64,000 bases of DNA. Source: Candidatus Caldisaccharidevorator malaysiensis. Its GTDB lineage: Bacteria > Armatimonadota > Fervidibacteria > Fervidibacterales > Fervidibacteraceae. The stretch spans positions 1-64,000 of the forward strand of contig JANXBO010000001.1 in the NCBI GenBank assembly GCA_025057575.1, written 5' to 3'. Shown one piece after another: positions 1 through 64,000 of the stretch. Positions within the stretch are counted from its first letter, which is position 1, and every line of letters starts with the position of its first letter. The notes beneath the pieces were generated by a model that had not been told where the DNA came from, searched no databases, and was given only the letters and a program-made list of their open reading frames with translations. The position numbers and the translations under genes are program-made.

Positions 1-749
1 TTTCGGACAAGAGACCCATAAGGCGGACCGGGCGGACGGGTAATAATTTGAATTCTTTTTAATCCTGCACTTTTCACAACGGACTTGACTGCTTGGGGCG
101 TAAAATAAAAACAGTGCTCCCTGCCTTCGGTTAAGATAATCTCTTTGCGAAATCGTAATGGGGTCCCTAAATAGTTAGGAGTGTGAATCATAATAAGACC
201 CCCGGGTTTTAAAAGTGTTTTAGCAATGCTAACAAAAAATATAGGATCGCGGGTATGTTCCAGGACGTCTATCATCAGGATAGCATCAAAAGATTCTGGA
301 TGCACGAACTGATAAACATCTTCAAAAGCACCACAAATCACTTCTATGCCTTTGGACTTCGCTTGTTGAGTTGCCCATTCAGATATTTCAATTCCGAAAA
401 CCTCATAGCCAGCGTCTTTAAGTTTTACGAGAAACTCACCAGTCGCACATCCGATTTCCAATATGACTCCAGACCGGACCCGCCTGTTCAAATGGGTAAA
501 CAAGTAAGCAAAGAAGGCATCAGGCGGGGCATAGTGATCGTAACCGATCCCCGTCCGGGCACCTTTGGCAAAGTAGGATTCGTCGTAGAGTTTTTTTAAA
601 ATTTGCAAATCTGGCACCGGTGAAACGAAACCGCCCAAGCAAGATTCACAGCGATATAGGTTTTTCAACCAGTTTCCGGGTAAATGGTCTTGTAGAAAAA
701 GATAAGTTTTTTTTGAAGAACACATTGGGCAAACAGGCGATGCACTCAT
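1..749 (-). CDS. Class I SAM-dependent methyltransferase with N-terminal zinc-ribbon-like motif (3' end cut by window edge)
   Basis: Translating the minus strand from the ATG at 749 gives an open frame to the window edge (about 249 residues seen). The N-terminus carries a CPMC ... CESC pair of knuckles, as in methyltransferases of surface-sugar clusters that have a zinc-binding front domain. The SAM motif I is LEIGCATGEF near residue 95, followed by an acidic GIEIS strand and MIDVLEH at the motif II position. The start overlaps the stop of the upstream glycosyltransferase by ATGA, so the two are probably translationally coupled. By family and context it should methylate a sugar, lipid or small acceptor in envelope glycan synthesis; the substrate cannot be told. 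The region is visibly richer in A+T than the genes further right. Confidence 0.82.
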   Translation of the reverse strand, partial: MSASPVCPMCSSKKTYLFLQDHLPGNWLKNLYRCESCLGGFVSPVPDLQILKKLYDESYFAKGARTGIGYDHYAPPDAFFAYLFTHLNRRVRSGVILEIGCATGEFLVKLKDAGYEVFGIEISEWATQQAKSKGIEVICGAFEDVYQFVHPESFDAILMIDVLEHTRDPIFFVSIAKTLLKPGGLIMIHTPNYLGTPLRFRKEIILTEGREHCFYFTPQAVKSVVKSAGLKRIQIITRPPGPPYGSLVR

Positions 750-1993
750 TGTAGTGTGTGGACTGTCGCGGATTGAGTTACAAGAGCATTCAACAGTTGA
801 AGAAAGCGATCAGCAAAATGCTTGACGGTGTAATTGTTGAGGACCTTATTCCTCCAATTGACACCCATTCGCATTGCCGTATCGTAAGACGATGCTATCT
901 TGCTTAAGGCGGCGGCAATGGCAGGAACTGAAAGAGGGTTGACCGTTAATCCGTCATAACCGTTTGTCACTAATTCGGCTGGTCCACCATGGTCGGATAC
1001 TACAACGCAGCGACCGTTGACGCCTGCCTCCAGTGGCACTAAACCAAAAGGTTCATCAAGGGGCAAGTAGACGACTGCATAGGCTTTCTGGTAAGCATCC
1101 ATAATGTGGTCATAACTTGGTATCATTCCGGAAAAAATGACACGATCTTTAAGACGGAGACGATCCACTAATTGATAAAGGGCACGCTGCCATTTTTTGT
1201 CAGGGAGTCCGATCAAGCGCAAGTGCCACTGAGGGGGTAATGAGGCGGCTTCAAATCCGCGAATCAGCATATCTATGTTTTTATGTTTGGAGAGTCGTCC
1301 CACATAAAGCAACTCAGCCTGGTCGGAATGAATCACCCTTTCGCCGAATTCAAAAGAATGATTGACGGGGACGCCAAGATGGCAGACGAGAGCGGAACGT
1401 CGGTAGACTCTTTGGACTGTCTCTGCGGTGAATCGGCTGTTAGCAATGATGCCTGTGAGGCGAGATACTGCCATTATGTCCAAAGATCGCAGGAGGTATG
1501 CGGGAAGGCGACCGAGAATTAATCTTCTACTTTCGTGAAGGCAGTCTATGAACAGACGAATGGGACGAACCGGAAAGCGTTGCCGATAATTAAAATCTAA
1601 CATCCGCCAATGGAGGAAACGGGGTGGCTCCTGGCAAAGCCAAATGACGGGCGGGAAATAGGGCTGAAAATTCCTCGCCCAATGACACCAAAGGGTGGCA
1701 GGAAAAATATGGGCAATGATGCAATCAAAGTGAGGGGCATCTTTTGCGAGTCGTTTGGCAGCAAACACACAACTTCTAATGGCGGTGCGGGCTGATACCG
1801 TAGTTAGTCGTTGTGGTAACAGATTAAGAACCGCAAACTTTCCATTGGGGCTGCCGAAGATGGTTTCATCGTATCCCATCGTAAAGAGAGTTACCTGGTG
1901 CCCGTCCGATGCTAACTGGTCACAAAGCCATTTCGTTATATATTCAGAACCACCTGGGGTTATCATGAAAGGGTGAACGAAAGCGATTCGCAT
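746..1993 (-). CDS. Glycosyltransferase family 4 protein
   Basis: A GT-B fold retaining glycosyltransferase of about 415 residues, the usual size for GT4. The N-terminal half opens with RIAFVHPF...GGSEY, the glycine-rich acceptor-side loop. The C-terminal half has LLYVGRLSKHKNID and EPFGLVPLEAG, which is the E-x7-E nucleotide-sugar site. I chose the ATG at 1993, preceded by GAGGA, over a TTG two codons earlier; that GAGGA overlaps the TGA stop of the upstream GT9 gene, implying coupling. It acts at the cytoplasmic face in building a lipopolysaccharide, capsule or similar glycan; donor and acceptor are unknown. Confidence 0.88.
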   Translation of the reverse strand: MRIAFVHPFMITPGGSEYITKWLCDQLASDGHQVTLFTMGYDETIFGSPNGKFAVLNLLPQRLTTVSARTAIRSCVFAAKRLAKDAPHFDCIIAHIFPATLWCHWARNFQPYFPPVIWLCQEPPRFLHWRMLDFNYRQRFPVRPIRLFIDCLHESRRLILGRLPAYLLRSLDIMAVSRLTGIIANSRFTAETVQRVYRRSALVCHLGVPVNHSFEFGERVIHSDQAELLYVGRLSKHKNIDMLIRGFEAASLPPQWHLRLIGLPDKKWQRALYQLVDRLRLKDRVIFSGMIPSYDHIMDAYQKAYAVVYLPLDEPFGLVPLEAGVNGRCVVVSDHGGPAELVTNGYDGLTVNPLSVPAIAAALSKIASSYDTAMRMGVNWRNKVLNNYTVKHFADRFLQLLNALVTQSATVHTLQ

Positions 1994-2007
1994 GAGCAAC
2001 CTGTTCC

Positions 2008-3084
2008 TCAGCGACGCCTCAGAACCTTACTGAGACCGTCAACCGTTCTACTGGAAGGGGTCAGTCTATTTGTGTCAAGCCGAGAGTCAATGCGATGTTT
2101 TTCAATGAGATCTGTTAATGCCGACCACACCTTTTCCGGCGTCATTCCATTCCAGGTGTTTTTTTCTCCAGAGAGCGCTGCCACCACCGTGCCCAACGGT
2201 CCGGCTCGCACAGGACCTCTCGTTGCTGGTCCGTATAAAACGAGAGTGGGGACGCCCGCAGCAGCGGCTAAATGAGTCGGTCCACTATCCAAACCGACGA
2301 AGGCAAAGCAGCGGCGGACGACGGCTATAAACTGACGGACGGTTAGGGACCCCGCTGCGTTGATCGCACCGGTTTCTCGTGAAAGTCGCTCTCCTTCCTT
2401 GCGGACTTCCTGACCGCCAAAAATGATGACCCGATAGTTAGATAAGTGGGACAGTTTCAAGAGGAATCGTGCCCATTGGGACATATCCCAAAGCCTCTTT
2501 TGCGTGCTGGCAAAGGGCTGACAGCCAATTAGGTTATACTGAGAGAGCCCTTGCTCGCTCAACCACCGATCAGACCAAGATATCTCTTGCTGGGTGCTAA
2601 AAAGTTGGGGAAGATGCCTCAGCCTCTTGCCGCCGACGAGTTCCACAAGAGCCAAGTTATCTTCCACAATGTGACGGTCCTTATGAAAGGGAAGAGACTT
2701 TGTAAACAGGCGACTCATTATGGGGCGAGCATTAAAGCCTGCCGTTAGCCGGGCACCACTAAGACGCACTGCCGCTCCGATGGCTAAGGAGGACGGGGAG
2801 AAGGCAACCGCTATGTCAGGCTTGAGCCGCCGAACGGTCACTAATAGGTCCAAGAATCCCCAAAACCCTCTTCGTCGGCAAAGGACTTGATCAACGTAGG
2901 GCTGACATCGGAGGACTTCAGCCCCCGCTGCTGAAGTGATGACGACTAACTGCCCCTGCGGGTAGCCGGCCTTAAGGGCATAAAGGGCGGGTTCTGTAAA
3001 AAGAACGTCCCCGATGTGGTTCAGACTGAAAGCAGCAATCGTGACACTGTCGTCCCCGCTCACACTTGTCCAACGGCTCCCCAA
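2008..3084 (-). CDS. Glycosyltransferase family 9 (ADP-heptose:LPS heptosyltransferase-like)
   Basis: About 358 residues. The N-terminus IAAFSLNHIGDVLFTEPAL is the GT9 acceptor loop, and FVGLDSGPTHLAAAAGVPT near residue 263 is the hallmark donor-binding segment of heptosyltransferases such as WaaC, WaaF and RfaF. GT9 enzymes transfer heptose or related sugars to lipid A core oligosaccharide in the cytoplasm, so this gene argues for an outer membrane. The start is probably the TTG at 3084, eleven bases after a GAGGAGG that overlaps the end of the upstream GT4 gene; a GTG at 3063 is an alternative. Flanked on both sides by GT4 genes in the same direction. Confidence 0.87.
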   Translation of the reverse strand: MGSRWTSVSGDDSVTIAAFSLNHIGDVLFTEPALYALKAGYPQGQLVVITSAAGAEVLRCQPYVDQVLCRRRGFWGFLDLLVTVRRLKPDIAVAFSPSSLAIGAAVRLSGARLTAGFNARPIMSRLFTKSLPFHKDRHIVEDNLALVELVGGKRLRHLPQLFSTQQEISWSDRWLSEQGLSQYNLIGCQPFASTQKRLWDMSQWARFLLKLSHLSNYRVIIFGGQEVRKEGERLSRETGAINAAGSLTVRQFIAVVRRCFAFVGLDSGPTHLAAAAGVPTLVLYGPATRGPVRAGPLGTVVAALSGEKNTWNGMTPEKVWSALTDLIEKHRIDSRLDTNRLTPSSRTVDGLSKVLRRR

Positions 3085-3091
3085 AACCCTC

Positions 3092-4231
3092 CTACCCTCC
3101 TCTGGCCAATTGACAATGACTCAGGGCTTTTTGGTATACCTGAGCAACTTTCCCAATCATACCCTCAACATTGTGATGCTGTTCAACGAAAACTTTCGCT
3201 GCCTTTCCTATTGTAATGGCAATTTCGGGATCAGATGAGAGAACAGCCATCTTGTCCGCTAAATCCTGCGGGTCTCCGGGAGTTGCTAAGAACCCCGTTT
3301 TTCCGTCCACAACCGCGTCAACGATCCCTCCTTTCCTGCTGGCGATTACTGGGAGCCCTGCTGCCATTGCCTCCAGTATAGCCACTGACAGACCCTCCGG
3401 AAAGCGGTCCGGTGCGTGAACGAAGGCGTCGGCTGCCCACAAGTAAGGACGAATATCGTCCTGAAAAGGAATGAAGCGAACGAACTGGTCCACCTTGAGG
3501 GTCTGAGCGAGAGACCTCAATTGTTCTTCCGTCTCACCGGTTCCAACGATCAGAAGGAAGGGTTTGGTTCGTGGCGGGATTTCCGCCAAAGCCCTCAAGG
3601 CAACGTCGTGACCTTTGCCCGGAGCCAACCGACCAGTGGATATGAAAACAAAGGCGTCCGGGGGAATCCCCATTGAAGCCCTCAAGGGATCTCGTATTCC
3701 TGGGGAAGGGAGCCAATCGTCTACTCTTATTGCAGACGGGATCAGGAACACCTTCTCAGAGGGGATGCCGGCATTGATCCCCGCCTGAAGGGACGCTTGG
3801 GAAATGCCGATGAACGCGTCGGTCAGTCGGGCAATTAGGCGGGGGAAGGGAGCAGCGACCCGCCAATGGACGACCAGGGGCAGGCGCAGGCTTTTGGCGA
3901 CCAAAGTGGTCCCAAGGAGCCCTCTCCGGCTGTGAATGTGAACAAGGATCTTCTTTCCGCGAGTCATTGCCTCCCGGCAAGTCACCCCCATCCAGCGACG
4001 CAGAGAGAGCCAGGTCGGTAAACCGAATTCGCTTTTCAGGTGAAATCCGTAGCCCTTCAGACCTTTCTGCAGTGCCTTTTTTAGAAGAGGACTCCCCTCA
4101 CTGGCTACCAACCAGATACCCCAGTTGGCTTGGTGAAGACCTAAGAGCAGGGTGAACACTTGCCCTGCCCCGCCCGACCAGCGGCGCCCCCATTCGGCGT
4201 GGATAGTTTCCAACCTCTGGTCCTGTCCCAT
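3092..4231 (-). CDS. Glycosyltransferase family 4 protein
   Basis: 379 residues with the GT4 C-terminal signature: FISTGRLAPGKGHD near residue 200, then EGLSVAILEAMAAGLPVIAS near residue 283, which contains the E-x7-E motif. The N-terminus QRLETIHAEWGRRWSGGAGQV resembles lipid-A-core-type enzymes that work with heptosyltransferases. ATG at 4231 is preceded by AAAGGGA. It is the first gene of the minus-strand glycan run and is divergent from the secreted-protein gene at 4292, so the 60-base gap should hold promoters for both directions, although I could not pick convincing hexamers. Confidence 0.88.
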   Translation of the reverse strand: MGQDQRLETIHAEWGRRWSGGAGQVFTLLLGLHQANWGIWLVASEGSPLLKKALQKGLKGYGFHLKSEFGLPTWLSLRRWMGVTCREAMTRGKKILVHIHSRRGLLGTTLVAKSLRLPLVVHWRVAAPFPRLIARLTDAFIGISQASLQAGINAGIPSEKVFLIPSAIRVDDWLPSPGIRDPLRASMGIPPDAFVFISTGRLAPGKGHDVALRALAEIPPRTKPFLLIVGTGETEEQLRSLAQTLKVDQFVRFIPFQDDIRPYLWAADAFVHAPDRFPEGLSVAILEAMAAGLPVIASRKGGIVDAVVDGKTGFLATPGDPQDLADKMAVLSSDPEIAITIGKAAKVFVEQHHNVEGMIGKVAQVYQKALSHCQLARGG

Positions 4232-4291
4232 TCCCTTTCTCTAAAAATTTTGGGCGGCAAAATTGTCAGCAAGCAAAGGGAGGTGTGATCG

Positions 4292-5143
4292 GTGCAGAGG
4301 TGGGCGGTAGTGCTGTTGATGCTCGGCTTGGTTCCTGTGGTTGCCCAAGGGCAGCAGAAGGGAGCCCTTGATACACTCCTCGTCGGTGTTCGGAATCTGA
4401 GTGGGTATCGCGGTCTATTGTTTAGCCACGAGGTGGCGGAATCTCTTCACGAAGCGCTGTTGGCGACTGGGGCTTTTCAGGTCGTTCGCAGGGATCCTTT
4501 TCTTTTTGTCCCCATTAGCCGAGACCGTCTCAAGACCATTGCCGCTCGGGCTCGCCCTATCTCGTTGACAAGAGGGCTGATTCAGCGAGTTTCGCTTACT
4601 GAGAAAGACCACTACTGGAAGATCGCCACTGTCAGCCTGGAAGTTGCCCTGGCAATGCGAGACGCTCCGGGACTGGTTTTCGTGGCGGAGGGGTCTGGAA
4701 CGGGGACGGCAACGGCAGAGGGTCCCGCAGTTAGGGAAGCCGTAGAAAAAGCAGCGAAGGAGGCGGCGGAAAAGCTTGCCTACTGCTGGCAGACGGTGGG
4801 ACAGGTCCTGCTGCCTCCGGTTGATGACAAGGTGCGGGTCAGTTTGGACGCTGCATCCCGAATCGCTGTGGGTGCCCAAGTCTCAATCCTGAGAAAAAAT
4901 CAGGAGATCGCCTCCGGAGTGGTTGTGGAAGTGGATGTGGGCAGTAGTGTGGTGGCTCTGGATCGGGTCCAGCCCGATGCCCGCATCCGATCGGGGGACC
5001 TGGTTCGTGTGACCCAACTTCCTACAAAAGGACCCTTCTTGACCCTGGAACAAGAAAAGGAACGGGAATACAGAAGGGCGGAAGAGCACTTCTTTATCAG
5101 CCTGGTCCTTGCGGGGATTGGTGTTGCTATCTTGGGAGAATGA
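4292..5143 (+). CDS. Secreted protein, CsgG/FlgT-like in outline
   Basis: 283 residues. The first 19 residues (MQRWAVVLLMLGLVPVVAQG) form a plain Sec signal peptide. The body has VGVRNLSGYRG followed by alternating helices and strands, which recalls the CsgG/FlgT/TolB-N type of periplasmic domain. After it comes a beta-rich segment (RVSLDAASRIAVGAQVSI...GVVVEVDVGSS) resembling the SH3-like C-terminal domain of FlgT. A hydrophobic stretch (HFFISLVLAGIGVAIL) ends the protein. The start is GTG at 4292 behind GGGAGGT. The stop overlaps the next start by ATGA. The FlgT/CsgG comparison is by eye only; function unknown. Confidence 0.72.
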   Translation: MQRWAVVLLMLGLVPVVAQGQQKGALDTLLVGVRNLSGYRGLLFSHEVAESLHEALLATGAFQVVRRDPFLFVPISRDRLKTIAARARPISLTRGLIQRVSLTEKDHYWKIATVSLEVALAMRDAPGLVFVAEGSGTGTATAEGPAVREAVEKAAKEAAEKLAYCWQTVGQVLLPPVDDKVRVSLDAASRIAVGAQVSILRKNQEIASGVVVEVDVGSSVVALDRVQPDARIRSGDLVRVTQLPTKGPFLTLEQEKEREYRRAEEHFFISLVLAGIGVAILGE

Positions 5144-6000
5144 CTTTTCGTCTCCCGTTAACGATTGTGCTCTACGATGACCCCTACACGGTCGGTTTCT
5201 CCTTAGAAGAAGTCTGTGCTTATCTCCACTCTCTTTTTCCAACGGCTGAGATCAAAACGAAAGGTGAAGTGGTCCGGGAAGGGCTCAGCGCCTTGTCAGA
5301 GGCAGAACGCCAGAAGGTTCTTGAAGAACTGGCTTACCGGTTCGCCAAAGCCAGGGTCCTAAACCCTGATAAGAGGCTTGAGGATCGGGAACCCTCTTAC
5401 GGTGAGAGGAACTATGAACTAAGGCGCCTGACACGGCGGGGAGAAGCCAGTGGGATCATCTATGACGGTTGGGAGTTTCAAGCCATCACGGCTGACTTTC
5501 TTGGAAAGGATCGGGGTAGCCCCTCCAGACCTGTCGTCTGTTTCACCAACCAGTTGGTGGCGACCTATGACGAGGGCGACCGGCGGTATCACTTGAGAAC
5601 GGTCCTCTTGGGCTTTCCGACCATCGTCTCTTTGCCTGGTCTCTCTGAAGCACCTGCGAAGCCTCGTGAGTTTTATCTCTTGAGGGATCAGTTGATTGCT
5701 TCCGGATTGACCTTCAGCAGTGATGCCTTGCTGGTTCCGTTTCAGGACCGGTGTCTGCTTCCCCGAGATGCAAGGCTTACCGAGGTGGCAAAAGGCTATG
5801 CCCTTCAGGGCATTTTCTACTGTCTCTTTAATGAGGCTTTCTGTCCTGATCCAGACTGCCGGCTCTATAATGCCCACTGGCAGGAAGAGATGTTGCACGC
5901 TCAGTTAAACGGTTCCTATGACCTTTGCCCGCGCCACACTCAGATGATCCTGTCTTTGTCAGCAGACAAGGGAGGCAAGGCTACGGAATGGCAAGCCTGA
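5140..6000 (+). CDS. Uncharacterised cytosolic protein, possibly a DUF6775-type putative metallopeptidase
   Basis: 286 residues with no signal peptide or membrane helix. Its most distinctive part is near the C-terminus: FCPDPDCRLYNAHWQEEMLHAQL followed by YDLCPRHTQM (written here as two pieces of one segment, residues about 230-270). This has three Cys and two to three His that look able to hold a metal. The layout recalls the archaemetzincin-related family DUF6775, but I recall that family only loosely. ATG at 5140 overlaps the upstream stop (ATGA), and the 3' end overlaps the following lactonase-like gene, so the three genes are probably co-translated. Confidence 0.6.
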   Translation: MTFRLPLTIVLYDDPYTVGFSLEEVCAYLHSLFPTAEIKTKGEVVREGLSALSEAERQKVLEELAYRFAKARVLNPDKRLEDREPSYGERNYELRRLTRRGEASGIIYDGWEFQAITADFLGKDRGSPSRPVVCFTNQLVATYDEGDRRYHLRTVLLGFPTIVSLPGLSEAPAKPREFYLLRDQLIASGLTFSSDALLVPFQDRCLLPRDARLTEVAKGYALQGIFYCLFNEAFCPDPDCRLYNAHWQEEMLHAQLNGSYDLCPRHTQMILSLSADKGGKATEWQA

Positions 6001-6794
6001 AGGAACGAATTCAGAAGGCACCTACGTTGGAGAAGGGAATCATTCTTTGGGGACTGGGGCAGGTCGGGGTCGTGATCAAGGGGGGCGGAAAGACGATTTA
6101 CATTGACCCCTACCTAACCGATGCGACGGGAACTCGGGCGCTGCCCATACCGATCAGACCAGAGGAGGTCACGGATGCCGACCTGGTCTTTATCAGCCAC
6201 GGTCACATTGATCATCTGGACCCAGGGACCATCGGACCTTTGTCCCTGGCGTCTCCTCAAGCCCTTTTCATCTGTCCCTATCCTTGTCGGCAAATGATGA
6301 TAGATTGCGGCGTTGATCCGTCCCGACTCGTTCACCCGATTGTGGACCGATGGGACGAACAAAAAGGAGTATCCTTTTGTGCGATACCCTCGGCTCATTA
6401 CTCCTTTGACGAAGTAGACGGGCACCCTTCCTACCTTGGTTATTGCTTGATCGTGAACGGTGTGCGTATCTACCACTCGGGCGATACGATCCTTTACGAT
6501 GGTCTGACCGAGAGAATCCGCCAGTTTCGCCCCCATTTGGCATTCCTTCCGATCAATGGACGGGATTACTACCGAGAGCGCAACGACATTGTGGGCAATT
6601 TAACTTTCTGGGAAGCTGCGAGGCTGGCTGTGGAAGCAGGGGTGGACACGGTCATACCGACCCACTGGGATCTGTTTGATGCCAACAGCGAGAACTTTGG
6701 ACGGTTCGCCGATTGGCTGTATCATAATGCCCGAAGTCAGAAGTTTCACGTGCTTCACATCGGTGAGGCTTTCGTCTACCTGCCGGACGCGTAA
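5988..6794 (+). CDS. Metallo-beta-lactamase-fold hydrolase, UlaG-like
   Basis: 268 residues. The metal-binding motif FISHGHIDHLDPG (HxHxDH) sits near residue 65. Later metal ligands are visible in AIPSAHYSF, IYHSGDT and VIPTHWD. UlaG-type members hydrolyse the lactone of L-ascorbate-6-phosphate or related sugar lactones in the cytoplasm. The genes that follow (SDR, TIM-barrel isomerase, enolase-superfamily dehydratase) support a sugar-lactone role, but the exact substrate is not visible. I placed the start at ATG 5988, ten bases after GGAGG, rather than the longer frame beginning at 5925; it overlaps the preceding stop by 13 bases. Confidence 0.83.
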   Translation: MASLKERIQKAPTLEKGIILWGLGQVGVVIKGGGKTIYIDPYLTDATGTRALPIPIRPEEVTDADLVFISHGHIDHLDPGTIGPLSLASPQALFICPYPCRQMMIDCGVDPSRLVHPIVDRWDEQKGVSFCAIPSAHYSFDEVDGHPSYLGYCLIVNGVRIYHSGDTILYDGLTERIRQFRPHLAFLPINGRDYYRERNDIVGNLTFWEAARLAVEAGVDTVIPTHWDLFDANSENFGRFADWLYHNARSQKFHVLHIGEAFVYLPDA

Positions 6795-6853
6795 GTTGGC
6801 TGGGGTCACCCCCCCACTAATCCCGTGATTTGCGAGGAGGGGTAGCGCTCGCT

Positions 6854-7603
6854 ATGGGCGTCCTCAACGATAAAGTGGCACTGGTCACCGGCGCTGCTCG
6901 GGGAATCGGACGGGCGGTGGCGAAAGCATTCAGCGCAGAGGGTGCCTTCGTTTTCTTGGTAGACAGAGACGCCGATTCCGTCAAGGCTACGGCGGGAGAG
7001 ATGAAGGCGTGTGGTTGGCAAGTCGTCGGTCTCGCCTGTGACATTTCTGACGAAGAGCAGGTCCGAGAGCTGTTTGAACAGGTTTGTCAAATTCGCTCCC
7101 CTGTTCACATTCTGGTCAACAATGCGGGAGTTCAAACCCTAGAACCCCTGCTGGAAAAGAAGGTAGAGACCTGGGATCGGACGATCGCCATCAATTTGAG
7201 AGGACCGTTTCTTTGCACGCAAGCCTTTGCCCGCCAGGTCGGTGATGAGGGCGGGGTCATCATTAATGTCGCTTCCGCCTTGGCTTTCCGACCCGTTGAG
7301 CGCTATGCCGATTACATCGCCTCTAAAGCCGGATTGATCGCCTTTACGAAAGCCAGTGCGCTGGAACTGGCTCCCTTAAAGATCAGGGTCAATGCCATCG
7401 TGCCCACCATCACAAGAACGGAATTAAATAGAGAAGTGTTTGCCGATGCCAGCCTCGTCCAATCAATAATGGACAAACTGCTGGTGAAGAAAATTGCAGA
7501 GCCTGACGATTACGCTTCGGCTTTTATTTTTCTCGCCAGCGACGCATCTCAGTATATGACGGGGCAGGTTCTGTTTTTGGACGGTGGCTACTTGACGACT
7601 TAG
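6854..7603 (+). CDS. SDR family NAD(P)-dependent oxidoreductase
   Basis: 249 residues from ATG 6854, preceded by GAGGAGGGG. Classical SDR: VTGAARGIGRAVA is the TGxxxGxG dinucleotide motif, NNAG the structural motif, NVASALAF supplies the catalytic Ser, and YIASKAG gives YxxxK. It ends with the typical FLDGGY. As second gene of a probable sugar-acid cluster it most likely oxidises a sugar hydroxyl or reduces a keto-sugar; the substrate cannot be read from sequence. An Asp (VDRDAD) after beta-2 suggests NAD preference, as inferred from known SDRs. Confidence 0.9.
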   Translation: MGVLNDKVALVTGAARGIGRAVAKAFSAEGAFVFLVDRDADSVKATAGEMKACGWQVVGLACDISDEEQVRELFEQVCQIRSPVHILVNNAGVQTLEPLLEKKVETWDRTIAINLRGPFLCTQAFARQVGDEGGVIINVASALAFRPVERYADYIASKAGLIAFTKASALELAPLKIRVNAIVPTITRTELNREVFADASLVQSIMDKLLVKKIAEPDDYASAFIFLASDASQYMTGQVLFLDGGYLTT

Positions 7604-7612
7604 AAAGAAAAG

Positions 7613-8464
7613 ATGCAACTCCTCCTCTTTACCAAATCCTTAAGAGGGTTTTCCGTGACTAAATTGGGGGAGTTCGCCGCCGACCTTCAGGTTAACGGCT
7701 TGGACCTGGCGGTCCGCGCTGGCTATGCGGTGAATCCGGACAATGTCCGAAAGGAACTTCCCAAAGCCGTCCGTCTGTGGAGAGATATGGGTTTGGATGT
7801 CGGACTTTTGACCCTGGAAACCAGTTGGGTTGATCCGTTTTTCCCGCCCCTAAGAGAGATTTACCACGTCGCCGGAGAAAGCGGCATTCCCTTCATCAAG
7901 ATCGGGTATTGGCTATGGAACCCTGAAGACGACTATTGGCAAAGGGTCCGGACCATTCGCCAACAGGTTGCTGAGTTCGGCAGGCTCAGCAGAGAAACGG
8001 GCACAGTGACGGTCCTACACACCCACAGTGGAGGTTGTTACGGTTCTACGGCTCATTCCGTGATGGATTTGGCTGCCGAGGCGGAGGAAGAGTGGGTGGG
8101 CATTTATTTAGATCCCGCTCATCTGATTTTGGGCGGCGAAAAATTGCCAATGGCTCTTTCCATAGTTGGGCAACGACTCAAAGTCGTTGCCGCTAAAAAT
8201 GCTGTTTACTCTCTTGGAAATCGTGACGGAGGAAGGCGTTGGGAAGTAAACTGGTGCCGACTGGAAAAAGGTCTGGTAAATTGGAGAGAAGCGATGCGGT
8301 TGCTGATTAGCCAGGGTTTTGACGGACCGGTTAGCGTTCACGGGGAATATAGTCTGCCGGAAGATGACTTTCGCCTTTTGGATTGGATCGGCGAGGATGT
8401 GGCTTTCCTGAAGCAGACTGTGGAGCAAGTGATCCGAGAGCAAAAAACGGGAGGTTGCCAATGA
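7613..8464 (+). CDS. Sugar phosphate isomerase/epimerase-type TIM barrel protein
   Basis: 283 residues with the xylose isomerase-like TIM-barrel layout (AP_endonuc_2 family). Likely metal or catalytic positions lie in VLHTHSGG, YLDPAHLILG and the closing VHGEYSLPEDD. Only nine bases separate it from the SDR, and its stop overlaps the dehydratase start by ATGA. Members epimerise or isomerise keto-sugars such as ribulose, tagatose or inosose derivatives; which one here is unknown. This is one of three such TIM-barrel genes in the window. Confidence 0.82.
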   Translation: MQLLLFTKSLRGFSVTKLGEFAADLQVNGLDLAVRAGYAVNPDNVRKELPKAVRLWRDMGLDVGLLTLETSWVDPFFPPLREIYHVAGESGIPFIKIGYWLWNPEDDYWQRVRTIRQQVAEFGRLSRETGTVTVLHTHSGGCYGSTAHSVMDLAAEAEEEWVGIYLDPAHLILGGEKLPMALSIVGQRLKVVAAKNAVYSLGNRDGGRRWEVNWCRLEKGLVNWREAMRLLISQGFDGPVSVHGEYSLPEDDFRLLDWIGEDVAFLKQTVEQVIREQKTGGCQ

Positions 8465-9741
8465 GCGGGTCAGGTCGCCGGATTAGAGATATTCAGACCG
8501 CTGTGGTGGAAGCCAACTACGATTGGACCTTCGTGAAGGTGAGGACGGAAGACGGTCTGACAGGCTATGGCGAGGCGGTGATGGCACCGGGTCTGACGAC
8601 GTTAATCAGGAAGTTAGCGCCTCTTCTTATCGGTAAAGACAGTGCTGACATCGGGCTGATCGGGAGGATAGTGAGAGAAGCGGGGATTACGGCGGGTCCT
8701 TTAGGGGGACCGGTAAACCACGCACTGGCAGCCCTTGAGACAGCCCTTTTGGACATTCTTGGTCAAAGAGCGGGTCTGCCCATCTTCCGCCTGTTCGGAG
8801 GAGCCTATCGGAAGCAAATCCGCCTCTACGCCGACTGCCACGGGTCTCAAGGATTGTCCAGCCTTTCCGACGTAATGGTCCCACGAATCCCCTGGTGGAT
8901 GTCGGAGGGGGGACAGACGACGCACTTTTACGAGGTGCACGTCAAGGCTCACGGTGGTCTCAAAGAAGAAGCCCAGCATCTACCCGACCCGTCTGCCTAT
9001 GCGGAAAGGGCAAGGGAGGTTGTGTCTTTGGGCTACACCGCTTTGAAATTTGATTTGGACATTCCCAATCCTTACTCTCGCGACGAATTCAATCGTGTTT
9101 TAGAAGCCGAAGAGATTGACCTGTTGTCATCCATCGTGGCAGCCGTTCGGGAGGCGGTGGGACCTTCGGTGGACATTGCCGTGGACTGTCACTGGCACTT
9201 TTCCGCCTTGTCTGCCCTTCAACTGGGTGAGGCTCTCAAGCCTTTTAGACTCCTGTGGATGGAGGACCCAGTGCCTCCTGATGCCTTAGAGGCGTTAGCA
9301 GCGGTAACACAAAAGTCGCCAATCCCCATTGCAACTGGTGAGCATCACTTTCTGCTCAGCCAGTTTCACGATCTCATCGTCAGAGGAGGCGTCACCATCG
9401 TCGCTCCAGACTTTCAAAAAACAGGACTGATGGAAGGGAAGAAGATTGCCGACTTGGCAGAATCTTTTACCGTCCCAGCGGCACCCCACAACATTGCCAG
9501 TCCGATCGGGACCATTGCCTCCGCTCATCTTTGTGCCGCCATCCCGAACCTTTTATGTCTGGAGCATCACGGAATGGATGTGCCTTTCTGGGAAGAGATC
9601 GTTAGCGGTTGGAGCGGACCCATTATCCAAAACGGGCACATTGACTTATCCGACGAACGACCGGGTTTGGGCATTGCATTGAACGAAGAGGTTGCCTACC
9701 AATACCGAAAGAAGGACGAACCCTTCTTTGATCGTTATTGA
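8461..9741 (+). CDS. Mandelate racemase/muconate lactonizing enzyme family protein (sugar-acid dehydratase-like)
   Basis: 426 residues of the enolase superfamily. The capping domain begins VEANYDWTFVKVRTEDG. In the barrel, metal ligands appear in order: VDCHWHF (Asp, with a DxH base pattern), WMEDPVPP (Glu) and ATGEHH (Glu). PHNIASP provides the later His. The DxH plus His arrangement is typical of galactonate/mannonate/gluconate dehydratase-like members, so removal of water from an aldonate or uronate-derived acid is the best guess. ATG 8461 overlaps the preceding stop by four bases, behind GGGAGG. It is the likely centre of the 5988-10738 cluster. Confidence 0.87.
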   Translation: MSGSGRRIRDIQTAVVEANYDWTFVKVRTEDGLTGYGEAVMAPGLTTLIRKLAPLLIGKDSADIGLIGRIVREAGITAGPLGGPVNHALAALETALLDILGQRAGLPIFRLFGGAYRKQIRLYADCHGSQGLSSLSDVMVPRIPWWMSEGGQTTHFYEVHVKAHGGLKEEAQHLPDPSAYAERAREVVSLGYTALKFDLDIPNPYSRDEFNRVLEAEEIDLLSSIVAAVREAVGPSVDIAVDCHWHFSALSALQLGEALKPFRLLWMEDPVPPDALEALAAVTQKSPIPIATGEHHFLLSQFHDLIVRGGVTIVAPDFQKTGLMEGKKIADLAESFTVPAAPHNIASPIGTIASAHLCAAIPNLLCLEHHGMDVPFWEEIVSGWSGPIIQNGHIDLSDERPGLGIALNEEVAYQYRKKDEPFFDRY

Positions 9742-9775
9742 TCAGGCGGATGGCTGATGCGGGGGGGAAGGCGAT

Positions 9776-10738
9776 TTGAGGATTCTCGTAACGGGTGCCG
9801 CCGGTTTCATTGGCGCTTGGGTCGTTCGGCAGTTGATGGCACGGGGTTTGGAGCCAGTTCTTACGGACTTGAAAAGAGATAGTTCACGACTGAATCTTTT
9901 GGTGCCCGACTGGGAAAGGCTTCCCTTCGTAGAAGGAGACATTACAGGACCCGGATTTGTGGAACAGGTTTGCCGAGAGCACGATATCCGAAGAATCATT
10001 CACCTTGCTGCGTGGCAGATTCCCTCTTGCCGTGCCGACCCCATCGGAGGAGCACTGGTCAATGTGGTAGGGACTTTGAGGATTTTTGAAGCCGCTAAGT
10101 GCGTGACCAATGGAGTGGACCGAATCGTCTACGCCAGTTCGGCTGCTGTTTTCGGACCACCCGACCTTTATCCCGACCGACCGGTGGCGGAGAATGTGAT
10201 CCTCAGCCCTCAAACCCATTACGGTGCCTATAAGGTGTGCAACGAACTGACGGCTCGCGCCTACTGGTATGAGTCGGGGGTTTCCAGTGCAGGGCTAAGG
10301 GCTCATACCGTTTATGGTCTGGGGCGGGATGTGGGGGTAACAGCGGACATCACGACGGCGCTCAAGGCGCTCGTTTTGGGCAAGCCGTTTCGGATCCGGT
10401 TCGGCGGACTGATTGACTTGCAATACGCAAAAGATGTGGCAGAGGCTTTTGTCCGGTGCGCCCTTACCGATGCCCCTGGTGCTTTCGTTTATAACATCCG
10501 AGGTCATCCGATAACGGTTGGAGAGATTCTGAAAGAGATGGCGATGATCGTTCCACAAGCAGAGACCCTTCTTTCCTTTGAAGACAAGCCCCTGCCCATT
10601 CTTGCGGAATTTGACGACTCTGCCCTTCAGAAGGATGTGGGACCGATTCCGGTGACGCCCATCAGAGAGGGCTTTGAGGAAACTTTAGAGTTTTTCCGAA
10701 GGCTTCATTCGGAAGGGCGACTCACCCTTCCTCTTTAG
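9776..10738 (+). CDS. NAD-dependent epimerase/dehydratase family protein
   Basis: 320 residues, extended SDR. It opens with VTGAAGFIGAWV (GxxGxxG), has YASSAAVFG for the catalytic Ser/Thr and YGAYKVCNE for YxxxK. Family members include UDP-hexose 4-epimerases and uronate dehydrogenases; the neighbouring sugar-acid genes would fit either. The start is TTG at 9776 after a GGGGGAAGG. The last 17 bases overlap, tail to tail, the enolase-like gene on the other strand, so the two transcripts must meet here. Confidence 0.86.
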   Translation: MRILVTGAAGFIGAWVVRQLMARGLEPVLTDLKRDSSRLNLLVPDWERLPFVEGDITGPGFVEQVCREHDIRRIIHLAAWQIPSCRADPIGGALVNVVGTLRIFEAAKCVTNGVDRIVYASSAAVFGPPDLYPDRPVAENVILSPQTHYGAYKVCNELTARAYWYESGVSSAGLRAHTVYGLGRDVGVTADITTALKALVLGKPFRIRFGGLIDLQYAKDVAEAFVRCALTDAPGAFVYNIRGHPITVGEILKEMAMIVPQAETLLSFEDKPLPILAEFDDSALQKDVGPIPVTPIREGFEETLEFFRRLHSEGRLTLPL

Positions 10739-12047
10739 GCATCGAGACCGCCCCAAAGCGTTCAAAAGGCTTTGCCCCCGCAAAGGGAGCCTTGCTGCCC
10801 AGCATCTCCTCTAACCGAAGGAGTTGATTGTATTTGCTGGTCCGCTCCCCACGAGCGATAGAACCAACTTTGATCTGACCCGCCCCCACACCGACCGCCA
10901 GGTCAGCGATAAACGGGTCTTCCGTTTCCCCCGATCGGGCGGAGATGATGATGTTGTAACCCACTTCCCGGCATGCCCGAATGGCATTGAGAGCCTCTGT
11001 CAAGGTCCCTACTTGGTTCGGCTTGATAAGGGCAGCGTTGGCGATCCCTTTTTGGGCACACTCTTTAATTCTTTGAGCGTTGGTGACCAGTAGATCGTCC
11101 CCGACCAGTTGCACTCGTCCGCCCAACCTTAAAGTCAAGTTTTCCCAACCTGGTTCATCATTTTCTGCGACACCGTCTTCTATGGAGATGATCGGGTATC
11201 GGTAGGACCACTGGGACAGAGTCTCAACCATCTCTAAAGTGGACAGCGACCGATTTTCCGTTCTCGTTTGATACCGTCCCCCTGAGTAAAAGTGAGTGGC
11301 TGCCACATCTATAGCGAGCCAGACTTGGAATCGTGGGTTGAGACCGACCTCGCTGATCACTTCCGTTAGGAGGTGCAGCGGTTTTTCGTTGGTTGGAAAA
11401 GGGACGGCAAACCCCCCTTCATCGGCCAACAAGGTGGAAAATCCTTCTTTTTTCAACCGATTCTTGAGATGGTGGTAGATCAGTCCCGTCCAGTCCAGGG
11501 CTTGGCGAAAGGAAAAGGCTCCTGCGGGGATGACGAGATAGTCTTGAAAGTCAAGAGTCCAGGCAGCGTGATGCCCCCCGCTGATAATGTTGACCATCGG
11601 CGTCGGGATGCTCATATCCGGCGAGCCCGACAATTGATTGATGAGGAGAGTTAAAGGAAGACCTCTGTCCTCTGCCGCTGCCCGCGCCGTCGCCAAGGAC
11701 ACCGCCAACAGAGTGTTGGCGCCCAAACGGCTTTTGTCGGGGGTCCCGTCCAGTTCCCGTAGGAGAGCGTCCACCTCTTCAGGATCTGCCTCTTTTCCTA
11801 TAAGAGCCGGCGCAATGACCTCTTTGACAGTTTTTACCGCTGAAAGAACCCCCTTGCCCTCCCATCGGCTGCGATCCCCGTCTCGCTTCTCCACCGCTTC
11901 TCGGCTGCCGACCGAGGCACCGGCGGGCACACTGGCAACGCCTCGGGCACCCGTTGAGAGCATCACTTCTGCTTCAACAGTCGGATAACCCCTTGAGTCA
12001 AGGACTTCTCTTGCCCCAATCGTTCTGATCACCGCCAACCGCGTCAC
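10722..12047 (-). CDS. eno: Enolase (phosphopyruvate hydratase) family, with altered active-site residues
   Basis: 441 residues aligning by eye along the whole length of E. coli enolase. Metal ligands are kept (LAIDVAA, SIEDG, VGDDL), as are the catalytic Glu in ADEGGF, the Lys in LIKPNQVG, and the Arg-Ser of the RSGETED motif. Three usually invariant spots differ. GASTG is GASVG. The second catalytic Glu (normally QEF) is Asp in LDFQDY. The His in SHRSGE is Ala (SARSGE). It starts with GTG at 12047 inside the stop of the kinase-like gene (GTGA overlap). It may be the glycolytic enzyme or a paralogue with another substrate; the coupled kinase makes the second possible. Confidence 0.8.
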   Translation of the reverse strand: MTRLAVIRTIGAREVLDSRGYPTVEAEVMLSTGARGVASVPAGASVGSREAVEKRDGDRSRWEGKGVLSAVKTVKEVIAPALIGKEADPEEVDALLRELDGTPDKSRLGANTLLAVSLATARAAAEDRGLPLTLLINQLSGSPDMSIPTPMVNIISGGHHAAWTLDFQDYLVIPAGAFSFRQALDWTGLIYHHLKNRLKKEGFSTLLADEGGFAVPFPTNEKPLHLLTEVISEVGLNPRFQVWLAIDVAATHFYSGGRYQTRTENRSLSTLEMVETLSQWSYRYPIISIEDGVAENDEPGWENLTLRLGGRVQLVGDDLLVTNAQRIKECAQKGIANAALIKPNQVGTLTEALNAIRACREVGYNIIISARSGETEDPFIADLAVGVGAGQIKVGSIARGERTSKYNQLLRLEEMLGSKAPFAGAKPFERFGAVSMPKEEG

Positions 12048-13036
12048 AACCTTTCCGACACTGCGTCCGATAGTTCTTCAAACCGGTCCACTTGTTCAGC
12101 GATGAGCGTTCGGGCTAACTGACGGACGACCTGCCGCTTTTGTTCCGACAGATACTCAACGGGTGATTTACCGTCCACTCGGGCAAGGAGAAGTAAGGCA
12201 AGGGTTTTAACCGCAATGGGCTCCAAAAAGTCGCGGGGGAATCCTTCTAAGGCACTCCAGTAACCCGTCCACAGGCGACGGGCTTCTTGAAGGGCGGTGC
12301 GGCTGTTGAGATGGATGCTTTTGAGGAGCAGATGGTTGGCACAAAAGGACAGGTCAAAGACCGGATTGCCATAGTGGCCGACCTCGCAGTCCAGAAGCCA
12401 GAGCCGTCCATCGGGGTGAAGGAGAAGATTTTTCGGACTGAAGTCGCCGTGGACCAGGCAGAATCCCTCAAAAAGAGGGGTTATGCAGGACTCAATTTTT
12501 TCCTTGAGGTCGGGATGTCTTTGACCGATGGTGATGAAGTAAGGGTCAATCCGCAACTGGATAAAGTTCGTTTGATCTTTGAAAATTTGCTTCACCTCGG
12601 GATGCCCCCTGGTGGTCCGGTGCAGGGCAGACATTAGGTGGATTACTTTTTGGGTCACGGACGGGTCTATCGTGCCTTTGAGCAAGTCGTCTTTCCAGGT
12701 CCGGCTGCCTTCGGGAGCGGCTTCCATAAGACAGGCAAAGGATTCGGTCCATTCTGCGAGGACTTCAGGAGCCCACTGAGGTCCCACGAAGTTCCGGATC
12801 GCTTTGAGACAGGCTACTTCCCGAAGGAGTCGGGATCGGTCAGCAAGCCATTCATCCTTGACCCTCAACCGGTCAAGGGCTTGCTTGAAGACAAAGCGGT
12901 CGTTCCCCGACTCTATGAGCAAGACTCTATTGGAAATTCCTCCTCCCAGCACCGACACTCTTGTCAAAGGAGCCCGGATGGGACCTCGCTCCAAAAGGGC
13001 CCGAACTTCGTCCATTCCCTCTATGGTTGGCTCCAT
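12044..13036 (-). CDS. Aminoglycoside phosphotransferase (APH)-like small-molecule kinase
   Basis: 330 residues of the APH/choline kinase fold. The glycine-rich loop is VLGGGISNRVLL near residue 30, with the ATP-binding Lys in RFVFKQA. The catalytic loop is LVHGDFSPKNLLL (HGDxxxxN) near residue 195, and the metal site is LLDCEVGHYGNP. Families with this layout phosphorylate methylthioribose, homoserine, choline or sugars; antibiotic resistance is unlikely from context. ATG 13036 follows GGGGAG. It overlaps the enolase-like gene by four bases, so kinase and enolase are probably made together and may act in series. Confidence 0.82.
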   Translation of the reverse strand: MEPTIEGMDEVRALLERGPIRAPLTRVSVLGGGISNRVLLIESGNDRFVFKQALDRLRVKDEWLADRSRLLREVACLKAIRNFVGPQWAPEVLAEWTESFACLMEAAPEGSRTWKDDLLKGTIDPSVTQKVIHLMSALHRTTRGHPEVKQIFKDQTNFIQLRIDPYFITIGQRHPDLKEKIESCITPLFEGFCLVHGDFSPKNLLLHPDGRLWLLDCEVGHYGNPVFDLSFCANHLLLKSIHLNSRTALQEARRLWTGYWSALEGFPRDFLEPIAVKTLALLLLARVDGKSPVEYLSEQKRQVVRQLARTLIAEQVDRFEELSDAVSERL

Positions 13037-13115
13037 CTTTCTCCCCGTCCGTTGGCATTAGATTGTCTTTAAGTCCGTGGAAGTGCTACTCTGTCGCAGT
13101 AGTGAGGTGGATGAG

Positions 13116-15617
13116 ATGGAAAGAATGGACTTGGGCGGAACTTGGTGGCTGATGGAGTTTGACCCCGATGAGGGCGAAAAAGTGGGGGCGTTTACTGTAG
13201 ATTATCATCCCGAGCCTCGCCGATCGTTTCCCGCTAAGGTCCCCGGCACTGTTCACCTGGACCTCATTCGCAATGGTGCTATTCCGGACCCCTTTTTTGG
13301 AACCAATGAATTAACGGTCCAATGGGTGGAAGAGAGAGAGTGGTGGTATCGGACGGACTTCTACCCGCCCGAACGGATCCTCGCCAGAGAGTCGGTGGAC
13401 CTGGTCTTTCAGGGGTTGGACACAATTGCCGCCATCTGGCTGAACGGTCTGAAACTGGGGGAAACAGACAATATGTTCCGGACCTACCGGATCCCAGTGA
13501 AAGATTTTCTGACCGGTGGCAGAAATGTTCTTGCCGTTAAATTCGCTCCTGTTACTCGGGTAGCCGATAAGAGAATGCAGGAGCGCGGTCCTTTGTGGTC
13601 CGTCTTCTACCCGTCCCGACCTTACGTCCGCAAAGCCCAATATTCTTTTGGATGGGATTGGGGACCCCGCCTTCCGACCTGCGGCATTTGGCGTCCCGTC
13701 TTGCTGGAAGGATACGATAAAGGGACGATCCGATACCTTTTCCCTTACCTTGAGGAACTTCCGAAAGAGGGTCAGCCTGCAAAGGTCAGGGTCGTCGCCA
13801 CTGTGTTCGCCACTCAGTCGTTTCCCTGCCAAGTTTCCTTCACCCTTGAGGACGAATCCGGAAAATATCAGGCGGTCCTGGACGGGGACCTGAAACCGGG
13901 GCTTCAGGAAATCGTCGGGTCCCTTGAGGTGTCCCGCCCTTCCCTGTGGTTCCCGAACGGAATCGGTCGCCCCCACCTCTATCGTTTGACCGCGCAGGTT
14001 TTAATTGACGGCAGTGTCATTGACGAGCACGAAGTGACCACAGGTCTGCGGACCGTGGAACTGGTTCAGGAACCGGACGAGGAAGGCAAGTCCTTTGTTT
14101 TCCGCATCAATGGGGTGCCGGTCTTTTGCAAGGGAGCCAACTGGATACCGGCTGACTCCTTCCTGCCACGGGTCACGGAAGCGGTTTATCGGCAATCCCT
14201 TTTGTTAGCACAAGACGCTCATATGAATATGCTACGGGTGTGGGGCGGAGGGATTTATGAAGATGAATCCTTCTACTCCCAATGTGATCAATTGGGAATA
14301 ATGGTCTGGCAGGACTTTATGTTCGCTTGTGCGGAGTATCCGGAAGATGACGACTTTCTCTCAGAGGTTCGGGCGGAAGCCGAGGAGGTCGTCCTTCGCC
14401 TCCGCCATCACCCTTCTATTGTCCTCTGGTGTGGAAACAATGAGAACGACTGGGGTTTTCACGCCGGTTGGTTCGGCAAGAAGGAGCGCTTTTTAGGGGA
14501 AAAAATCTATGCTGCTGTCCTGCCTGAAGTCTGTTGCCGACTGGACCCGACCCGCCCCTATTGGCAGAGCAGCCCCTTCGGCGGGACCGATCCCAACTCT
14601 ATGTCGGAAGGTGATCGGCACTCCTGGGATGTTTGGAGTGGCTGGAGGAGCCCTGAAGGCTACCTAACCGATACGGGACGATTTGTCAGCGAATTTGGGT
14701 TTCAGGCGCCCCCTAACCTGCCCACCATTGAGTCCTTCACCCTCCCTGAGGACCGCTATCCCAACTCCCGAGTGATGGAACATCACAACAAACAGGGTGA
14801 GGGGACCGAGCGCCTGTATCGGTTTGTCGCTGCCTACCATCGGGTTCCGGGAACCTTTTCGGAATGGGTGCGCCTTGCCCAATTGGTCCAAGGAGAAGCC
14901 TTGAAGACCGGGATCGTCCACTGGCGGCGTCGCAAGTTTAAGACCGCCGGCGCCCTGTTCTGGCAATTGAACGACTGCTGGCCGGTCGTCAGTTGGAGTG
15001 TGGTGGACTACTTCAATCGTCCTAAGGCTTCCTACTACATCATCAAGAGGGCTTTTGCGCCGGTTTTGGTCACTCTTTTTCGGCAAGGCGATGAACTCTC
15101 CGTTTGGCTCGTCAACGATCTGTTAAGGGTTGTCAGCGGTCGCCTCCGTCTGTCTCTGGAAAACCTCTGGGGAGAGAAAGTTCAAGAATGGGAAAGGGTC
15201 GTGGCGGTCGGTTCCAACCGGTCCGAAGAAATTGTCCGATGGACCATTACCGCCGGAGTGGATGAGACGAGGCACTATGTCCTTGCGACCTTTACGGAAG
15301 AGGGTCAGCCCGAACCCCTCGCCTCTGAATTAATCTTGCTGGCAAGACCGAAGCATATCAGTTTCCCTGACAATCCCGTTGAAGTCATTAGAGTGAGCGT
15401 CGTCGGCAGCGAAGGGGAAATTGTTCTAAGAGCCGCTGCCTTAGCAAAATCGGTCATTTTGGAAGTTTTGTCGGAACCGGACGCTTTATGGTCCGACAAT
15501 GCTTTTGACCTGGCTGCTGGGCAAGAGAAAAGCGTGAAAGTAACCCTTACCCGGAGCCTTTCAGCAGAAGAACTGCGAAGAAGGCTTTTTATCTGGCATC
15601 TTGGGAAAAGGGAGTGA
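13116..15617 (+). CDS. Glycoside hydrolase family 2 beta-mannosidase-like enzyme
   Basis: About 833 residues. The N-terminal jelly roll runs from DLGGTWWL to FQGLDTIAAIWLNG. The barrel holds the acid/base Glu in CGNNENDWG (about residue 443) and the nucleophile Glu in VSEFGFQ (about residue 525); WQLNDCWP follows, as in beta-mannosidases. There is no signal peptide, so it probably removes mannosyl residues from oligosaccharides in the cytoplasm. I chose ATG 13116, behind GTGAGGTGG, over the GTG at 13077. An SDR follows after 13 bases. Beta-mannosidase is the best subgroup call, though other GH2 specificities are possible. Confidence 0.9.
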   Translation: MERMDLGGTWWLMEFDPDEGEKVGAFTVDYHPEPRRSFPAKVPGTVHLDLIRNGAIPDPFFGTNELTVQWVEEREWWYRTDFYPPERILARESVDLVFQGLDTIAAIWLNGLKLGETDNMFRTYRIPVKDFLTGGRNVLAVKFAPVTRVADKRMQERGPLWSVFYPSRPYVRKAQYSFGWDWGPRLPTCGIWRPVLLEGYDKGTIRYLFPYLEELPKEGQPAKVRVVATVFATQSFPCQVSFTLEDESGKYQAVLDGDLKPGLQEIVGSLEVSRPSLWFPNGIGRPHLYRLTAQVLIDGSVIDEHEVTTGLRTVELVQEPDEEGKSFVFRINGVPVFCKGANWIPADSFLPRVTEAVYRQSLLLAQDAHMNMLRVWGGGIYEDESFYSQCDQLGIMVWQDFMFACAEYPEDDDFLSEVRAEAEEVVLRLRHHPSIVLWCGNNENDWGFHAGWFGKKERFLGEKIYAAVLPEVCCRLDPTRPYWQSSPFGGTDPNSMSEGDRHSWDVWSGWRSPEGYLTDTGRFVSEFGFQAPPNLPTIESFTLPEDRYPNSRVMEHHNKQGEGTERLYRFVAAYHRVPGTFSEWVRLAQLVQGEALKTGIVHWRRRKFKTAGALFWQLNDCWPVVSWSVVDYFNRPKASYYIIKRAFAPVLVTLFRQGDELSVWLVNDLLRVVSGRLRLSLENLWGEKVQEWERVVAVGSNRSEEIVRWTITAGVDETRHYVLATFTEEGQPEPLASELILLARPKHISFPDNPVEVIRVSVVGSEGEIVLRAAALAKSVILEVLSEPDALWSDNAFDLAAGQEKSVKVTLTRSLSAEELRRRLFIWHLGKRE

Positions 15618-15630
15618 ACATTAAAGCAAG

Positions 15631-16428
15631 ATGGGGCTGTTGGATGGACGGGTTGCTTTAGTCATCGGAGGGACAGCATCAGACGGAAAAACCTCTATCG
15701 GTGCTGCGATCGCCCGTTTCCTTGCCGAAGAGGGTGCCGTCGCCCTGCCCACTTCGCGAAATCGTCTGAAAGTGGAAAAGACTGTTGAGGTGCTGCATTC
15801 GATGCGACCATACGAGTCTTTTCCCGACATTGACTTGCTCTCTTTTGATGCGCGGGACGATCAGGCACTGATCAGCTGCTGCAATTACATTGAAGACAAG
15901 TTCGGACCGATCTCCATTTTGGTCAATGCCCAAGGGATCATCACCCGATACGACGCCGTTGCGACTCCGAGGGATCAGTGGGAAAGTATTTTGTCGGTGA
16001 ATGTCCTCAGCGTCGCCCGATCCTGCCAGATTGTAGGTGGGAGAATGATTCAACGCAGAGCCGGTCACATCGTCAACATCGCCAGCGAAACGAGTCTGAG
16101 GGCGATCCCCTATGTTTCTGCTTATGGGACTTCCAAAGGGGCTGTCCGCCTTTTGACAGCCCATCTGGGATGCGAATGGGCACGCTACAATGTCTGTGTC
16201 AATGCCATTGCCCCAGGGGTGATCGTTACGGAACTTAATCGTCCCATCTTGGAAAGGGAGCCCGCCCGCTTGGAGCGGTTTTTGCAGGCAACCCCTGCTC
16301 AACGGTTGGGGACCTTTGAGGACTTGCGGGCGGCAACCATTTTTCTGACGACCTGCACCCCTTATGTGACGGGCATCACCGTGCCGGTGGACGGAGGAAT
16401 GAGCGCTGCCTTGTTTGCTCCTTATTAA
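15631..16428 (+). CDS. SDR family oxidoreductase with atypical glycine motif
   Basis: 265 residues. The usual TGxxxGxG is replaced by VIGGTASDGKTSIGAAIA, with about three extra residues between the first glycines and the IG pair. Catalytic residues are normal: IASETSL (Ser), then AYGTSKGAV (YxxxK). It ends with PVDGGM. It follows the mannosidase closely on the same strand, so it may act on a released sugar or alditol, which is inference. The altered loop could change cofactor contacts. Confidence 0.84.
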   Translation: MGLLDGRVALVIGGTASDGKTSIGAAIARFLAEEGAVALPTSRNRLKVEKTVEVLHSMRPYESFPDIDLLSFDARDDQALISCCNYIEDKFGPISILVNAQGIITRYDAVATPRDQWESILSVNVLSVARSCQIVGGRMIQRRAGHIVNIASETSLRAIPYVSAYGTSKGAVRLLTAHLGCEWARYNVCVNAIAPGVIVTELNRPILEREPARLERFLQATPAQRLGTFEDLRAATIFLTTCTPYVTGITVPVDGGMSAALFAPY

Positions 16429-16573
16429 TTCGCCATCTTGGTCAAGGCGCTTTCGGGTTCAACCCGACTCCTCAGAGCCTTTGAGCCCCGCGCACCAATT
16501 TGTTGGGCGGGTTACTGCATCGTTGACGAACTTGCAAAGTAAGAATGAGGAGCCGTAACAAAAGGTGCAGACT

Positions 16574-16621
16574 GAGAACCTTCCTAAGTTAAATCCCGAA
16601 TGAGTGAGGGTTCTCCTTTTT
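16574..16621. terminator. Candidate terminator hairpin between convergent genes
   Basis: GAGAACCTTC at 16574 pairs with GAGGGTTCTC ending at 16615 (nine of ten positions), followed on the plus strand by CTTTTTCC. The loop is long (about 22 bases), which lowers confidence. It lies between the plus-strand SDR and the minus-strand TIM-barrel gene and could serve the plus-strand transcript. The rest of the 195-base gap shows nothing I can name. Confidence 0.45.
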
Positions 16622-16623
16622 CC

Positions 16624-17478
16624 TTACCCTGTTCCAGAAGACACCTGCCAGTGACGGTCTATTTCCTGCCGGAGAAGGGTGAGGGATTGGCGCGTCCCCT
16701 CATCTCCTGCATACGATTGACCATCCTCCAAACTAATGAGACCTGCATACCGGTGCTCCGCTAATAAGCGCAAGAGGGCACTGATGGGCACATCACCTTC
16801 GCCCAGGACCCTGTGGGAATACTCGCCCGTCTTCCGATCCGAGATGTGAATGTGAAAGACTCTGTCGATGACTGCCTCCAGAAGGGCAACAGGATCTTTT
16901 CCCGTCATTAAGGGATTGGCACAGTCAAAGTTGATGTCAACGGCAGCACCTTTCAGCCGACCGACCACTTCAAGGAAGATGTCCGGATCAAACGCAAAAT
17001 CGGGCAACGCCCAGAGACGGTCTTTATAGTGATTTTCCAGCCCGAGGCGAACCCCTCGTTGGAAGGCGAACTCGCTCAACTCGGAAAGGCAGGCTACCGC
17101 CCAGTCTACCCCTTGCTGTCGGCTAACCCCTTCGTGAGCACATCCCGTCGTCACTCGGACGCCTACCGCATCCAAGACCCAAGCGGCGACCACATAGGTC
17201 TTCATCTGATCCAGTTGTCTTTCTCGTTCGTCAGGATCAGGATGAGTGAAATCGGGAGCGCAGGTTAGCAGACCCAGTCTCAAATCTCGGCTCGTCAACT
17301 CCTTCCTGAGTTGGTCCAAACTGCGCCGATCGTATTCCGGAATCATCGCCCAGTGCAGTTCCACATAACCAACACCAAAACTTTTTGCCATATCCAAAAG
17401 TTGGCTTAAGGTTGGAAAACCTGTCTCCAGCATCGTCTGAAGGAAGCGGACCGGACTCCAACTAATCGCCGGTTTCAT
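16624..17478 (-). CDS. Sugar phosphate isomerase/epimerase-type TIM barrel protein
   Basis: 284 residues. The xylose isomerase-like metal site is complete: LGLENHYKD (Glu), INFDCANPL (Asp), HIHISDRK (His) and LISLEDGQS (Glu). The ATG at 17478 lies behind GGGAGAGGG and overlaps the end of the cyclo-ligase gene by 17 bases, so the pair is probably one transcript despite unrelated functions. It likely isomerises or epimerises a keto-sugar in the cytoplasm; substrate unknown. Confidence 0.84.
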   Translation of the reverse strand: MKPAISWSPVRFLQTMLETGFPTLSQLLDMAKSFGVGYVELHWAMIPEYDRRSLDQLRKELTSRDLRLGLLTCAPDFTHPDPDERERQLDQMKTYVVAAWVLDAVGVRVTTGCAHEGVSRQQGVDWAVACLSELSEFAFQRGVRLGLENHYKDRLWALPDFAFDPDIFLEVVGRLKGAAVDINFDCANPLMTGKDPVALLEAVIDRVFHIHISDRKTGEYSHRVLGEGDVPISALLRLLAEHRYAGLISLEDGQSYAGDEGTRQSLTLLRQEIDRHWQVSSGTG

Positions 17479-18079
17479 TGGCCCTCTCCCTTTCTGTCTC
17501 AATCAAGCGCTCTTCCGTTATGATAATATCCACCAAAGCATCTTGATCTTCTGCGGGAATTTCAGAGAAGATCTGAACCTCGTAAGCGACCGCGATCCTT
17601 AAGCAATCAGGTCTCAACAATGGCAAAAAGCGATCGTAAAAGCCCAATCCTCTGCCCAATCGGACTCCCTTTGGGTCAAAGGCTCTCCCAGGAACGATGA
17701 CAGTGTCAAGAGCCTTAAGCGGCACAGTCGGACACCAGGGTGACGGCTGCCTGATCCCCAAAAAACCAGGCTCAATATCCGCATCAAGGTTGGTGATCTT
17801 CTTCATCTCCAAAAATGGCTTCTCAGGTGGAATTCGCGGGAGAGCAACCGTCATCCCCCGCTGCAAACACCAGACGATCAGGGGCACGATGTCCGGCTCG
17901 TCCGCCAGTGGGTAATAAAGACCGATGGCAACGATGCAACGGTTCATTAAAAACTGTTGGGTGCGGCGGACGATGGAGCGAGCACGCTGGGCTTTCTCCT
18001 CTGGCCGCATTTTTGACAAACGCTGCCGGACGATCAGCCTAATCTGATGCTTTTCCAGAGTCTTGTCGGACGGCACCAT
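17462..18079 (-). CDS. 5-formyltetrahydrofolate cyclo-ligase
   Basis: 205 residues from ATG 18079; a frame continues upstream to 18172 but that part lacks family similarity and would cover the rpmH promoter region. The N-terminus IRLIVRQRLSKM matches the usual LR..L...R. The C-terminal active-site stretch FDPKGVRLGRGLGFYDRFL is diagnostic (GxGxGxYD). The enzyme converts 5-formyl-THF to 5,10-methenyl-THF using ATP. It is transcribed divergently from rpmH/rnpA. Confidence 0.92.
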   Translation of the reverse strand: MVPSDKTLEKHQIRLIVRQRLSKMRPEEKAQRARSIVRRTQQFLMNRCIVAIGLYYPLADEPDIVPLIVWCLQRGMTVALPRIPPEKPFLEMKKITNLDADIEPGFLGIRQPSPWCPTVPLKALDTVIVPGRAFDPKGVRLGRGLGFYDRFLPLLRPDCLRIAVAYEVQIFSEIPAEDQDALVDIIITEERLIETERERANETGD

Positions 18080-18091
18080 TGTCTCGGACGC

Positions 18092-18097
18092 TATAAT
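18092..18097 (+). promoter_or_regulatory. Candidate -10 box for the rpmH/rnpA operon
   Basis: A perfect TATAAT lies between the divergent cyclo-ligase and rpmH/rnpA genes. No good TTGACA stands 16-18 bases upstream (GACGGC is there). A start near 18105 would give a leader of about 68 bases to the rnpA ATG and about 96 to the rpmH TTG. Confidence 0.5.
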
Positions 18098-18172
18098 AGC
18101 ATTGAGACGGTTCAGCAAGCCATAGGTCTTTGGAACGGAACCTATTTCTGACCAGAAAACGGCTGTGTTCAA

Positions 18173-18745
18173 ATGAATTCAGAAGCGAGGGGGAAAGAAG
18201 TTGGCGAAATCGCTGCAGGGACGGACCTACCGTCCGAAGTTACGGAAGCGAAAGAAGACCCACGGGTTTCGGGCGAGAATGGCAACGAAGAGCGGACGCA
18301 GAGTGCTCCGAAACCGAAGGATCAAGGGTCGCTGGCGACTGACCGTGTAAAACGACGGACCCGCAAGGACTTTGGGTTACCGAAAGAAGAACGCCTTCGC
18401 CTCGCTTCGGAGTTAGAGCGGGTCGTGAAAGAAGGTCGGCGATTCCGAGAAGGTGTGCTGACGGCGATCGTTTTGAAGACCGATGAGCCGGTCAGAAAAG
18501 TCGCCTTCAGTGTCGGTCGGAAAGTTTCTCGGAAAGCGACTTGTCGCAACAAGGTCCGTCGGTGGCTTCGGGAGGCGTACCGGACCCTTAAACCTCACTG
18601 GCGGTCGGGCTTTTGGACCTTGTTGGTAGCCCATCCAGGTGCCGACGCATCAAACTTTTGGGAAATCCGCCAGTGCCTTCAGCGATTAGCCATAAGAGCC
18701 GGTCTGGCGACTGATAACAGCAGTGGGAACAGGGAGAAACCTTAG
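18173..18745 (+). CDS. rnpA: Ribonuclease P protein component, N-terminally extended, with rpmH embedded out of frame
   Basis: 190 residues against the usual 105-125. The RnpA core starts near residue 68 ([12 protein letters not shown]) and contains the RNR signature region [27 protein letters not shown]. The protein binds the RNase P RNA and helps remove 5' leaders from pre-tRNA. The frame has a TGA at 18149-18151 and then only one standard start, ATG 18173. No ATG, GTG or TTG occurs between there and a GTG that already lies inside the conserved core. The first 59 or so codons therefore overlap rpmH in another reading frame, as described for Thermus. The extension is charged and looks disordered. 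No Shine-Dalgarno is visible before 18173. The stop is three bases before the yidD-yidC start. Confidence 0.9.
18201..18350 (+). CDS. rpmH: 50S ribosomal protein L34
   Basis: 49 residues, found by reading the frame one base shifted from rnpA. The protein contains [17 protein letters not shown] and ends KGRWRLTV, the L34 core and a Thermus-like tail. It starts at TTG 18201, the only possible start in the frame (TGA at 18174-18176), behind GAGGGGG at 18187-18193. The whole gene lies inside the 5' part of rnpA. L34 is a small basic protein that binds 23S rRNA. Linking L34 and RNase P protein synthesis on one stretch would couple ribosome and tRNA processing supply. Confidence 0.95.
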
Positions 18746-18748
18746 AAG

Positions 18749-20302
18749 ATGGCAGGTAGTATGCTGATCGTTCTCATTCGGCTTTATCAGAGATTTTTAT
18801 CCCCCCTTCTACCACCTTCTTGTCGGTTTCAGCCGACCTGTTCGGATTACGCCATTCAGGCGATTGAAAGGTTTGGAGCGCTGCGGGGCATCTGGCTGTT
18901 CTTAAAAAGAATCAGCCGCTGCCACCCCTTCAACGAGGGGGGATTGGACCCAGTTCCGGAGCAGTGGACCGGTTGGCGACTTGCCGTTATCTACGGATGT
19001 GTGCTGTTTTTCTCCCAGTGGTCAATCGGGCAAGTTACGGACTGGAAGTCGGCAACTCTGGAAGAACTGTTGACACCTCCAAAAGCGGACACGGTCGCCT
19101 TGGACATCGTTAATGAACTCAGGGCGATTCTGTCTTCCGAATCAGAAAGCAGAACGGCATTGGAAAGAACTCGTCTCTATTTGCGTCTCGCCGTTGCCCA
19201 CCACTTCCTTAAGCAAATGGACGAGGCGAGGGAAGCCATTGCTCAAGCGGTAAAGGCAGGCGAGCCAGCCGTTCAGTCGCTGATCCGATACCGAACCAAC
19301 TCTGGTCAGCCTGATGCCCTGATCGGGGAACTGGTCCAAACGGTAGAGGCGTCCATCGCTGCGGGCTACCTGGGTGCCCAAATCGCCCTTTTCAGTGACG
19401 GAGCGGGTTCCAAGGCTTACATTAAAGCCCTTGAGGCAATAGAGCATCTTATCCCCAAAACGAAGAACCCCAAAGCACCCGCCGTTCGCCTTTTTTTCTG
19501 GGATCCCAAGAGAAAGGAAGTAATGGGCACCGACGCCTATGCTTTGGTCAGCGAAGCGCTGGACAAGGAATACCGTAAGGGTTGGAACTATCACCTTTTT
19601 GACGGATTGGTCAAACTGTGCGGGGCAGATCCAGCCTTTAGCCACGGGCTCGCTGTTATCCTGCTGGGCTTACTGATCCGGCTCCTGATGCATCCTTTAA
19701 CGAGACGCGCGATGAAGTCTACGTGGAAGATGGCGGCACTGCAACCCGCCCTTCAGGAACTTCAAGAGAAATATAGAGACTCTCCCCAGAAACTTCATTC
19801 CGAGATGATGAAACTGTATAGAGCACACGGTGTTAGTCCCCTCGGAGGTTGCCTGCCCCTGCTGATTCAGATGCCTTTTTTGATTTGGGTTTATTATGGA
19901 GTTGTTCACTATCGGTTTCAGTTCGCAAAGGCAAAGTTCTTGTGGATTAGCAATCTCGCCCTACCCGATTATCCCCTTTTTGCCCTTTATTTAGCCAGTT
20001 ACTTTGTCTCCACCTGGTTTTTCACGACGCCTACAAGCGATCCCACCCAGAAACAGCAACAAATGATGATGAATGTCATGTTCTTAGTAATGTTCGCCCT
20101 TTTCTTTTCTGGTTTCCCATCGGCTTTCATCCTTTACTGGTTCTCTTCACAAGTTTTCTCCATCCTTGAAAACCTGTATCTCAAGACCCAGTTCAAAGGT
20201 GACCTGTTGCCCGTCCGGGTCGTAGCACCGAGCGAAGATCAGCCCAATTCATCAGAGGGCAAGAAAAAGCAGCCAAAGAAGAAAGCCAAGTCGGCAAAGT
20301 AG
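18749..20302 (+). CDS. yidC: YidD-YidC fusion: membrane protein insertion efficiency factor joined to membrane insertase
   Basis: 517 residues. Residues 1 to about 75 are a complete Yid[21 protein letters not shown], then [14 protein letters not shown] transmembrane segment follows ([19 protein letters not shown]). Next is a helical stretch of about 190 residues with TPR-like repeats ([20 protein letters not shown]) in place of the beta-sandwich of Gram-negative YidC. From about residue 290 comes the YidC core: [20 protein letters not shown] with the groove Arg, [18 protein letters not shown], and later helices. A Lys-rich tail ([14 protein letters not shown]) may bind ribosomes. YidC inserts and folds inner-membrane proteins. 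No stop or start separates the two parts. Confidence 0.93.
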
Positions 20303-20313
20303 GGGGGCACACA

Positions 20314-21042
20314 ATGAAGTCATTGGAGGCAACGGGAAAGACGGTCCAAGAAGCAATTGATAAAGGGTTGGCGACACTGGGGGTGAGTCGGGAACAGGTA
20401 GAGATTGAAGTCGTCAGCGAAGGAACGACCCGATTTCTGGGGGTTGGTGGTGAGCCGGCTCGGGTTCGGCTCACCGTCAAACTTTCTCCGGCAGCCTTCG
20501 TGAAAGAGTTCACCGAGAAAATTATTGCTCTGGCAGGTTGGGATCTTAAGGTTCATAACCCCGTTGAGGGGGAAGGGGAAATCTACTTGAATATGGAGGG
20601 CATCGATGCCGGACTGGTCATCGGTCCGAAGGGAGAGACCTTGGATGCATTTCAGACGATCGTCCAGTCCGCGCTCTTTCGGCAATACCAGATTCCAACA
20701 AAAGTCGTTTTAGACGCTGCCAACTATCGGGAGAAACGACGGGGTCAGGTCATTCAGATGGCTCTGGAAGCCGCTGACAAAGCGCGAACGCAGAAGCGCC
20801 TGGTGCGGCTGAGAAATCTGAGTGCTGCCGAACGGAGGGTGGTCCACCTAACCCTCCAATCCGATCCAACGGTAACGACCTTTAGTGAGGGGGAAGGGGA
20901 TGAACGGGTGGTCGTCGTCGCACCCGCCGAGTCCCGCCAGCGGCAACGCCCCAATCAGATTTCTTCGGGAACAGCCACTCCCAACCGAATGAAACCGCGC
21001 CCACCAAAGGCGTCAGGATCATCGGATCGGGTGATTGAGTGA
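20314..21042 (+). CDS. jag: Jag/KhpB RNA-binding protein (Jag_N, KH and R3H domains)
   Basis: 242 residues. The Jag_N domain covers about 1-55 (MKSLEATGKTVQEAIDKGL ... TRFLGVGGEPARV). A KH domain follows with the GPKG loop in GLVIGPKGETLDAFQ. An R3H domain has AAERRVVHLTL (RxxxH). The Pro/Arg-rich C-terminus is probably disordered. KhpB binds RNA, works with KhpA in Firmicutes and affects cell size and envelope; its place after yidC is conserved widely. Its stop overlaps the trpF start (GTGA). Confidence 0.93.
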   Translation: MKSLEATGKTVQEAIDKGLATLGVSREQVEIEVVSEGTTRFLGVGGEPARVRLTVKLSPAAFVKEFTEKIIALAGWDLKVHNPVEGEGEIYLNMEGIDAGLVIGPKGETLDAFQTIVQSALFRQYQIPTKVVLDAANYREKRRGQVIQMALEAADKARTQKRLVRLRNLSAAERRVVHLTLQSDPTVTTFSEGEGDERVVVVAPAESRQRQRPNQISSGTATPNRMKPRPPKASGSSDRVIE

Positions 21043-21707
21043 CGGTCCAGGTCAAGATTTGCGGTCTGACCCGACGGGAGGACGTCCTCTTCGCCGTCCG
21101 CTTCGGGGCTGATTTCGTCGGCGTCGTCGTGGGCGCGCCGGACTCCCCCCGAAACCGTGCCGAAAGGGAGGCGCGCCTGTTGATCCAAACATCGTCAGTG
21201 CCCGTTGTTTTGGTGACCCGACGGCATCCCGTTCCTCGGATTCAGGATTTGGTGCGTCAATGTCAGCCGGCAATTCTTCAAATTCATACCGTGCCCGATC
21301 TTGCATACACAGCCGAACTGGTGAAGGCGTTGCCCTGCCCTGTTTGGGCTGCCGTTCCCATGCCGCCTGTCGGAAAGGCGGGTGAAGAAGGGTCCAACAA
21401 TCTCCTTTCAATCGCTCAGGGGCTTGCGGCTGCGGGCTGCCAGGCTCTGGTCCTGGACACTAAGACTTCCAAACATTTTGGTGGCGGCGGGGTCGTGGGC
21501 GACTGGCAGTTTGCGAGGAGGATCATTGAAAAGGTCAGCATCCCCTGCCTTTTAGCAGGAGGGTTGACTGCTGACACCGTCGCCGAGGCGGTCCGCACTG
21601 CCCGACCCTGGGGTGTTGATGTTTCCAGTGGAGTGGAATTGAAACTTGGAATCAAGTCGCCTGAACTTATCCGGCGGTTCATCCAAGAGGCAAAAGGAGC
21701 CAGTTAA
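21039..21707 (+). CDS. trpF: Phosphoribosylanthranilate isomerase
   Basis: 222 residues of a TIM barrel. The N-terminus VKICGLTRREDVLFAV carries the catalytic Cys, VLDTKTSKHFGGGG has the catalytic Asp and a phosphate-side loop, and LLAGGLTADTVAEAV is the final phosphate motif. It performs the Amadori step of tryptophan synthesis. GTG 21039 overlaps the jag stop by four bases, so it is translated with the rnpA-yidDC-jag operon. No other trp genes are nearby. Confidence 0.9.
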   Translation: MTVQVKICGLTRREDVLFAVRFGADFVGVVVGAPDSPRNRAEREARLLIQTSSVPVVLVTRRHPVPRIQDLVRQCQPAILQIHTVPDLAYTAELVKALPCPVWAAVPMPPVGKAGEEGSNNLLSIAQGLAAAGCQALVLDTKTSKHFGGGGVVGDWQFARRIIEKVSIPCLLAGGLTADTVAEAVRTARPWGVDVSSGVELKLGIKSPELIRRFIQEAKGAS

Positions 21708-21757
21708 GAAACCGGTTTTCAGGACGGGATCGGTGATCGGAAGGTGGCAGGTTCGTG

Positions 21758-23089
21758 CTACAATCGCCGCTTCGCCAAAAAATAGTGGTCAACGAGGGCT
21801 CCCCAAATTTTTTCCGGTGTCGCGTCTAAAACCGCTACTCCCCTTTCTTTGAGAAAGGCAACCGCTCGCATTCGCTCCTGCATCAGTGCGATGGCAGCAG
21901 CGCATCGGAACAGGTCTTCTTCTGTTTGGGGCACCTTCTTGAGAACGTCCTGATATTCAAAGTCGCTCACTGCCACCAGTAATACATAGTGCTTTTCTGC
22001 AAGGAGACCACAGTAAGAGAGCAGCGCTTCAGAGGTGTCGGGATCCGTCAGGTCGCTGAAGACTATGAAAAAAGATCGTCTGGTAACTTGATTGCCGATA
22101 AAGGTGAACGCCCTTTGGTAGTCCGCTTCTACAAATCGGGGCTCAACTTGACGAAGGACCCTCAAACAGGCTTCCCATTGCGGAAGACCTCTTCGGGGGC
22201 TCAACCAGCGGTCTATGGTTTGGGAAAAGACCATCAGACCAATCTTGTCGTCCAGATGCCTTGCCAGGTAGAGAAGAAACGCACACGCATTGACGGCGTG
22301 GTCCAGTTTCGTCGCCCCATTGAGCCGGGTCGCCATCACTCGCCCTGAATCCACAAGAGCAATGACATTCTGACCCCGCTCCCACTGGAACTCCTTGCTG
22401 ACCAGCCGTCCCCGCCGAGCCGTCGCATTCCAATCTATCCAGCGGGGGTCGTCGTCCGGACAGTAATCTCTTAAGGACGCGAATTCCGTTCCTGCGCCTC
22501 GCAACGGGTAGGGTCGCGATCCAAATTGGCTCATTTGCATCTTCTTCATTACTAACTCAAACTTCCTCGCCTCGGCTAAGTTGGGCAAGACAGAAAAGGT
22601 TTGGTCTTGGCGCATTGTCGTAAAGGCTTGAACGAGCCCCAGGGAACTGGTCAGAGCAACGACGATGATCGTCCAAGTAAAATCGCCCCGCCTCTTCGGA
22701 ATCACCGAATAAGAGACGACCTTGCGAAAGTAGGGACCAATCCGTGTCTTGAGAATCGGGCGAAGATGATCCTGACTTTTGCCCTGTGTTTCCCAGTCCA
22801 GGGCGTCGGGCACATCGTCTTTAATGAGCACGGAAGCCGGTAGAAAGGTTGGATTGCTGATAAGGATCTGAACGGTCTGGGCAGTCCCCAGTTCCAGGAC
22901 CTGGGGACCTTTTCTTTCCACGCGAAGATGCTGGAGAAGCCAGCGGGTCACCGCAATGTCCACAACCGTTGCGGTTCCCAGGATGACGACATAACCAATT
23001 GGTAGGTAAAGCCATCCAGAAAGCCATAAGAACGCGCCTAGTGCGGAAAGGAAAATGAGGCGAAAGGTCGGTCGCATCCCGATCCGCAT
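21758..23089 (-). CDS. DUF58 domain-containing protein
   Basis: 443 residues. Two membrane helices span residues 8-48 (FLSALGAFLWLSGWLYLPIG, then VVILGTATVVDIAV). The DUF58 signature sits near residue 205: FASLRDYCPDDDPRWIDWNA, followed by VIALVDSGRVM, where a VWA-like MIDAS is weak (DSGR rather than DxSxS). DUF58 proteins usually accompany MoxR ATPases and VWA proteins in assembly or stress functions. Here the VWA gene precedes it by 14 bases, while a MoxR gene lies at 57445. Confidence 0.9.
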   Translation of the reverse strand: MRIGMRPTFRLIFLSALGAFLWLSGWLYLPIGYVVILGTATVVDIAVTRWLLQHLRVERKGPQVLELGTAQTVQILISNPTFLPASVLIKDDVPDALDWETQGKSQDHLRPILKTRIGPYFRKVVSYSVIPKRRGDFTWTIIVVALTSSLGLVQAFTTMRQDQTFSVLPNLAEARKFELVMKKMQMSQFGSRPYPLRGAGTEFASLRDYCPDDDPRWIDWNATARRGRLVSKEFQWERGQNVIALVDSGRVMATRLNGATKLDHAVNACAFLLYLARHLDDKIGLMVFSQTIDRWLSPRRGLPQWEACLRVLRQVEPRFVEADYQRAFTFIGNQVTRRSFFIVFSDLTDPDTSEALLSYCGLLAEKHYVLLVAVSDFEYQDVLKKVPQTEEDLFRCAAAIALMQERMRAVAFLKERGVAVLDATPEKIWGALVDHYFLAKRRL

Positions 23090-23103
23090 CTGATTTCTGA
23101 TCT

Positions 23104-24459
23104 TCAGGGAGGAGTGAGCCGCCGGGTTTGGTAACGAATCTTTTTGGTCTCCTCCGAGGGAGCCGAACCAGTGCGCTGAAGGGATTCCGCCATCTGCTGC
23201 ACTTCCTGTGCCTGACGGTCTTTGCCCAAATTTAAGAGCCGAGTCGCCGCTGCCTGAAGTTTTCTGGTCGCGCCCTCTACCTCTCCCCTCTGAAGGTCTC
23301 TGAGGGCTCTGGTTTGCAGGTCAGCAGCCGTGACCGCTTCCATCGCCCGAAGGACCTCTAAAGATCGTGCCGCTAACCGCGTCGGGTCGGTGGTATAGGA
23401 AACAACGATATCCACCGGCTGGCTGGTCTGTTGACCATAACGATCCCGCCATTCAAGAGCGATTTGGGCTAATCGGAAGGTGCCCTCTTTGCGTGGGGGC
23501 GCCAGGAGTTCCAACAGGAGTTGGACTTCCTCACCAGCACCCAGATCGCCCAAATTGGCAGCAAAAGTTCGTTCCCCGTGGCTGACGAACGGCAAGGATG
23601 CAACCACGGGACGCACTTTCCAACCTCGTCGGATCTCCACGCCCTGCGTCACTTTCAGAAGCAAGTGGGCACGAGCCAGACTGGCTTTGCGGACTTCCTC
23701 AAATTCTTTCGCCAGCACTTGAGGGATCTCATTGATCGTCGGTGCCCATTCCGCATTGCCACCGGTTTCGTCCGCAATGCTGACCATCAAGTCATCGTTG
23801 AATTGGGCACCTAATCCGACGGTAGAGATGCCAATCCCTTGCTCCGACGCCTTGGCGACGACCACCCGGCAGTCTGATTCGTCCTCGGCAAATCCGTCCG
23901 TCAAGATGACCCACCGATCCACAATGCCTGCCCGGTCAAGGGAACTGACCTGTCGCAACGCTTCCGAAAGAGCCGGTGCCAGCCTTGTTTCTCTCCCCAG
24001 TTCCAGCCTCTCTAACTGATCCAGTTGCGACAAGATTGCCCGTCGTTCTCGGGACGCCGTCAACGGTATGACCGTCCGTGCTTGAGTGGCGAAGGCGACA
24101 AGAAAGAATTGGTCGTTAGGTCCCAATCGTTCAACGATCTGCCGAAGGGCTTCTTTGACCGAATCAATGGCTCGGGGTGCTTGAGAAAGTTCGGGGGGAG
24201 GGGCTCCCAAAATTTCCCACACGCCCACGCCGTCCCGTCTCCCTTGCCGCAACTTACCTTCCGCCTGGAGCCGCTCAAAAACCTCTTGACTGACGATGGG
24301 GATGAGCATGCTTTCGCTCTTATCCACCACGATGCCGAGCCTTAAGGGCAATGGGCTCCCCTTTCCGACCTTAATCGTTGCCAGCACGCCGACGAGGCGG
24401 ATCGGGGCTTCTGCCGGTAGAAAAGGAGTGCCGATCTGAATGTCTATTTTAACAGACAT
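23104..24459 (-). CDS. VWA domain-containing protein
   Basis: 451 residues. The von Willebrand A domain carries an intact MIDAS: LGIVVDKSESM (DxSxS) near residue 47, GRETRLAPAL for the Thr position, and WVILTDGFAEDE. After it come a beta-rich domain and a helical C-terminus (LEVLRAMEAVTAADLQTRAL), similar to Ca-activated chloride channel-type bacterial proteins. There is no signal peptide, so it is probably cytosolic or peripheral to the DUF58 membrane protein encoded next to it. ATG at 24459. Confidence 0.88.
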   Translation of the reverse strand: MSVKIDIQIGTPFLPAEAPIRLVGVLATIKVGKGSPLPLRLGIVVDKSESMLIPIVSQEVFERLQAEGKLRQGRRDGVGVWEILGAPPPELSQAPRAIDSVKEALRQIVERLGPNDQFFLVAFATQARTVIPLTASRERRAILSQLDQLERLELGRETRLAPALSEALRQVSSLDRAGIVDRWVILTDGFAEDESDCRVVVAKASEQGIGISTVGLGAQFNDDLMVSIADETGGNAEWAPTINEIPQVLAKEFEEVRKASLARAHLLLKVTQGVEIRRGWKVRPVVASLPFVSHGERTFAANLGDLGAGEEVQLLLELLAPPRKEGTFRLAQIALEWRDRYGQQTSQPVDIVVSYTTDPTRLAARSLEVLRAMEAVTAADLQTRALRDLQRGEVEGATRKLQAAATRLLNLGKDRQAQEVQQMAESLQRTGSAPSEETKKIRYQTRRLTPP

Positions 24460-24551
24460 ACCTTTTTAATTTTGGCGTTTCAACCGGCTCCTATAGGCAA
24501 CTCCGGCTCATACTTTGTTCCGTAGTCGTCGGAAAAGAGGAGGGGCTATTA

Positions 24552-24953
24552 GTGAGCTCCTTTGGTGCAGGGATATGGGGAATTCTTCTCTATGCTCTTA
24601 TTCTCATCGCTGGTGCCGTTACCGGTTACCGCAAGGCAAAAAGCAAGGCATCTCTTTGGACGGGATTGGTCTGCTCCGGTCTGTTGATCCTTGCCTTCGT
24701 TTACGCTGTGATTGGGCAGACTGCCCTTGGGACTGAGGTCGCTCTCCTGACGGCAGGAGTGCCTTTTCTTTCTGAGAACAGTGCCGTTGCCCTTCTTTTA
24801 GCCACGTTCATTTCCGTCTTTCTGGTCGCCCTTTTCGGCATCCGATGGTTCCGGACCAGGAAAATGGTTCCTGCCGGCTTATTTTTCTTGATTAACAGCG
24901 TCGCCCTCGCTTTTTTCCTGATCTCCCTGCAAGGTGCCCTTTCGCCGGAATAA
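24552..24953 (+). CDS. TMEM14/UPF0136-like small membrane protein
   Basis: 133 residues with four hydrophobic segments. The motif AGAVTGYRKAKSKASLWTGL followed by a short-chain Gly/Ser helix resembles the TMEM14 family (GYxKAxSxxSL). Bacterial members are uncharacterised. The start is GTG 24552 after GAGGAGGGG. The downstream gene is convergent. Confidence 0.75.
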   Translation: MSSFGAGIWGILLYALILIAGAVTGYRKAKSKASLWTGLVCSGLLILAFVYAVIGQTALGTEVALLTAGVPFLSENSAVALLLATFISVFLVALFGIRWFRTRKMVPAGLFFLINSVALAFFLISLQGALSPE

Positions 24954-24968
24954 AGACCCTTCCAGCGG

Positions 24969-24999
24969 TCAAAGAACACATTCTTGCTTGCTTCTTTGA
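24969..24999. terminator. Possible bidirectional hairpin between convergent genes
   Basis: TCAAAGAA at 24969-24976 pairs with TTCTTTGA at 24992-24999 around a 15-base loop. There is no U-run, so it is only a candidate transcription stop between the TMEM14-like gene and the xylanase. Confidence 0.3.
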
Positions 25000-26289
25000 T
25001 CAGATCACCAAGGTTATTTGGGTCGTCTTGTCAGCGGCAGCGGTAACGGTTTTCGTCAAAACATCACCCGAAGGGGTTTTTATAACGACCTGGTATTCTC
25101 CTTTGAAAACCGATGCGGTCAATCGTCCTTGCTCATCGGTGACCCCAGCAAAAGAGGACCACCATCGCTTTTTAATTAATTCCTTCATCCGCTCATAGAC
25201 GGGCTTTGGGGAAAGGTCCTTTCTCAACCATCCGGCGGGTGCATCCATCCAAGCGCCTTGATCTGCAAAGTCCCACCAGGTGATGGCAGTGACCGCCGGA
25301 TGAGAAAAAAGCATTGTGTAGAACCGCTCGGTCTCTTGGGCTTGCCACTCTTCCCCTTCGGGGGTTGATTCCTCCCAACCCTCCCCTTTCCTCTTGCCGC
25401 TCAGAATGGTTGTTTCCGTGAAATGGAGGGGCAAACTTAGTTTTTGATAAGTCTGACAGACATCCCAAATCCGCTCGTTTTTCCACACTCCAGCGTGCAT
25501 ATGGCTCTGGATCCCAACGACATCAAAGGGCGCTTGTTTTTCTTTCAGGACCGATAGGATTTCGTAGTAAGCGGGATCGGTGCGATAATCATTCACCAAA
25601 AGAGTTGCTTTAGGTCCTGCCCTTCGGGCTTCCTGTAGAGCCTCAAGGGTGAAAGGGACGGCACCCATTTTTTGAGCCAACCGATTCATTGTCGTATTAA
25701 ATCGGGTCAGATCCGTCGGCTCATTGACTACGTCCCAGATATCAATGAGCCCCTGAAAACGAGAAACGATGTCTCTGACCCTCTGGAGAGACAAGCGCCG
25801 GACCTCCTCCAGGTCGTCGGGGAGCCAGGAAGGGGACGATGCTTCGTGATCCCACACCAAGGGATGCCCTTTGCAGGTGATCCCGTTTTGTTGACACCAT
25901 TCGGCAACCCTGACAATGTAGTCGTGGATCGGTTGCCCTCTTTTCGGCTCATAAAAAGCCCAGTAAAAGGGGAGCGTAGCGTAATTAAGAACTTCAGCAA
26001 ACGCTTGGCGATATTTCTCTTCTGAATCAGCATCAGGAAAACGACCCCACATAAAAATGTTGGAACCAAAAAGAAAGTGATGGCGCTTCTGCTGACCCTT
26101 TATTTCTGCTCTTGTCACCGGTTTGCCGTCTTTTCGTCTTAGGTCAAGATGCAACTGCGTTTTGCGGTGACGCTCAATCCGCTCTTGTGCCTGAGCGAAA
26201 AATTGAGCATTCTCCTCAGTTGAGGGTGAACTGGATCCTGTTCCGATAGCCATCCCGACGATCCCTCCGAGCCATTGCCGTCGTTTCAT
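25000..26289 (-). CDS. Glycoside hydrolase family 10 endo-1,4-beta-xylanase-like enzyme
   Basis: 429 residues from ATG 26289 (GGAGGAA nine bases upstream). The N-terminus KRRQWLGGIVGMAIG is a hydrophobic signal with a twin Arg, so export by Tat or Sec is likely. The GH10 barrel shows CKGHPLVWDH, acid/base Glu190 in WDVVNEPTD and nucleophile Glu292 in LHFTETTIL; GIQSHMH and ITWWDFADQGAW are also typical. The last 60 residues form a small beta domain. GH10 enzymes cut xylan backbones. This suggests plant polysaccharide use outside the cytoplasm. Confidence 0.92.
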   Translation of the reverse strand: MKRRQWLGGIVGMAIGTGSSSPSTEENAQFFAQAQERIERHRKTQLHLDLRRKDGKPVTRAEIKGQQKRHHFLFGSNIFMWGRFPDADSEEKYRQAFAEVLNYATLPFYWAFYEPKRGQPIHDYIVRVAEWCQQNGITCKGHPLVWDHEASSPSWLPDDLEEVRRLSLQRVRDIVSRFQGLIDIWDVVNEPTDLTRFNTTMNRLAQKMGAVPFTLEALQEARRAGPKATLLVNDYRTDPAYYEILSVLKEKQAPFDVVGIQSHMHAGVWKNERIWDVCQTYQKLSLPLHFTETTILSGKRKGEGWEESTPEGEEWQAQETERFYTMLFSHPAVTAITWWDFADQGAWMDAPAGWLRKDLSPKPVYERMKELIKKRWWSSFAGVTDEQGRLTASVFKGEYQVVIKTPSGDVLTKTVTAAADKTTQITLVI

Positions 26290-26363
26290 CAGCAGCGTTC
26301 CTCCTACGCTGGACATCCCAAAGAGTTTGCCAGTTCTCTACCGTTGCCGCCAACGCAAATAAC

Positions 26364-28574
26364 TTAATCGGACATTTTTTTCAAAAAAATTACTGCTAAG
26401 GGGGGCAGGGTCAACGAAAGGGAGCAGGGTCTGCCAGCCCAGGGGATCGGCTCGGCTGCGATCGGGGGATTGGTAACTCCTGATCCATTATAGTGAAGGG
26501 CATCGGTGTTAAGAATTTCCATCCAGACTCCCGTGCAAGGGACGCCGATGCGGTACTTGTATCGCACCACGGGAGTAAAATTGGCAACGACAAGAACACA
26601 ATCTCTCCAATCCGCTGCCCAGCGCAAAAAGGAAACGACCGATGCAGCGGCGTCGGAAAAATCCACCCACTCAAATCCCCTGGCGTCGCAGTCCCACTCA
26701 TATAGGGCGGGTTCCGACTTATAGAGATGATTGAGATCCCGAATCAGTTTTTGAATCCCTTGATGGGACTCCCACTGAAGAAGATGCCAGTCGAGGCTGG
26801 AAGCGTAATCCCATTCGCGCCACTGTCCGATCTCGCTGCCCATAAACAAAAGTTTCTTGCCTGGATGGGCATACATATAGGCATAAAGGGCTCGCAGATT
26901 GGCGAACTTTTGCCACAAGTCACCGGGCATTTTGCCTAATAGGGATCCTTTTCCATGGACGACTTCATCGTGGGAAAGGGGAAGAATAAAGTTTTCACTA
27001 AAAGCATACCAAAGGGAAAAAGTCAAGTTATTGTGGTGATACTGGCGGTAAATGGGGTCTTTGCTCATATAGAGCAGCATATCGTGCATCCAACCCATAT
27101 TCCACTTAAAGTCAAAGCCCAGACCACCGATGTAAGGGGGTCTCGTAACGAGAGGCCAGGCAGTGGACTCTTCGGCAATCATCAAAGTGTCCGGGAAGCG
27201 TTCGTGAACGATTTGATTAAGTTGTCTGAGAAAGTCAATGGCTTCCAGATGTTCTTTCCCACCAAATTGATTGGGCTGCCATTCTCCCTCCTTCCTTGAG
27301 TAATCCAGATAAAGGAGAGAGGCAACAGCATCAATTCGCAAGCCGTCGGCGTGAAACTCTTCCAACCAAAAAAGGGCACTGGCAATCAGAAAATTCCTTA
27401 CAAAGGGGCTGGCAAAGTTGAAGACCTTCGTCCCCCAATCGGGATGATCGCCCCGCCAGTCGGCATACTCGTAAAGGTTGGTCCCATCAAAGAAGACGAG
27501 ACCGTGCATATCTTTTGGGAAGTGAGCAGGGACCCAGTCTAACAACACGCCGATCCCTAACTGATGGCAGCGGTCAATGAGCCAGCGCAGCCCATTGGGC
27601 TCGCCGTAGCGACTCGTGGGGGCAAAGTAACCGGTCACTTGATAGCCCCAAGACTCATCCAGAGGATGCTCCATCACCGGTAACAGTTCTATGTGGGTGA
27701 ATCCCATTTCCGCCACATACTCGGGCAACTGAGCCGCCAGTTCCTCATAGGTCAGCCAGCGGTGTCCCTCTTCGGGAACGCGTTTCCAAGAACCCAAGTG
27801 CACTTCATAGATGGCAATGGGCTTGTTGAGTCGCTGCCTCTGATGCCGCTGGCTCATCCATTCCCCATCACCCCAGCGGTAGTCCTTTTCTCGGATCACA
27901 TAGCCAGCCGTTCGGGGACGCTTTTCAAAGTGAAAGCCCACGGGATCGGCTTTCATTTCCTGAAATCCTTTCTGTTGGGACCTGATTTCATATTTGTAAA
28001 TCACGCCAGCATCCAGACCGGGGAGGAAAAGTTCCCAAAGCCCCACTGACGGATGTAAGCGCATCGGGTGGACCCGACCGTCCCATCGGTTAAAGTCGCC
28101 AACGACACTGACTCTAAGGGCGTTGGGTGCCCAGACAACGAACAGAACGCCTTTTTTGCCGTCTATTTCCCGAATGTGGCTTCCCAAAAATTCCCAAAGC
28201 CGACGATGATCCCCTTTGCCGAACAGGTAAATATCTTCATCCCGAAGGACAGATGGGAAACGGTATGGGTCCTCGCAGACTGTTTCTCTCCCGTCCTGGT
28301 CTGAGACATAAAGTTGGTAAGAAAAGGGACTCGTGCGGTCAAAACTCATCCACTCAAAGAAACCTCTCGGGTCCCTTTTCTCCATCTCCCACCTTGCCGT
28401 CGGCTGGTCTTCCGGAATGATCCAAACCTTCTGCCAGTAAGGGTTAAAAACTCTGATTACGATCCCAACCCTGTCGGATCCGTGAGAGATTGGATGAATT
28501 CCTAAATAAGCAAACGGGTCCGAACAATATCCGTCGCAAATGGCATCTACAACATCTCTTGAGATCGTTTCCAT
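26364..28574 (-). CDS. glgB: 1,4-alpha-glucan branching enzyme
   Basis: 736 residues, full length for GlgB. The N-terminal CBM48-type modules include YLGIHPIS and VVGDFNRWDGRVHPM. The GH13 barrel has EVHLGSWKR, DGLRIDAVASLLY (nucleophile Asp), MIAEESTAWP (acid/base Glu) and LSHDEVVHGKGSL. It makes alpha-1,6 branches in glycogen. No other glycogen genes are adjacent. It is divergent from the D-aminoacylase across 124 bases. Confidence 0.96.
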   Translation of the reverse strand: METISRDVVDAICDGYCSDPFAYLGIHPISHGSDRVGIVIRVFNPYWQKVWIIPEDQPTARWEMEKRDPRGFFEWMSFDRTSPFSYQLYVSDQDGRETVCEDPYRFPSVLRDEDIYLFGKGDHRRLWEFLGSHIREIDGKKGVLFVVWAPNALRVSVVGDFNRWDGRVHPMRLHPSVGLWELFLPGLDAGVIYKYEIRSQQKGFQEMKADPVGFHFEKRPRTAGYVIREKDYRWGDGEWMSQRHQRQRLNKPIAIYEVHLGSWKRVPEEGHRWLTYEELAAQLPEYVAEMGFTHIELLPVMEHPLDESWGYQVTGYFAPTSRYGEPNGLRWLIDRCHQLGIGVLLDWVPAHFPKDMHGLVFFDGTNLYEYADWRGDHPDWGTKVFNFASPFVRNFLIASALFWLEEFHADGLRIDAVASLLYLDYSRKEGEWQPNQFGGKEHLEAIDFLRQLNQIVHERFPDTLMIAEESTAWPLVTRPPYIGGLGFDFKWNMGWMHDMLLYMSKDPIYRQYHHNNLTFSLWYAFSENFILPLSHDEVVHGKGSLLGKMPGDLWQKFANLRALYAYMYAHPGKKLLFMGSEIGQWREWDYASSLDWHLLQWESHQGIQKLIRDLNHLYKSEPALYEWDCDARGFEWVDFSDAAASVVSFLRWAADWRDCVLVVANFTPVVRYKYRIGVPCTGVWMEILNTDALHYNGSGVTNPPIAAEPIPWAGRPCSLSLTLPPLAVIFLKKMSD

Positions 28575-28698
28575 TATTCTCGTTCCCTCCCCACGACCTT
28601 GTCGTCACCCTGTTTGCGTTCCGTTTGGTTACGGACAACAATGTTTCTCAGAAGGACTATCGTCAAAATTCAGGAAAAAACCAAAGGAGCGATGATAA

Positions 28699-30288
28699 AT
28701 GATAGACTGGCTGATTGTCAACGGGCAGGTCATTGATGGAACCGGGAACCCACCCCAAATAGCGGATCTGGCGATTGTTGGCGATCGGATCCAAGACATC
28801 GGGCTTTTTCCTCAAGCCGAAGCCCGCCAGCGCATTGACGCCAGCGGCAAATTAGTCATCCCTGGCTTTATTGATGTGCATACCCACTATGATGTCGCCC
28901 TTCTTCATCAACCCCACAGCGAGTGCGCCATCAGCCAGGGGGTGACGACCGTCGTGGTCGGTAACTGCGGTCACTCCCCTGTCCCCATTCCTGCCCATCT
29001 GAGAGAACCATTACGCGCCACCTTACCCGTCATTGACGATGGCAAACCCTGGCGCTGGTCCTCCTTTGGCGAATACTTGGGCGATCTGGAAAGGTCTCAG
29101 CCAGCGGTCAATGTGGTCGCTTTGGTCGGTCATTGCGCCCTAAGAGCCAGCGTCGTCGGCTTTGACGACCGGTCACCCTCTGAGGAAGAAATGAAACAGA
29201 TGGAAACCCTCTTAGAGCACTGCATAGATGAGGGGGCTTGGGGTCTTTCCACGGGACTGGTCTATCCACCCGGCGCCTATGCCGGCACAGACGAATTGGT
29301 CCGTTTGTGCCGCATCGTTGCCAAAAAATCAGCGATCTATGCAACTCATATGAGGAATGAGAGCGACCAGTTAGTCAGTGCGGTGGTGGAGGCTCTCCAC
29401 ACGGCTCTTCGGTCCGGTGTCAGACTCCAAATCTCTCACCATAAAGCAGCACGGAGAGCCAACTGGGGCAAAGTGGAGGTCACCCTTCGTCTGATAGAGA
29501 CAGCAGCGTTAACGCATCCCGTCGCTTTTGACGCTTATCCTTACACAGCGGGGAGTGCCAACTTGAGTCAGTTCCTTCCTCACTGGGCTCACGAAGGTGG
29601 TCCCTCCGCCCTTCTGGCTCGGCTTTCCAATCCGGATCAAAGGCAAAAAATCCGCCGGGCTTTAGAAGAGCAGCGAGATGTCGCTTGGGACGAAGTGCGT
29701 ATTGCATCGGTCGCTTCTGAAGAGAGCCGGGTTTTTGAGGGCAAGTCCGTCGCCGCTATCGCGGATGAACAAAACCTTTCTCCCGAAGAAACCGTCCTGT
29801 ATCTGATTGAGAAGGAGAAAAATGCGGTGACAATGGTTCACTTTGTAATGGATGAAAGGGATGTGGAGACGGTAATGACTCATCCGCTATGTATGGTAGG
29901 GTCTGATGCCCTGACGATCCCGCCCCCCTTAGACAGCACCGAGCGCATCCCCAAGGTGCATCCCCGCACCTACGGCACCTTTCCCAAATTCCTTCGCTGG
30001 TTGGTAAAGGAGAAAAAACGACTCGGTTGGTCCGACGCCATTGCAAAAGCGACCAGCGTCCCGGCTCGCCATTTCGCAATTCCGGATCGCGGAACCCTTG
30101 AGAAGGGAAAGTTTGCTGACATCGTCGTTTTGGATCCCCAGACGATTGGTGACCGGTCCACATACGAGGATCCCGCCCAACTGCCCTCGGGCATTGACTG
30201 GGTCTTTGTGAACGGGCGACCAGTCGTCCGCAGCGGTATTCGGACGGAAGAACGCTGCGGCAAGGTCTTGCGCTGGAAGGGTTCCTAA
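28699..30288 (+). CDS. N-acyl-D-amino-acid deacylase (D-aminoacylase) family amidohydrolase
   Basis: 529 residues. Amidohydrolase metal motifs are FIDVHTHYD (HxH), VGNCGHSPVP (the bridging Cys of D-aminoacylases), YATHMRNES and QISHHKAA, with an Asp in MVGSDAL. It hydrolyses N-acyl-D-amino acids or similar amides, perhaps from peptidoglycan. ATG 28699 follows AAAGGAG by nine bases. The stop shares one base with the next start. Confidence 0.9.
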   Translation: MIDWLIVNGQVIDGTGNPPQIADLAIVGDRIQDIGLFPQAEARQRIDASGKLVIPGFIDVHTHYDVALLHQPHSECAISQGVTTVVVGNCGHSPVPIPAHLREPLRATLPVIDDGKPWRWSSFGEYLGDLERSQPAVNVVALVGHCALRASVVGFDDRSPSEEEMKQMETLLEHCIDEGAWGLSTGLVYPPGAYAGTDELVRLCRIVAKKSAIYATHMRNESDQLVSAVVEALHTALRSGVRLQISHHKAARRANWGKVEVTLRLIETAALTHPVAFDAYPYTAGSANLSQFLPHWAHEGGPSALLARLSNPDQRQKIRRALEEQRDVAWDEVRIASVASEESRVFEGKSVAAIADEQNLSPEETVLYLIEKEKNAVTMVHFVMDERDVETVMTHPLCMVGSDALTIPPPLDSTERIPKVHPRTYGTFPKFLRWLVKEKKRLGWSDAIAKATSVPARHFAIPDRGTLEKGKFADIVVLDPQTIGDRSTYEDPAQLPSGIDWVFVNGRPVVRSGIRTEERCGKVLRWKGS

Positions 30289-30803
30289 TGAGCAAGCGGG
30301 CCTCTGTCCCAGAGCAACGCCGACCGGTATCCGCAAAGAACGGAAAGACGGAGCCGGAAAGAAAAATCTTAATGGAATGGACCGCTCACCGAGCGAAAGA
30401 GAGACCTTTAATAGCGATCGGCGTTATTTTGGTCATCGCTACGGCTTTGGCGATCGGCTGGACTTGGGTTCATCCCCTCATTTCCGTGATGATTTCCTAT
30501 CTGCTGTTAAAAACCCTCGCCGAGTTCCTTTTTCCTGTTACCTACCGGCTAACGGAGGCAGGGGTGACCGGTGAGGCGTTTTTGTTGCACCGTTTCTTTC
30601 CCTGGGAAAGAGTTCGGCGAGTGACACTTGTTGAAGAGGGTGTCCACCTAAGCCCCTTCTCCGAGCCCCACACCCTTGATGGCATTCGGGGGTTTTTCCT
30701 TTTCTGTCCGGAAAACAAGGATCAAGTTTTTGAGTTGTGTTCCCGAAATTCTCCTGCTAAAGGAAAGCGAAAGGAGAAAAGGGAAAGGATTGCGTCACGG
30801 TGA
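30288..30803 (+). CDS. Uncharacterised membrane protein, PH-like domain possible
   Basis: 171 residues, not recognised. A charged N-terminus (about 38 residues) precedes two closely spaced hydrophobic helices (IAIGVILVIATALAIGWTW, then ISVMISYLLLKTLAEFLF). A beta-rich segment follows (YRLTEAGVTGEAFLLHRFFP, then WERVRRVTL), as in bacterial PH-like domain proteins. A basic tail ends it. It is translationally linked to the D-aminoacylase (TAATG). Confidence 0.65.
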   Translation: MSKRASVPEQRRPVSAKNGKTEPERKILMEWTAHRAKERPLIAIGVILVIATALAIGWTWVHPLISVMISYLLLKTLAEFLFPVTYRLTEAGVTGEAFLLHRFFPWERVRRVTLVEEGVHLSPFSEPHTLDGIRGFFLFCPENKDQVFELCSRNSPAKGKRKEKRERIASR

Positions 30804-30881
30804 CGTGCGTCAATAGTCTTTAACCGTTCGCCGATCCAAAATGGAAGTGGTAACTGTTGTGTTAGCAGGTCGGGATGGAAA

Positions 30882-32018
30882 ATGAGGGACCTTTATTACG
30901 ATTTGTCGCAAGCCCTCAGTAAGGGGGAAAGTATAGCTTTTGGGCAAGTGATCCAGACGAGGGGATCAACACCGCAGAAGCCTGGGGCGAAGGCTCTTTT
31001 CTGGGCTGATGGGCGCTCTTCGGGAACACTCGGGGGCGGCTGCTTGGAGGCGGAGGCGCGCCGGGTCGCCTTGGACTGTCTCCGTCAACAGCAGCGGACC
31101 CTTTTAACCCTTCATCTGGACAGTGACTTTGGCTGGGATGATGGGCTCATTTGTGGCGGGACGGCACGCCTTTTTTTGGACGGCGCTGTAAACCCAGCCG
31201 CCGAATTTTGGTCTGATGTAGCGGACTTTTTGACAAGTCGTTCTCGGGGCGTTTTGCTGACGATTGTGGATGCCACCGATCCCGAATCAATCGGTCGCCG
31301 GTTCCTTATTGAGATCGTAGAGGGAGAAGCAAAAGTCCGAGCGTCCTTTCCTGAAGGGATCGAGCCGGACGAAGGTTTTCTCGCCATCGCACGAAAAGTT
31401 GTTGAGGAAGCCGAACCGATGGCGCTCCGGTTGGAGGGTCCGGTCGCCTGGTGGGAGGTGTTTGCGGAGCCTCTGTTGCCCAAACCCAGTTTGATTATCG
31501 CCGGTGCCGGTCATATTGGCGCTGCCCTTGCCCACCTGGCGGCGCTGCTGGATTTTTCGGTGACCGTGGTGGATGACCGACCGTCTTTCGCTAATCGGGA
31601 GCGCTTTCCCCAAGCCGACAAAGTTCTGGTCGGGGACATACCGACTCTGGTTGCCGACCAACCAATGGATCAGGATACCTACATCGTCATTGTGACCCGC
31701 GGTCACCGCCATGATGCTCAGGTCCTGCGGAAGGTCATTACCCAAATTGATCAGGTCGCTTATATCGGAATGATCGGAAGCCGGAGGAAAATCAAACTGA
31801 TCTATGATCAATTGCTGGAAGAGAACTTAGCAACCCGGGCTCAATTGGAAAAGGTGCACTCCCCCTTAGGCATAGACATTGGCGGTGAGACGGTCTGGGA
31901 GATCGCCTTGAGCATCGCTGCCGAGCTGGTCTGGGTTCGGAACGGACAAAAAGGAACGCTCCAGCCTCTTCACCGGCAAATGTGGTCGCTGCTGAGTCGG
32001 TCCCTTATAAGCCAGTAG
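30882..32018 (+). CDS. XdhC family protein (molybdenum cofactor sulfuration/insertion for xanthine dehydrogenase-type enzymes)
   Basis: 378 residues. The XdhC/CoxI N-terminal domain shows RGSTPQKPGAKALFW and GTLGGGCLEAEARRVAL. A Rossmann-like C-terminal domain shows IIAGAGHIGAALAHLA and IGMIGSRRKI. XdhC binds and delivers sulfurated molybdopterin cofactor to xanthine dehydrogenase family enzymes. A likely client is the molybdenum hydroxylase at 48835-51617, although it is 17 kb away on the other strand. ATG 30882. Confidence 0.91.
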   Translation: MRDLYYDLSQALSKGESIAFGQVIQTRGSTPQKPGAKALFWADGRSSGTLGGGCLEAEARRVALDCLRQQQRTLLTLHLDSDFGWDDGLICGGTARLFLDGAVNPAAEFWSDVADFLTSRSRGVLLTIVDATDPESIGRRFLIEIVEGEAKVRASFPEGIEPDEGFLAIARKVVEEAEPMALRLEGPVAWWEVFAEPLLPKPSLIIAGAGHIGAALAHLAALLDFSVTVVDDRPSFANRERFPQADKVLVGDIPTLVADQPMDQDTYIVIVTRGHRHDAQVLRKVITQIDQVAYIGMIGSRRKIKLIYDQLLEENLATRAQLEKVHSPLGIDIGGETVWEIALSIAAELVWVRNGQKGTLQPLHRQMWSLLSRSLISQ

Positions 32019-32045
32019 ACAAATGGGGCAATTTGCTCTGGTTTT

Positions 32046-33065
32046 TCAGACGGACGGGACCTTTTGCGGTTCACCTGTCTGATAGGAACGCACACCCGCT
32101 TCCAAGACAGCGACACAGCGAGCGCCATCGGTGCCGGTAATCAGCGGCTGGCGACCTTCTCTGATCGCCCAGCAGACATCCTGAATCAGAGCGTCTAAGG
32201 GGGATCCATCCGTTTGAAACGGGATGCGCCAGTAGCCCGCCTTCCCGTAGGGTGGTTGGAAAATGTCGTCGGAAAGGTAGACTTCCCAACCCGAAGGGTC
32301 GGCGTGAACGGTTCCCTTTTGACCGGCGACCGTTAAGGTGTTGCCGGTTCCTCCATTGATCCCCACGTTGGTCCACACTTTGCCGATGGCGCCGTGGCGA
32401 AACTTGGCGAGCATAACGATCTGATCGGGGACCCGCAACTCCGGTAGGTTGCCGGTGTGATTGGCTAAGGCATAAACCTCATTGATGTCACCCATCGCCC
32501 ACATCATAAGGTCCAGGGGATGCACACCGCCGGCAAAGAGCATCTCCGCTTCTCTCCACCATTGATGGGAAGGTAAAAGCAATCGGATGTCTTTGACGTC
32601 GTGCAAGTAGCGTCCTTCAATATAGAAGATGCGCCCCAATCTTTCCTGTCGGAGCCAAGCCACCAGACGGTAAAAGGAGGGGACAAACCGAAGGACCATT
32701 CCCACGCTGATGAGACAACCTTTTTTATAAGCCAAATCCACTAACTCCAAAGCCTGATCCAGTCGGGTGGTCATCGGCTTCTCTATCAAAACATGCTTGC
32801 CCGATTGCAAAAGGGGCAAAGCGTGCTCGTAGTGAAGATGGTTGGGAGTGCAGATGGAGACGAGGTCAATGGTCGGATCCTGGACGATCTCCGATAGGTC
32901 CGTCGTCCCATCGGGGACGCTGAATTCTCTCATCGCTCGGTAAAGACGATCGGTGTTGACATCGCAGAGTCGGACGAGCACAATACCCTCCACTTTTTGG
33001 TAGGCTTTGGCATGATGCCAACCTTGTCCCAAACCGATGACGGCAACCTTAAGTTCCTTATTCAA
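32046..33065 (-). CDS. Gfo/Idh/MocA family oxidoreductase
   Basis: 339 residues. The NAD(P) motif is AVIGLGQGWHHAKAY, with ICTPNHLHYEHAL, VLIEKPMTT (the family EKP motif) and GGVHPLDLMMW (His-Asp region). Such enzymes oxidise or reduce sugars and inositols in the cytoplasm; this genome segment has several other sugar oxidoreductases. It is convergent with xdhC (27 bases apart) and divergent from the histidine kinase. Confidence 0.92.
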   Translation of the reverse strand: MNKELKVAVIGLGQGWHHAKAYQKVEGIVLVRLCDVNTDRLYRAMREFSVPDGTTDLSEIVQDPTIDLVSICTPNHLHYEHALPLLQSGKHVLIEKPMTTRLDQALELVDLAYKKGCLISVGMVLRFVPSFYRLVAWLRQERLGRIFYIEGRYLHDVKDIRLLLPSHQWWREAEMLFAGGVHPLDLMMWAMGDINEVYALANHTGNLPELRVPDQIVMLAKFRHGAIGKVWTNVGINGGTGNTLTVAGQKGTVHADPSGWEVYLSDDIFQPPYGKAGYWRIPFQTDGSPLDALIQDVCWAIREGRQPLITGTDGARCVAVLEAGVRSYQTGEPQKVPSV

Positions 33066-33181
33066 ACCTTGATCACCGTTTCATAATTTTTCCGTGACTG
33101 ACCGAGACCGGAGGACGGAGTGGTGGAAGGATTCAGGAGACAAAGGCAACGGACCCCTACCTATTGCCACAGGTGAGACAA

Positions 33182-34606
33182 ATGTCAGGGACGACGGAAG
33201 TAGCCCTTCGGGCGTTCCTCCAAGAGGTGGTCAATACCCCTTTAAAGGCGGAACTTCTTTTCTTTTTTCTGGAAAATAGCGCCGCCGATACCGCTAAAGG
33301 TTTGGCGATCTGGTTGGGACGGTCCGAAGAGGAGATCAGCACTGCAGCCAATGAATTGGCGGATGCAGGCGTTCTCAGACGCGATGGGGCAGGATTAAAC
33401 GCCGTTTACTCTTTCCGACCGTCCGAAAGTCTCCGTCCCTTGGTCCAAGCCTTCACGGAGATTTACCGGTCTGCCCGTTTTCAATTGAACCAGCAGTTAG
33501 AGGAGATGCGCCAGCAGGCATTGTCGGCGTCGGAAAAGTTGAGAGCCCTCCAGTGGGAGCAGAGTCGGTTCCGTCTGGTAATGACGAGTATGACCAACGG
33601 CATCCTTGTTTTACTTCCCGATAAGACCATCTCTTTCATCAATGAAGCAGCCGCACGAATTTTGGGGCAGACGGTCGGACAAGTGACAGGTGCCGACTTA
33701 TCTGCTGTGGACAGCCCTGTGGTTCCTCTCCTATCGTCTGCCTTGGACGAAGTCTTTCGTCCGCCTCATCCGGCCCTTCATCGGGAGTGGACGATCAGCG
33801 ATCAGTTAATTGTCCGGGCGAACCTGGTTCCTGTCTTTGATGAGGAAGGGACTTTTTTGGGCGCGGTGGCGGTCTTGACGGATGTGACAGCGGACAAGAC
33901 GCTAGAGCGTCAGCGGGGCGAAATGCTGACGGTGCTGGCTCACGACATCAAGTCCCCCATAACAGCAATTAGAGGCTTTGCTTTGTCAGGAGTTAGAGGA
34001 ATGCTGGGCGAGCTGCCCCCTAAAGGACAGAGAGCCCTGGAAGTTATCGTTCAGCAGACCGACCGCATCCAACAAATGATCCAACAGATGACGCGCCTGA
34101 TTGCGGACATTCGGGGCGTTCCCCCTCTGAAACCCGTTCGCTTTAACCTGACCGAGTGCCTCCAGTCCTTGGCGGGTCACTACGAGGGTCATTGTTCCGA
34201 ACGCAATCTGACGCTCCGCCTGGAACTTAGTGAGACCCCTGTGTGGGTGCAAGCCGACCGAGAAATGATAGAAAGAGTGTTTGCCAATCTGATCAGCAAC
34301 GCCATTAAGTATAACCGAGATGACGGACAGGTCATCATCAGGGTCCAGCAAGATGGGGAATCAGCCGTTGTTGAGGTAGAGGACACAGGGGTCGGTATTC
34401 CAGGCTCTGAACTTCCGTTCATCTTTTGGCAATATTACCGGGCATCCACCGCCATTGGAGAGGGCTCTGGCGTCGGTCTGTCCTTCGTTAAGCAGGTCGT
34501 TGAAGCGCACGGGGGACGGATTGAGGTCAATAGCATCGTCGGACAAGGCAGTCTTTTCCGGGTGGTCTTGCCCGTGAGTCAAACAGGCGCATCGGGATCA
34601 TTCTAA
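33182..34606 (+). CDS. Soluble sensor histidine kinase with N-terminal winged-helix-like domain and PAS domain
   Basis: 474 residues from ATG 33182, behind AGGTGAG; a TTG six codons upstream is less likely. Residues 1-85 resemble a winged helix (KAELLFFFLE ... EEISTAANELADAGVLRRD). A coiled region (RFQLNQQLEEMRQQALSASE) and a PAS domain (FRLVMTSMTNGILVLLPD) follow. The H-box is VLAHDIKSP (His254). The ATPase domain has NLISNAIKYN, VEDTGVGIPG and GEGSGVGLSF. There are no membrane helices, so the signal is cytosolic. No response regulator is nearby, so its partner is unknown. Confidence 0.9.
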   Translation: MSGTTEVALRAFLQEVVNTPLKAELLFFFLENSAADTAKGLAIWLGRSEEEISTAANELADAGVLRRDGAGLNAVYSFRPSESLRPLVQAFTEIYRSARFQLNQQLEEMRQQALSASEKLRALQWEQSRFRLVMTSMTNGILVLLPDKTISFINEAAARILGQTVGQVTGADLSAVDSPVVPLLSSALDEVFRPPHPALHREWTISDQLIVRANLVPVFDEEGTFLGAVAVLTDVTADKTLERQRGEMLTVLAHDIKSPITAIRGFALSGVRGMLGELPPKGQRALEVIVQQTDRIQQMIQQMTRLIADIRGVPPLKPVRFNLTECLQSLAGHYEGHCSERNLTLRLELSETPVWVQADREMIERVFANLISNAIKYNRDDGQVIIRVQQDGESAVVEVEDTGVGIPGSELPFIFWQYYRASTAIGEGSGVGLSFVKQVVEAHGGRIEVNSIVGQGSLFRVVLPVSQTGASGSF

Positions 34607-35400
34607 AGGTCTCGGACCCTTAAATGAGCCGCCACCCCCGCATCAATCAGTAGAGCCGCTCCCGTCATACTGGGTGCTTTGTCGGTGCATAGGAAAGCAA
34701 CCAGTTGGGCGATTTCCTGAGGCGTGACGATGCATCCCAAAGGTGCTGCTCTCGCCCATTGCGATCGGATGACTTCTATCTGTTCTTGGGGACGGTCGCC
34801 GTGAAGCATCGGAGCATCCACTGCGCCGGGGCAGATCGCAAGGACCCGAATGTTCCAAGGTCCCAGGTCAATGGCACAGGCTCTGGTTAATCCGATGAGC
34901 CCCGTCTTTGCCGTTGCATAGGCGCTCATTTCTTCCATCGTCCCAAAAGCGTGAATGGACGAGATATTGATGATAACCCCGCCGCCCCGTTCCTTCATTC
35001 TTGGGGCGCACTGTTTGATGCAATAAAAAGGACCGATTAAGTTCACTTGAATCAGTTCCTCAAAATCCTTTGAGGGCAGGCTCCAGACGAAACCTCGCCT
35101 CATAATGGCGGCGTTGTTGATCAGGATATCCACACCGCCTCCCCAGTCAACGGCTTGTTGCACAAGGAATTGGACCTGGCTCTCGTCGCGGACATCGCAG
35201 CGGACCGCCATTGCCTGTTGACCGGACTCATTGATTGCCCTAGCGACAGCCCGAGCATTGCCCTCATCTATATCGGCAACGACGACCCAGGCACCCTCCG
35301 ACGATAGGGTTTCGGCAATAGACTGCCCGATGCCCCGACCGCCCCCGGTCACGATAGCAACTTTATCCTTTAGGGACCAGTTGTCCTTGCCGGTTTTCAT
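34603..35400 (-). CDS. SDR family oxidoreductase
   Basis: 265 residues from ATG 35400; the open frame runs further upstream into the permease gene but without family similarity. Motifs are VTGGGRGIGQSIA, NNAAIM, INISSIHAFG (Ser) and AYATAKTGL (YxxxK). The start overlaps the mlaE-like stop by ATGA, and the last four bases overlap the kinase gene tail to tail. Probably a sugar or polyol dehydrogenase; exact substrate unknown. Confidence 0.9.
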   Translation of the reverse strand: MKTGKDNWSLKDKVAIVTGGGRGIGQSIAETLSSEGAWVVVADIDEGNARAVARAINESGQQAMAVRCDVRDESQVQFLVQQAVDWGGGVDILINNAAIMRRGFVWSLPSKDFEELIQVNLIGPFYCIKQCAPRMKERGGGVIINISSIHAFGTMEEMSAYATAKTGLIGLTRACAIDLGPWNIRVLAICPGAVDAPMLHGDRPQEQIEVIRSQWARAAPLGCIVTPQEIAQLVAFLCTDKAPSMTGAALLIDAGVAAHLRVRDL

Positions 35401-36164
35401 CTCGGTAACAGAGTTGACAAAAGATAGTCGGTAGCGTAGATTAGCACAAAGGAAATGACCACGGCTTCGGTCGTTGACCGCCCCACACCGACGGCTCCCC
35501 CTTCTGTCTTGAGCCCGCAGTGACAACTCACGAAGGCAACGATCAGACCGAATGGGACCCCCTTGATCACCCCCCAAAAGAAATCGCCAAAGTCCAAGTA
35601 ATCTTGGACAGAGCGCCAAAAGATGCCGTAAGCAACACCGGAATGAGCAGCGACGACACTACCGCCGATCAGACCCGCCAAATCCGAAAGGGCGCAGAGA
35701 AGAGGGGTAACGAGGGCGCAGGCAAGGACTCGGGGAACGACCAAGAAAGCAATGGGGCTGATCCCCATCGCCGTCAGTCCGTCAATCTGCTCCGTTACTT
35801 TCATTGAACCGATTTGCGCAGCATAGGCAGAACCCATCCGAGCCGCCACCACCAGACCAGTGGCGACGGGGGAAACCTCCCTCAAAACCGTGTAAGCAAC
35901 GAGCCAGCCCACCAGTCGGGCACCGCCCCTCGTGACCAGTTCGCCAGCGGTATAAAGAGACAGAACTGCCCCTCCCGCCGCAACCGTCAACAGGCAAATC
36001 GGTAGGCAGGCGTATCCCGCAAGGGAGAATTGCTCCAGTGTGAGCGATTTAATCCAACGAGCGGCAAAGAGATGACGCGCCGTTTGAAGGACTAAAAACC
36101 AAATTTCCCCGTGCCAGCGAAAAAACGAATCCGCGAGCCTAACAAGGGGGCTTGCTCGGTCCAT
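35397..36164 (-). CDS. MlaE/YrbE family ABC transporter permease
   Basis: 255 residues with about five to six membrane helices. The family segments are visible: LREVSPVATGLVVAARMGSA, then YAAQIGSMKVTEQIDGLTAM and GISPIAFLVVPRVLA. MlaE permeases work with an MlaF ATPase and MCE proteins to move phospholipids between membranes, which supports a diderm cell. Neither partner is encoded next to it. The short N-terminal amphipathic stretch is typical. Confidence 0.92.
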   Translation of the reverse strand: MDRASPLVRLADSFFRWHGEIWFLVLQTARHLFAARWIKSLTLEQFSLAGYACLPICLLTVAAGGAVLSLYTAGELVTRGGARLVGWLVAYTVLREVSPVATGLVVAARMGSAYAAQIGSMKVTEQIDGLTAMGISPIAFLVVPRVLACALVTPLLCALSDLAGLIGGSVVAAHSGVAYGIFWRSVQDYLDFGDFFWGVIKGVPFGLIVAFVSCHCGLKTEGGAVGVGRSTTEAVVISFVLIYATDYLLSTLLPR

Positions 36165-36174
36165 CGGCTCCGAT

Positions 36175-37020
36175 TTATGAAGCCACCTCTTCCAGAAGCC
36201 TTTTCAAAGCGACGGACGACAAACGGGCTAATTCTTCCTTGCTCTTTTCCTTGGGCAAGCGCTCGCTCAAAACCTCTACGCTGACGGCACCGTCATAGCC
36301 GATTTGCTTAAGGGCTTTGAGAAAGGCTTTCAAATCTATGATGCCATCGCCGGGGAGCAGCCGATCGTTATCCCGCTGCTGCTCTACGGGACGATCGGGT
36401 GCATCGTTAATGTGACAGTGAACGACCTGGTCTTTGGTAAGACGGAGCAGGTCCTCAACGGTATGCTCTGCGCAGAACCAGTGGTAACTGTCCACCAAGA
36501 GCCCCACATTTTTCCGACTGATCCGTTCGCACAGTTGGAGAGCCTGGTCCATTCGCCAAAGGGTTGGCTGCCCTTTCTCCCGATGATGAGCGGGCGCCAC
36601 CCACTCTATCCCGAACCGAATCCCAAAATCAGCCAGAACGTCGCAGACCGCTTGGAAGCGTTTTGCGGCTCGCTCTAAGAACCCCTCAGGGTCCTCATTA
36701 ACGGCAGGGGGAATATAGGTGATGCAGGAGTGGCAATGGACTTCTTTGGCAATAAAAGCCAAGGACGGTAGTCGCTTGAGACCGTCTTGGAAGGCTGCTT
36801 CGTCCCCCGTCCAAGGGACAGGAAGCCAAAAGGCAGCGTGGGCAACACCCTTTTCTGCCAGCCAGGAGCGGGTTTCGTCCAGCCCTTTTTGTTGCGCCAT
36901 CGTTGCCAGGGGTTCAATGCCAAATTCAACAGCCTGAAAGTTTGTCCGGCGGGCTAACTCAACAAATTCTTCATAAGAAACACCGCCACCGATGGTCCCT
37001 GGATTCAAGCAAGTGATCAT
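36175..37020 (-). CDS. Sugar phosphate isomerase/epimerase-type TIM barrel protein
   Basis: 281 residues. The metal site is complete: FGIEWVAPAH (Glu), LLVDSYHWF (Asp and His), VHCHINDAPD (His) and VSVEVLSE (Glu). It resembles inosose dehydratase or epimerase-type members. It precedes mlaE by ten bases on the same strand, which may be chance clustering in this compact genome. Third barrel of this family in the window. Confidence 0.85.
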   Translation of the reverse strand: MITCLNPGTIGGGVSYEEFVELARRTNFQAVEFGIEPLATMAQQKGLDETRSWLAEKGVAHAAFWLPVPWTGDEAAFQDGLKRLPSLAFIAKEVHCHSCITYIPPAVNEDPEGFLERAAKRFQAVCDVLADFGIRFGIEWVAPAHHREKGQPTLWRMDQALQLCERISRKNVGLLVDSYHWFCAEHTVEDLLRLTKDQVVHCHINDAPDRPVEQQRDNDRLLPGDGIIDLKAFLKALKQIGYDGAVSVEVLSERLPKEKSKEELARLSSVALKRLLEEVAS

Positions 37021-37042
37021 CGCCAGCCACCTCCTGACCGCT

Positions 37043-37657
37043 TCACGATGTCCTGACGGAAGCCGTCAACCGATTCAAAAAGGCGTCTAAGGATTGAGGG
37101 GGCACGTCTATGCGCAACGAGCGGATATAGCCTCTGCCATCCTTGCTTCTCTCGCCAATATAGGCGACCCGCCCCTTAACCAGGCGACACACCCGAGCCA
37201 GCAATACATTGTGAGGAATGCCGATGCGTTGGCGCATTTTCTGGGCGTTCTCCAAAATCCTCTTTGCCAGCCCTAAGACCCGCCCCGTTGCCTGGGGCTC
37301 CTGGCGAATGCCGGAAAGAACTTCTCGCTCCACAGCATCTTGAACGGAGGATAACGCCATAAGAACTTCTCTGTCAGTGAGGTCTGGGTTCTCCGCAGCA
37401 AAGGTAGAAACCGCTTCTTGGACCCCGTAAGCCGTCACTTGCTCTTCCATTCTCGCTCGCGCTGCATTTTTCTCCGACCACTCGCGTTCCTTTTGAGCCA
37501 TCTCAATGGCTTGCGCCTGCTGAAGGTAGGGGCAAGAGGAAGGGCAATTCAACCTTTTCAGACGGTGGGTCCCACAGCAGATGGCGCAGATCAGGTTGTA
37601 GACCGCTGGGCACTGCCGTTTTGCCTTTCTCTTATGACAAAGGATGCAGATCGCCAC
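37043..37657 (-). CDS. Uncharacterised protein with N-terminal Cys-rich zinc-binding domain
   Basis: 204 residues, family not recognised. The first 45 residues hold nine Cys and two His: C4-x2-C7, C16, C24-x2-C27-C28, H31, then C38-x3-C42, which suggests two zinc sites in a compact fold. The rest is mainly helical and ends with a basic segment, VKGRVAYIGERSKDGRGYIR. The content would fit an RNA- or DNA-binding protein. It is third in a minus-strand run after RNase E/G and the DnaA-N-like gene. Confidence 0.75.
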   Translation of the reverse strand: MAICILCHKRKAKRQCPAVYNLICAICCGTHRLKRLNCPSSCPYLQQAQAIEMAQKEREWSEKNAARARMEEQVTAYGVQEAVSTFAAENPDLTDREVLMALSSVQDAVEREVLSGIRQEPQATGRVLGLAKRILENAQKMRQRIGIPHNVLLARVCRLVKGRVAYIGERSKDGRGYIRSLRIDVPPQSLDAFLNRLTASVRTS

Positions 37658-37677
37658 TTTTACGATAATTCCTACCG

Positions 37678-38325
37678 TTATGAAGGACTGACTCGTTGCT
37701 TGCGGGCTCTTCGGACCCGTTCTATCTCAACGGCAATGGCGCTGGGGGGAAGGTTCACCATTCCTGCTACCCTTTGGCAGATGCGCTCCAGTTCCTTGAC
37801 TAAATCCGCTTCCTTCATCGGGTGCCGGGACAGGTATTCTTCTTCAAACTCCGCCACTCGTTCTGCTATTTCCAGGGTAAACTGACCCTTGACATAATCC
37901 AATTGCCTCTGCTGGAGGCTGGCATAAGCCGAAGACAACTGGTGGAGCAGCCAACGCCAATCCTTCTCCCCCTCTCGGGTAACCCTCGCCCCCACGACCT
38001 CGCCTCTCTGCTCCAATCGGCGGACCATTTCCATTCTGGCCTTGTGCCGTTCCCAATCCTCTACCGTAGACCCAACAATAACCGACAGTCCGACTTCTTT
38101 GCCGATGAGTTCCTTGAAAATGGTCCGCACGACCACCTCAAGACCTTCCGCCTCCAAATAAGGTCTTAGGTTCTCATTTTCGGGAGTCAGCCCCAGAACC
38201 AGCAGGTCACCCTCCAGAGCGATGGGAATCGCTTGATCAATGGACCGCCAGGCATCGGGGGACAGCATCATTCGTCTACGGATGATCGGCTTTACTCGGT
38301 CCCAAAGTTGCCTCAAATCGTCCAT
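37678..38325 (-). CDS. Uncharacterised protein with DnaA domain I (DnaA_N)-like N-terminus
   Basis: 215 residues. Residues 1-85 follow the DnaA domain I pattern: LRQLWDRVKPIIRRRM, SPDAWRSIDQAIPIALEGD, LLVLGLTPENENLRPYL and LIGKEVGLSVIVG. The AAA+ and DNA-binding domains of DnaA are absent; instead a charged, helical C-terminus is present. DnaA domain I mediates oligomerisation and DnaB contact, so this could be a partner or regulator of replication, but that is inference. It lies four bases from the RNase E/G stop. Confidence 0.72.
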   Translation of the reverse strand: MDDLRQLWDRVKPIIRRRMMLSPDAWRSIDQAIPIALEGDLLVLGLTPENENLRPYLEAEGLEVVVRTIFKELIGKEVGLSVIVGSTVEDWERHKARMEMVRRLEQRGEVVGARVTREGEKDWRWLLHQLSSAYASLQQRQLDYVKGQFTLEIAERVAEFEEEYLSRHPMKEADLVKELERICQRVAGMVNLPPSAIAVEIERVRRARKQRVSPS

Positions 38326-38328
38326 TGA

Positions 38329-40044
38329 CTACACCCCCCGGGCAATGTCCACTCGGTGTTGCTCAAGAAACTCAGCATCCCACCTGCTCTCACACCACCA
38401 GCGCTCTTCTTTAACGATTAGTAGCCGACCGTCACGGGGTGCTTCCCCGTCAGGGAGCCGAACTAAACGATTCTCGCACACCGCAAAAGTGGGCTCTTCC
38501 GGCGGTAACAGCATAGAGGAGTCCACCAACAGACGACGCCCGACCAAAGTGACCGTTTGCTGCCACGCCATAACCCTGACCAAAAACTTCTCCAAAGGAT
38601 ATTCCCAATTGACCAAAAGAATGACCGCTCTGCCCGCCCTTTCCTCCAAGTTCTTAATGCTTTCGCTGTCTAAGACCAGCCAACTACCGACTTCGGGATG
38701 GCAAACGACAACTATTTGAGACCCTTCAAAGGCATCGGAAGCAGCAACGGAACGGACTTTCTGCGCCACCTCTCGGCTCACCGTGAAGGCGCTTTTCACC
38801 CTCCCCCTGCCCCCACAATGCTCGCATTCCTTTGTTAGTTGTTTCCAGTAACTGGGTCCTTGGCGCAGGCGAGTGATTTCCAACATTCCCAACGGCGTTA
38901 GGTCGATGATCCGCACCGGTTTGCGATCCTTTCTAATGGCTCTCTCCAAGGCTCTTAAGACCTGCTGACGATCACGGGACCGGAGGACATCAACGAGGTC
39001 AACCAATATGACCCCACCCAAGTCCCTAAGGCGCATCTGACGGGCGACTTCCTCCACAGCCTCCAAATTGGTTTCCAAAATCGTTTCTGCTGCTGACTGG
39101 TGCCCCACAAAGCGCCCTGTATTGACATCTATAACGGTCGCGCCTTCGGTCTCGTCAATGACCAAGTAACCACCGTTGGGTAAGTAAACCTGGCGGGCGA
39201 GAGCGGCTTTGATTTGTGGTTCTACGTTGAAAGCCTCAAAGATGGGGAGTCGTCCCGTATAACTCGTAATCTTTCCCAGCAATTCCGGTCTCATTTCGGC
39301 TGCCAGCCGGATAAGTTCCTTGTAGGCTTTTTCGCCGTCCACGATAACCTGGTCGGTCTCGGTTGGGATCAGGTCCCAGATCAACTCTAAAAGAAAGGAT
39401 GGCCGCTGGTGGAGGAGAGACGGAGCCGGCATTTGCCCAAAAGCCAGGAGAATTTGGTGCCACCGACTTCTCAACTCCTCCACTTCGGCGGCTATTTCTT
39501 CAAAGGAAGCGCTGACGGCGTGATGGCGAAGGATCAACCCACAGTCCAGGGGTCGTAATTGTTCTCCCAGCCGCCGCAGCCGACTCCTGAGGTGTTCGTC
39601 CATTATCTGATGAGAGACGCCGACGGCGTCGGAACCCTGACAGACTAAGACGCAGTATCTCCCCCGCAGACTGATAGCGGTCGTCAGACTAACCCCTTTT
39701 GTTCCTCCTCCGTAACGGCTAATCTGAACAAGGACCTCATCGCCGACTTTGACGGCTTCATTAATGCTCCGAAAAGTCTCTTTTTCTCGGTCACCAGAAA
39801 TTCCGATAGCACTGGGAACGATCTCGCTGAGGGGTAGGAATCCCAATCGCTCTAAGCCCAGATCAACAAAAGCAGCATCTATCCCAGGGACAATTTGCTT
39901 GACAATCCCTTTAAAAATGGACTCTGCCAAAGGTGTGTCCCTTTCGATTTCTAAATCCACAACTTTCCCGTCTTCCAGAACCGCTGCCCGCCTCTCCAGA
40001 GGATCCCACTCCACTATCACCTGAACAGACTTACGAGATTTCAT
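38329..40044 (-). CDS. rng: Ribonuclease E/G
   Basis: 571 residues. The N-terminal S1 domain includes IFKGIVKQIVPGIDAAFVDL, then GLERLGFLPLSEI. The catalytic DNase I-like domain carries the two Mg-binding Asp in VIDVNTGRFVG and GGVILVDLVDV. The zinc-link is CEHCGGRG. A long C-terminal scaffold, as in RNase E, is absent; size and layout fit RNase G. It processes rRNA 5' ends and mRNA. Confidence 0.94.
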   Translation of the reverse strand: MKSRKSVQVIVEWDPLERRAAVLEDGKVVDLEIERDTPLAESIFKGIVKQIVPGIDAAFVDLGLERLGFLPLSEIVPSAIGISGDREKETFRSINEAVKVGDEVLVQISRYGGGTKGVSLTTAISLRGRYCVLVCQGSDAVGVSHQIMDEHLRSRLRRLGEQLRPLDCGLILRHHAVSASFEEIAAEVEELRSRWHQILLAFGQMPAPSLLHQRPSFLLELIWDLIPTETDQVIVDGEKAYKELIRLAAEMRPELLGKITSYTGRLPIFEAFNVEPQIKAALARQVYLPNGGYLVIDETEGATVIDVNTGRFVGHQSAAETILETNLEAVEEVARQMRLRDLGGVILVDLVDVLRSRDRQQVLRALERAIRKDRKPVRIIDLTPLGMLEITRLRQGPSYWKQLTKECEHCGGRGRVKSAFTVSREVAQKVRSVAASDAFEGSQIVVVCHPEVGSWLVLDSESIKNLEERAGRAVILLVNWEYPLEKFLVRVMAWQQTVTLVGRRLLVDSSMLLPPEEPTFAVCENRLVRLPDGEAPRDGRLLIVKEERWWCESRWDAEFLEQHRVDIARGV

Positions 40045-40071
40045 CGGGAAAAAACCTCGCTTTGGGATGAA

Positions 40072-40521
40072 TCAGGGCAGCCGTTCCACGCGCATCGTGG
40101 CAGTCCCCCGAAGTTGATAATTTCTCCGGATAATGCCCCCGAAAGCCACCCCCACATCCGCCCGGTAGATCAAAGTGACCGTCACGGGGTTGCCGACGGC
40201 ACGACTTGCCTGTAAAGGGCTAATCTGAATGTCCGGATTCCTCGTTCCTGTCGGGTCCGGGTTGGGGTCCGTATCGGTCACCCGCCCGGGCAACGCAGTA
40301 ATCATATTGTTGATATCCGTGATGACCTGAGCGTCAGTTTTGCCTGTTGCTGCTGCTCGGGCACCTTCCCGCGCAGCGTTGTTAAGGACCTGATGCCAAC
40401 TGAAAACGAAACCCATCGCAATGATCCCGATCAACAGCATCAAGAGCAGACTGGCGACCAGGGCGAATTCCAGAATCGCTTGACCTCTTTGGCGGCATTC
40501 CCTCATTCTCGCATCCTCCAA
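40072..40521 (-). CDS. TadE/TadG-like pilus assembly protein
   Basis: 149 residues. The N-terminal helix QRGQAILEFALVASLLLMLL is the TadE prepilin-like motif with the Glu inside the hydrophobic segment. A periplasmic domain ends in NYQLRGTATMRV, as in TadE-like proteins. It would act in Flp/Tad pilus assembly, but no other tad genes are nearby. The start may be ATG 40521 or ATG 40506 (MRECRQRGQ). Confidence 0.85.
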   Translation of the reverse strand: MEDARMRECRQRGQAILEFALVASLLLMLLIGIIAMGFVFSWHQVLNNAAREGARAAATGKTDAQVITDINNMITALPGRVTDTDPNPDPTGTRNPDIQISPLQASRAVGNPVTVTLIYRADVGVAFGGIIRRNYQLRGTATMRVERLP

Positions 40522-40587
40522 TGACAGATTTTCACTTCAGCCCAATTATGCCACTATTGAAGGGGGCTAAAGGCCCAATAACCAGCC

Positions 40588-41913
40588 TTAAATGGGGGAT
40601 CCGGAAGCCGAAAAGGAAGCCAGCGACCATTCCCGCAAATCGTGATCTACTTCGTCGGGATGACCGATCCGTCCCAAAATCGCCGTTGCCGCAGCGACCG
40701 AGGGATTGGCAAGGAAGATTTCTGCCTGTGGACTGCCCATCCTTCCCACAAAGTTGCGGTTGCTGGTGGAAAGGCACCGCTCTCCGGGAGCCAGCACCCC
40801 AAAGTAGCCGCCTAAGCACGGTCCGCAGGTCCCTTCACTAATCACAGCCCCAGCATCGGCGAAAATCTCTAAAAGCCCCTCTTTCATTGCTTGCCGATAG
40901 ATGCGGTGGGTTGCAGGGATGACGATCAGTCGGACATCCGGATGCGCCTTATGCCCCTTCAAGATTCGGGCGGCAATGCGCAGGTCCTCCAATTTGGCAT
41001 TGGTGCAGGATCCGATGAAGACTTGGTCTACGGCGATGTTCAGCGAACTGGCTTCGGAAGCCGGATGGACATTATCGGGCGAATGAGGGAAGGCTACGAC
41101 CGGTTCCAATTGACTACAATCAATCTCCCAGACGCTTTCAAATTGGGCGTCGCGATCGCTCTCCACGATCTGCCAATGATCGCCTTGCCGTTGACCGTGT
41201 CGCTCAAGGTAACTGATGGTCTCCTCGTCTACCGGCATAATCCCGTTCTTGGCACCCGCCTCAATGACCATATTGCACATCGTCAGCCGTTCGCTCATTG
41301 GCAAGTGATGGATCACAGGTCCAGTGAACTCCATCGCTTTGTAATTGGCTCCTGAAGCCGTGATCTTACCGATAGTGGCTAAGATCAGGTCCTTTCCCAT
41401 CACCCACTTGGGTAAAGTGCCCTGGTAAACGAACTTCATTGTGGGCGGGACCCGTAACCAGATCTGCCCCGTGGCCCACACCGCCGCCATATCGGTAGAA
41501 CCCACGCCCGTGGCAAAACATCCGACGGCTCCGATGGTGCACGTGTGGGAATCGGCACCAATGTAAACCATCCCTGGATAGACCATCCCCTGTTCGGGCA
41601 GTAAAATGTGCTCAATGCCCCCTCGCCCCACCTCAAAGTAGTGGACAATCCCCATTTCTTTGGCAAAGTCCCTCATCACCTTGACTTGGGCCGCCGCCTG
41701 AATGTCTTTGTTGGGAGCATAATGACTGGGCACCAGAACAATTTTGGTTTTATCAAAAACCCGATCCAGCCCGATTTTGCGAAATTCCTTTATCGCCAAT
41801 GCGGCGGTCACATCGTTCGCCATAGAAAGGTCCACCGAACAGGTTATCAGTTGCCCCGGGCGGACTTCTGAAAGCCCAGAATGGGCAGCCAGTATCTTTT
41901 CCGTCATCGTCAT
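40588..41913 (-). CDS. leuC: 3-isopropylmalate dehydratase large subunit (LeuC/homoaconitase type)
   Basis: 441 residues from ATG 41913. An aconitase-family protein with Fe-S ligands in FIGSCTNAKLEDLRIA and GTCGPCLGGYFG, and the substrate segment STSNRNFVGRMGS. The short, archaeal-type length (about 420-440) distinguishes it from E. coli LeuC (466). It isomerises isopropylmalate in leucine synthesis, or homocitrate intermediates in related enzymes. No small subunit (leuD) is adjacent. Confidence 0.9.
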   Translation of the reverse strand: MTMTEKILAAHSGLSEVRPGQLITCSVDLSMANDVTAALAIKEFRKIGLDRVFDKTKIVLVPSHYAPNKDIQAAAQVKVMRDFAKEMGIVHYFEVGRGGIEHILLPEQGMVYPGMVYIGADSHTCTIGAVGCFATGVGSTDMAAVWATGQIWLRVPPTMKFVYQGTLPKWVMGKDLILATIGKITASGANYKAMEFTGPVIHHLPMSERLTMCNMVIEAGAKNGIMPVDEETISYLERHGQRQGDHWQIVESDRDAQFESVWEIDCSQLEPVVAFPHSPDNVHPASEASSLNIAVDQVFIGSCTNAKLEDLRIAARILKGHKAHPDVRLIVIPATHRIYRQAMKEGLLEIFADAGAVISEGTCGPCLGGYFGVLAPGERCLSTSNRNFVGRMGSPQAEIFLANPSVAAATAILGRIGHPDEVDHDLREWSLASFSASGSPI

Positions 41914-42003
41914 TCCCACTTCTCGACACCTCACGAGGCACGGAAATATAGATAAAATGATGAAGTGATCTCAAATCGGCTGAAAGTTTAAGGCGGTTTT
42001 GCT

Positions 42004-42918
42004 TTGAGGGTGCGAATTTTGGTCAACCCAAAAGCGAAAAAGGGACGGGCACCGATCATTGCGTCCTCTATTGTCCGCATCTGGAATGGCTGGGGCTGGG
42101 ACTGCCAGATGGTCGTGCCCCAAGGTCCTGCCCGAATGAGGGAGGAAACCCGCAAGGCGGTGACCGATAAGGTGGATGCCGTCATCGTCGTCGGTGGCGA
42201 CGGCACTATCCACCACGCTCTCCCAGAACTGGCTTTTCAAGACATTCCGATGGGCATTTTGCCCTGCGGACGGGGAAATGACTTGGTCCGAGCCCTTGGA
42301 TTGCCCACCCGTCCCTTTGCCGCTGCTCAGGCGCTCCGCACAACGACCATCAGGACCATAGACCTGGGGATGGTCAACGGTCGTTTTTTCTGCGGGATCG
42401 TCACCTGTGGCTTGGACAGTGTCGTCGCTGACTTCGCCTACCGGCATCGCTCGATTCCCGGTGGTTGGATCGGCTACTTTGCTGCTACCCTAATCCTTCT
42501 GGCACGGTTTTCGTTTCCGACCGTTACTGTGAAAACCGAAGACTGGGAATTCTCAGGTTCGGTCGTCGTCTCTGCGACTGCCAATTGCCCTGCTTACGGC
42601 GGTGGGATGTGGATTGCGCCCACCGCCCTTTTGGATGACGGTTTTCTGGACTTGTGCGTCGTCCGCAAGACTTCCAAATGGAAAATCCTTCGCCTTCTAC
42701 CGTCCCTTTTCTGGGGTGGGCACATTAGGGAGCCGGAGGTTTCCCTTCACCGATCCCGTTGGGTGTCGCTATCATCGCCCTTTCCGCTGCCGCTTTTCGC
42801 AGACGGAGAGCCGGTCGGAACGACAACCGCCACCATCAGGGTGGAAAGGGGAGCCCTTCGCCTCCTCGTTCCTACCGGCACAAAGCGCTCTGCCCCCAGT
42901 CTCACTTCATCCTCTTAA
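42004..42918 (+). CDS. Diacylglycerol kinase family lipid kinase
   Basis: 304 residues. The N-terminus VRILVNPKAKKGRA, the ATP motif VVGGDGTIHHAL and GILPCGRGNDLVRALGLP are those of the DgkB/YegS/LCB5 family. It phosphorylates diacylglycerol or related lipids at the membrane. It starts at TTG 42004 or GTG 42010. The last 17 bases overlap, tail to tail, the TusA-like gene. Confidence 0.93.
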   Translation: MRVRILVNPKAKKGRAPIIASSIVRIWNGWGWDCQMVVPQGPARMREETRKAVTDKVDAVIVVGGDGTIHHALPELAFQDIPMGILPCGRGNDLVRALGLPTRPFAAAQALRTTTIRTIDLGMVNGRFFCGIVTCGLDSVVADFAYRHRSIPGGWIGYFAATLILLARFSFPTVTVKTEDWEFSGSVVVSATANCPAYGGGMWIAPTALLDDGFLDLCVVRKTSKWKILRLLPSLFWGGHIREPEVSLHRSRWVSLSSPFPLPLFADGEPVGTTTATIRVERGALRLLVPTGTKRSAPSLTSSS

Positions 42919-43153
42919 CAAGGACGCGCTCATAGTCGTCCACTTGGATTGCTCCAAGAAACTGATGACCGGACCGACTGCACCACGCCTTGGCATCGTC
43001 TTTCGTCCTGGGTTCTTTCGTCCAAACTTCCACAATAGAGCCAATCTCCACTTCCTTTAAGGCACGGATTAGTTCCACTAAAGGACCAGGGCATCCGCTC
43101 CCGCGAGCGTCCACCACCTTATCGGCAGCGACATCTTTTACCTCTGTGCTCAT
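42902..43153 (-). CDS. TusA family sulfurtransferase
   Basis: 83 residues. The TusA signature DARGSGCPGPLVELIRAL contains the CPGP motif with the sulfur-accepting Cys near residue 21. Members carry persulfide sulfur for tRNA thiolation, molybdenum cofactor or dissimilatory sulfur paths. A second Cys near residue 58 (KAWCSRSGH) matches the usual C-terminal position. It is the only gene in its transcript as far as visible; the molybdenum hydroxylase and XdhC in the window could be customers, which is inference. Confidence 0.92.
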   Translation of the reverse strand: MSTEVKDVAADKVVDARGSGCPGPLVELIRALKEVEIGSIVEVWTKEPRTKDDAKAWCSRSGHQFLGAIQVDDYERVLVKRMK

Positions 43154-43253
43154 TGACGCACCTTCCCTTCCAAAGTCATTATTGTTGCAGGATCAAGCGC
43201 TGTGCGCTCCACGCAAATCAAATTCTTTTCCTTTGTTTTAAGATGATCATCAA

Positions 43254-44234
43254 ATGCGCCAGGTTACAGTCGGCAGTAGTGGGCTAACGCTTTCCCGACT
43301 CTGCTTTGGGACTTTTACCCTTTCCCCCCATTTAGCCCACCTACCCTTTGAGGAGGCTTTGGACCTGATCCGGTTCGCTTTTTTGAAGGGCGTTACGACT
43401 TTTGAGACGGGTAAGGATTATCAAACTCGGCATTTGCTGCGGACAGCGCTCGCACGGGGCTATGAGATCACTATCATTGATCAAGCGTCTTCGTATACCT
43501 ACGAGGAGGCGGAGGTTCATCTGGCAGAGTCCCTTGCTATCTTTGAGAAGGATGAGGCAGATGTCTTTCTTCTTTCCGATGTCCGCTCGCCAGAGGACTG
43601 GCTTCTTAGGGAGCCTGCCTGGCGCTACCTGGAAGAGGCGAAGGCGATGGGTTTGGTCAAAGCCATCGGGATCTCCACCGCTTCCGTTGAGGTCAGCCGG
43701 CAGGCAATCGCCCGTCCCAACCTGGACATTCTTCTTACCGTTTTCAATGTCTATGGGTTGGGACTCACCGATGGAACCCTTTCCGAATTGGAAGAGGTTT
43801 TGCGCCAAGGGAAGGAATGGGGTAAGATCATCGGAGCCACGAAGCCACTTGCGGGCGGAATGCTCATCAGAGACCACCTTTCTTCCGCCCTCTCCTTCGT
43901 GTTCTGTCATCCTTTGGTGGATTTGGTCAGTGTCGGAATGGTCCGACGGGAGGAAGTGGAAAATTGCCTATCCTACGCCGAAAGGGGACCAGTTGACCGA
44001 CCAGTGATCTCGGCTCCTCCCCTACCCCTTCGCCTCTATATATTGGACCGATGCGACGGCTGTGAAGCCTGCATCCCTGTCTGCCCGACTAATGCTCTGT
44101 TTTTAAGGGAAGGAACGGCGGCTGTTCTTGAAGAACTGTGTGACGCTTGTGGCAAGTGCGGTCCCGTCTGTCCTGAAGATGCTCTTTTTTTAGTCCCCGA
44201 CCTGCGGGTAAGGTCGTCCGCGTCTGAGCAATAA
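43254..44234 (+). CDS. Aldo/keto reductase-like protein fused to a 2x[4Fe-4S] ferredoxin domain
   Basis: 326 residues. The AKR barrel is recognisable (SGLTLSRLCFGTFTLSP, LGLTDGTLSEL). The catalytic tetrad is mostly lost: TFETGKDY keeps the Tyr but has Glu for Asp; the Lys strand reads ITIIDQASS; the His strand reads VFLLSDV. The C-terminus (about 265-310) has two CxxCxxCxxxCP clusters, CDGCEACIPVCPTNAL and CDACGKCGPVCPEDAL. This matches AKR-ferredoxin fusions (COG1453-like), whose reaction is poorly known. Electron transfer is implied by the clusters. ATG 43254. Confidence 0.87.
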   Translation: MRQVTVGSSGLTLSRLCFGTFTLSPHLAHLPFEEALDLIRFAFLKGVTTFETGKDYQTRHLLRTALARGYEITIIDQASSYTYEEAEVHLAESLAIFEKDEADVFLLSDVRSPEDWLLREPAWRYLEEAKAMGLVKAIGISTASVEVSRQAIARPNLDILLTVFNVYGLGLTDGTLSELEEVLRQGKEWGKIIGATKPLAGGMLIRDHLSSALSFVFCHPLVDLVSVGMVRREEVENCLSYAERGPVDRPVISAPPLPLRLYILDRCDGCEACIPVCPTNALFLREGTAAVLEELCDACGKCGPVCPEDALFLVPDLRVRSSASEQ

Positions 44235-44295
44235 CTAACTTAATTTTCGGCAGCCGGTAAAGAAAAGCAATTGTCCGACACCCTATCAAAGGCCC

Positions 44296-44330
44296 TTGAC
44301 AATCAGGATTTTATGTGTCAACTTTACAAT
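44296..44330 (+). promoter_or_regulatory. Candidate promoter region upstream of the ACT-domain gene
   Basis: A perfect TTGACA at 44296-44301 and TACAAT at 44325-44330 lie in an A+T-rich gap, but the 23-base spacing is too wide for a standard sigma-70 pair. Either another -10 is used or the match is chance. Confidence 0.25.
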
Positions 44331-44362
44331 ACAATTAGATCGCAAAGGGGGAAGCAGAAGGG

Positions 44363-44788
44363 ATGCCGCTGAAGGTGACGAAAGTGAATATTTGGATGAC
44401 AGATGTTCCTGATCAGCCTGGAGGGCTTGCGGGCGTCTTGAAGCCTTTGGCAGAGGCCGGCGTGGACTTGGAGACCGTCATCGCTCGGCGGCGACCAGAG
44501 AAACCAGGTGTTGGTGTCGTCTTTTTGGGTCCGATCAAGGGAAAGAAGGCGACGGCGGCCGCTCAATCGGTGGGGCTGCATGAAGCAAAGGAGTTAGTTG
44601 CCCTCAGAGTGGAAGGAACAAACGCCCCTGGTATGGGCTATCGGATGACCAGCGCCCTTGCCGCTGCGAACATTAACATTCGCGGTGTCTTCGCAACGGT
44701 TTTTGGCAATAAGTTCGTGAGCCTCTTTGCCTTTGACTCTGCCCAAGATGCCAACAAGGCGGCAAGGATCCTGCGAGGAATGAAATAG
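44363..44788 (+). CDS. Tandem ACT-domain protein
   Basis: 141 residues made of two ACT repeats. The first is VNIWMTDVPDQPGGLAGVLK, then PLAEAGVDLETVIARR. The second is LVALRVEGTNAPGMGYRMTS, then ALAAANINIRGVFATV. ACT domains bind amino acids or other small ligands. With no catalytic domain this is probably a stand-alone sensor or regulator subunit, similar to GcvR-like or short ACT proteins. It stands alone, flanked by a convergent gene. Confidence 0.88.
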   Translation: MPLKVTKVNIWMTDVPDQPGGLAGVLKPLAEAGVDLETVIARRRPEKPGVGVVFLGPIKGKKATAAAQSVGLHEAKELVALRVEGTNAPGMGYRMTSALAAANINIRGVFATVFGNKFVSLFAFDSAQDANKAARILRGMK

Positions 44789-44792
44789 CAGC

Positions 44793-44820
44793 GAGAAGTC
44801 TGCGCCGAGATCGGCTTCTC
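44793..44820. terminator. Possible hairpin between convergent genes
   Basis: GAGAAG at 44793-44798 pairs with CTTCTC at 44815-44820, enclosing a second inverted repeat GCCG-AGAT-CGGC. It could stop transcription from either side; no U-run is present. Confidence 0.35.
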
Positions 44821-44832
44821 TGCCCGATAGCC

Positions 44833-45786
44833 TTAGGGACCGCCGCAGAGCCACTGTCTATCAAAGACGGCGTGCCGAATGGTTTGGCGCTTAAAGGTAT
44901 AAACGCAGTGGACGAACCCTGAAGGGTCCGCCAATAGGCAAGGGTAACTGAACTCCCCGTCCCCGACTTCCAAGTCCCGAAAGACCTGCCAGTGTTCTGC
45001 CTCCGTCGGGCTGAACGCCACCGTCAAAGGGGTGCGGCGGTCCCGATAAGGGTTACAGGCAAGGACCAGTCTTCCGTCCAAGGTTCGTGCCAGATCAACC
45101 GCCGAATCAGGATTGGACAGGTCAGTTCTTTGCGGTTGGGACCAGGAGGATCCCTCATCGTCTGACGTGATGCGATAGACCCAACCGACGGACGTGCGCA
45201 GATAAGCAAGAAGCCTTCCATCGGAAAGAAGAACAGTAGCTGGTTGGATCATTGGGGGATTGGGGGCCAGTCGTGCCACCTCCCGCCACGTCTTCCCTTG
45301 GTCGTCGGATCTCCAGAACAGGGGGGCGTAAGAGCGTTCGTCGTAAAGGGGCAAGAGCCACGAGCCCGAGCACAAAATCACAGGCTTCGTCCGAGGCATT
45401 ACCCCCGCCACTGCCGAAAGAACCAGGGGATGGGACCAGGTCTCCCCCTCGTCCGCCGACCAGCACACTTTCAATATTGCTGACTTCCAGCCTCTTCCAT
45501 ATAAAGTGACATAGAAGAGCCATATCTTGCCCGATGGGTCGGTAAAAAGAACCGGGTTGCCGTCCGGCTTTCCCTCCTCCGAGGGAAGTCGCTGCGGCGC
45601 CGACCAAGTCCAACCATCGGAACTTGCCGACCCCCTGGCGATGAACACCGACTGGTCCGACGCCGTCTCATAAGAACCGGCATACCAGGCAGCCAGCAAA
45701 TTCCCCGAGGCGGTCATCGTTATTGTTGCGGCGTGGCAGGAAGGATGGCTTTGGTGCGCTGCAAAGATATCCTGCTTCTTTATCAT
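44833..45786 (-). CDS. BNR-repeat, sialidase-superfamily protein
   Basis: 317 residues, six-bladed propeller type. Three Asp boxes are visible: SADEGETW, SDDQGKTW and SDDEGSSW. Family neighbours are exo-sialidases and related glycan-binding or lyase-like proteins. The Arg triad cannot be confirmed by eye. No signal peptide is seen, so it may be cytosolic. It follows the thioredoxin-NHL gene by 28 bases and may share its transcript with purD. Confidence 0.85.
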   Translation of the reverse strand: MIKKQDIFAAHQSHPSCHAATITMTASGNLLAAWYAGSYETASDQSVFIARGSASSDGWTWSAPQRLPSEEGKPDGNPVLFTDPSGKIWLFYVTLYGRGWKSAILKVCWSADEGETWSHPLVLSAVAGVMPRTKPVILCSGSWLLPLYDERSYAPLFWRSDDQGKTWREVARLAPNPPMIQPATVLLSDGRLLAYLRTSVGWVYRITSDDEGSSWSQPQRTDLSNPDSAVDLARTLDGRLVLACNPYRDRRTPLTVAFSPTEAEHWQVFRDLEVGDGEFSYPCLLADPSGFVHCVYTFKRQTIRHAVFDRQWLCGGP

Positions 45787-45814
45787 TCCCCCAACTCCAG
45801 CCGCTCAAACAGGA

Positions 45815-47422
45815 TTACTCACGGACGGTCAGCGTCCGGACTTGTCGGTCCTTTAGGTTGAGCACCCGAACACTGTGGTTATTGGTATCGGCTACAAAGA
45901 TTTCGGAGTCAAGAAAAGTCAATCCTGATGGCTCGTTAAACAGAGCAGAGTCAAAGGACCCATCTTGAAAACCGGCAGAACCAGTTCCTGCCAGAGTTTT
46001 TACAGTCCTCGTCCTCGGATCTACCGTCTTGATCTTATGGTTATACGCGTCCGCAATGTAAAGCAATCCGTTGTGAAAAGCAATGCCCAAAGGATGTTGA
46101 AGGAGCACCTGATCCCCAGTCCCGTCCCGGTCGCCAAAGACGAACAGACCCCGACCCACGATCGTTCGTATCCAGAAAGGCTCTTTTAGTTCCGCAAAAC
46201 GCACAGAACTGGTTTCACTATCAACGAAAAACAGCCGCCCGACGCCAACAGCAAGACCGCTGGGCTGAGCCAAATGAGCGTCGTGCGCCCTCCCGTCACG
46301 GATACCTTCTGCGCCGGTTCCGGCAAAGGGGCTCAACCAGTTCCGTTCCAAATCAAGAACCCATAGTTGGTGGCTCCCCGCCATCGCTATATAGAGTTGG
46401 TTTCCAACCAGAGCCAGGTCCCAAGGGGAGCGAAGGGCAACGGTGAGGGGACGCCCGCCTTGCGAGAAAAAGCGACCCAGTTGACCCGTTCCAGCGATGG
46501 TTTGAACCGTTTGGGTTTGAAAGTCTGCCAGCCGGATAGCGTGATTGCCCGTATCAGCAATGAACAGCCGACCTTTTGGGTCTAACGCCAGTCCTTGGGG
46601 TGATTGAAAGGCAGCCTTTTCGAAGGGACCATCTCGGAGACCTTCTTCACCGCTGCCGATGACTCTCTTGATCTGCCCGTCTCGTCCGATTTGGAGGACC
46701 CGATGATGACCGGAGTCGGAGACAAAAAGGGTCCTTGTCTGAGGATCGGCGATGACTTTTCCAGGGAAGGAGAGGGCACCGTTTGATTCTTTTTCCATTT
46801 GGAAATCCAGAGGCACCTCGGATAGGCGACCTCGCCGCCGGGCGTCTTCAATGAGGGGCTTCAGATAAGCGATAAGGTCGGCGGCCATCAGTTCTCCTTC
46901 ATGAGCCCCAATGATCCTGCCATCGGGATCAATGAGGACCAGAGTCGGCCAGGCCCGCACGCCATACTCTTGCCAAATTCTTCTGTCCGCATCGTTGATG
47001 ACAGGGTGGGTCACATTGTAGCGACGGATCGCCTGCCTGAGGCTCTCATCGTCGGCTTCGTTCGGAAACTTTGGCGTGTGGATCCCAATCACGACCAATT
47101 CTTTAGGAAAGGCTCTTTCCACCTGCCGCAACTGCGGCAGCAAATGCAAACAGTTGATTCAGCAAAAGGTCCAAAAATCCAACAGCACGAACCGACCCCT
47201 TAAGTCGCTTAGCCGAAGGGGTCGGACTATGTTAAACCATCGGGCATTGGCGGGAAAGTCCGGTGCGCGCACGACAGGGTCGTCTCTCATTGACACTCCC
47301 TCTTGAGAAACCAAAGAGTGAAACGCCTTAACAGTTAGGTGGATCCACAACGCTAACGTTATGCCCCCAAGGATAAGAAGCCATTGGATACCTGTGTATC
47401 GGTTTTGGTCCTTACCCCACAT
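45815..47422 (-). CDS. Thioredoxin-like NHL-repeat protein (NHLRC2-like) with in-frame TGA at the redox cysteine; probable selenoprotein
   Basis: Read from ATG 47422, one frame gives 535 codons with a single TGA, at 47161-47159 (codon 88). A membrane helix (residues 12-30) leads to [27 protein letters not shown]. In the family, including human NHLRC2, this site reads ...TYCCINC.HLLP, so TGA stands at the first Cys of CxxC. After it follow the rest of the thioredoxin fold ([28 protein letters not shown]) and an NHL propeller ([20 protein letters not shown] and similar repeats). The piece after the TGA has no credible start of its own (only a TTG four codons after it). The alternatives are a nonsense mutation or sequencing error. 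The gene follows purD by 17 bases. Confidence 0.85.
47123..47140 (-). promoter_or_regulatory. SECIS-like hairpin after the in-frame TGA
   Basis: On the coding (minus) strand CTGCCGC-AGTT-GCGGCAG forms a perfect seven-base-pair stem with a four-base loop. It begins 18 bases after the TGA, so the loop starts 25 bases after it. Bacterial SECIS elements typically sit in this range and have a G among the first two loop bases, which AGTT satisfies. No covariation or SelB-binding data are available from one sequence. Confidence 0.65.
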
Positions 47423-47439
47423 ATCAGGTCGTCCCCATA

Positions 47440-48708
47440 TCAGTTCGTCACGGGAGGACGAATGTCCCGCCGAAACTGCGCCCCTTCAAACCGAATCCGT
47501 CCAACCGCCCCATACGCCCGTTCCACTGCCTCAGCAAAGTCCTTGCCAACTGCTGTCACGCCCAGGACCCTGCCTCCCGATGTCACCAGAAGTCCGTTTT
47601 GGTATTCGGTAGCCGCTTGAAAGATATAGACGCTGTCCAGAGCCTCCGCTTCTTCAAGGCCTTCAATCACTTTGCCCTTCTCATAGTCTCCTGGGTAACC
47701 TGCGGACGCCATCACGACGCAAACACACGCACCCTTTTTCCAACCGAAGGAGAGCTGATGAAGGTGCCCGTGAACAGTTGCCCAACAAATCTCCGCCAAG
47801 TCCCCATTCAGGAGGGGCAGGACTGCCTGGGTTTCGGGATCCCCAAAGCGGCAATTAAACTCCAGGACCTTGGGTCCGTCTTTTGTTAAGATCAGACCGC
47901 CGTAGAGGATGCCCCGGTAAGGTCGGTCTTCCGACGCCAAAGCCGTGATCGTCGGCTTCATTATCGTCTCCACAATGTGGTCAAACAGATCGGGGCTGAC
48001 AAAGGGAACCGGGCAGTAGGCACCCATTCCGCCCGTATTGGGACCCTGATCACCGTCTTTCAGTCTTTTGTGGTCTTTGGAAGGGGGGAGGGGCTTGACC
48101 GTATGACCGTCCGTCACGACCATAACGGAAACTTCTCGTCCTTCCAAAAACTCTTCAACAACGACCCTGTCGCCGGACGGACCAAAAATCCTCTCGCGCA
48201 TCACCGCATCTATCGCTCTGAGAGCATCGTCAACAGTTAGGCAGACGAAAGAGCCCTTACCGGCGGCAAGACCATCGGCTTTAACGACGATCGGCGCCCC
48301 TTTTCGGCGCACATAGGTCTGCGCTTCGGCAGGTGAATCAAAGACGGCAAATTCGGGGGACGGAATTCTCCATCTTTGAAGGAGTTGCCGGCAAAAGACT
48401 TTGCTGCCTTCAATCTCAGCGGCTTTCTTGGTGGGACCAAAGATAAGCAAACCTTCCTTTTCAAAGGCATCTACGATGCCGGCGCAAAGGGGTGCTTCAG
48501 GTCCAACGATCGTTAAGTCTATTCGCTGGTTCTTGGCAAAGGCAACCAGCCGGGGAAGGTCGTCGGCGCTGACAGGGACCCTTTGGGCGATGCGCCCAAT
48601 GCCGGCGTTGCCGGGGGCGCAAAAGATTTGGGTGACCCGAGGGCTTTCCCTCAATTTCCAGACGAGAGCGTGCTCCCGACCACCACCACCAACAACCAAG
48701 ACTTTCAA
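47440..48708 (-). CDS. purD: Phosphoribosylamine-glycine ligase
   Basis: 422 residues, normal for GARS. The N-terminus [18 protein letters not shown] is the family signature. The ATP-grasp domain contains [18 protein letters not shown] and [18 protein letters not shown]. It joins phosphoribosylamine and glycine in purine synthesis. It appears to head a minus-strand transcript with the thioredoxin-NHL and sialidase-like genes. No other purine genes are nearby. Confidence 0.96.
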
Positions 48709-48834
48709 GAGTCATCGCTCCCTGTTCACAATGCTACTGACCCACTGGCAGCAAGAGGACCTAACCCTGCTTTGGAACAGATCGGTTCTTTCCGCCTTGT
48801 CCTACTGTTTCGCCGATAGGGACCAGACTTGCTA

Positions 48835-50937
48835 TCAGGACGGAACTTTCCCGAGTGCCTTAAGAACCTTATCGGGCGTGATCGGCAACTCTCGGACTCG
48901 GACGCCTAAAGCGTTGGCGACGGCATTAGCAATGGCGGCTGCCGTCGGAATGATGGGTGGCTCGCCAAGTCCGATAACGCCCCGCTCGGGCATATCCAAA
49001 AGGACCACATCAATTTCCGGAACTTCAAAAGCACCTGCCAGCTTGTAGTTCTCCAGATCGGCGTTGATCATCAGACCGGTCTGCCAGTCCATTAACCGAC
49101 CTTCCAGAAGAGCGAAACTAATGCCTTGGGTCACCCCACCGATGACCTGGCTCTCGGCGGTCAGTCGGTTAATGACCGCCCCGCAGTCGTGAACGGCGAC
49201 CACCTTAACGACCCGGACGATTCCCGTTTCCGTGTCCACTTCCACCTCGGCGAACTGACAACCTGCGACCCCGCTTCCGGTCATCCCCGGTCGCCATTCC
49301 CCCCGCTGACTGATTGCTTCGGTTGGTAGCAAACGAGTCGCCTCTCCCCAAGTCAGCCCCTTTGTGGGGTTCTGTTTGTCAAAAATCCGACCGCCTTGGG
49401 AGACCAGTCGGTCAGCGGGCACACCCAATTTCTTAGCGACGAACTCCTTTAGCCGTGCGAGAGCCTTGTCGGCAGCATCGTAAACTGCCGGATAAACCGA
49501 CGCTGCCGTCGTGCTCCCACCACTGCCTCCCGACCGTCCCAGCCGGGTATCCCCAATGTAGACACGAAATTGGTCTGACCGAAGAAACTCGGGGGTCAAA
49601 CCTAATCCATCAGCCGCAGCGATACCCACGACAGTTTTCGTTCCCGTGCCTATGTCCTGAGTGCCGAGTCGCACCACAACTGAACCGTCTCGGAAAATCT
49701 CCACCTCCGCCACGGAGCCCGGACCACCGCCACCACCCCAAGCGGATGCGCCACAGCCCAGTCCCCGCCTCAAAACCCCCTTGTGAGAACCCCACGGCCG
49801 CCACTTTTCCTTCCATCCGATCCGTTCGGCACCGATCTGCCACTCTTTCCGACGGATTTCGCTCGGATCGTTCTTGATCCTCAGTTCTACAGGGTCCATA
49901 CCCAACTTCGCCGCCAGTTCGTCAATAGCGGAGTCAACGCCAAAGGCAGCCTGGGGCCATTTGGGCGCCCGCAAGGGTGCTGCCGGTCCGGCATTGGTGG
50001 TCACATCCACGTGTTCTAAATACAGGTGGGGGAAACGATAGACAGGAGCCGGCAGGTCGGCACCGCCCCCGACACCGCCCGTCCCGTAGGAGCGGCGGGA
50101 AAACGCCACAAAGGTGCCATCCTTTTTTGCCCCGATCCGGATTGTCTGGACAGCGTCGGGGTTGTTACCGGTCGCCAGAAAATCTTCCTCTCTTGACAAC
50201 ATTAGTTTTACCGGCGCACCGGCTTTTCGACTCAGCCGGGCAGCGATCGGGGTGTAATGTTGCATCCATAGTTTGCTCCCAAAACCTCCGCCCATATACT
50301 CGCAAATCACTTGAACATTTTCCGGAGGCAAATTGAGTTCCCTTGCCAGGCTGTCCCGCACGGAAAACAGCACTTGAGTGGAGTCATAAACGACCACTTG
50401 AGACGGTCCCGTCCAGACCACGACACTGCCGTGGGTCTCCAAGGGGGTATGAATCTGAACGGGCGTGCGATAAGTGGCTTCCACGACGACGTCGGCTTCG
50501 TCAAAACCGTCTTCGCCCCGACCGCGCCGCTCCACTCTTGGCGACGACCGTAGCCCCTTTTCATAAGCCCGGTCCGTGTCCACCTCAAAGGGCAGGGGTT
50601 CATATTCCACTTCAATGGCGGACAGAGCGTCTTTGGCTTGCTCCCATGTCTCCGCCGCAACGGCAGCGAGGGCTTCCCCAGCATACTGGACTTCAGCACC
50701 TTCACCGACCAGGGACATTACTGCCCGCACCCCTGGCATCTTCTCCGCCTTGGAAGTATCTATCCGACGAATGCGTGCCCTTGGCAGTCGGCTCCTTAAA
50801 ATGGCTCCGTAAAGCATTCCCTTTAATCGGGGATCAGAAGTCTGATCCACATCGTAGGTATATTTCGCCCGACCCGTTACTTTTGCCGGAGCGTCCAGGC
50901 GCGGAATTCTTTGCCCCCTCACCTGTGTTGCCGCCAT
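48835..50937 (-). CDS. Xanthine dehydrogenase family molybdopterin-binding subunit
   Basis: 700 residues. The start of the molybdenum subunit is GRAKYTYDVDQ. Cofactor motifs are EYMGGGFGSKLWMQHYTPIA (Moco and Gln-type loop) and, near the end, GVIGLGEPPIIPTAAAIANA with the catalytic Glu. It hydroxylates aldehydes or N-heterocycles using water. It follows the 2Fe-2S subunit gene (50994-51617). No FAD subunit lies in the cluster, so electrons would leave through the Fe-S subunit to another carrier. The substrate is unknown. The partner subunit carries a Tat signal, so the pair is probably exported together. Confidence 0.92.
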   Translation of the reverse strand: MAATQVRGQRIPRLDAPAKVTGRAKYTYDVDQTSDPRLKGMLYGAILRSRLPRARIRRIDTSKAEKMPGVRAVMSLVGEGAEVQYAGEALAAVAAETWEQAKDALSAIEVEYEPLPFEVDTDRAYEKGLRSSPRVERRGRGEDGFDEADVVVEATYRTPVQIHTPLETHGSVVVWTGPSQVVVYDSTQVLFSVRDSLARELNLPPENVQVICEYMGGGFGSKLWMQHYTPIAARLSRKAGAPVKLMLSREEDFLATGNNPDAVQTIRIGAKKDGTFVAFSRRSYGTGGVGGGADLPAPVYRFPHLYLEHVDVTTNAGPAAPLRAPKWPQAAFGVDSAIDELAAKLGMDPVELRIKNDPSEIRRKEWQIGAERIGWKEKWRPWGSHKGVLRRGLGCGASAWGGGGGPGSVAEVEIFRDGSVVVRLGTQDIGTGTKTVVGIAAADGLGLTPEFLRSDQFRVYIGDTRLGRSGGSGGSTTAASVYPAVYDAADKALARLKEFVAKKLGVPADRLVSQGGRIFDKQNPTKGLTWGEATRLLPTEAISQRGEWRPGMTGSGVAGCQFAEVEVDTETGIVRVVKVVAVHDCGAVINRLTAESQVIGGVTQGISFALLEGRLMDWQTGLMINADLENYKLAGAFEVPEIDVVLLDMPERGVIGLGEPPIIPTAAAIANAVANALGVRVRELPITPDKVLKALGKVPS

Positions 50938-50993
50938 TTCCGTTCCCCCTTTCGTTGACGTTACCTTTCAAAAAAACCACTGATGAGCAAGCG

Positions 50994-51617
50994 TCACGCT
51001 CTGCCCTGCATCTTCTTGGCTGCTTCCAGGACAGCCTCAAAGATGCGGGTGTAGACGCCACAACGGCAGATGTTGCCGGATAAAGCGGCTCTGACCTGTT
51101 CCAAAGTCGGGTTTTTATTTTCCCTCAGGAGCCCTAAGGCAGCCATTATGAAGCCGGGTGTGCAGAACCCACATTGAAGGGCATCCTTTTCCACGAAGGC
51201 TGCCTGTAAGGGATGGAGTCGCCCGTCCTGCGCCAACCCTTCAACAGTGGTGATTTCGTGACCATCCGCATCTACCGCCAGGAGCATACACGAGTAGATC
51301 GGTTTGCCGTCCATCAAAACCGTGCAGGCGCCACATTCTCCCCGGTCGCAAACGGGCTTGGCACCGGTCAAATGCAAATGATGGCGAAGAGCGTTCAGAA
51401 GGGTCACCCGCGGCTCCAGTTGAAGACGGTGGGACTTTCCATTGACCCGCAGGGTGACCGAAACCTTCGTAGCGACTTGGGGTTGTTCTTCGGCGACGGC
51501 AACCTCGGCAGACGGTCGGCAGCCGGTAAGGACTTCTGTCAGGGCGGCTCCCGATCCTGCCACCTTAAGGAAGGATCGCCGCGTCACCCCGCCGGATACC
51601 TTTCTCCCTTTACCCAT
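50994..51617 (-). CDS. (2Fe-2S)-binding subunit of a molybdenum hydroxylase, Tat-exported
   Basis: 207 residues. The N-terminus has a clear twin-arginine motif, VTRRSFLKVAGSGAAL, with a possible lipobox (LTGC). The ferredoxin domain has CDRGECGACTVL and a downstream Cys (IYSCMLL). The helical domain has CGFCTPGFIM and GNICRCGVYTR, so both clusters are complete. It passes electrons from molybdenum to an external acceptor. The folded, cofactor-loaded complex would be moved by Tat as in PaoABC. Confidence 0.93.
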   Translation of the reverse strand: MGKGRKVSGGVTRRSFLKVAGSGAALTEVLTGCRPSAEVAVAEEQPQVATKVSVTLRVNGKSHRLQLEPRVTLLNALRHHLHLTGAKPVCDRGECGACTVLMDGKPIYSCMLLAVDADGHEITTVEGLAQDGRLHPLQAAFVEKDALQCGFCTPGFIMAALGLLRENKNPTLEQVRAALSGNICRCGVYTRIFEAVLEAAKKMQGRA

Positions 51618-51715
51618 CTTTTTTTCCTCCTCTTTTTCCTGATACCTCTATTCTATCGCCAAGGCTAAAGTCGTGACAATGAAAGGTCTTGATCAGAAGG
51701 GAGGTCACACGAACA

Positions 51716-52288
51716 GTGGGGAAGGTTCTCGTCCTTTACGATTCGGCATCGGGCAACACGAAAAAGATGGCTGAGTATGTGGCTCAGGGCGCCTCGGAAG
51801 TGCAGGGCATTGAAGTCAGGATCCGATCCGTAGATGAAGTAGGACCTTCCGACCTTCTGTGGTGCGATGGTCTCGCCTTAGGATCACCCACTAATATGGG
51901 GATCCTGTCTTGGAAGATGAAGCGATTCTGGGACGAAGTCGCCGGTCCTTTGTGGGGGCAATTGGACGGCAAGATCGGCTGTGCGTTTTCTTCGGAAGGC
52001 GGCTGGGGTGGCGGTGCAGAACTGACCTGTTTGTCCCTTCACTTAGTCCTGATGAACTTCGGCTTCCTCGTCTTTGGGGTCACCGACTATGTCGCCCACC
52101 GATTCACCCTTCATTACGGAGCGACAATACCCGGAGAACCTCGTTCCGAACCGGAAATTGCCGCTTGCAGACGACTCGGTCTCCGCCTTGCCCAGTGGGT
52201 CGCTTTCTACGTTGACCGGAAAGAAGACCTCCATCCCGTTCGCATCCGTCAGAGGAAGACGGAAGAGAAGGAGCGTAACCAAGACTGA
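51716..52288 (+). CDS. Flavodoxin/WrbA-like NAD(P)H-quinone oxidoreductase
   Basis: 190 residues from GTG 51716, behind GGGAGGT; a TTG nine codons upstream would put this SD inside the gene. The FMN loop is VLYDSASGNTKKMAEYVAQG, followed by LGSPTNMGILSWKMKRFWDE and FSSEGGWGGGAELT, the WrbA-type second and third FMN loops. It reduces quinones or serves as a flavodoxin in the cytoplasm. It is divergent from the molybdenum hydroxylase genes and shares one base with the next gene. Confidence 0.87.
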   Translation: MGKVLVLYDSASGNTKKMAEYVAQGASEVQGIEVRIRSVDEVGPSDLLWCDGLALGSPTNMGILSWKMKRFWDEVAGPLWGQLDGKIGCAFSSEGGWGGGAELTCLSLHLVLMNFGFLVFGVTDYVAHRFTLHYGATIPGEPRSEPEIAACRRLGLRLAQWVAFYVDRKEDLHPVRIRQRKTEEKERNQD

Positions 52289-53427
52289 TGACGCAACTTG
52301 GTGTGGATGTCTTCATAAGAGAGGAAACCCTCAAGGACCAGAAAATCGGTCTCTTGACGAATATGCTGGCGACGACCAGCAGCCTGACACCGACTTTGGA
52401 TGCGCTCTTGGACAATGGTTACCGCATCGTTAAAGTTTTTGTCCCCGAACACGGGCTTTGGGGCTGTGCTGCCGCCGGGGAGAAGGTCGCAGACGACTTT
52501 GACGAAGCAAGAAAGGTTCCCGCTGTGAGCCTCTACGGTGAACGCCTGAAACCGGACTCGTCTGACTTTGAAGGCTTGGACGCGCTCGTCATTGATCTGC
52601 CCGACATCGGTTGCCGTTTTTACACCTACGCCTGGACGATGACTTTTGTTCTGGAGCAAGCCCTTCAGTTGAGACTCCCCACCTTCGTTTTGGACCGACC
52701 CAATCCGATTGGAGGAATAGCGGTAGAAGGTCCTTGCCAGAAACAGATTTGGGGCAGTCTGGTTGGTCGCTTTCCGATTCCGATCCGACACGGGCTGACC
52801 ATCGGCGAGTTGGGTCTGTGGGCAGCCCGATTTTACCTAAAAGGCGATGCGAGTTTGCTCCAAGTGGTTCCCTGTGAAGGATGGACTCGGTCCGTGTGGT
52901 GGGAAGAGACGGGTCTGCCGTTCGTCCCGCCGTCACCGGCGATGCCCAGCCCGACGGCAGCCCTCGCTTACCCTGGCACTTGCCTCGTTGAAGGCACCAA
53001 TTTGTCTGAGGGAAGGGGAACCAGCAAGCCCTTTGAATGGATTGGGTCCCCCTTTGCCGACGAAACTCAGATGAGTGAACTTCTCAACAGCCTGTCCCTC
53101 CCAGGGGTCCGGTTCCGCCCCCATCGGTTCCTGCCGACAGCGTCCAAGCATTCGGGTTGCCTCTGTCGGGGAATTCAGATTCACATCTTGGATGCAAAGG
53201 TATTTCAGCCCGTGAGAACTGGTTTGTGTGTTCTGGCAGCCTTTAAGACCCTTTGTGGTCAACAATTTGCCTGGAGAGAGACAACCATAGATCGCCTGTG
53301 GGGAAGTGATGAGTTAAGGAGGGAGATGGATGCTGCTAAAGATCCAATGGCGACCGCCCTGGAATGGAATGTGGAACCGGATTCTTCTTATTGCGAACAG
53401 AGGCACCAGGTTTTGCTTTATAGTTGA
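52288..53427 (+). CDS. DUF1343 (NamZ-like exo-beta-N-acetylmuramidase family) protein
   Basis: 379 residues. Family segments include KIGLLTNMLATTSSLTPTLD, VFVPEHGLWG, IDLPDIGCRFYTYAWTM, VLDRPNPIGG and LVEGTNLSEGRGTSKPFEW. NamZ releases terminal MurNAc from peptidoglycan fragments. No signal peptide is seen, so it may act on imported muropeptides in the cytoplasm. ATG 52288 uses the last base of the preceding stop. Confidence 0.9.
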   Translation: MTQLGVDVFIREETLKDQKIGLLTNMLATTSSLTPTLDALLDNGYRIVKVFVPEHGLWGCAAAGEKVADDFDEARKVPAVSLYGERLKPDSSDFEGLDALVIDLPDIGCRFYTYAWTMTFVLEQALQLRLPTFVLDRPNPIGGIAVEGPCQKQIWGSLVGRFPIPIRHGLTIGELGLWAARFYLKGDASLLQVVPCEGWTRSVWWEETGLPFVPPSPAMPSPTAALAYPGTCLVEGTNLSEGRGTSKPFEWIGSPFADETQMSELLNSLSLPGVRFRPHRFLPTASKHSGCLCRGIQIHILDAKVFQPVRTGLCVLAAFKTLCGQQFAWRETTIDRLWGSDELRREMDAAKDPMATALEWNVEPDSSYCEQRHQVLLYS

Positions 53428-53508
53428 GGCGACGGTCTTTTTGACACAAAATGCAGTGGACCCAACGGGCAACCCATTGAAGGGCACGGTAGGCTGGGAG
53501 GCTCACTG

Positions 53509-54909
53509 ATGACGGCGTTGGAGTGGGGTGTTGGAGCGGGTGCCGTTGCGGGTGGGGCAGCGCCTTTGTTTTTCAAGAAGGCGCGGGTCTGGGACCGACA
53601 GATCAAAAGTCGCTATCTTTTCTGCTTTCTTTTGGCGATTGCCGGCTTTGTGGCGTGTTTGCCGCAAACAGCCCCGTTTCAACCAGGGCAGAAACTGGGC
53701 TTTGGTTGGTTACTGGGAATGACCCTTCTTTCTGTTTCCCAAATCGTCGGTTTATTAGGGCGGGAACTTTTAGCAGGCTTTCTGGGACTGGTGCCATTTG
53801 GTCTTGTTTTATGGCTTTTCGCCGGTGATCCTGTCCCTGCCCTATGCGGGCTGGCTGTCGCCTCCCTCCTGGTCGGGACCGTTCTCAGGTCCGAAACCGG
53901 TCTCTCCCCTTTCCCTTTTTTCATCCTTTCCATCAGCACGATCCTCGCCCGCCGTCATAGCACGCTGGCTGAGGACGTCTCTCCTCATTTTTTTCAAGCA
54001 ATACCCCTCGTTTTTTCTGTCATCGGCGTTCTTTGCCTTGGTGCCCGAAAAGGGTGGGAAACATACTGGAAGGGAGAAGCAAAACCGTTAGCGTTGCTGC
54101 TGCTGTCCCTGGCTCTTTTCTTCGTTTTTTTGCCTGTTGCAAAGAACTGGGCAGGCTCTTTCAACCTGTATCTGCCGGCTTTACTGGCAGGGGTGTCAGG
54201 AGCCCTGGTGCTGGGACTGGAACAGTCGGGGTTGATTGCCGTAGTGCCCATCGTGTGGACCAGCACTTTCGCCGCTGTTTTTACCGGTCTCTCCCTAACA
54301 GGTCCCGGTCCTCAATGGACGAGAGGCTTTGGGGTGAGTCTTCTCGCGCTCCTTATCTCCTGGTTTTCAGAAACAACCAAACACCGCTCCACAGGGCTTG
54401 TCCAGGGAAGCCTCTTACTGGCAGGAGTTTCCGCCTTTTACCTATTTGGGCAGATGCACGGGCGGATTTTGGCAGACCTGATGACCCACTACACTTTCGT
54501 TGGCTTTTTGATGGGAGCGTCAGGACATCTCCTCATCCAGTCTTGGACAAGGGATGACGAACGCCTCTTGCGCCCGCTGATGGGGCTGGTTTTTGCCGCT
54601 GCGCTGCCCCTGGTCGGCACCGGCGTGTGGGGTATTAAGGCAGGGACTGGGGTTTTTGCAGGAGCCATTCTGTCCTTGCTGTTTTCCTCGGACCCGAAGG
54701 GTGGACTTTTTACCCTGATGACTGGCATTTCCGCCATCATCTTTACCGATTGGGTTGCGCCCCTCTCGGACCTTCCCCGAAGCATCCGTCTCATCATTCT
54801 GATGGGGGTCTTGGTCGGTTTCCTTCTGATGGCGGGCATCGTTATGATCGGTGAGAGAAGAAGGGCGACGAAAGAGACGATGCCACAAAATTCAGCGTCC
54901 GGTCCCTAA
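53509..54909 (+). CDS. Uncharacterised polytopic membrane protein
   Basis: 466 residues, not recognised. About a dozen hydrophobic helices are spread over the length, for example YLFCFLLAIAGFVACL, LALLLLSLALFFVFL and IILMGVLVGFLLMAGIVMI. Many Gly residues and few charges inside the helices suggest a carrier or enzyme buried in the membrane. A GTGVWGIKAGTGVFAGAIL segment near residue 370 recalls DUF92-like proteins but not strongly. It stands between the DUF1343 and pcrA genes. Confidence 0.7.
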   Translation: MTALEWGVGAGAVAGGAAPLFFKKARVWDRQIKSRYLFCFLLAIAGFVACLPQTAPFQPGQKLGFGWLLGMTLLSVSQIVGLLGRELLAGFLGLVPFGLVLWLFAGDPVPALCGLAVASLLVGTVLRSETGLSPFPFFILSISTILARRHSTLAEDVSPHFFQAIPLVFSVIGVLCLGARKGWETYWKGEAKPLALLLLSLALFFVFLPVAKNWAGSFNLYLPALLAGVSGALVLGLEQSGLIAVVPIVWTSTFAAVFTGLSLTGPGPQWTRGFGVSLLALLISWFSETTKHRSTGLVQGSLLLAGVSAFYLFGQMHGRILADLMTHYTFVGFLMGASGHLLIQSWTRDDERLLRPLMGLVFAAALPLVGTGVWGIKAGTGVFAGAILSLLFSSDPKGGLFTLMTGISAIIFTDWVAPLSDLPRSIRLIILMGVLVGFLLMAGIVMIGERRRATKETMPQNSASGP

Positions 54910-54956
54910 ATCATCAGAACCTCAACAGGGAAAAACTTCAACAAGAGGGTGCGACA

Positions 54957-57248
54957 TTGGAACCAGAGTGGTTGAGAAGAGAACTGGACGACAATCAGTT
55001 AGAAGCCGTGACGGCAGATGACGGACCAATTTTGGTCTTTGCCGGAGCCGGCAGTGGCAAGACGAGGGTCCTGACCTACCGCATCGCCTATCTGCTGACC
55101 TGCCGGAATGTCCCTGCGCACCGAATAATGGCGGTCACTTTTACCAACAAAGCAGCCAAAGAGATGCGCCAGAGGCTGGAACAATTGGTGGGCAATCTGT
55201 TCCAACCCGCTTGGGTCGGCACCTTTCACGCTGTCTGCACTCGGATGCTCCGGCTTCACGGTCACAGCATCGGACTGCCCAAAGACTTCGTCATCTACGA
55301 CGAAGAGGACCAACTCAGTCTCGTCAAGAGAATCCTGAAGGAAAAAGACATTGATCCCAACCAGTTTCCGCCTCCCGCCATCCTTTCTGCCATCGGAGCA
55401 GCAAAAGAACAGCAAGTAACCCCAGAAGAATTGGCGGAGATCGTGGAAAACCCTTTTCAAGAAACGGTCGCCAAGGTCTATCGTGATTACCAAACCCGGC
55501 TGCAAGAAGCCAAGGCGGTGGACTTTGATGATCTTCTGTGGCTCGCACTCAGGATGCTGGAAGAGAAGCCTGAGGTCGCTGACTACTATCAGTCCCGTTT
55601 CCTTCATATCCTCGTAGACGAGTATCAGGATGTCAATCGCACCCAGCATCAACTAACGATGCTGTTGGCGGCGCAGCATCGTAACTTGTTTTTGGTCGGC
55701 GACGATGATCAAAGTATCTACAGTTGGAGGGGATCGGATGTCCGACTAATGCTGGAGGTCAGGAACCACTTCCCCGACCTCCGAGTTTTTGTCTTAACCA
55801 ACAACTACCGGTCCACCCAGGTCATCTTGGACGCCGCTTGGTATGTCATCAAGAGAAATATCCACCGGCAAGAGAAGAGGCTTCGTGCCGTCCGACCGGC
55901 AGGAGAGCCCTTGATCCTGTTCCGTGCCCAGGACGATCGAGAAGAGGCTGCTTTTGTCGCTGCGACGATCATTGACCTTGTGAAGCAAGGTGCCAACCGC
56001 TACTCGGACTTTGCTGTCATCTACCGCATCAACGCTCAGTCCCGCCCCTTTGAAGAAGTTTTTGTTCGGTGGGGTATTCCTTACCGAGTCGTCGGTGCCC
56101 TTCGGTTCTACGAAAGAAAAGAGGTTCGGGACATCATTGCTTACCTTCGGCTGTTGTTTAACCCTGCCGACCAGGTCAGTCTCCTTCGGATCATCAACAC
56201 CCCTCCGAGGGGCATCGGCGAGCAAACGATGAGCAGGATTCAGGAACTTGCCTCCCTTAAGGGACTGCCGCTCGGCGTTGCGATTTTTGCAGACGATTTG
56301 TTACCTTCACTGCCGCCTCGACAGAGGGGCGGGCTAATGCGATTCCGACAGTTGATGGAGCGGCTCCGTCAAGGATTGAACGAATGGAAATTGTCAGAAC
56401 TCATCCAGGCAATTGTTGAGTTGACCGACTACGACGAATATGTCCGCAAGGCGGAAGGGGACTTGGTTGGGCAGGAACGGATGTCCAACATTCTCCAGTT
56501 GGCGACCGCTGCGGAACAGGCGTTTGGGGATGAACCTGCTGCCCAATCCCTCCCCCGCTTTCTTGAGCAGATCGCCCTCCTGTCACCTCAAGATGCCGCT
56601 GACTGGAGAGGTGACCTGGTCAGTTTGATCACCGCCCACAGCGCTAAAGGTCTTGAATTTCCCATTGTCTTCGTGACCGGATTGGAGGAAGGTCTTTTTC
56701 CCCATTCCCGAAGCCTTGATGATCCTTTCCAGTTGGAGGAAGAGAGGCGCCTCTTCTATGTCGCTCTGACCCGCGCCAAGGACAGAGTCTATGTCACTTA
56801 CGCCCAGAGACGGGGCTTTTCCACTGGGCGATGGGGAGAGAGCCGGTTCGCTCTCACCGATTTGTCCCGATTTCTTTTGGAACTACCCTCGGCACTCGTC
56901 GTGGAATGGAGAGGTGTGCCGACAGCCCAGGGGCTCATCCCGATGCCCTCGCCCCCAACGGCTGCCCCTCGCACTCCCGTCAGCGACTGGTCAAAAGTGC
57001 TCCAACCCGTTTCGCCATCGCTTCCTCAACCGATAAGAGCTTCCGAGCCAGGACAGTCCCCAGCGCAGGGACCGTTTCCGGTAAAGACAGGAGCGCGCGT
57101 CCGCCATCGGGACTTTGGCATCGGAAAGGTCATCGCCGTCGCTGCTGATAGGCGACTGCTGACCATCCTCGTCCAGTTTGACGATCCCTCGGTCGGACTG
57201 AAGAGATTGGCTTTGGATATGGCACCGATTGAAATTTTGTCCGATTGA
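54957..57248 (+). CDS. pcrA: ATP-dependent DNA helicase PcrA/UvrD
   Basis: 763 residues. SF1A motifs appear in order: FAGAGSGKTRVL (Walker A), TFTNKAAKEM, VDEYQDVN (DExx), VGDDDQSIYSWRG, TNNYRSTQ, TAHSAKGLEFPIVF and RLFYVALTRAKD. The C-terminus has the PcrA-type GARVRHRDFGIGKVI Tudor-like tail. It unwinds DNA 3' to 5' in nucleotide excision and mismatch repair and clears proteins from DNA. It starts with TTG 54957. Confidence 0.96.
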   Translation: MEPEWLRRELDDNQLEAVTADDGPILVFAGAGSGKTRVLTYRIAYLLTCRNVPAHRIMAVTFTNKAAKEMRQRLEQLVGNLFQPAWVGTFHAVCTRMLRLHGHSIGLPKDFVIYDEEDQLSLVKRILKEKDIDPNQFPPPAILSAIGAAKEQQVTPEELAEIVENPFQETVAKVYRDYQTRLQEAKAVDFDDLLWLALRMLEEKPEVADYYQSRFLHILVDEYQDVNRTQHQLTMLLAAQHRNLFLVGDDDQSIYSWRGSDVRLMLEVRNHFPDLRVFVLTNNYRSTQVILDAAWYVIKRNIHRQEKRLRAVRPAGEPLILFRAQDDREEAAFVAATIIDLVKQGANRYSDFAVIYRINAQSRPFEEVFVRWGIPYRVVGALRFYERKEVRDIIAYLRLLFNPADQVSLLRIINTPPRGIGEQTMSRIQELASLKGLPLGVAIFADDLLPSLPPRQRGGLMRFRQLMERLRQGLNEWKLSELIQAIVELTDYDEYVRKAEGDLVGQERMSNILQLATAAEQAFGDEPAAQSLPRFLEQIALLSPQDAADWRGDLVSLITAHSAKGLEFPIVFVTGLEEGLFPHSRSLDDPFQLEEERRLFYVALTRAKDRVYVTYAQRRGFSTGRWGESRFALTDLSRFLLELPSALVVEWRGVPTAQGLIPMPSPPTAAPRTPVSDWSKVLQPVSPSLPQPIRASEPGQSPAQGPFPVKTGARVRHRDFGIGKVIAVAADRRLLTILVQFDDPSVGLKRLALDMAPIEILSD

Positions 57249-57444
57249 CTTCTTCGTAAGGGCTGGGCACCGTTCATTGGCCAACTAATTGCCTTCACAA
57301 CTCTCTTGTGGCTAATAACCAACAATGGCTGCTTGGTCTGTCCATCAGGCGTTGCCTACTGATTGGTCCTGCGATAGCATCAATGTTGCTGAGTTGAAGA
57401 GTTCTTCTGAAAGCACCGAAGAGAGACACTGCTAAAAGTCAGAG

Positions 57445-58455
57445 ATGAAACCGTTAGCAGAGTCGGAGATAAAAGAACTGGAATCGGTAGCCCGCATTGG
57501 TGCGGTCCGAAAGGTGATCACCGACGAACTGTCCAAGGTAATCGTCGGTCAGGCGACAGTCATTGAACACCTAATGATCGCCCTTTTGGCGAGGGGTCAT
57601 TGCCTTTTGATCGGAGTGCCGGGGCTCGCCAAGACTTTGCTGGTTAGCAGCCTTGCCCGCGTGCTGGACCTTTCCTTCCGAAGAATCCAATTTACCCCTG
57701 ACCTGATGCCCAGCGACATTATGGGCGCCGATGTCCTTCAAGAGGATCCTGACACGGGGCGGCGGCGGTTTGAGTTTTCTCCCGGACCGATCTTTGCGAA
57801 CATTATCTTGGCAGATGAAATCAATCGGGCACCGCCAAAAACCCAGTCCGCCCTTTTAGAAGCGATGCAGGAAGGTCGGGTGACGGTGGGCGGACACACC
57901 TATCCCCTTCCCCAGCCCTTTTTCGTCTTAGCCACCCAAAACCCCATTGAGATGGAAGGAACCTACCCCCTTCCGGAAGCCCAACTGGACCGCTTTCTCT
58001 TCAGCGTCGTGATGGATTATCCGACAGAAGAAGAGGAGGAGGAGATCGTCCAGTTGACCACATCGGCGTATACGCCGGAACTTGCCGTCGTGATGGGTCG
58101 TGATGAGTTTATGGAAGCCCAGTCGTTGGTCCGGCGAGTGCCCGTGCCGGACCGAGTCGCTAAATATGCCGTAGAACTGGTTCGGCGGAGCCGACCGCAG
58201 GACAAGGGGGCTTTGGATTTTATCCGGCAGTGGGTTCAATGGGGGGCGGGTCCCAGAGCCTCTCAGAGCCTCATTTTGGCTGCCAAAGCCAGAGCCCTTC
58301 TGCACGGAAGGACCACACCAACCTGTGCCGATGTGCGGGCATTAGCCAATCCCGTCTTGAGACACCGGCTGGTCCTGAACTTCGCCGCCGAAGCAGAGGG
58401 TCTGACGACCGACCAGATCGTTGAGCAGCTGGTCCAATCGGTCCCCGAGCCGTAA
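57445..58455 (+). CDS. MoxR family AAA ATPase
   Basis: 336 residues. Walker A is LIGVPGLAKTLL; Walker B is NIILADEINRAPPK; sensor 1 lies in VLATQNPIEMEGTYPLPEAQ. MoxR proteins act as chaperones with VWA and DUF58 proteins; those two partners are encoded at 21758-24459, 33 kb away. A 196-base gap upstream shows no recognisable promoter or RNA. ATG 57445. Confidence 0.95.
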   Translation: MKPLAESEIKELESVARIGAVRKVITDELSKVIVGQATVIEHLMIALLARGHCLLIGVPGLAKTLLVSSLARVLDLSFRRIQFTPDLMPSDIMGADVLQEDPDTGRRRFEFSPGPIFANIILADEINRAPPKTQSALLEAMQEGRVTVGGHTYPLPQPFFVLATQNPIEMEGTYPLPEAQLDRFLFSVVMDYPTEEEEEEIVQLTTSAYTPELAVVMGRDEFMEAQSLVRRVPVPDRVAKYAVELVRRSRPQDKGALDFIRQWVQWGAGPRASQSLILAAKARALLHGRTTPTCADVRALANPVLRHRLVLNFAAEAEGLTTDQIVEQLVQSVPEP

Positions 58456-58464
58456 CCCCACTTG

Positions 58465-59301
58465 TCAGGCAAAGGTCTCCCAGGCGATGCGGACGGCTGA
58501 CAAAGCAATAAAAGCGGCGAGTAGTTGCCGAAGGAGTCGCTGAGGGGTTCGGATGCTCAAAAGACCGCCAAACTGACTCCCCGGTATGACGCCAAGGATC
58601 AGGGCAAGGGCAAGGTCCAAAGGGATCTGACCCGTTCCCAGTTTTCCGATAAACCCCGCGACCGCCGAAAAGAAGACGATTCCCAAGGAACTGCCGATGA
58701 CGACCCTTAGGGGTAATTTGAGAAGGTGCAGCATCAGCGGAATCAGGATAAAGGCACTTCCCTGCCCGACCAGACCGCCGAGGAAGCCGGCAAGAGAGGC
58801 ACACAGGACACCTAACGGTTTTGAAAAGGTCACTTTTTGAGCGGTCATCGGAGCAGATTCTTCCCTCTTGGGCGTCAGCATCAAGGCAGCAGCAAGAAGG
58901 GCCAGAGCAGCAAAGATGATCCGCAAAAGGTCGTCGGAGACGAAGCGAGAAAGGATTCCCCCTGCAAGAGCCGAGATGCCGATAGAAGATCCCAGCCACA
59001 CGACCAAGTCTCTATTGACCATCTGGAACCGACGATGGACCAAGACTCCGGTCAAACTTGCCGCCAGCCCTTGCACGATGGTCAGACCGGTTACCTCCTT
59101 CATCCCCAAAGGGTCCAAATGGAACAGGTTGGGGGAAAAGATAAGAAGGGGCGCCAGAAGAACGCCGCCCCCAATGCCGATGAGACCCGACAAAAATCCC
59201 ACTACCAGACCGAGGCAGAAAACCAGGATAAGCAAGGGCGCCTCTCCGAATAAACTCTGAGTTTGGGACCTCCTTAGAAAGACTATAAACCATTTTGACA
59301 A
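58465..59301 (-). CDS. TSUP family membrane transporter (TauE/SafE)
   Basis: 278 residues with about eight helices. Typical segments are GLVVGFLSGLIGIGGGVLLA and GFLGGLVGQGSAFILIPLML, the two Gly-rich repeats of this family. It exports or imports sulfonates, sulfite or related anions. The first 20 residues (MSKWFIVFLRRSQTQSLFGE) may not belong; a later start is possible and would free the promoter of the divergent gene at 59347. Confidence 0.88.
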   Translation of the reverse strand: MSKWFIVFLRRSQTQSLFGEAPLLILVFCLGLVVGFLSGLIGIGGGVLLAPLLIFSPNLFHLDPLGMKEVTGLTIVQGLAASLTGVLVHRRFQMVNRDLVVWLGSSIGISALAGGILSRFVSDDLLRIIFAALALLAAALMLTPKREESAPMTAQKVTFSKPLGVLCASLAGFLGGLVGQGSAFILIPLMLHLLKLPLRVVIGSSLGIVFFSAVAGFIGKLGTGQIPLDLALALILGVIPGSQFGGLLSIRTPQRLLRQLLAAFIALSAVRIAWETFA

Positions 59302-59321
59302 GCCAGTTAAGGTGATATACT
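59295..59321 (+). promoter_or_regulatory. Candidate promoter for the lipoprotein-like gene at 59347
   Basis: TTGACA at 59295-59300 and TATACT at 59316-59321, spaced 15 bases (slightly short). They lie 26 bases before the ATG and over the first codons annotated for the divergent TSUP gene. Confidence 0.4.
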
Positions 59322-59346
59322 CTTATGAACGGGAATATCGGAACAT

Positions 59347-60087
59347 ATGGAGCAAAAGCCCTTGGTAACAGGAAGGCGGCGCTGGCTGATTGCTCTTGGC
59401 GGTGCGGCGTTAGGATGCGGCGGAAATGGTGGGAGGAGTTTGCCCCCTCCTGACCTGACCTTGACCGGTGATGAAACTTCGGATCTTCAGCGGGTGCAAG
59501 CCCAATGGAGCAGGCTGAGTCAGATCGCCCAGCAAGGAAATGGCACGATCCGGATTGGCATTTCAGACGGCAGAGCCAACAGAGTGATCGGTCTTTCCCT
59601 CGTAACCGGCGGAGCCGCCTCTTATCCCCACTGTCGCATCATCCGAGAATGGGACGGGCAGGCGATGAACTTCGTTTGGGGCTGGAAGGGGTGGGGACCA
59701 TCCATCATCCTCGCCGATGATCGGGGCAATCAATTGGTGGTCAATGGGCAGCCGGTGGAGGTCGGATTTGGGGATGTGGGGGGAAGGAATAGCCGCCAAG
59801 CCTTGGACCTGATCGGCACGGGGATAAAAGTCGCCGCCGTGGCGTTGGCTATTTGGCTTGGGGCTCAGATCGGTCGGGGTTTCCTGGCGGCGGTGGCTTT
59901 CTTGGCGTTCAACTTGGCTGTTTTGGGTCTTTTGGCAGCATCAGCCGGCGTTTTGTTGCCGGCGATTCGCTTCATCCTTGAAAGAATCAGTTGGCAGGAT
60001 GTGGCGAACTTCTTTGAATCAACCCTTCAACAGATGATCCAGTTGTTCCGGGAAGTGCAGGCGCTTTTGGTCAGGCTGCTATCCTGA
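59347..60087 (+). CDS. Putative lipoprotein with C-terminal membrane helices, unknown function
   Basis: 246 residues, not recognised. The N-terminus RRRWLIALGGAALGCGGNGG is a lipoprotein-type signal with twin Arg and lipobox LGC. A globular middle part follows (GTIRIGISDGRANRVIGLSL ... WDGQAMNFVWGWKGWGP). Two long hydrophobic helices (about 150-205) and an amphipathic tail end the protein. A lipidated N-terminus together with internal helices is unusual. Confidence 0.68.
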   Translation: MEQKPLVTGRRRWLIALGGAALGCGGNGGRSLPPPDLTLTGDETSDLQRVQAQWSRLSQIAQQGNGTIRIGISDGRANRVIGLSLVTGGAASYPHCRIIREWDGQAMNFVWGWKGWGPSIILADDRGNQLVVNGQPVEVGFGDVGGRNSRQALDLIGTGIKVAAVALAIWLGAQIGRGFLAAVAFLAFNLAVLGLLAASAGVLLPAIRFILERISWQDVANFFESTLQQMIQLFREVQALLVRLLS

Positions 60088-60143
60088 AGAACGCCCCGAT
60101 TTATCGTCGCCTGTTTAAGATCCCGTGCGCCATTCCTTCCTGT

Positions 60144-60149
60144 TATCAT
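60144..60149 (+). promoter_or_regulatory. Candidate extended -10 for the APC permease gene
   Basis: TG-T-TATCAT at 60141-60149 resembles an extended -10; no clear -35 is seen. It lies 43 bases before the GTG start. Confidence 0.3.
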
Positions 60150-60191
60150 AGTAGGTCCGGAAATGCGTCAGGAAGGTGACTGGCAAGTTCC

Positions 60192-61736
60192 GTGGCAGGA
60201 GAGACAAAGGTCAAACTACGGCGGGAAGTAACACCCTGGGGCTGCTTTTGCTGGGGCTATGCCGATGTCGGCGCCGATGTGTATGTAGCACTGGGTCTGG
60301 TAATGGCAGCGGCTCAGGGTGCCACGCCCCTGGCGTTCTTAATCGCAGGAATTGTTTACATTTTTGTGGGTCTTGCCCATACCGAATTGGCGGCTGCCTA
60401 TCCTGTTGCCGGCGGTGGGCAGTATTTTACTTTGCGGGGGTTGGGTGACTTTTGGGGATTAATTGCCGGTGCTGCCCTAATGTTGGACTACACCATTGAC
60501 GTCGCTCTCTTCGCTATGGCATCCGCCGGTTACATCAACTTTTTTTTCCCGCAGATTCGTGAGTATGCGACCACGATCGGACCTTTTGAGGGCGTCAACC
60601 TTATCTGGATGGTTCAGACCCTTGGTCTAATCGTCCTGCTGACTTTCCTCAATATCAAGGGCATTCGAGAATCTTCCCTTTTTAATGCCATTTTAGGCGC
60701 AATGGATATGGTCCTGGAAGCCAGTATCATTGTCATCGGTTTTGCCTTTGCCTGGAATCCTGAGATGTTCCTTCAGCAGTGGACGAACCACTTCCCTTCT
60801 ACTTATGATCTTTTGTATGGGGTCAGCATCGCCGTTATCTCTTATGTAGGTTTGGAATCCATCTCTCAGGCTGCGGAGGAGACGGTTCGTCCTTCTGCTG
60901 TCATTCCGCGCACCTCTCTGGCGTTGATCGTTGCCGTCGTCCTCTTCGCCCTTCTCTTCCCGACTCTGTCGTTAGGCGTGGTCCCGGTGGACGAATTGGC
61001 TAAGCGGGAAGGCGATCCGGTCGCCCTCTTAGCCAGCCGCCTTCCCATCGTCGGGTTTCTCGCTGGTCCGATCGCTGCGGTCTTGGCTGCCACGATCGTT
61101 CTCATTTCCGCTAACACAGGCGTGATGGGCTACAGCCGGCTGGCTTACAGTATGTCCGAATACGGTCTGATCAGTCCTTGGCTCTCTTATGTTCACCCCA
61201 AATTCCGAACACCGGTTCGGTCCATCCTTTTCTTTTCTGCGGTCGCTGCGATCCAGGCGATTTTCGCTTTTCTGAGCGGCAAGGCAATGCACACGATGGC
61301 GAACCTTTATGCTTTTGGTGCGATGCTTGCTTACTTGATGGCGTCGTTGGCTCTGATCGCTCTTCGGATCAAGGAGCCCGAGACACCACGCCCCTACTGG
61401 ACCCCTTTAAACATTCGGTGGAATGGTCGCAAAATTCCAATTCCGGGTCTTCTTGCCGTCCTCGGGTGCACGGGGATGCTGATTATAGTCCTGTGGACCC
61501 ACGAATTGGCCCGCATCTTTGGTCCCCTGTGGATTGCCGCTTGGGTGGGCTACTACTTATGGTATCGCCGACAGCAAGGGAAAAGTCTCTTCGGATCTGA
61601 GGTTCGGGATTGGGATCAGCAGCATCTCGCTGTCCTCCAAGAGACCGGAGAATGGGAACTTCTGGAGCAATTCAAACTCCAATTGGAGAGAAAAAGTCGT
61701 CAGCAAAAATCCGCCTCCATCCGATCAGCACCGTGA
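60192..61736 (+). CDS. APC family amino acid permease
   Basis: 514 residues with about 12 helices. The N-terminus WGCFCWGYADVGADVYVALG and AAAYPVAGGGQYFTLRGLGD are APC superfamily substrate and unwound-helix regions. GYVGLESISQ-like SYVGLESISQAAEETVRPS is the helix 6 to 7 motif. It should import amino acids or related amines by proton or sodium coupling. It starts with GTG 60192; cstA follows, so both may serve peptide or amino acid use. Confidence 0.93.
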   Translation: MAGETKVKLRREVTPWGCFCWGYADVGADVYVALGLVMAAAQGATPLAFLIAGIVYIFVGLAHTELAAAYPVAGGGQYFTLRGLGDFWGLIAGAALMLDYTIDVALFAMASAGYINFFFPQIREYATTIGPFEGVNLIWMVQTLGLIVLLTFLNIKGIRESSLFNAILGAMDMVLEASIIVIGFAFAWNPEMFLQQWTNHFPSTYDLLYGVSIAVISYVGLESISQAAEETVRPSAVIPRTSLALIVAVVLFALLFPTLSLGVVPVDELAKREGDPVALLASRLPIVGFLAGPIAAVLAATIVLISANTGVMGYSRLAYSMSEYGLISPWLSYVHPKFRTPVRSILFFSAVAAIQAIFAFLSGKAMHTMANLYAFGAMLAYLMASLALIALRIKEPETPRPYWTPLNIRWNGRKIPIPGLLAVLGCTGMLIIVLWTHELARIFGPLWIAAWVGYYLWYRRQQGKSLFGSEVRDWDQQHLAVLQETGEWELLEQFKLQLERKSRQQKSASIRSAP

Positions 61737-61859
61737 CCCATCTCTTGGCGAACCCCGTTTTACAACATTTTAAAATCTATTTCTAAATCGGGAGGTGCCT
61801 TTTTAAGAGGGTCCTCCTGATGCGCTCAGAGAAAAAAATGAAGTGAGGGGCTGTGCCAT

Positions 61860-63614
61860 ATGTCCTTGTTGACCATCTCCCTAATGGCGGCGGGTCTCTT
61901 TTTTGTGGCTTATCTAACGATGGGGAGGTTCTTGTCCAAGTTATTGAGGCTGGACGAGAAGGCGCCGACCCCGGCTGTTGAATTGCGGGACGACATTGAC
62001 TATGTGCCAATAGACAAGAAATTTCTGTTCACCCAGCATTTTTCGGCAATTGCAGCGGCGGGTCCTATTGTCGGTCCGATTCTGGCGGGGCTTGCCTTCG
62101 GCTGGCTCCCCGCCCTGCTGTGGATCGTCTTGGGCGCCATTTTCATCGGCGGGATCCACGACCTAACAGCCCTCATCGCTTCGGTCCGCCACAAGGGTCG
62201 GTCCATCGCTGAAGTCGTCAAGGAGCATATGACGCCAAGAGCATATGCCCTGTTTCTGTCGTTTGTGTGGCTGGCTCTGGTCTACATCATCGTCGCCTTC
62301 ACAGACATCACCGCATCCAGTTTCGTGGGGAGACAGAAATTGGAGAACGGGATGATGGTGCAAGGGGGCGCCATCGCCACTTCTTCCCTTCTGTATCTGG
62401 CTCTGCCCGTGATGATGGGACTTCTCTTACGGTTCACACCAATGCCCCTTTGGCTGGCGACTCTCCTTTTTCTTCCACTTGTTGGCGTTGCCATTGTCGT
62501 TGGGCGTTACTTCCCCCTTGACTTGGCCGGTTTCCTGAGCATTACGGACCAGCAGGCTCACAAGGTCTGGGATGCGCTTCTCTTGGTTTATTGCTTCGTT
62601 GCTTCTGTCCTGCCGATGTGGATTCTCCTTCAACCGAGGGGGCATCTGGGGGGCTTTTTTCTGTTATTTGCCCTTGTTGGGGGTGCCTTAGGGATCCTGT
62701 TCGGGGGGCAGTCAGCACAGTTCCCTGCTTTTGTTTCGTGGTCTTCGCCAACGGGCGCCCTGTTCCCGATGATGTTCATCACGATCGCTTGTGGCGCTTG
62801 CTCCGGTTTTCACGCCATCATTGCCTCGGGGACCACCTCTAAGCAACTTAAAAAGGAAACGGACGCTGTTTTTGTCGGTTATGGGGCAATGCTCTTGGAG
62901 GGAATGGTCGCCGTCGTCTCGCTCGCCTGTTTGATGATGTTAGCAGTCCATTCCGATGTTTTGAAGGAACCGAAACCCAACTTCATCTACGCTTCGGGCA
63001 TTGGTCAGTTTTTGTCGGTCATCGGGATTGATCCGATGGTGGGCGTTTCCTTCGGTCTGATGGCGTTCACGACTTTTGTTTATGACACCCTTGACGTGGC
63101 GACCCGACTGGGGCGCTATGTGGTTCAAGAGTTGACCGGTATGCAGGGTCTCCTGGGACGCTTAATAGCGACGGCGGTCACGGTGGGCGTTCCGTTCCTG
63201 TTCGTGATGAGGACGGCAACGGATGCCGCCGGAAATGTAATCCCCGCCTGGCGACTTTTCTGGGGTCTTTTTGGCGCCAGCAATCAACTACTGGCAGCCC
63301 TCACCCTTTTGGGGGTCACGGTCTGGCTTTGGAGACGGTATCGGGCACATTGGGTTTGGTTGGTCACCGGCATCCCGATGGCTTGGATGTATGTAATGAG
63401 CGTCTGGGCTATTCTGACCATCATCGCCGGACATTGGTCCCGAGGTGCCTTTCTGGATCCCGTTCCCTTGGTGGCGTTGGCATTGGTGGGTTTAGCCCTT
63501 TTGATGCTCATAGAAGGTTTCCGCGTCGTTTGGAAAACCCTCCAGCCGGTGCCCGCGCCTGTTGGCGGTCCTGCTTTTGCTGCCGACCCGCCAGCAGATG
63601 CCGCTAACCGTTAG
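61860..63614 (+). CDS. cstA: Carbon starvation protein CstA
   Basis: 584 residues with many membrane helices. Family segments are FTQHFSAIAAAGPIVGPILA, GGIHDLTALIASVRHKGRSI, ACGACSGFHAIIASGTTSKQ and YDTLDVATRLGRYV. CstA transports pyruvate or peptides under carbon limitation. The 123-base gap before it holds a short GGAGG/CCTCC inverted repeat but no clear regulator site. ATG 61860. Confidence 0.95.
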   Translation: MSLLTISLMAAGLFFVAYLTMGRFLSKLLRLDEKAPTPAVELRDDIDYVPIDKKFLFTQHFSAIAAAGPIVGPILAGLAFGWLPALLWIVLGAIFIGGIHDLTALIASVRHKGRSIAEVVKEHMTPRAYALFLSFVWLALVYIIVAFTDITASSFVGRQKLENGMMVQGGAIATSSLLYLALPVMMGLLLRFTPMPLWLATLLFLPLVGVAIVVGRYFPLDLAGFLSITDQQAHKVWDALLLVYCFVASVLPMWILLQPRGHLGGFFLLFALVGGALGILFGGQSAQFPAFVSWSSPTGALFPMMFITIACGACSGFHAIIASGTTSKQLKKETDAVFVGYGAMLLEGMVAVVSLACLMMLAVHSDVLKEPKPNFIYASGIGQFLSVIGIDPMVGVSFGLMAFTTFVYDTLDVATRLGRYVVQELTGMQGLLGRLIATAVTVGVPFLFVMRTATDAAGNVIPAWRLFWGLFGASNQLLAALTLLGVTVWLWRRYRAHWVWLVTGIPMAWMYVMSVWAILTIIAGHWSRGAFLDPVPLVALALVGLALLMLIEGFRVVWKTLQPVPAPVGGPAFAADPPADAANR

Positions 63615-63693
63615 TTTTTCACCCTTTCAAGACGGACCCTGCCAATGCGTTACCATTTTCACGGACTGTCACGGAACCTTTGTCTGAAGGACG

Positions 63694-63903
63694 ATGAAGG
63701 GAAATTGGTTGATTAAGGGACGGCAGGTTCTGTCCCTTGTAATGATCGTTTTAGGACTGGTGATGATCGGGAGGGGCGCTTACCACTGTTATCAGGCGAG
63801 TTTAGGCTTTTGGTCTTTACTGCAGGTTGTCATTGTCGGCGGACTGGTGACCCTGTTCGGTGTGGTCCGCTGGCGCTTCTGGAGACAGAGAGGTGACCAT
63901 TAA
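63694..63903 (+). CDS. Small membrane protein of unknown function
   Basis: 69 residues with two predicted helices (QVLSLVMIVLGLVMIGRG; LLQVVIVGGLVTLFGVV) and a basic end. It follows cstA by 79 bases but does not look like the soluble CstA partner YbdD. It abuts the next gene (TAA immediately followed by ATG). Confidence 0.6.
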   Translation: MKGNWLIKGRQVLSLVMIVLGLVMIGRGAYHCYQASLGFWSLLQVVIVGGLVTLFGVVRWRFWRQRGDH

Positions 63904-64000
63904 ATGGAGAGCGAGGCGAAAGTCCTTCTCAATCCCCACCCTTTGGGCGTTTTAATTGCTTTGTCCTTTGTGATCATTTTGCTGGTCACGATCGCCTGGA
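63904..64000 (+). CDS. Membrane protein, 5' end only (cut by window edge)
   Basis: ATG 63904 directly follows the previous stop and opens a frame to the window edge. The 32 residues seen include one hydrophobic helix (PLGVLIALSFVIILLVTI). Not enough is present to name it. Confidence 0.55.
   Translation, partial: MESEAKVLLNPHPLGVLIALSFVIILLVTIAW

Follow-up and report, generated by a model that had tools for sequence, protein, structure and literature searches.

The 64,000-nucleotide stretch of DNA analysed here (the window) carries on its reverse strand a gene for a thioredoxin-NHL protein (Table 1) that runs in one frame from an ATG at 47422 to a TAA at 45817-45815 (536 codons including the stop). 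The sole stop inside this frame is a TGA at 47161-47159, codon 88, which falls on the first Cys position of a CxxC motif in the context WTFC-U-INC (C-U-I-N-C). With the TGA read through, the product has 535 residues, and the open reading frame that follows the TGA is 444 amino acids long. A sequence-only reading of this DNA, which had proposed a new selenoprotein related to NHLRC2, had the frame, its single TGA and the 444 open codons downstream at just these positions, and all three were confirmed. Standard gene calling would cut such genes in two at the TGA. In the window the gene lies between purD on the upstream side and a downstream BNR-repeat sialidase-like gene, and the open reading frame beyond it is a trypsin/PDZ protease in the sister genome G001 and a metallophosphatase in G005. 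No conserved gene context was found among the neighbours inspected in the window, G001 and G005, in agreement with an earlier report (PMC6107167).

Table 1 Features of the thioredoxin-NHL locus in the window
Feature	Position	Strand	Basis
Gene for putative Sec-containing thioredoxin-NHL protein	45815..47422	-	Translation with TGA as U; Pfam; full-length orthologue alignment
UGA codon 88, putatively read as Sec, first position of UxxC	47159..47161	-	TGA in 54 against TGC/TGT in 126 distinct rows
Putative resolving Cys, codon 91 (TGT)	47150..47152	-	Cys in 54/54 UGA rows and in the counted Cys rows
Predicted N-terminal membrane helix, residues 11-39	47306..47392	-	AlphaFold2 (block pLDDT about 41-71); hydrophobic sequence
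Thioredoxin-like domain, about residues 50-196	46835..47275	-	Pfam; alignment; AlphaFold2
Six-bladed NHL beta-propeller, about residues 215-533	45824..46780	-	Pfam; AlphaFold2; structure match
SECIS-like hairpin, 7-bp stem, AGUU loop at 47133-47130	47123..47140	-	Fold; covariation; comparison of UGA and Cys forms

The translated product matches the Pfam families NHL, Thioredoxin_8 and AhpC-TSA, and its AlphaFold2 model has a pLDDT of 89.5 and a pTM of 0.85. The closest solved structures by fold are SOQ1 (7djk, rmsd 1.7 Å, TM 0.88-0.91) and human NHLRC2 (6gc1, TM 0.84-0.86). Sequence profiles agree with the fold, SOQ1 being the best match among solved structures (580 bits), and the earlier name "NHLRC2-like" is right on both counts. 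The CC(I/V)NC motif of the family is present with Sec for its second Cys, other Sec forms reading CUINC, AUINC or GUINC, and a candidate cis-proline opposite the motif (P159, in AWPT) is shared by all 13 sequences aligned. The propeller is the last domain of the protein, which has neither a third, C-terminal beta domain nor a HAD domain. Since domain architectures differ among mammals, plants and bacteria (PMC6107167), these additional domains would not define membership of the family in bacteria. The predicted helix, modelled with low to modest confidence, suggests that the protein is probably anchored in the membrane, with the remainder outside the cytoplasm.

Orthologues gathered from Armatimonadota, from named genomes and from Dehalococcoidia form one family throughout and comprise 54 distinct rows with UGA and 126 with Cys. 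Codon 88 is TGA in 54 rows, TGC in 83 and TGT in 43, so that the TGA aligns with Cys codons, and neither TAA nor TAG occurs there in any of the 54 UGA and 126 Cys rows. The set spans Armatimonadota, Chloroflexota (SAR202/Dehalococcoidia), Planctomycetota, NC10 and others. SAR202 and other Dehalococcoidia/Chloroflexota supply the large majority of the UGA forms, which are also found in Armatimonadota (the window, G001, G003, G005 and G087), NC10 (L072) and Planctomycetota (L108). The 53 UGA rows other than the window gene come from many assemblies and are 42-61% identical to the window protein. Cys91 is kept in every UGA row (UINC in 47, UVNC in 7), and the residue preceding Sec is Cys in 34 of them, Ala in 18 and Gly in 2; the Cys before Sec thus looks dispensable and is often replaced by Ala or Gly. 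Each UGA row has exactly one in-frame TGA and no second stop in its matched coding region, with the exception of one fragment that has a second TGA at its extreme 5' edge. From these alignments, the Sec thioredoxin-NHL protein is judged to be a widespread subfamily rather than an oddity of one genome.

Conservation of the coding sequence on both flanks of the TGA, as claimed in the sequence-only reading, is seen in the orthologue alignment and in the codon-position bias downstream. A comparison of two relatives over 107 codons 3' of the TGA gives 9, 2 and 45 differences at first, second and third codon positions, which indicates that this part is under purifying selection at the protein level. 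selA was found in 52 of 55 UGA-type genomes versus 53 of 96 Cys-type genomes (p = 7e-8; this and the other p-values overstate the independent evidence since the sequences are related, although the tree described below still shows several separate switches). The UGA-type genomes in which selA was not detectable are G003 (63% complete), G294 (1.9 Mb) and G664.

Downstream of the UGA, after a spacer of 18 nt, lies the hairpin CUGCCGC-AGUU-GCGGCAG, which has seven perfect pairs, a loop starting at +25 nt and G as the second loop base, as it had been described from the sequence. Taken alone, the window hairpin is not significant against shuffles (z = -1.6, with 15 of 200 shuffles folding equally well), and it becomes convincing only through comparison of UGA with Cys homologues. 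When pairs were counted in the register of the window stem, 49 of 54 UGA genes had five or more in a row, as against 0 of 126 Cys genes (Fisher p = 8e-39, overstated likewise). Over the 27 nt at +15..+42, folding energy averages -11.3 kcal/mol in UGA genes and -1.7 kcal/mol in Cys genes. Nine diverged sequences keep 7/7 pairs, and three of these pairs show compensatory changes: one pair varies as G-C/U-A/C-G, and at another CCG/CGG is changed to CCU/AGG, synonymously in both arms. The element is thus a conserved and covarying hairpin of the bacterial SECIS type, with an AGUU loop in 50 of the 54 UGA forms. In L072 and L108 the hairpins are placed differently and have a G within the first two loop bases, and the UGA form L115 (of G087) has no recognisable hairpin at the usual place, so that its SECIS may have diverged or its TGA may be a genuine mutation. 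Rfam gave no family match at the hairpin; a sub-threshold RNase P match (10 bits) was dismissed as chance.

The hairpin is itself coding sequence, and as a result PQLR is encoded in 50 of the 54 UGA forms at the place where Cys forms mostly have PDLK. The SECIS appears to be so conserved as to dictate the protein sequence beside the active site, which would make PQLR a clear example of protein sequence moulded by an RNA element.

The source genome is a 2.78-Mb draft in 102 contigs, and its placement in Armatimonadota is reflected in the Chthonomonadia- and Armatimonadetes-named records that recur among the nearest loci. The genes selA, selB and selD are present with scores of 560, 409 and 384 bits, and so is a tRNA-Sec whose anticodon is TCA (77.7 bits; gathering score 47). 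With the whole Sec machinery encoded, the organism can, judging by its gene content, decode UGA as Sec. Its SelD has an in-frame TGA of its own in the motif GG-U-ACKIGP (L007, 1189-2466, -) and, with Sec at this position, would be a selenophosphate synthetase that requires selenium for its own synthesis. An in-frame TGA also interrupts four more AhpC/TSA-family genes of this genome, in three cases at a UxxC motif. These probable selenoproteins (L174, L175, L178 and L180 of G000) have the motifs GUTLQ (peroxiredoxin-like), WUGPC (ResA-like), HUGAC and GUTAC, the last three proteins being thioredoxin-like, and in the HUGAC and GUTAC genes the inverted repeat GUGCGGAGGYUCCGCAC lies directly 3' of the TGA. 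Further thioredoxin-fold genes with Sec motifs were seen in other genomes. L051 (G010) and L052 (G037) belong to a second UINC thioredoxin-like family with an in-frame TGA (HFWTFG-U-INC) that recalls DipZ-type SCINC domains, the match being limited to the thioredoxin part. L053, L054 and L055 (G007, G054 and G045) are ResA/TlpA-like proteins with WUGSC or WUGGC; selA is present in their genus, yet its thioredoxin-NHL protein uses Cys.

An unrooted maximum-likelihood tree was inferred from an alignment stripped of the Sec and hairpin columns. On this tree 30 of the 34 UGA rows group with two Cys rows in a set of 32 (SH-aLRT 95) that brings Armatimonadota and Chloroflexota together, and Sec and Cys must have been switched at least five times on branches with good support. 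Both Cys rows of the Sec set look like reversions, gain and loss being indistinguishable without a root. In G037, a Cys form (L031) still encodes PQLR and has a degraded stem; it may be a Sec form that recently reverted to Cys, leaving a fossil SECIS behind. We consider it likely that these genes represent an unlisted, widespread Sec subfamily of the NHLRC2/SOQ1 lineage in which Sec is the usual residue of the main clade (30 of 32 tree rows), the SECIS apparently dictates PQLR, Sec and Cys have been exchanged repeatedly, and the position in question, the second Cys of CCINC, is the nucleophile of NHLRC2 and SOQ1.

Other readings of the TGA were weighed against selenocysteine. TGA is one base away from both TGC and TGT and the source genome is a draft of many contigs, so a TGC codon could have mutated to a stop or been misread, leaving the gene broken or mis-sequenced; a C-to-A change of this kind had been named as the main alternative when the DNA was first read. 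However, 53 other distinct gene sequences, from many assemblies, have TGA at this very codon, the coding part has no other stop and shows the strong downstream codon-position bias, and the hairpin occurs only together with TGA. Sequencing error or a pseudogene is therefore rejected as a general explanation for the 54 rows and their linked hairpin, and for the window gene we regard it as very improbable. Still less credible is that this lineage has reassigned TGA to another amino acid such as Trp or Gly. Such reassignment is known from a few groups of bacteria, but in the window TGA acts as a normal stop codon: it terminates 25 of 52 ORFs (non-overlapping, at least 150 aa, mechanically selected), and in G001 it terminates the same thioredoxin-NHL gene (TLPME-TGA). 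Moreover, the TCA-anticodon tRNA scores as tRNA-Sec, and homologues carry Cys at codon 88, not Trp or Gly. The judgement in the sequence-only reading that general reassignment is unlikely is upheld on all three grounds.

Two further possibilities accept the UGA as functional and differ on its role. Every UGA-Sec gene competes with termination, so regulation and catalysis could coexist, and termination might even be the main function, giving an 87-aa product or low read-through as a selenium-dependent switch with full-length protein made only at plentiful selenium. Against this, the downstream protein is under purifying selection, and a switch would have no need of a stop placed, as it always is here, precisely at the catalytic residue; we think termination improbable as the main function. 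Alternatively, Sec may be inserted and have no redox role, the propeller being a structural or binding module. The failure of human NHLRC2 to reduce insulin in an assay (PMC6107167) favours this idea, and from it plain thioredoxin activity may be absent in the NHLRC2 family. The Sec position nevertheless always exchanges with Cys, and Cys91 is kept in both UGA and Cys forms. Sec is costly and, on the established view of selenoprotein evolution, unlikely to be kept without redox use, so a Sec devoid of redox function seems equally improbable here.

We are therefore highly confident that the gene at 47422-45815 (-) encodes a selenoprotein in which UGA 88 is read as Sec, and that its product is a bacterial counterpart of NHLRC2 and SOQ1 with a UxxC redox centre; actual selenium insertion at codon 88 is what we infer from the sequence comparisons above. 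In the mechanism that we propose, SelB carrying Sec-tRNA-Sec would bind the hairpin 18 nt downstream, and the ribosome would then insert Sec at UGA 88. The product would be a membrane-anchored and probably extracytoplasmic protein, its thioredoxin fold and six-bladed NHL propeller corresponding to NHLRC2 and to the lumenal part of SOQ1, with the UxxC redox centre in the cleft that separates them. Because Sec and Cys exchange at this position and the neighbouring Cys looks dispensable, Sec88 is the likely nucleophile: its selenolate would attack a client disulfide, or be oxidised by one, and the Cys91 thiol would resolve the mixed selenosulfide. The propeller may hold the client while the redox centre reduces (or oxidises) it, and the membrane helix would place this reaction outside the cytoplasm.

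In mammals NHLRC2 is essential, and mutations in it lead to FINCA, a fatal disease of childhood; in plants, photoprotection is under the control of SOQ1. The redox chemistry of their thioredoxin domains is nonetheless in doubt, and the redox activity of the SOQ1 domain "remains to be determined" (PMC10173003). The Sec forms described here bear on this question, since the repeated use of Sec at exactly one Cys of CCINC provides strong comparative evidence that this residue is a redox nucleophile, and suggests that the NHLRC2-like family is really one of redox enzymes. The bacterial Sec protein could also serve as a reactive model enzyme for finding clients.

UxxC selenoproteins of the thioredoxin fold are well known. 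Bacterial Sec thioredoxin-like and TlpA/ResA-like selenoproteins share the UxxC active site and a SECIS inside the coding sequence with the protein described here, but no family model among them fits a thioredoxin-NHL protein, and the window protein reaches only 27.9 bits against a cut-off of 300 for the ResA-like selenoprotein model NF041054 (WAxxUGC_long). NCBIfam likewise holds no fitting selenoprotein model, an inventory from 2026 that covers 119 families and subfamilies of prokaryotic selenoproteins (PMC13188914) contains the string "NHL" 0 times, and the main text of the GOS survey contains no NHL or propeller selenoprotein (PMC2398784). No published NHL-type selenoprotein was found in the open-access literature, and as far as could be found this is the first Sec form of the NHLRC2/SOQ1 family.

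Among Cys-containing relatives, DipZ of Mycobacterium tuberculosis (2hyx, 5cyy) has a similar thioredoxin domain (114 bits to the N-terminal domain) and the motif SCINC (PMC6107167), but lacks an NHL propeller and has Cys instead of Sec. The lumenal part of SOQ1 (7djj, 7djk) shares the thioredoxin and propeller fold and is membrane-anchored, as is predicted for the window protein, its redox domain lying in the thylakoid lumen (PMC10173003), whereas SOQ1 differs in its HAD domain, its C-terminal domain and the Cys at the motif. Human NHLRC2 (6gc1) has the same thioredoxin-like domain and six-bladed NHL propeller at 39% identity, and the cleft between its domains holds the CCINC motif (PMC6107167); by homology, Sec88 would correspond to Cys90 of the human protein. 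Unlike the window protein, which has a predicted N-terminal membrane helix and ends after the propeller, human NHLRC2 carries an extra C-terminal beta domain and uses Cys rather than Sec.
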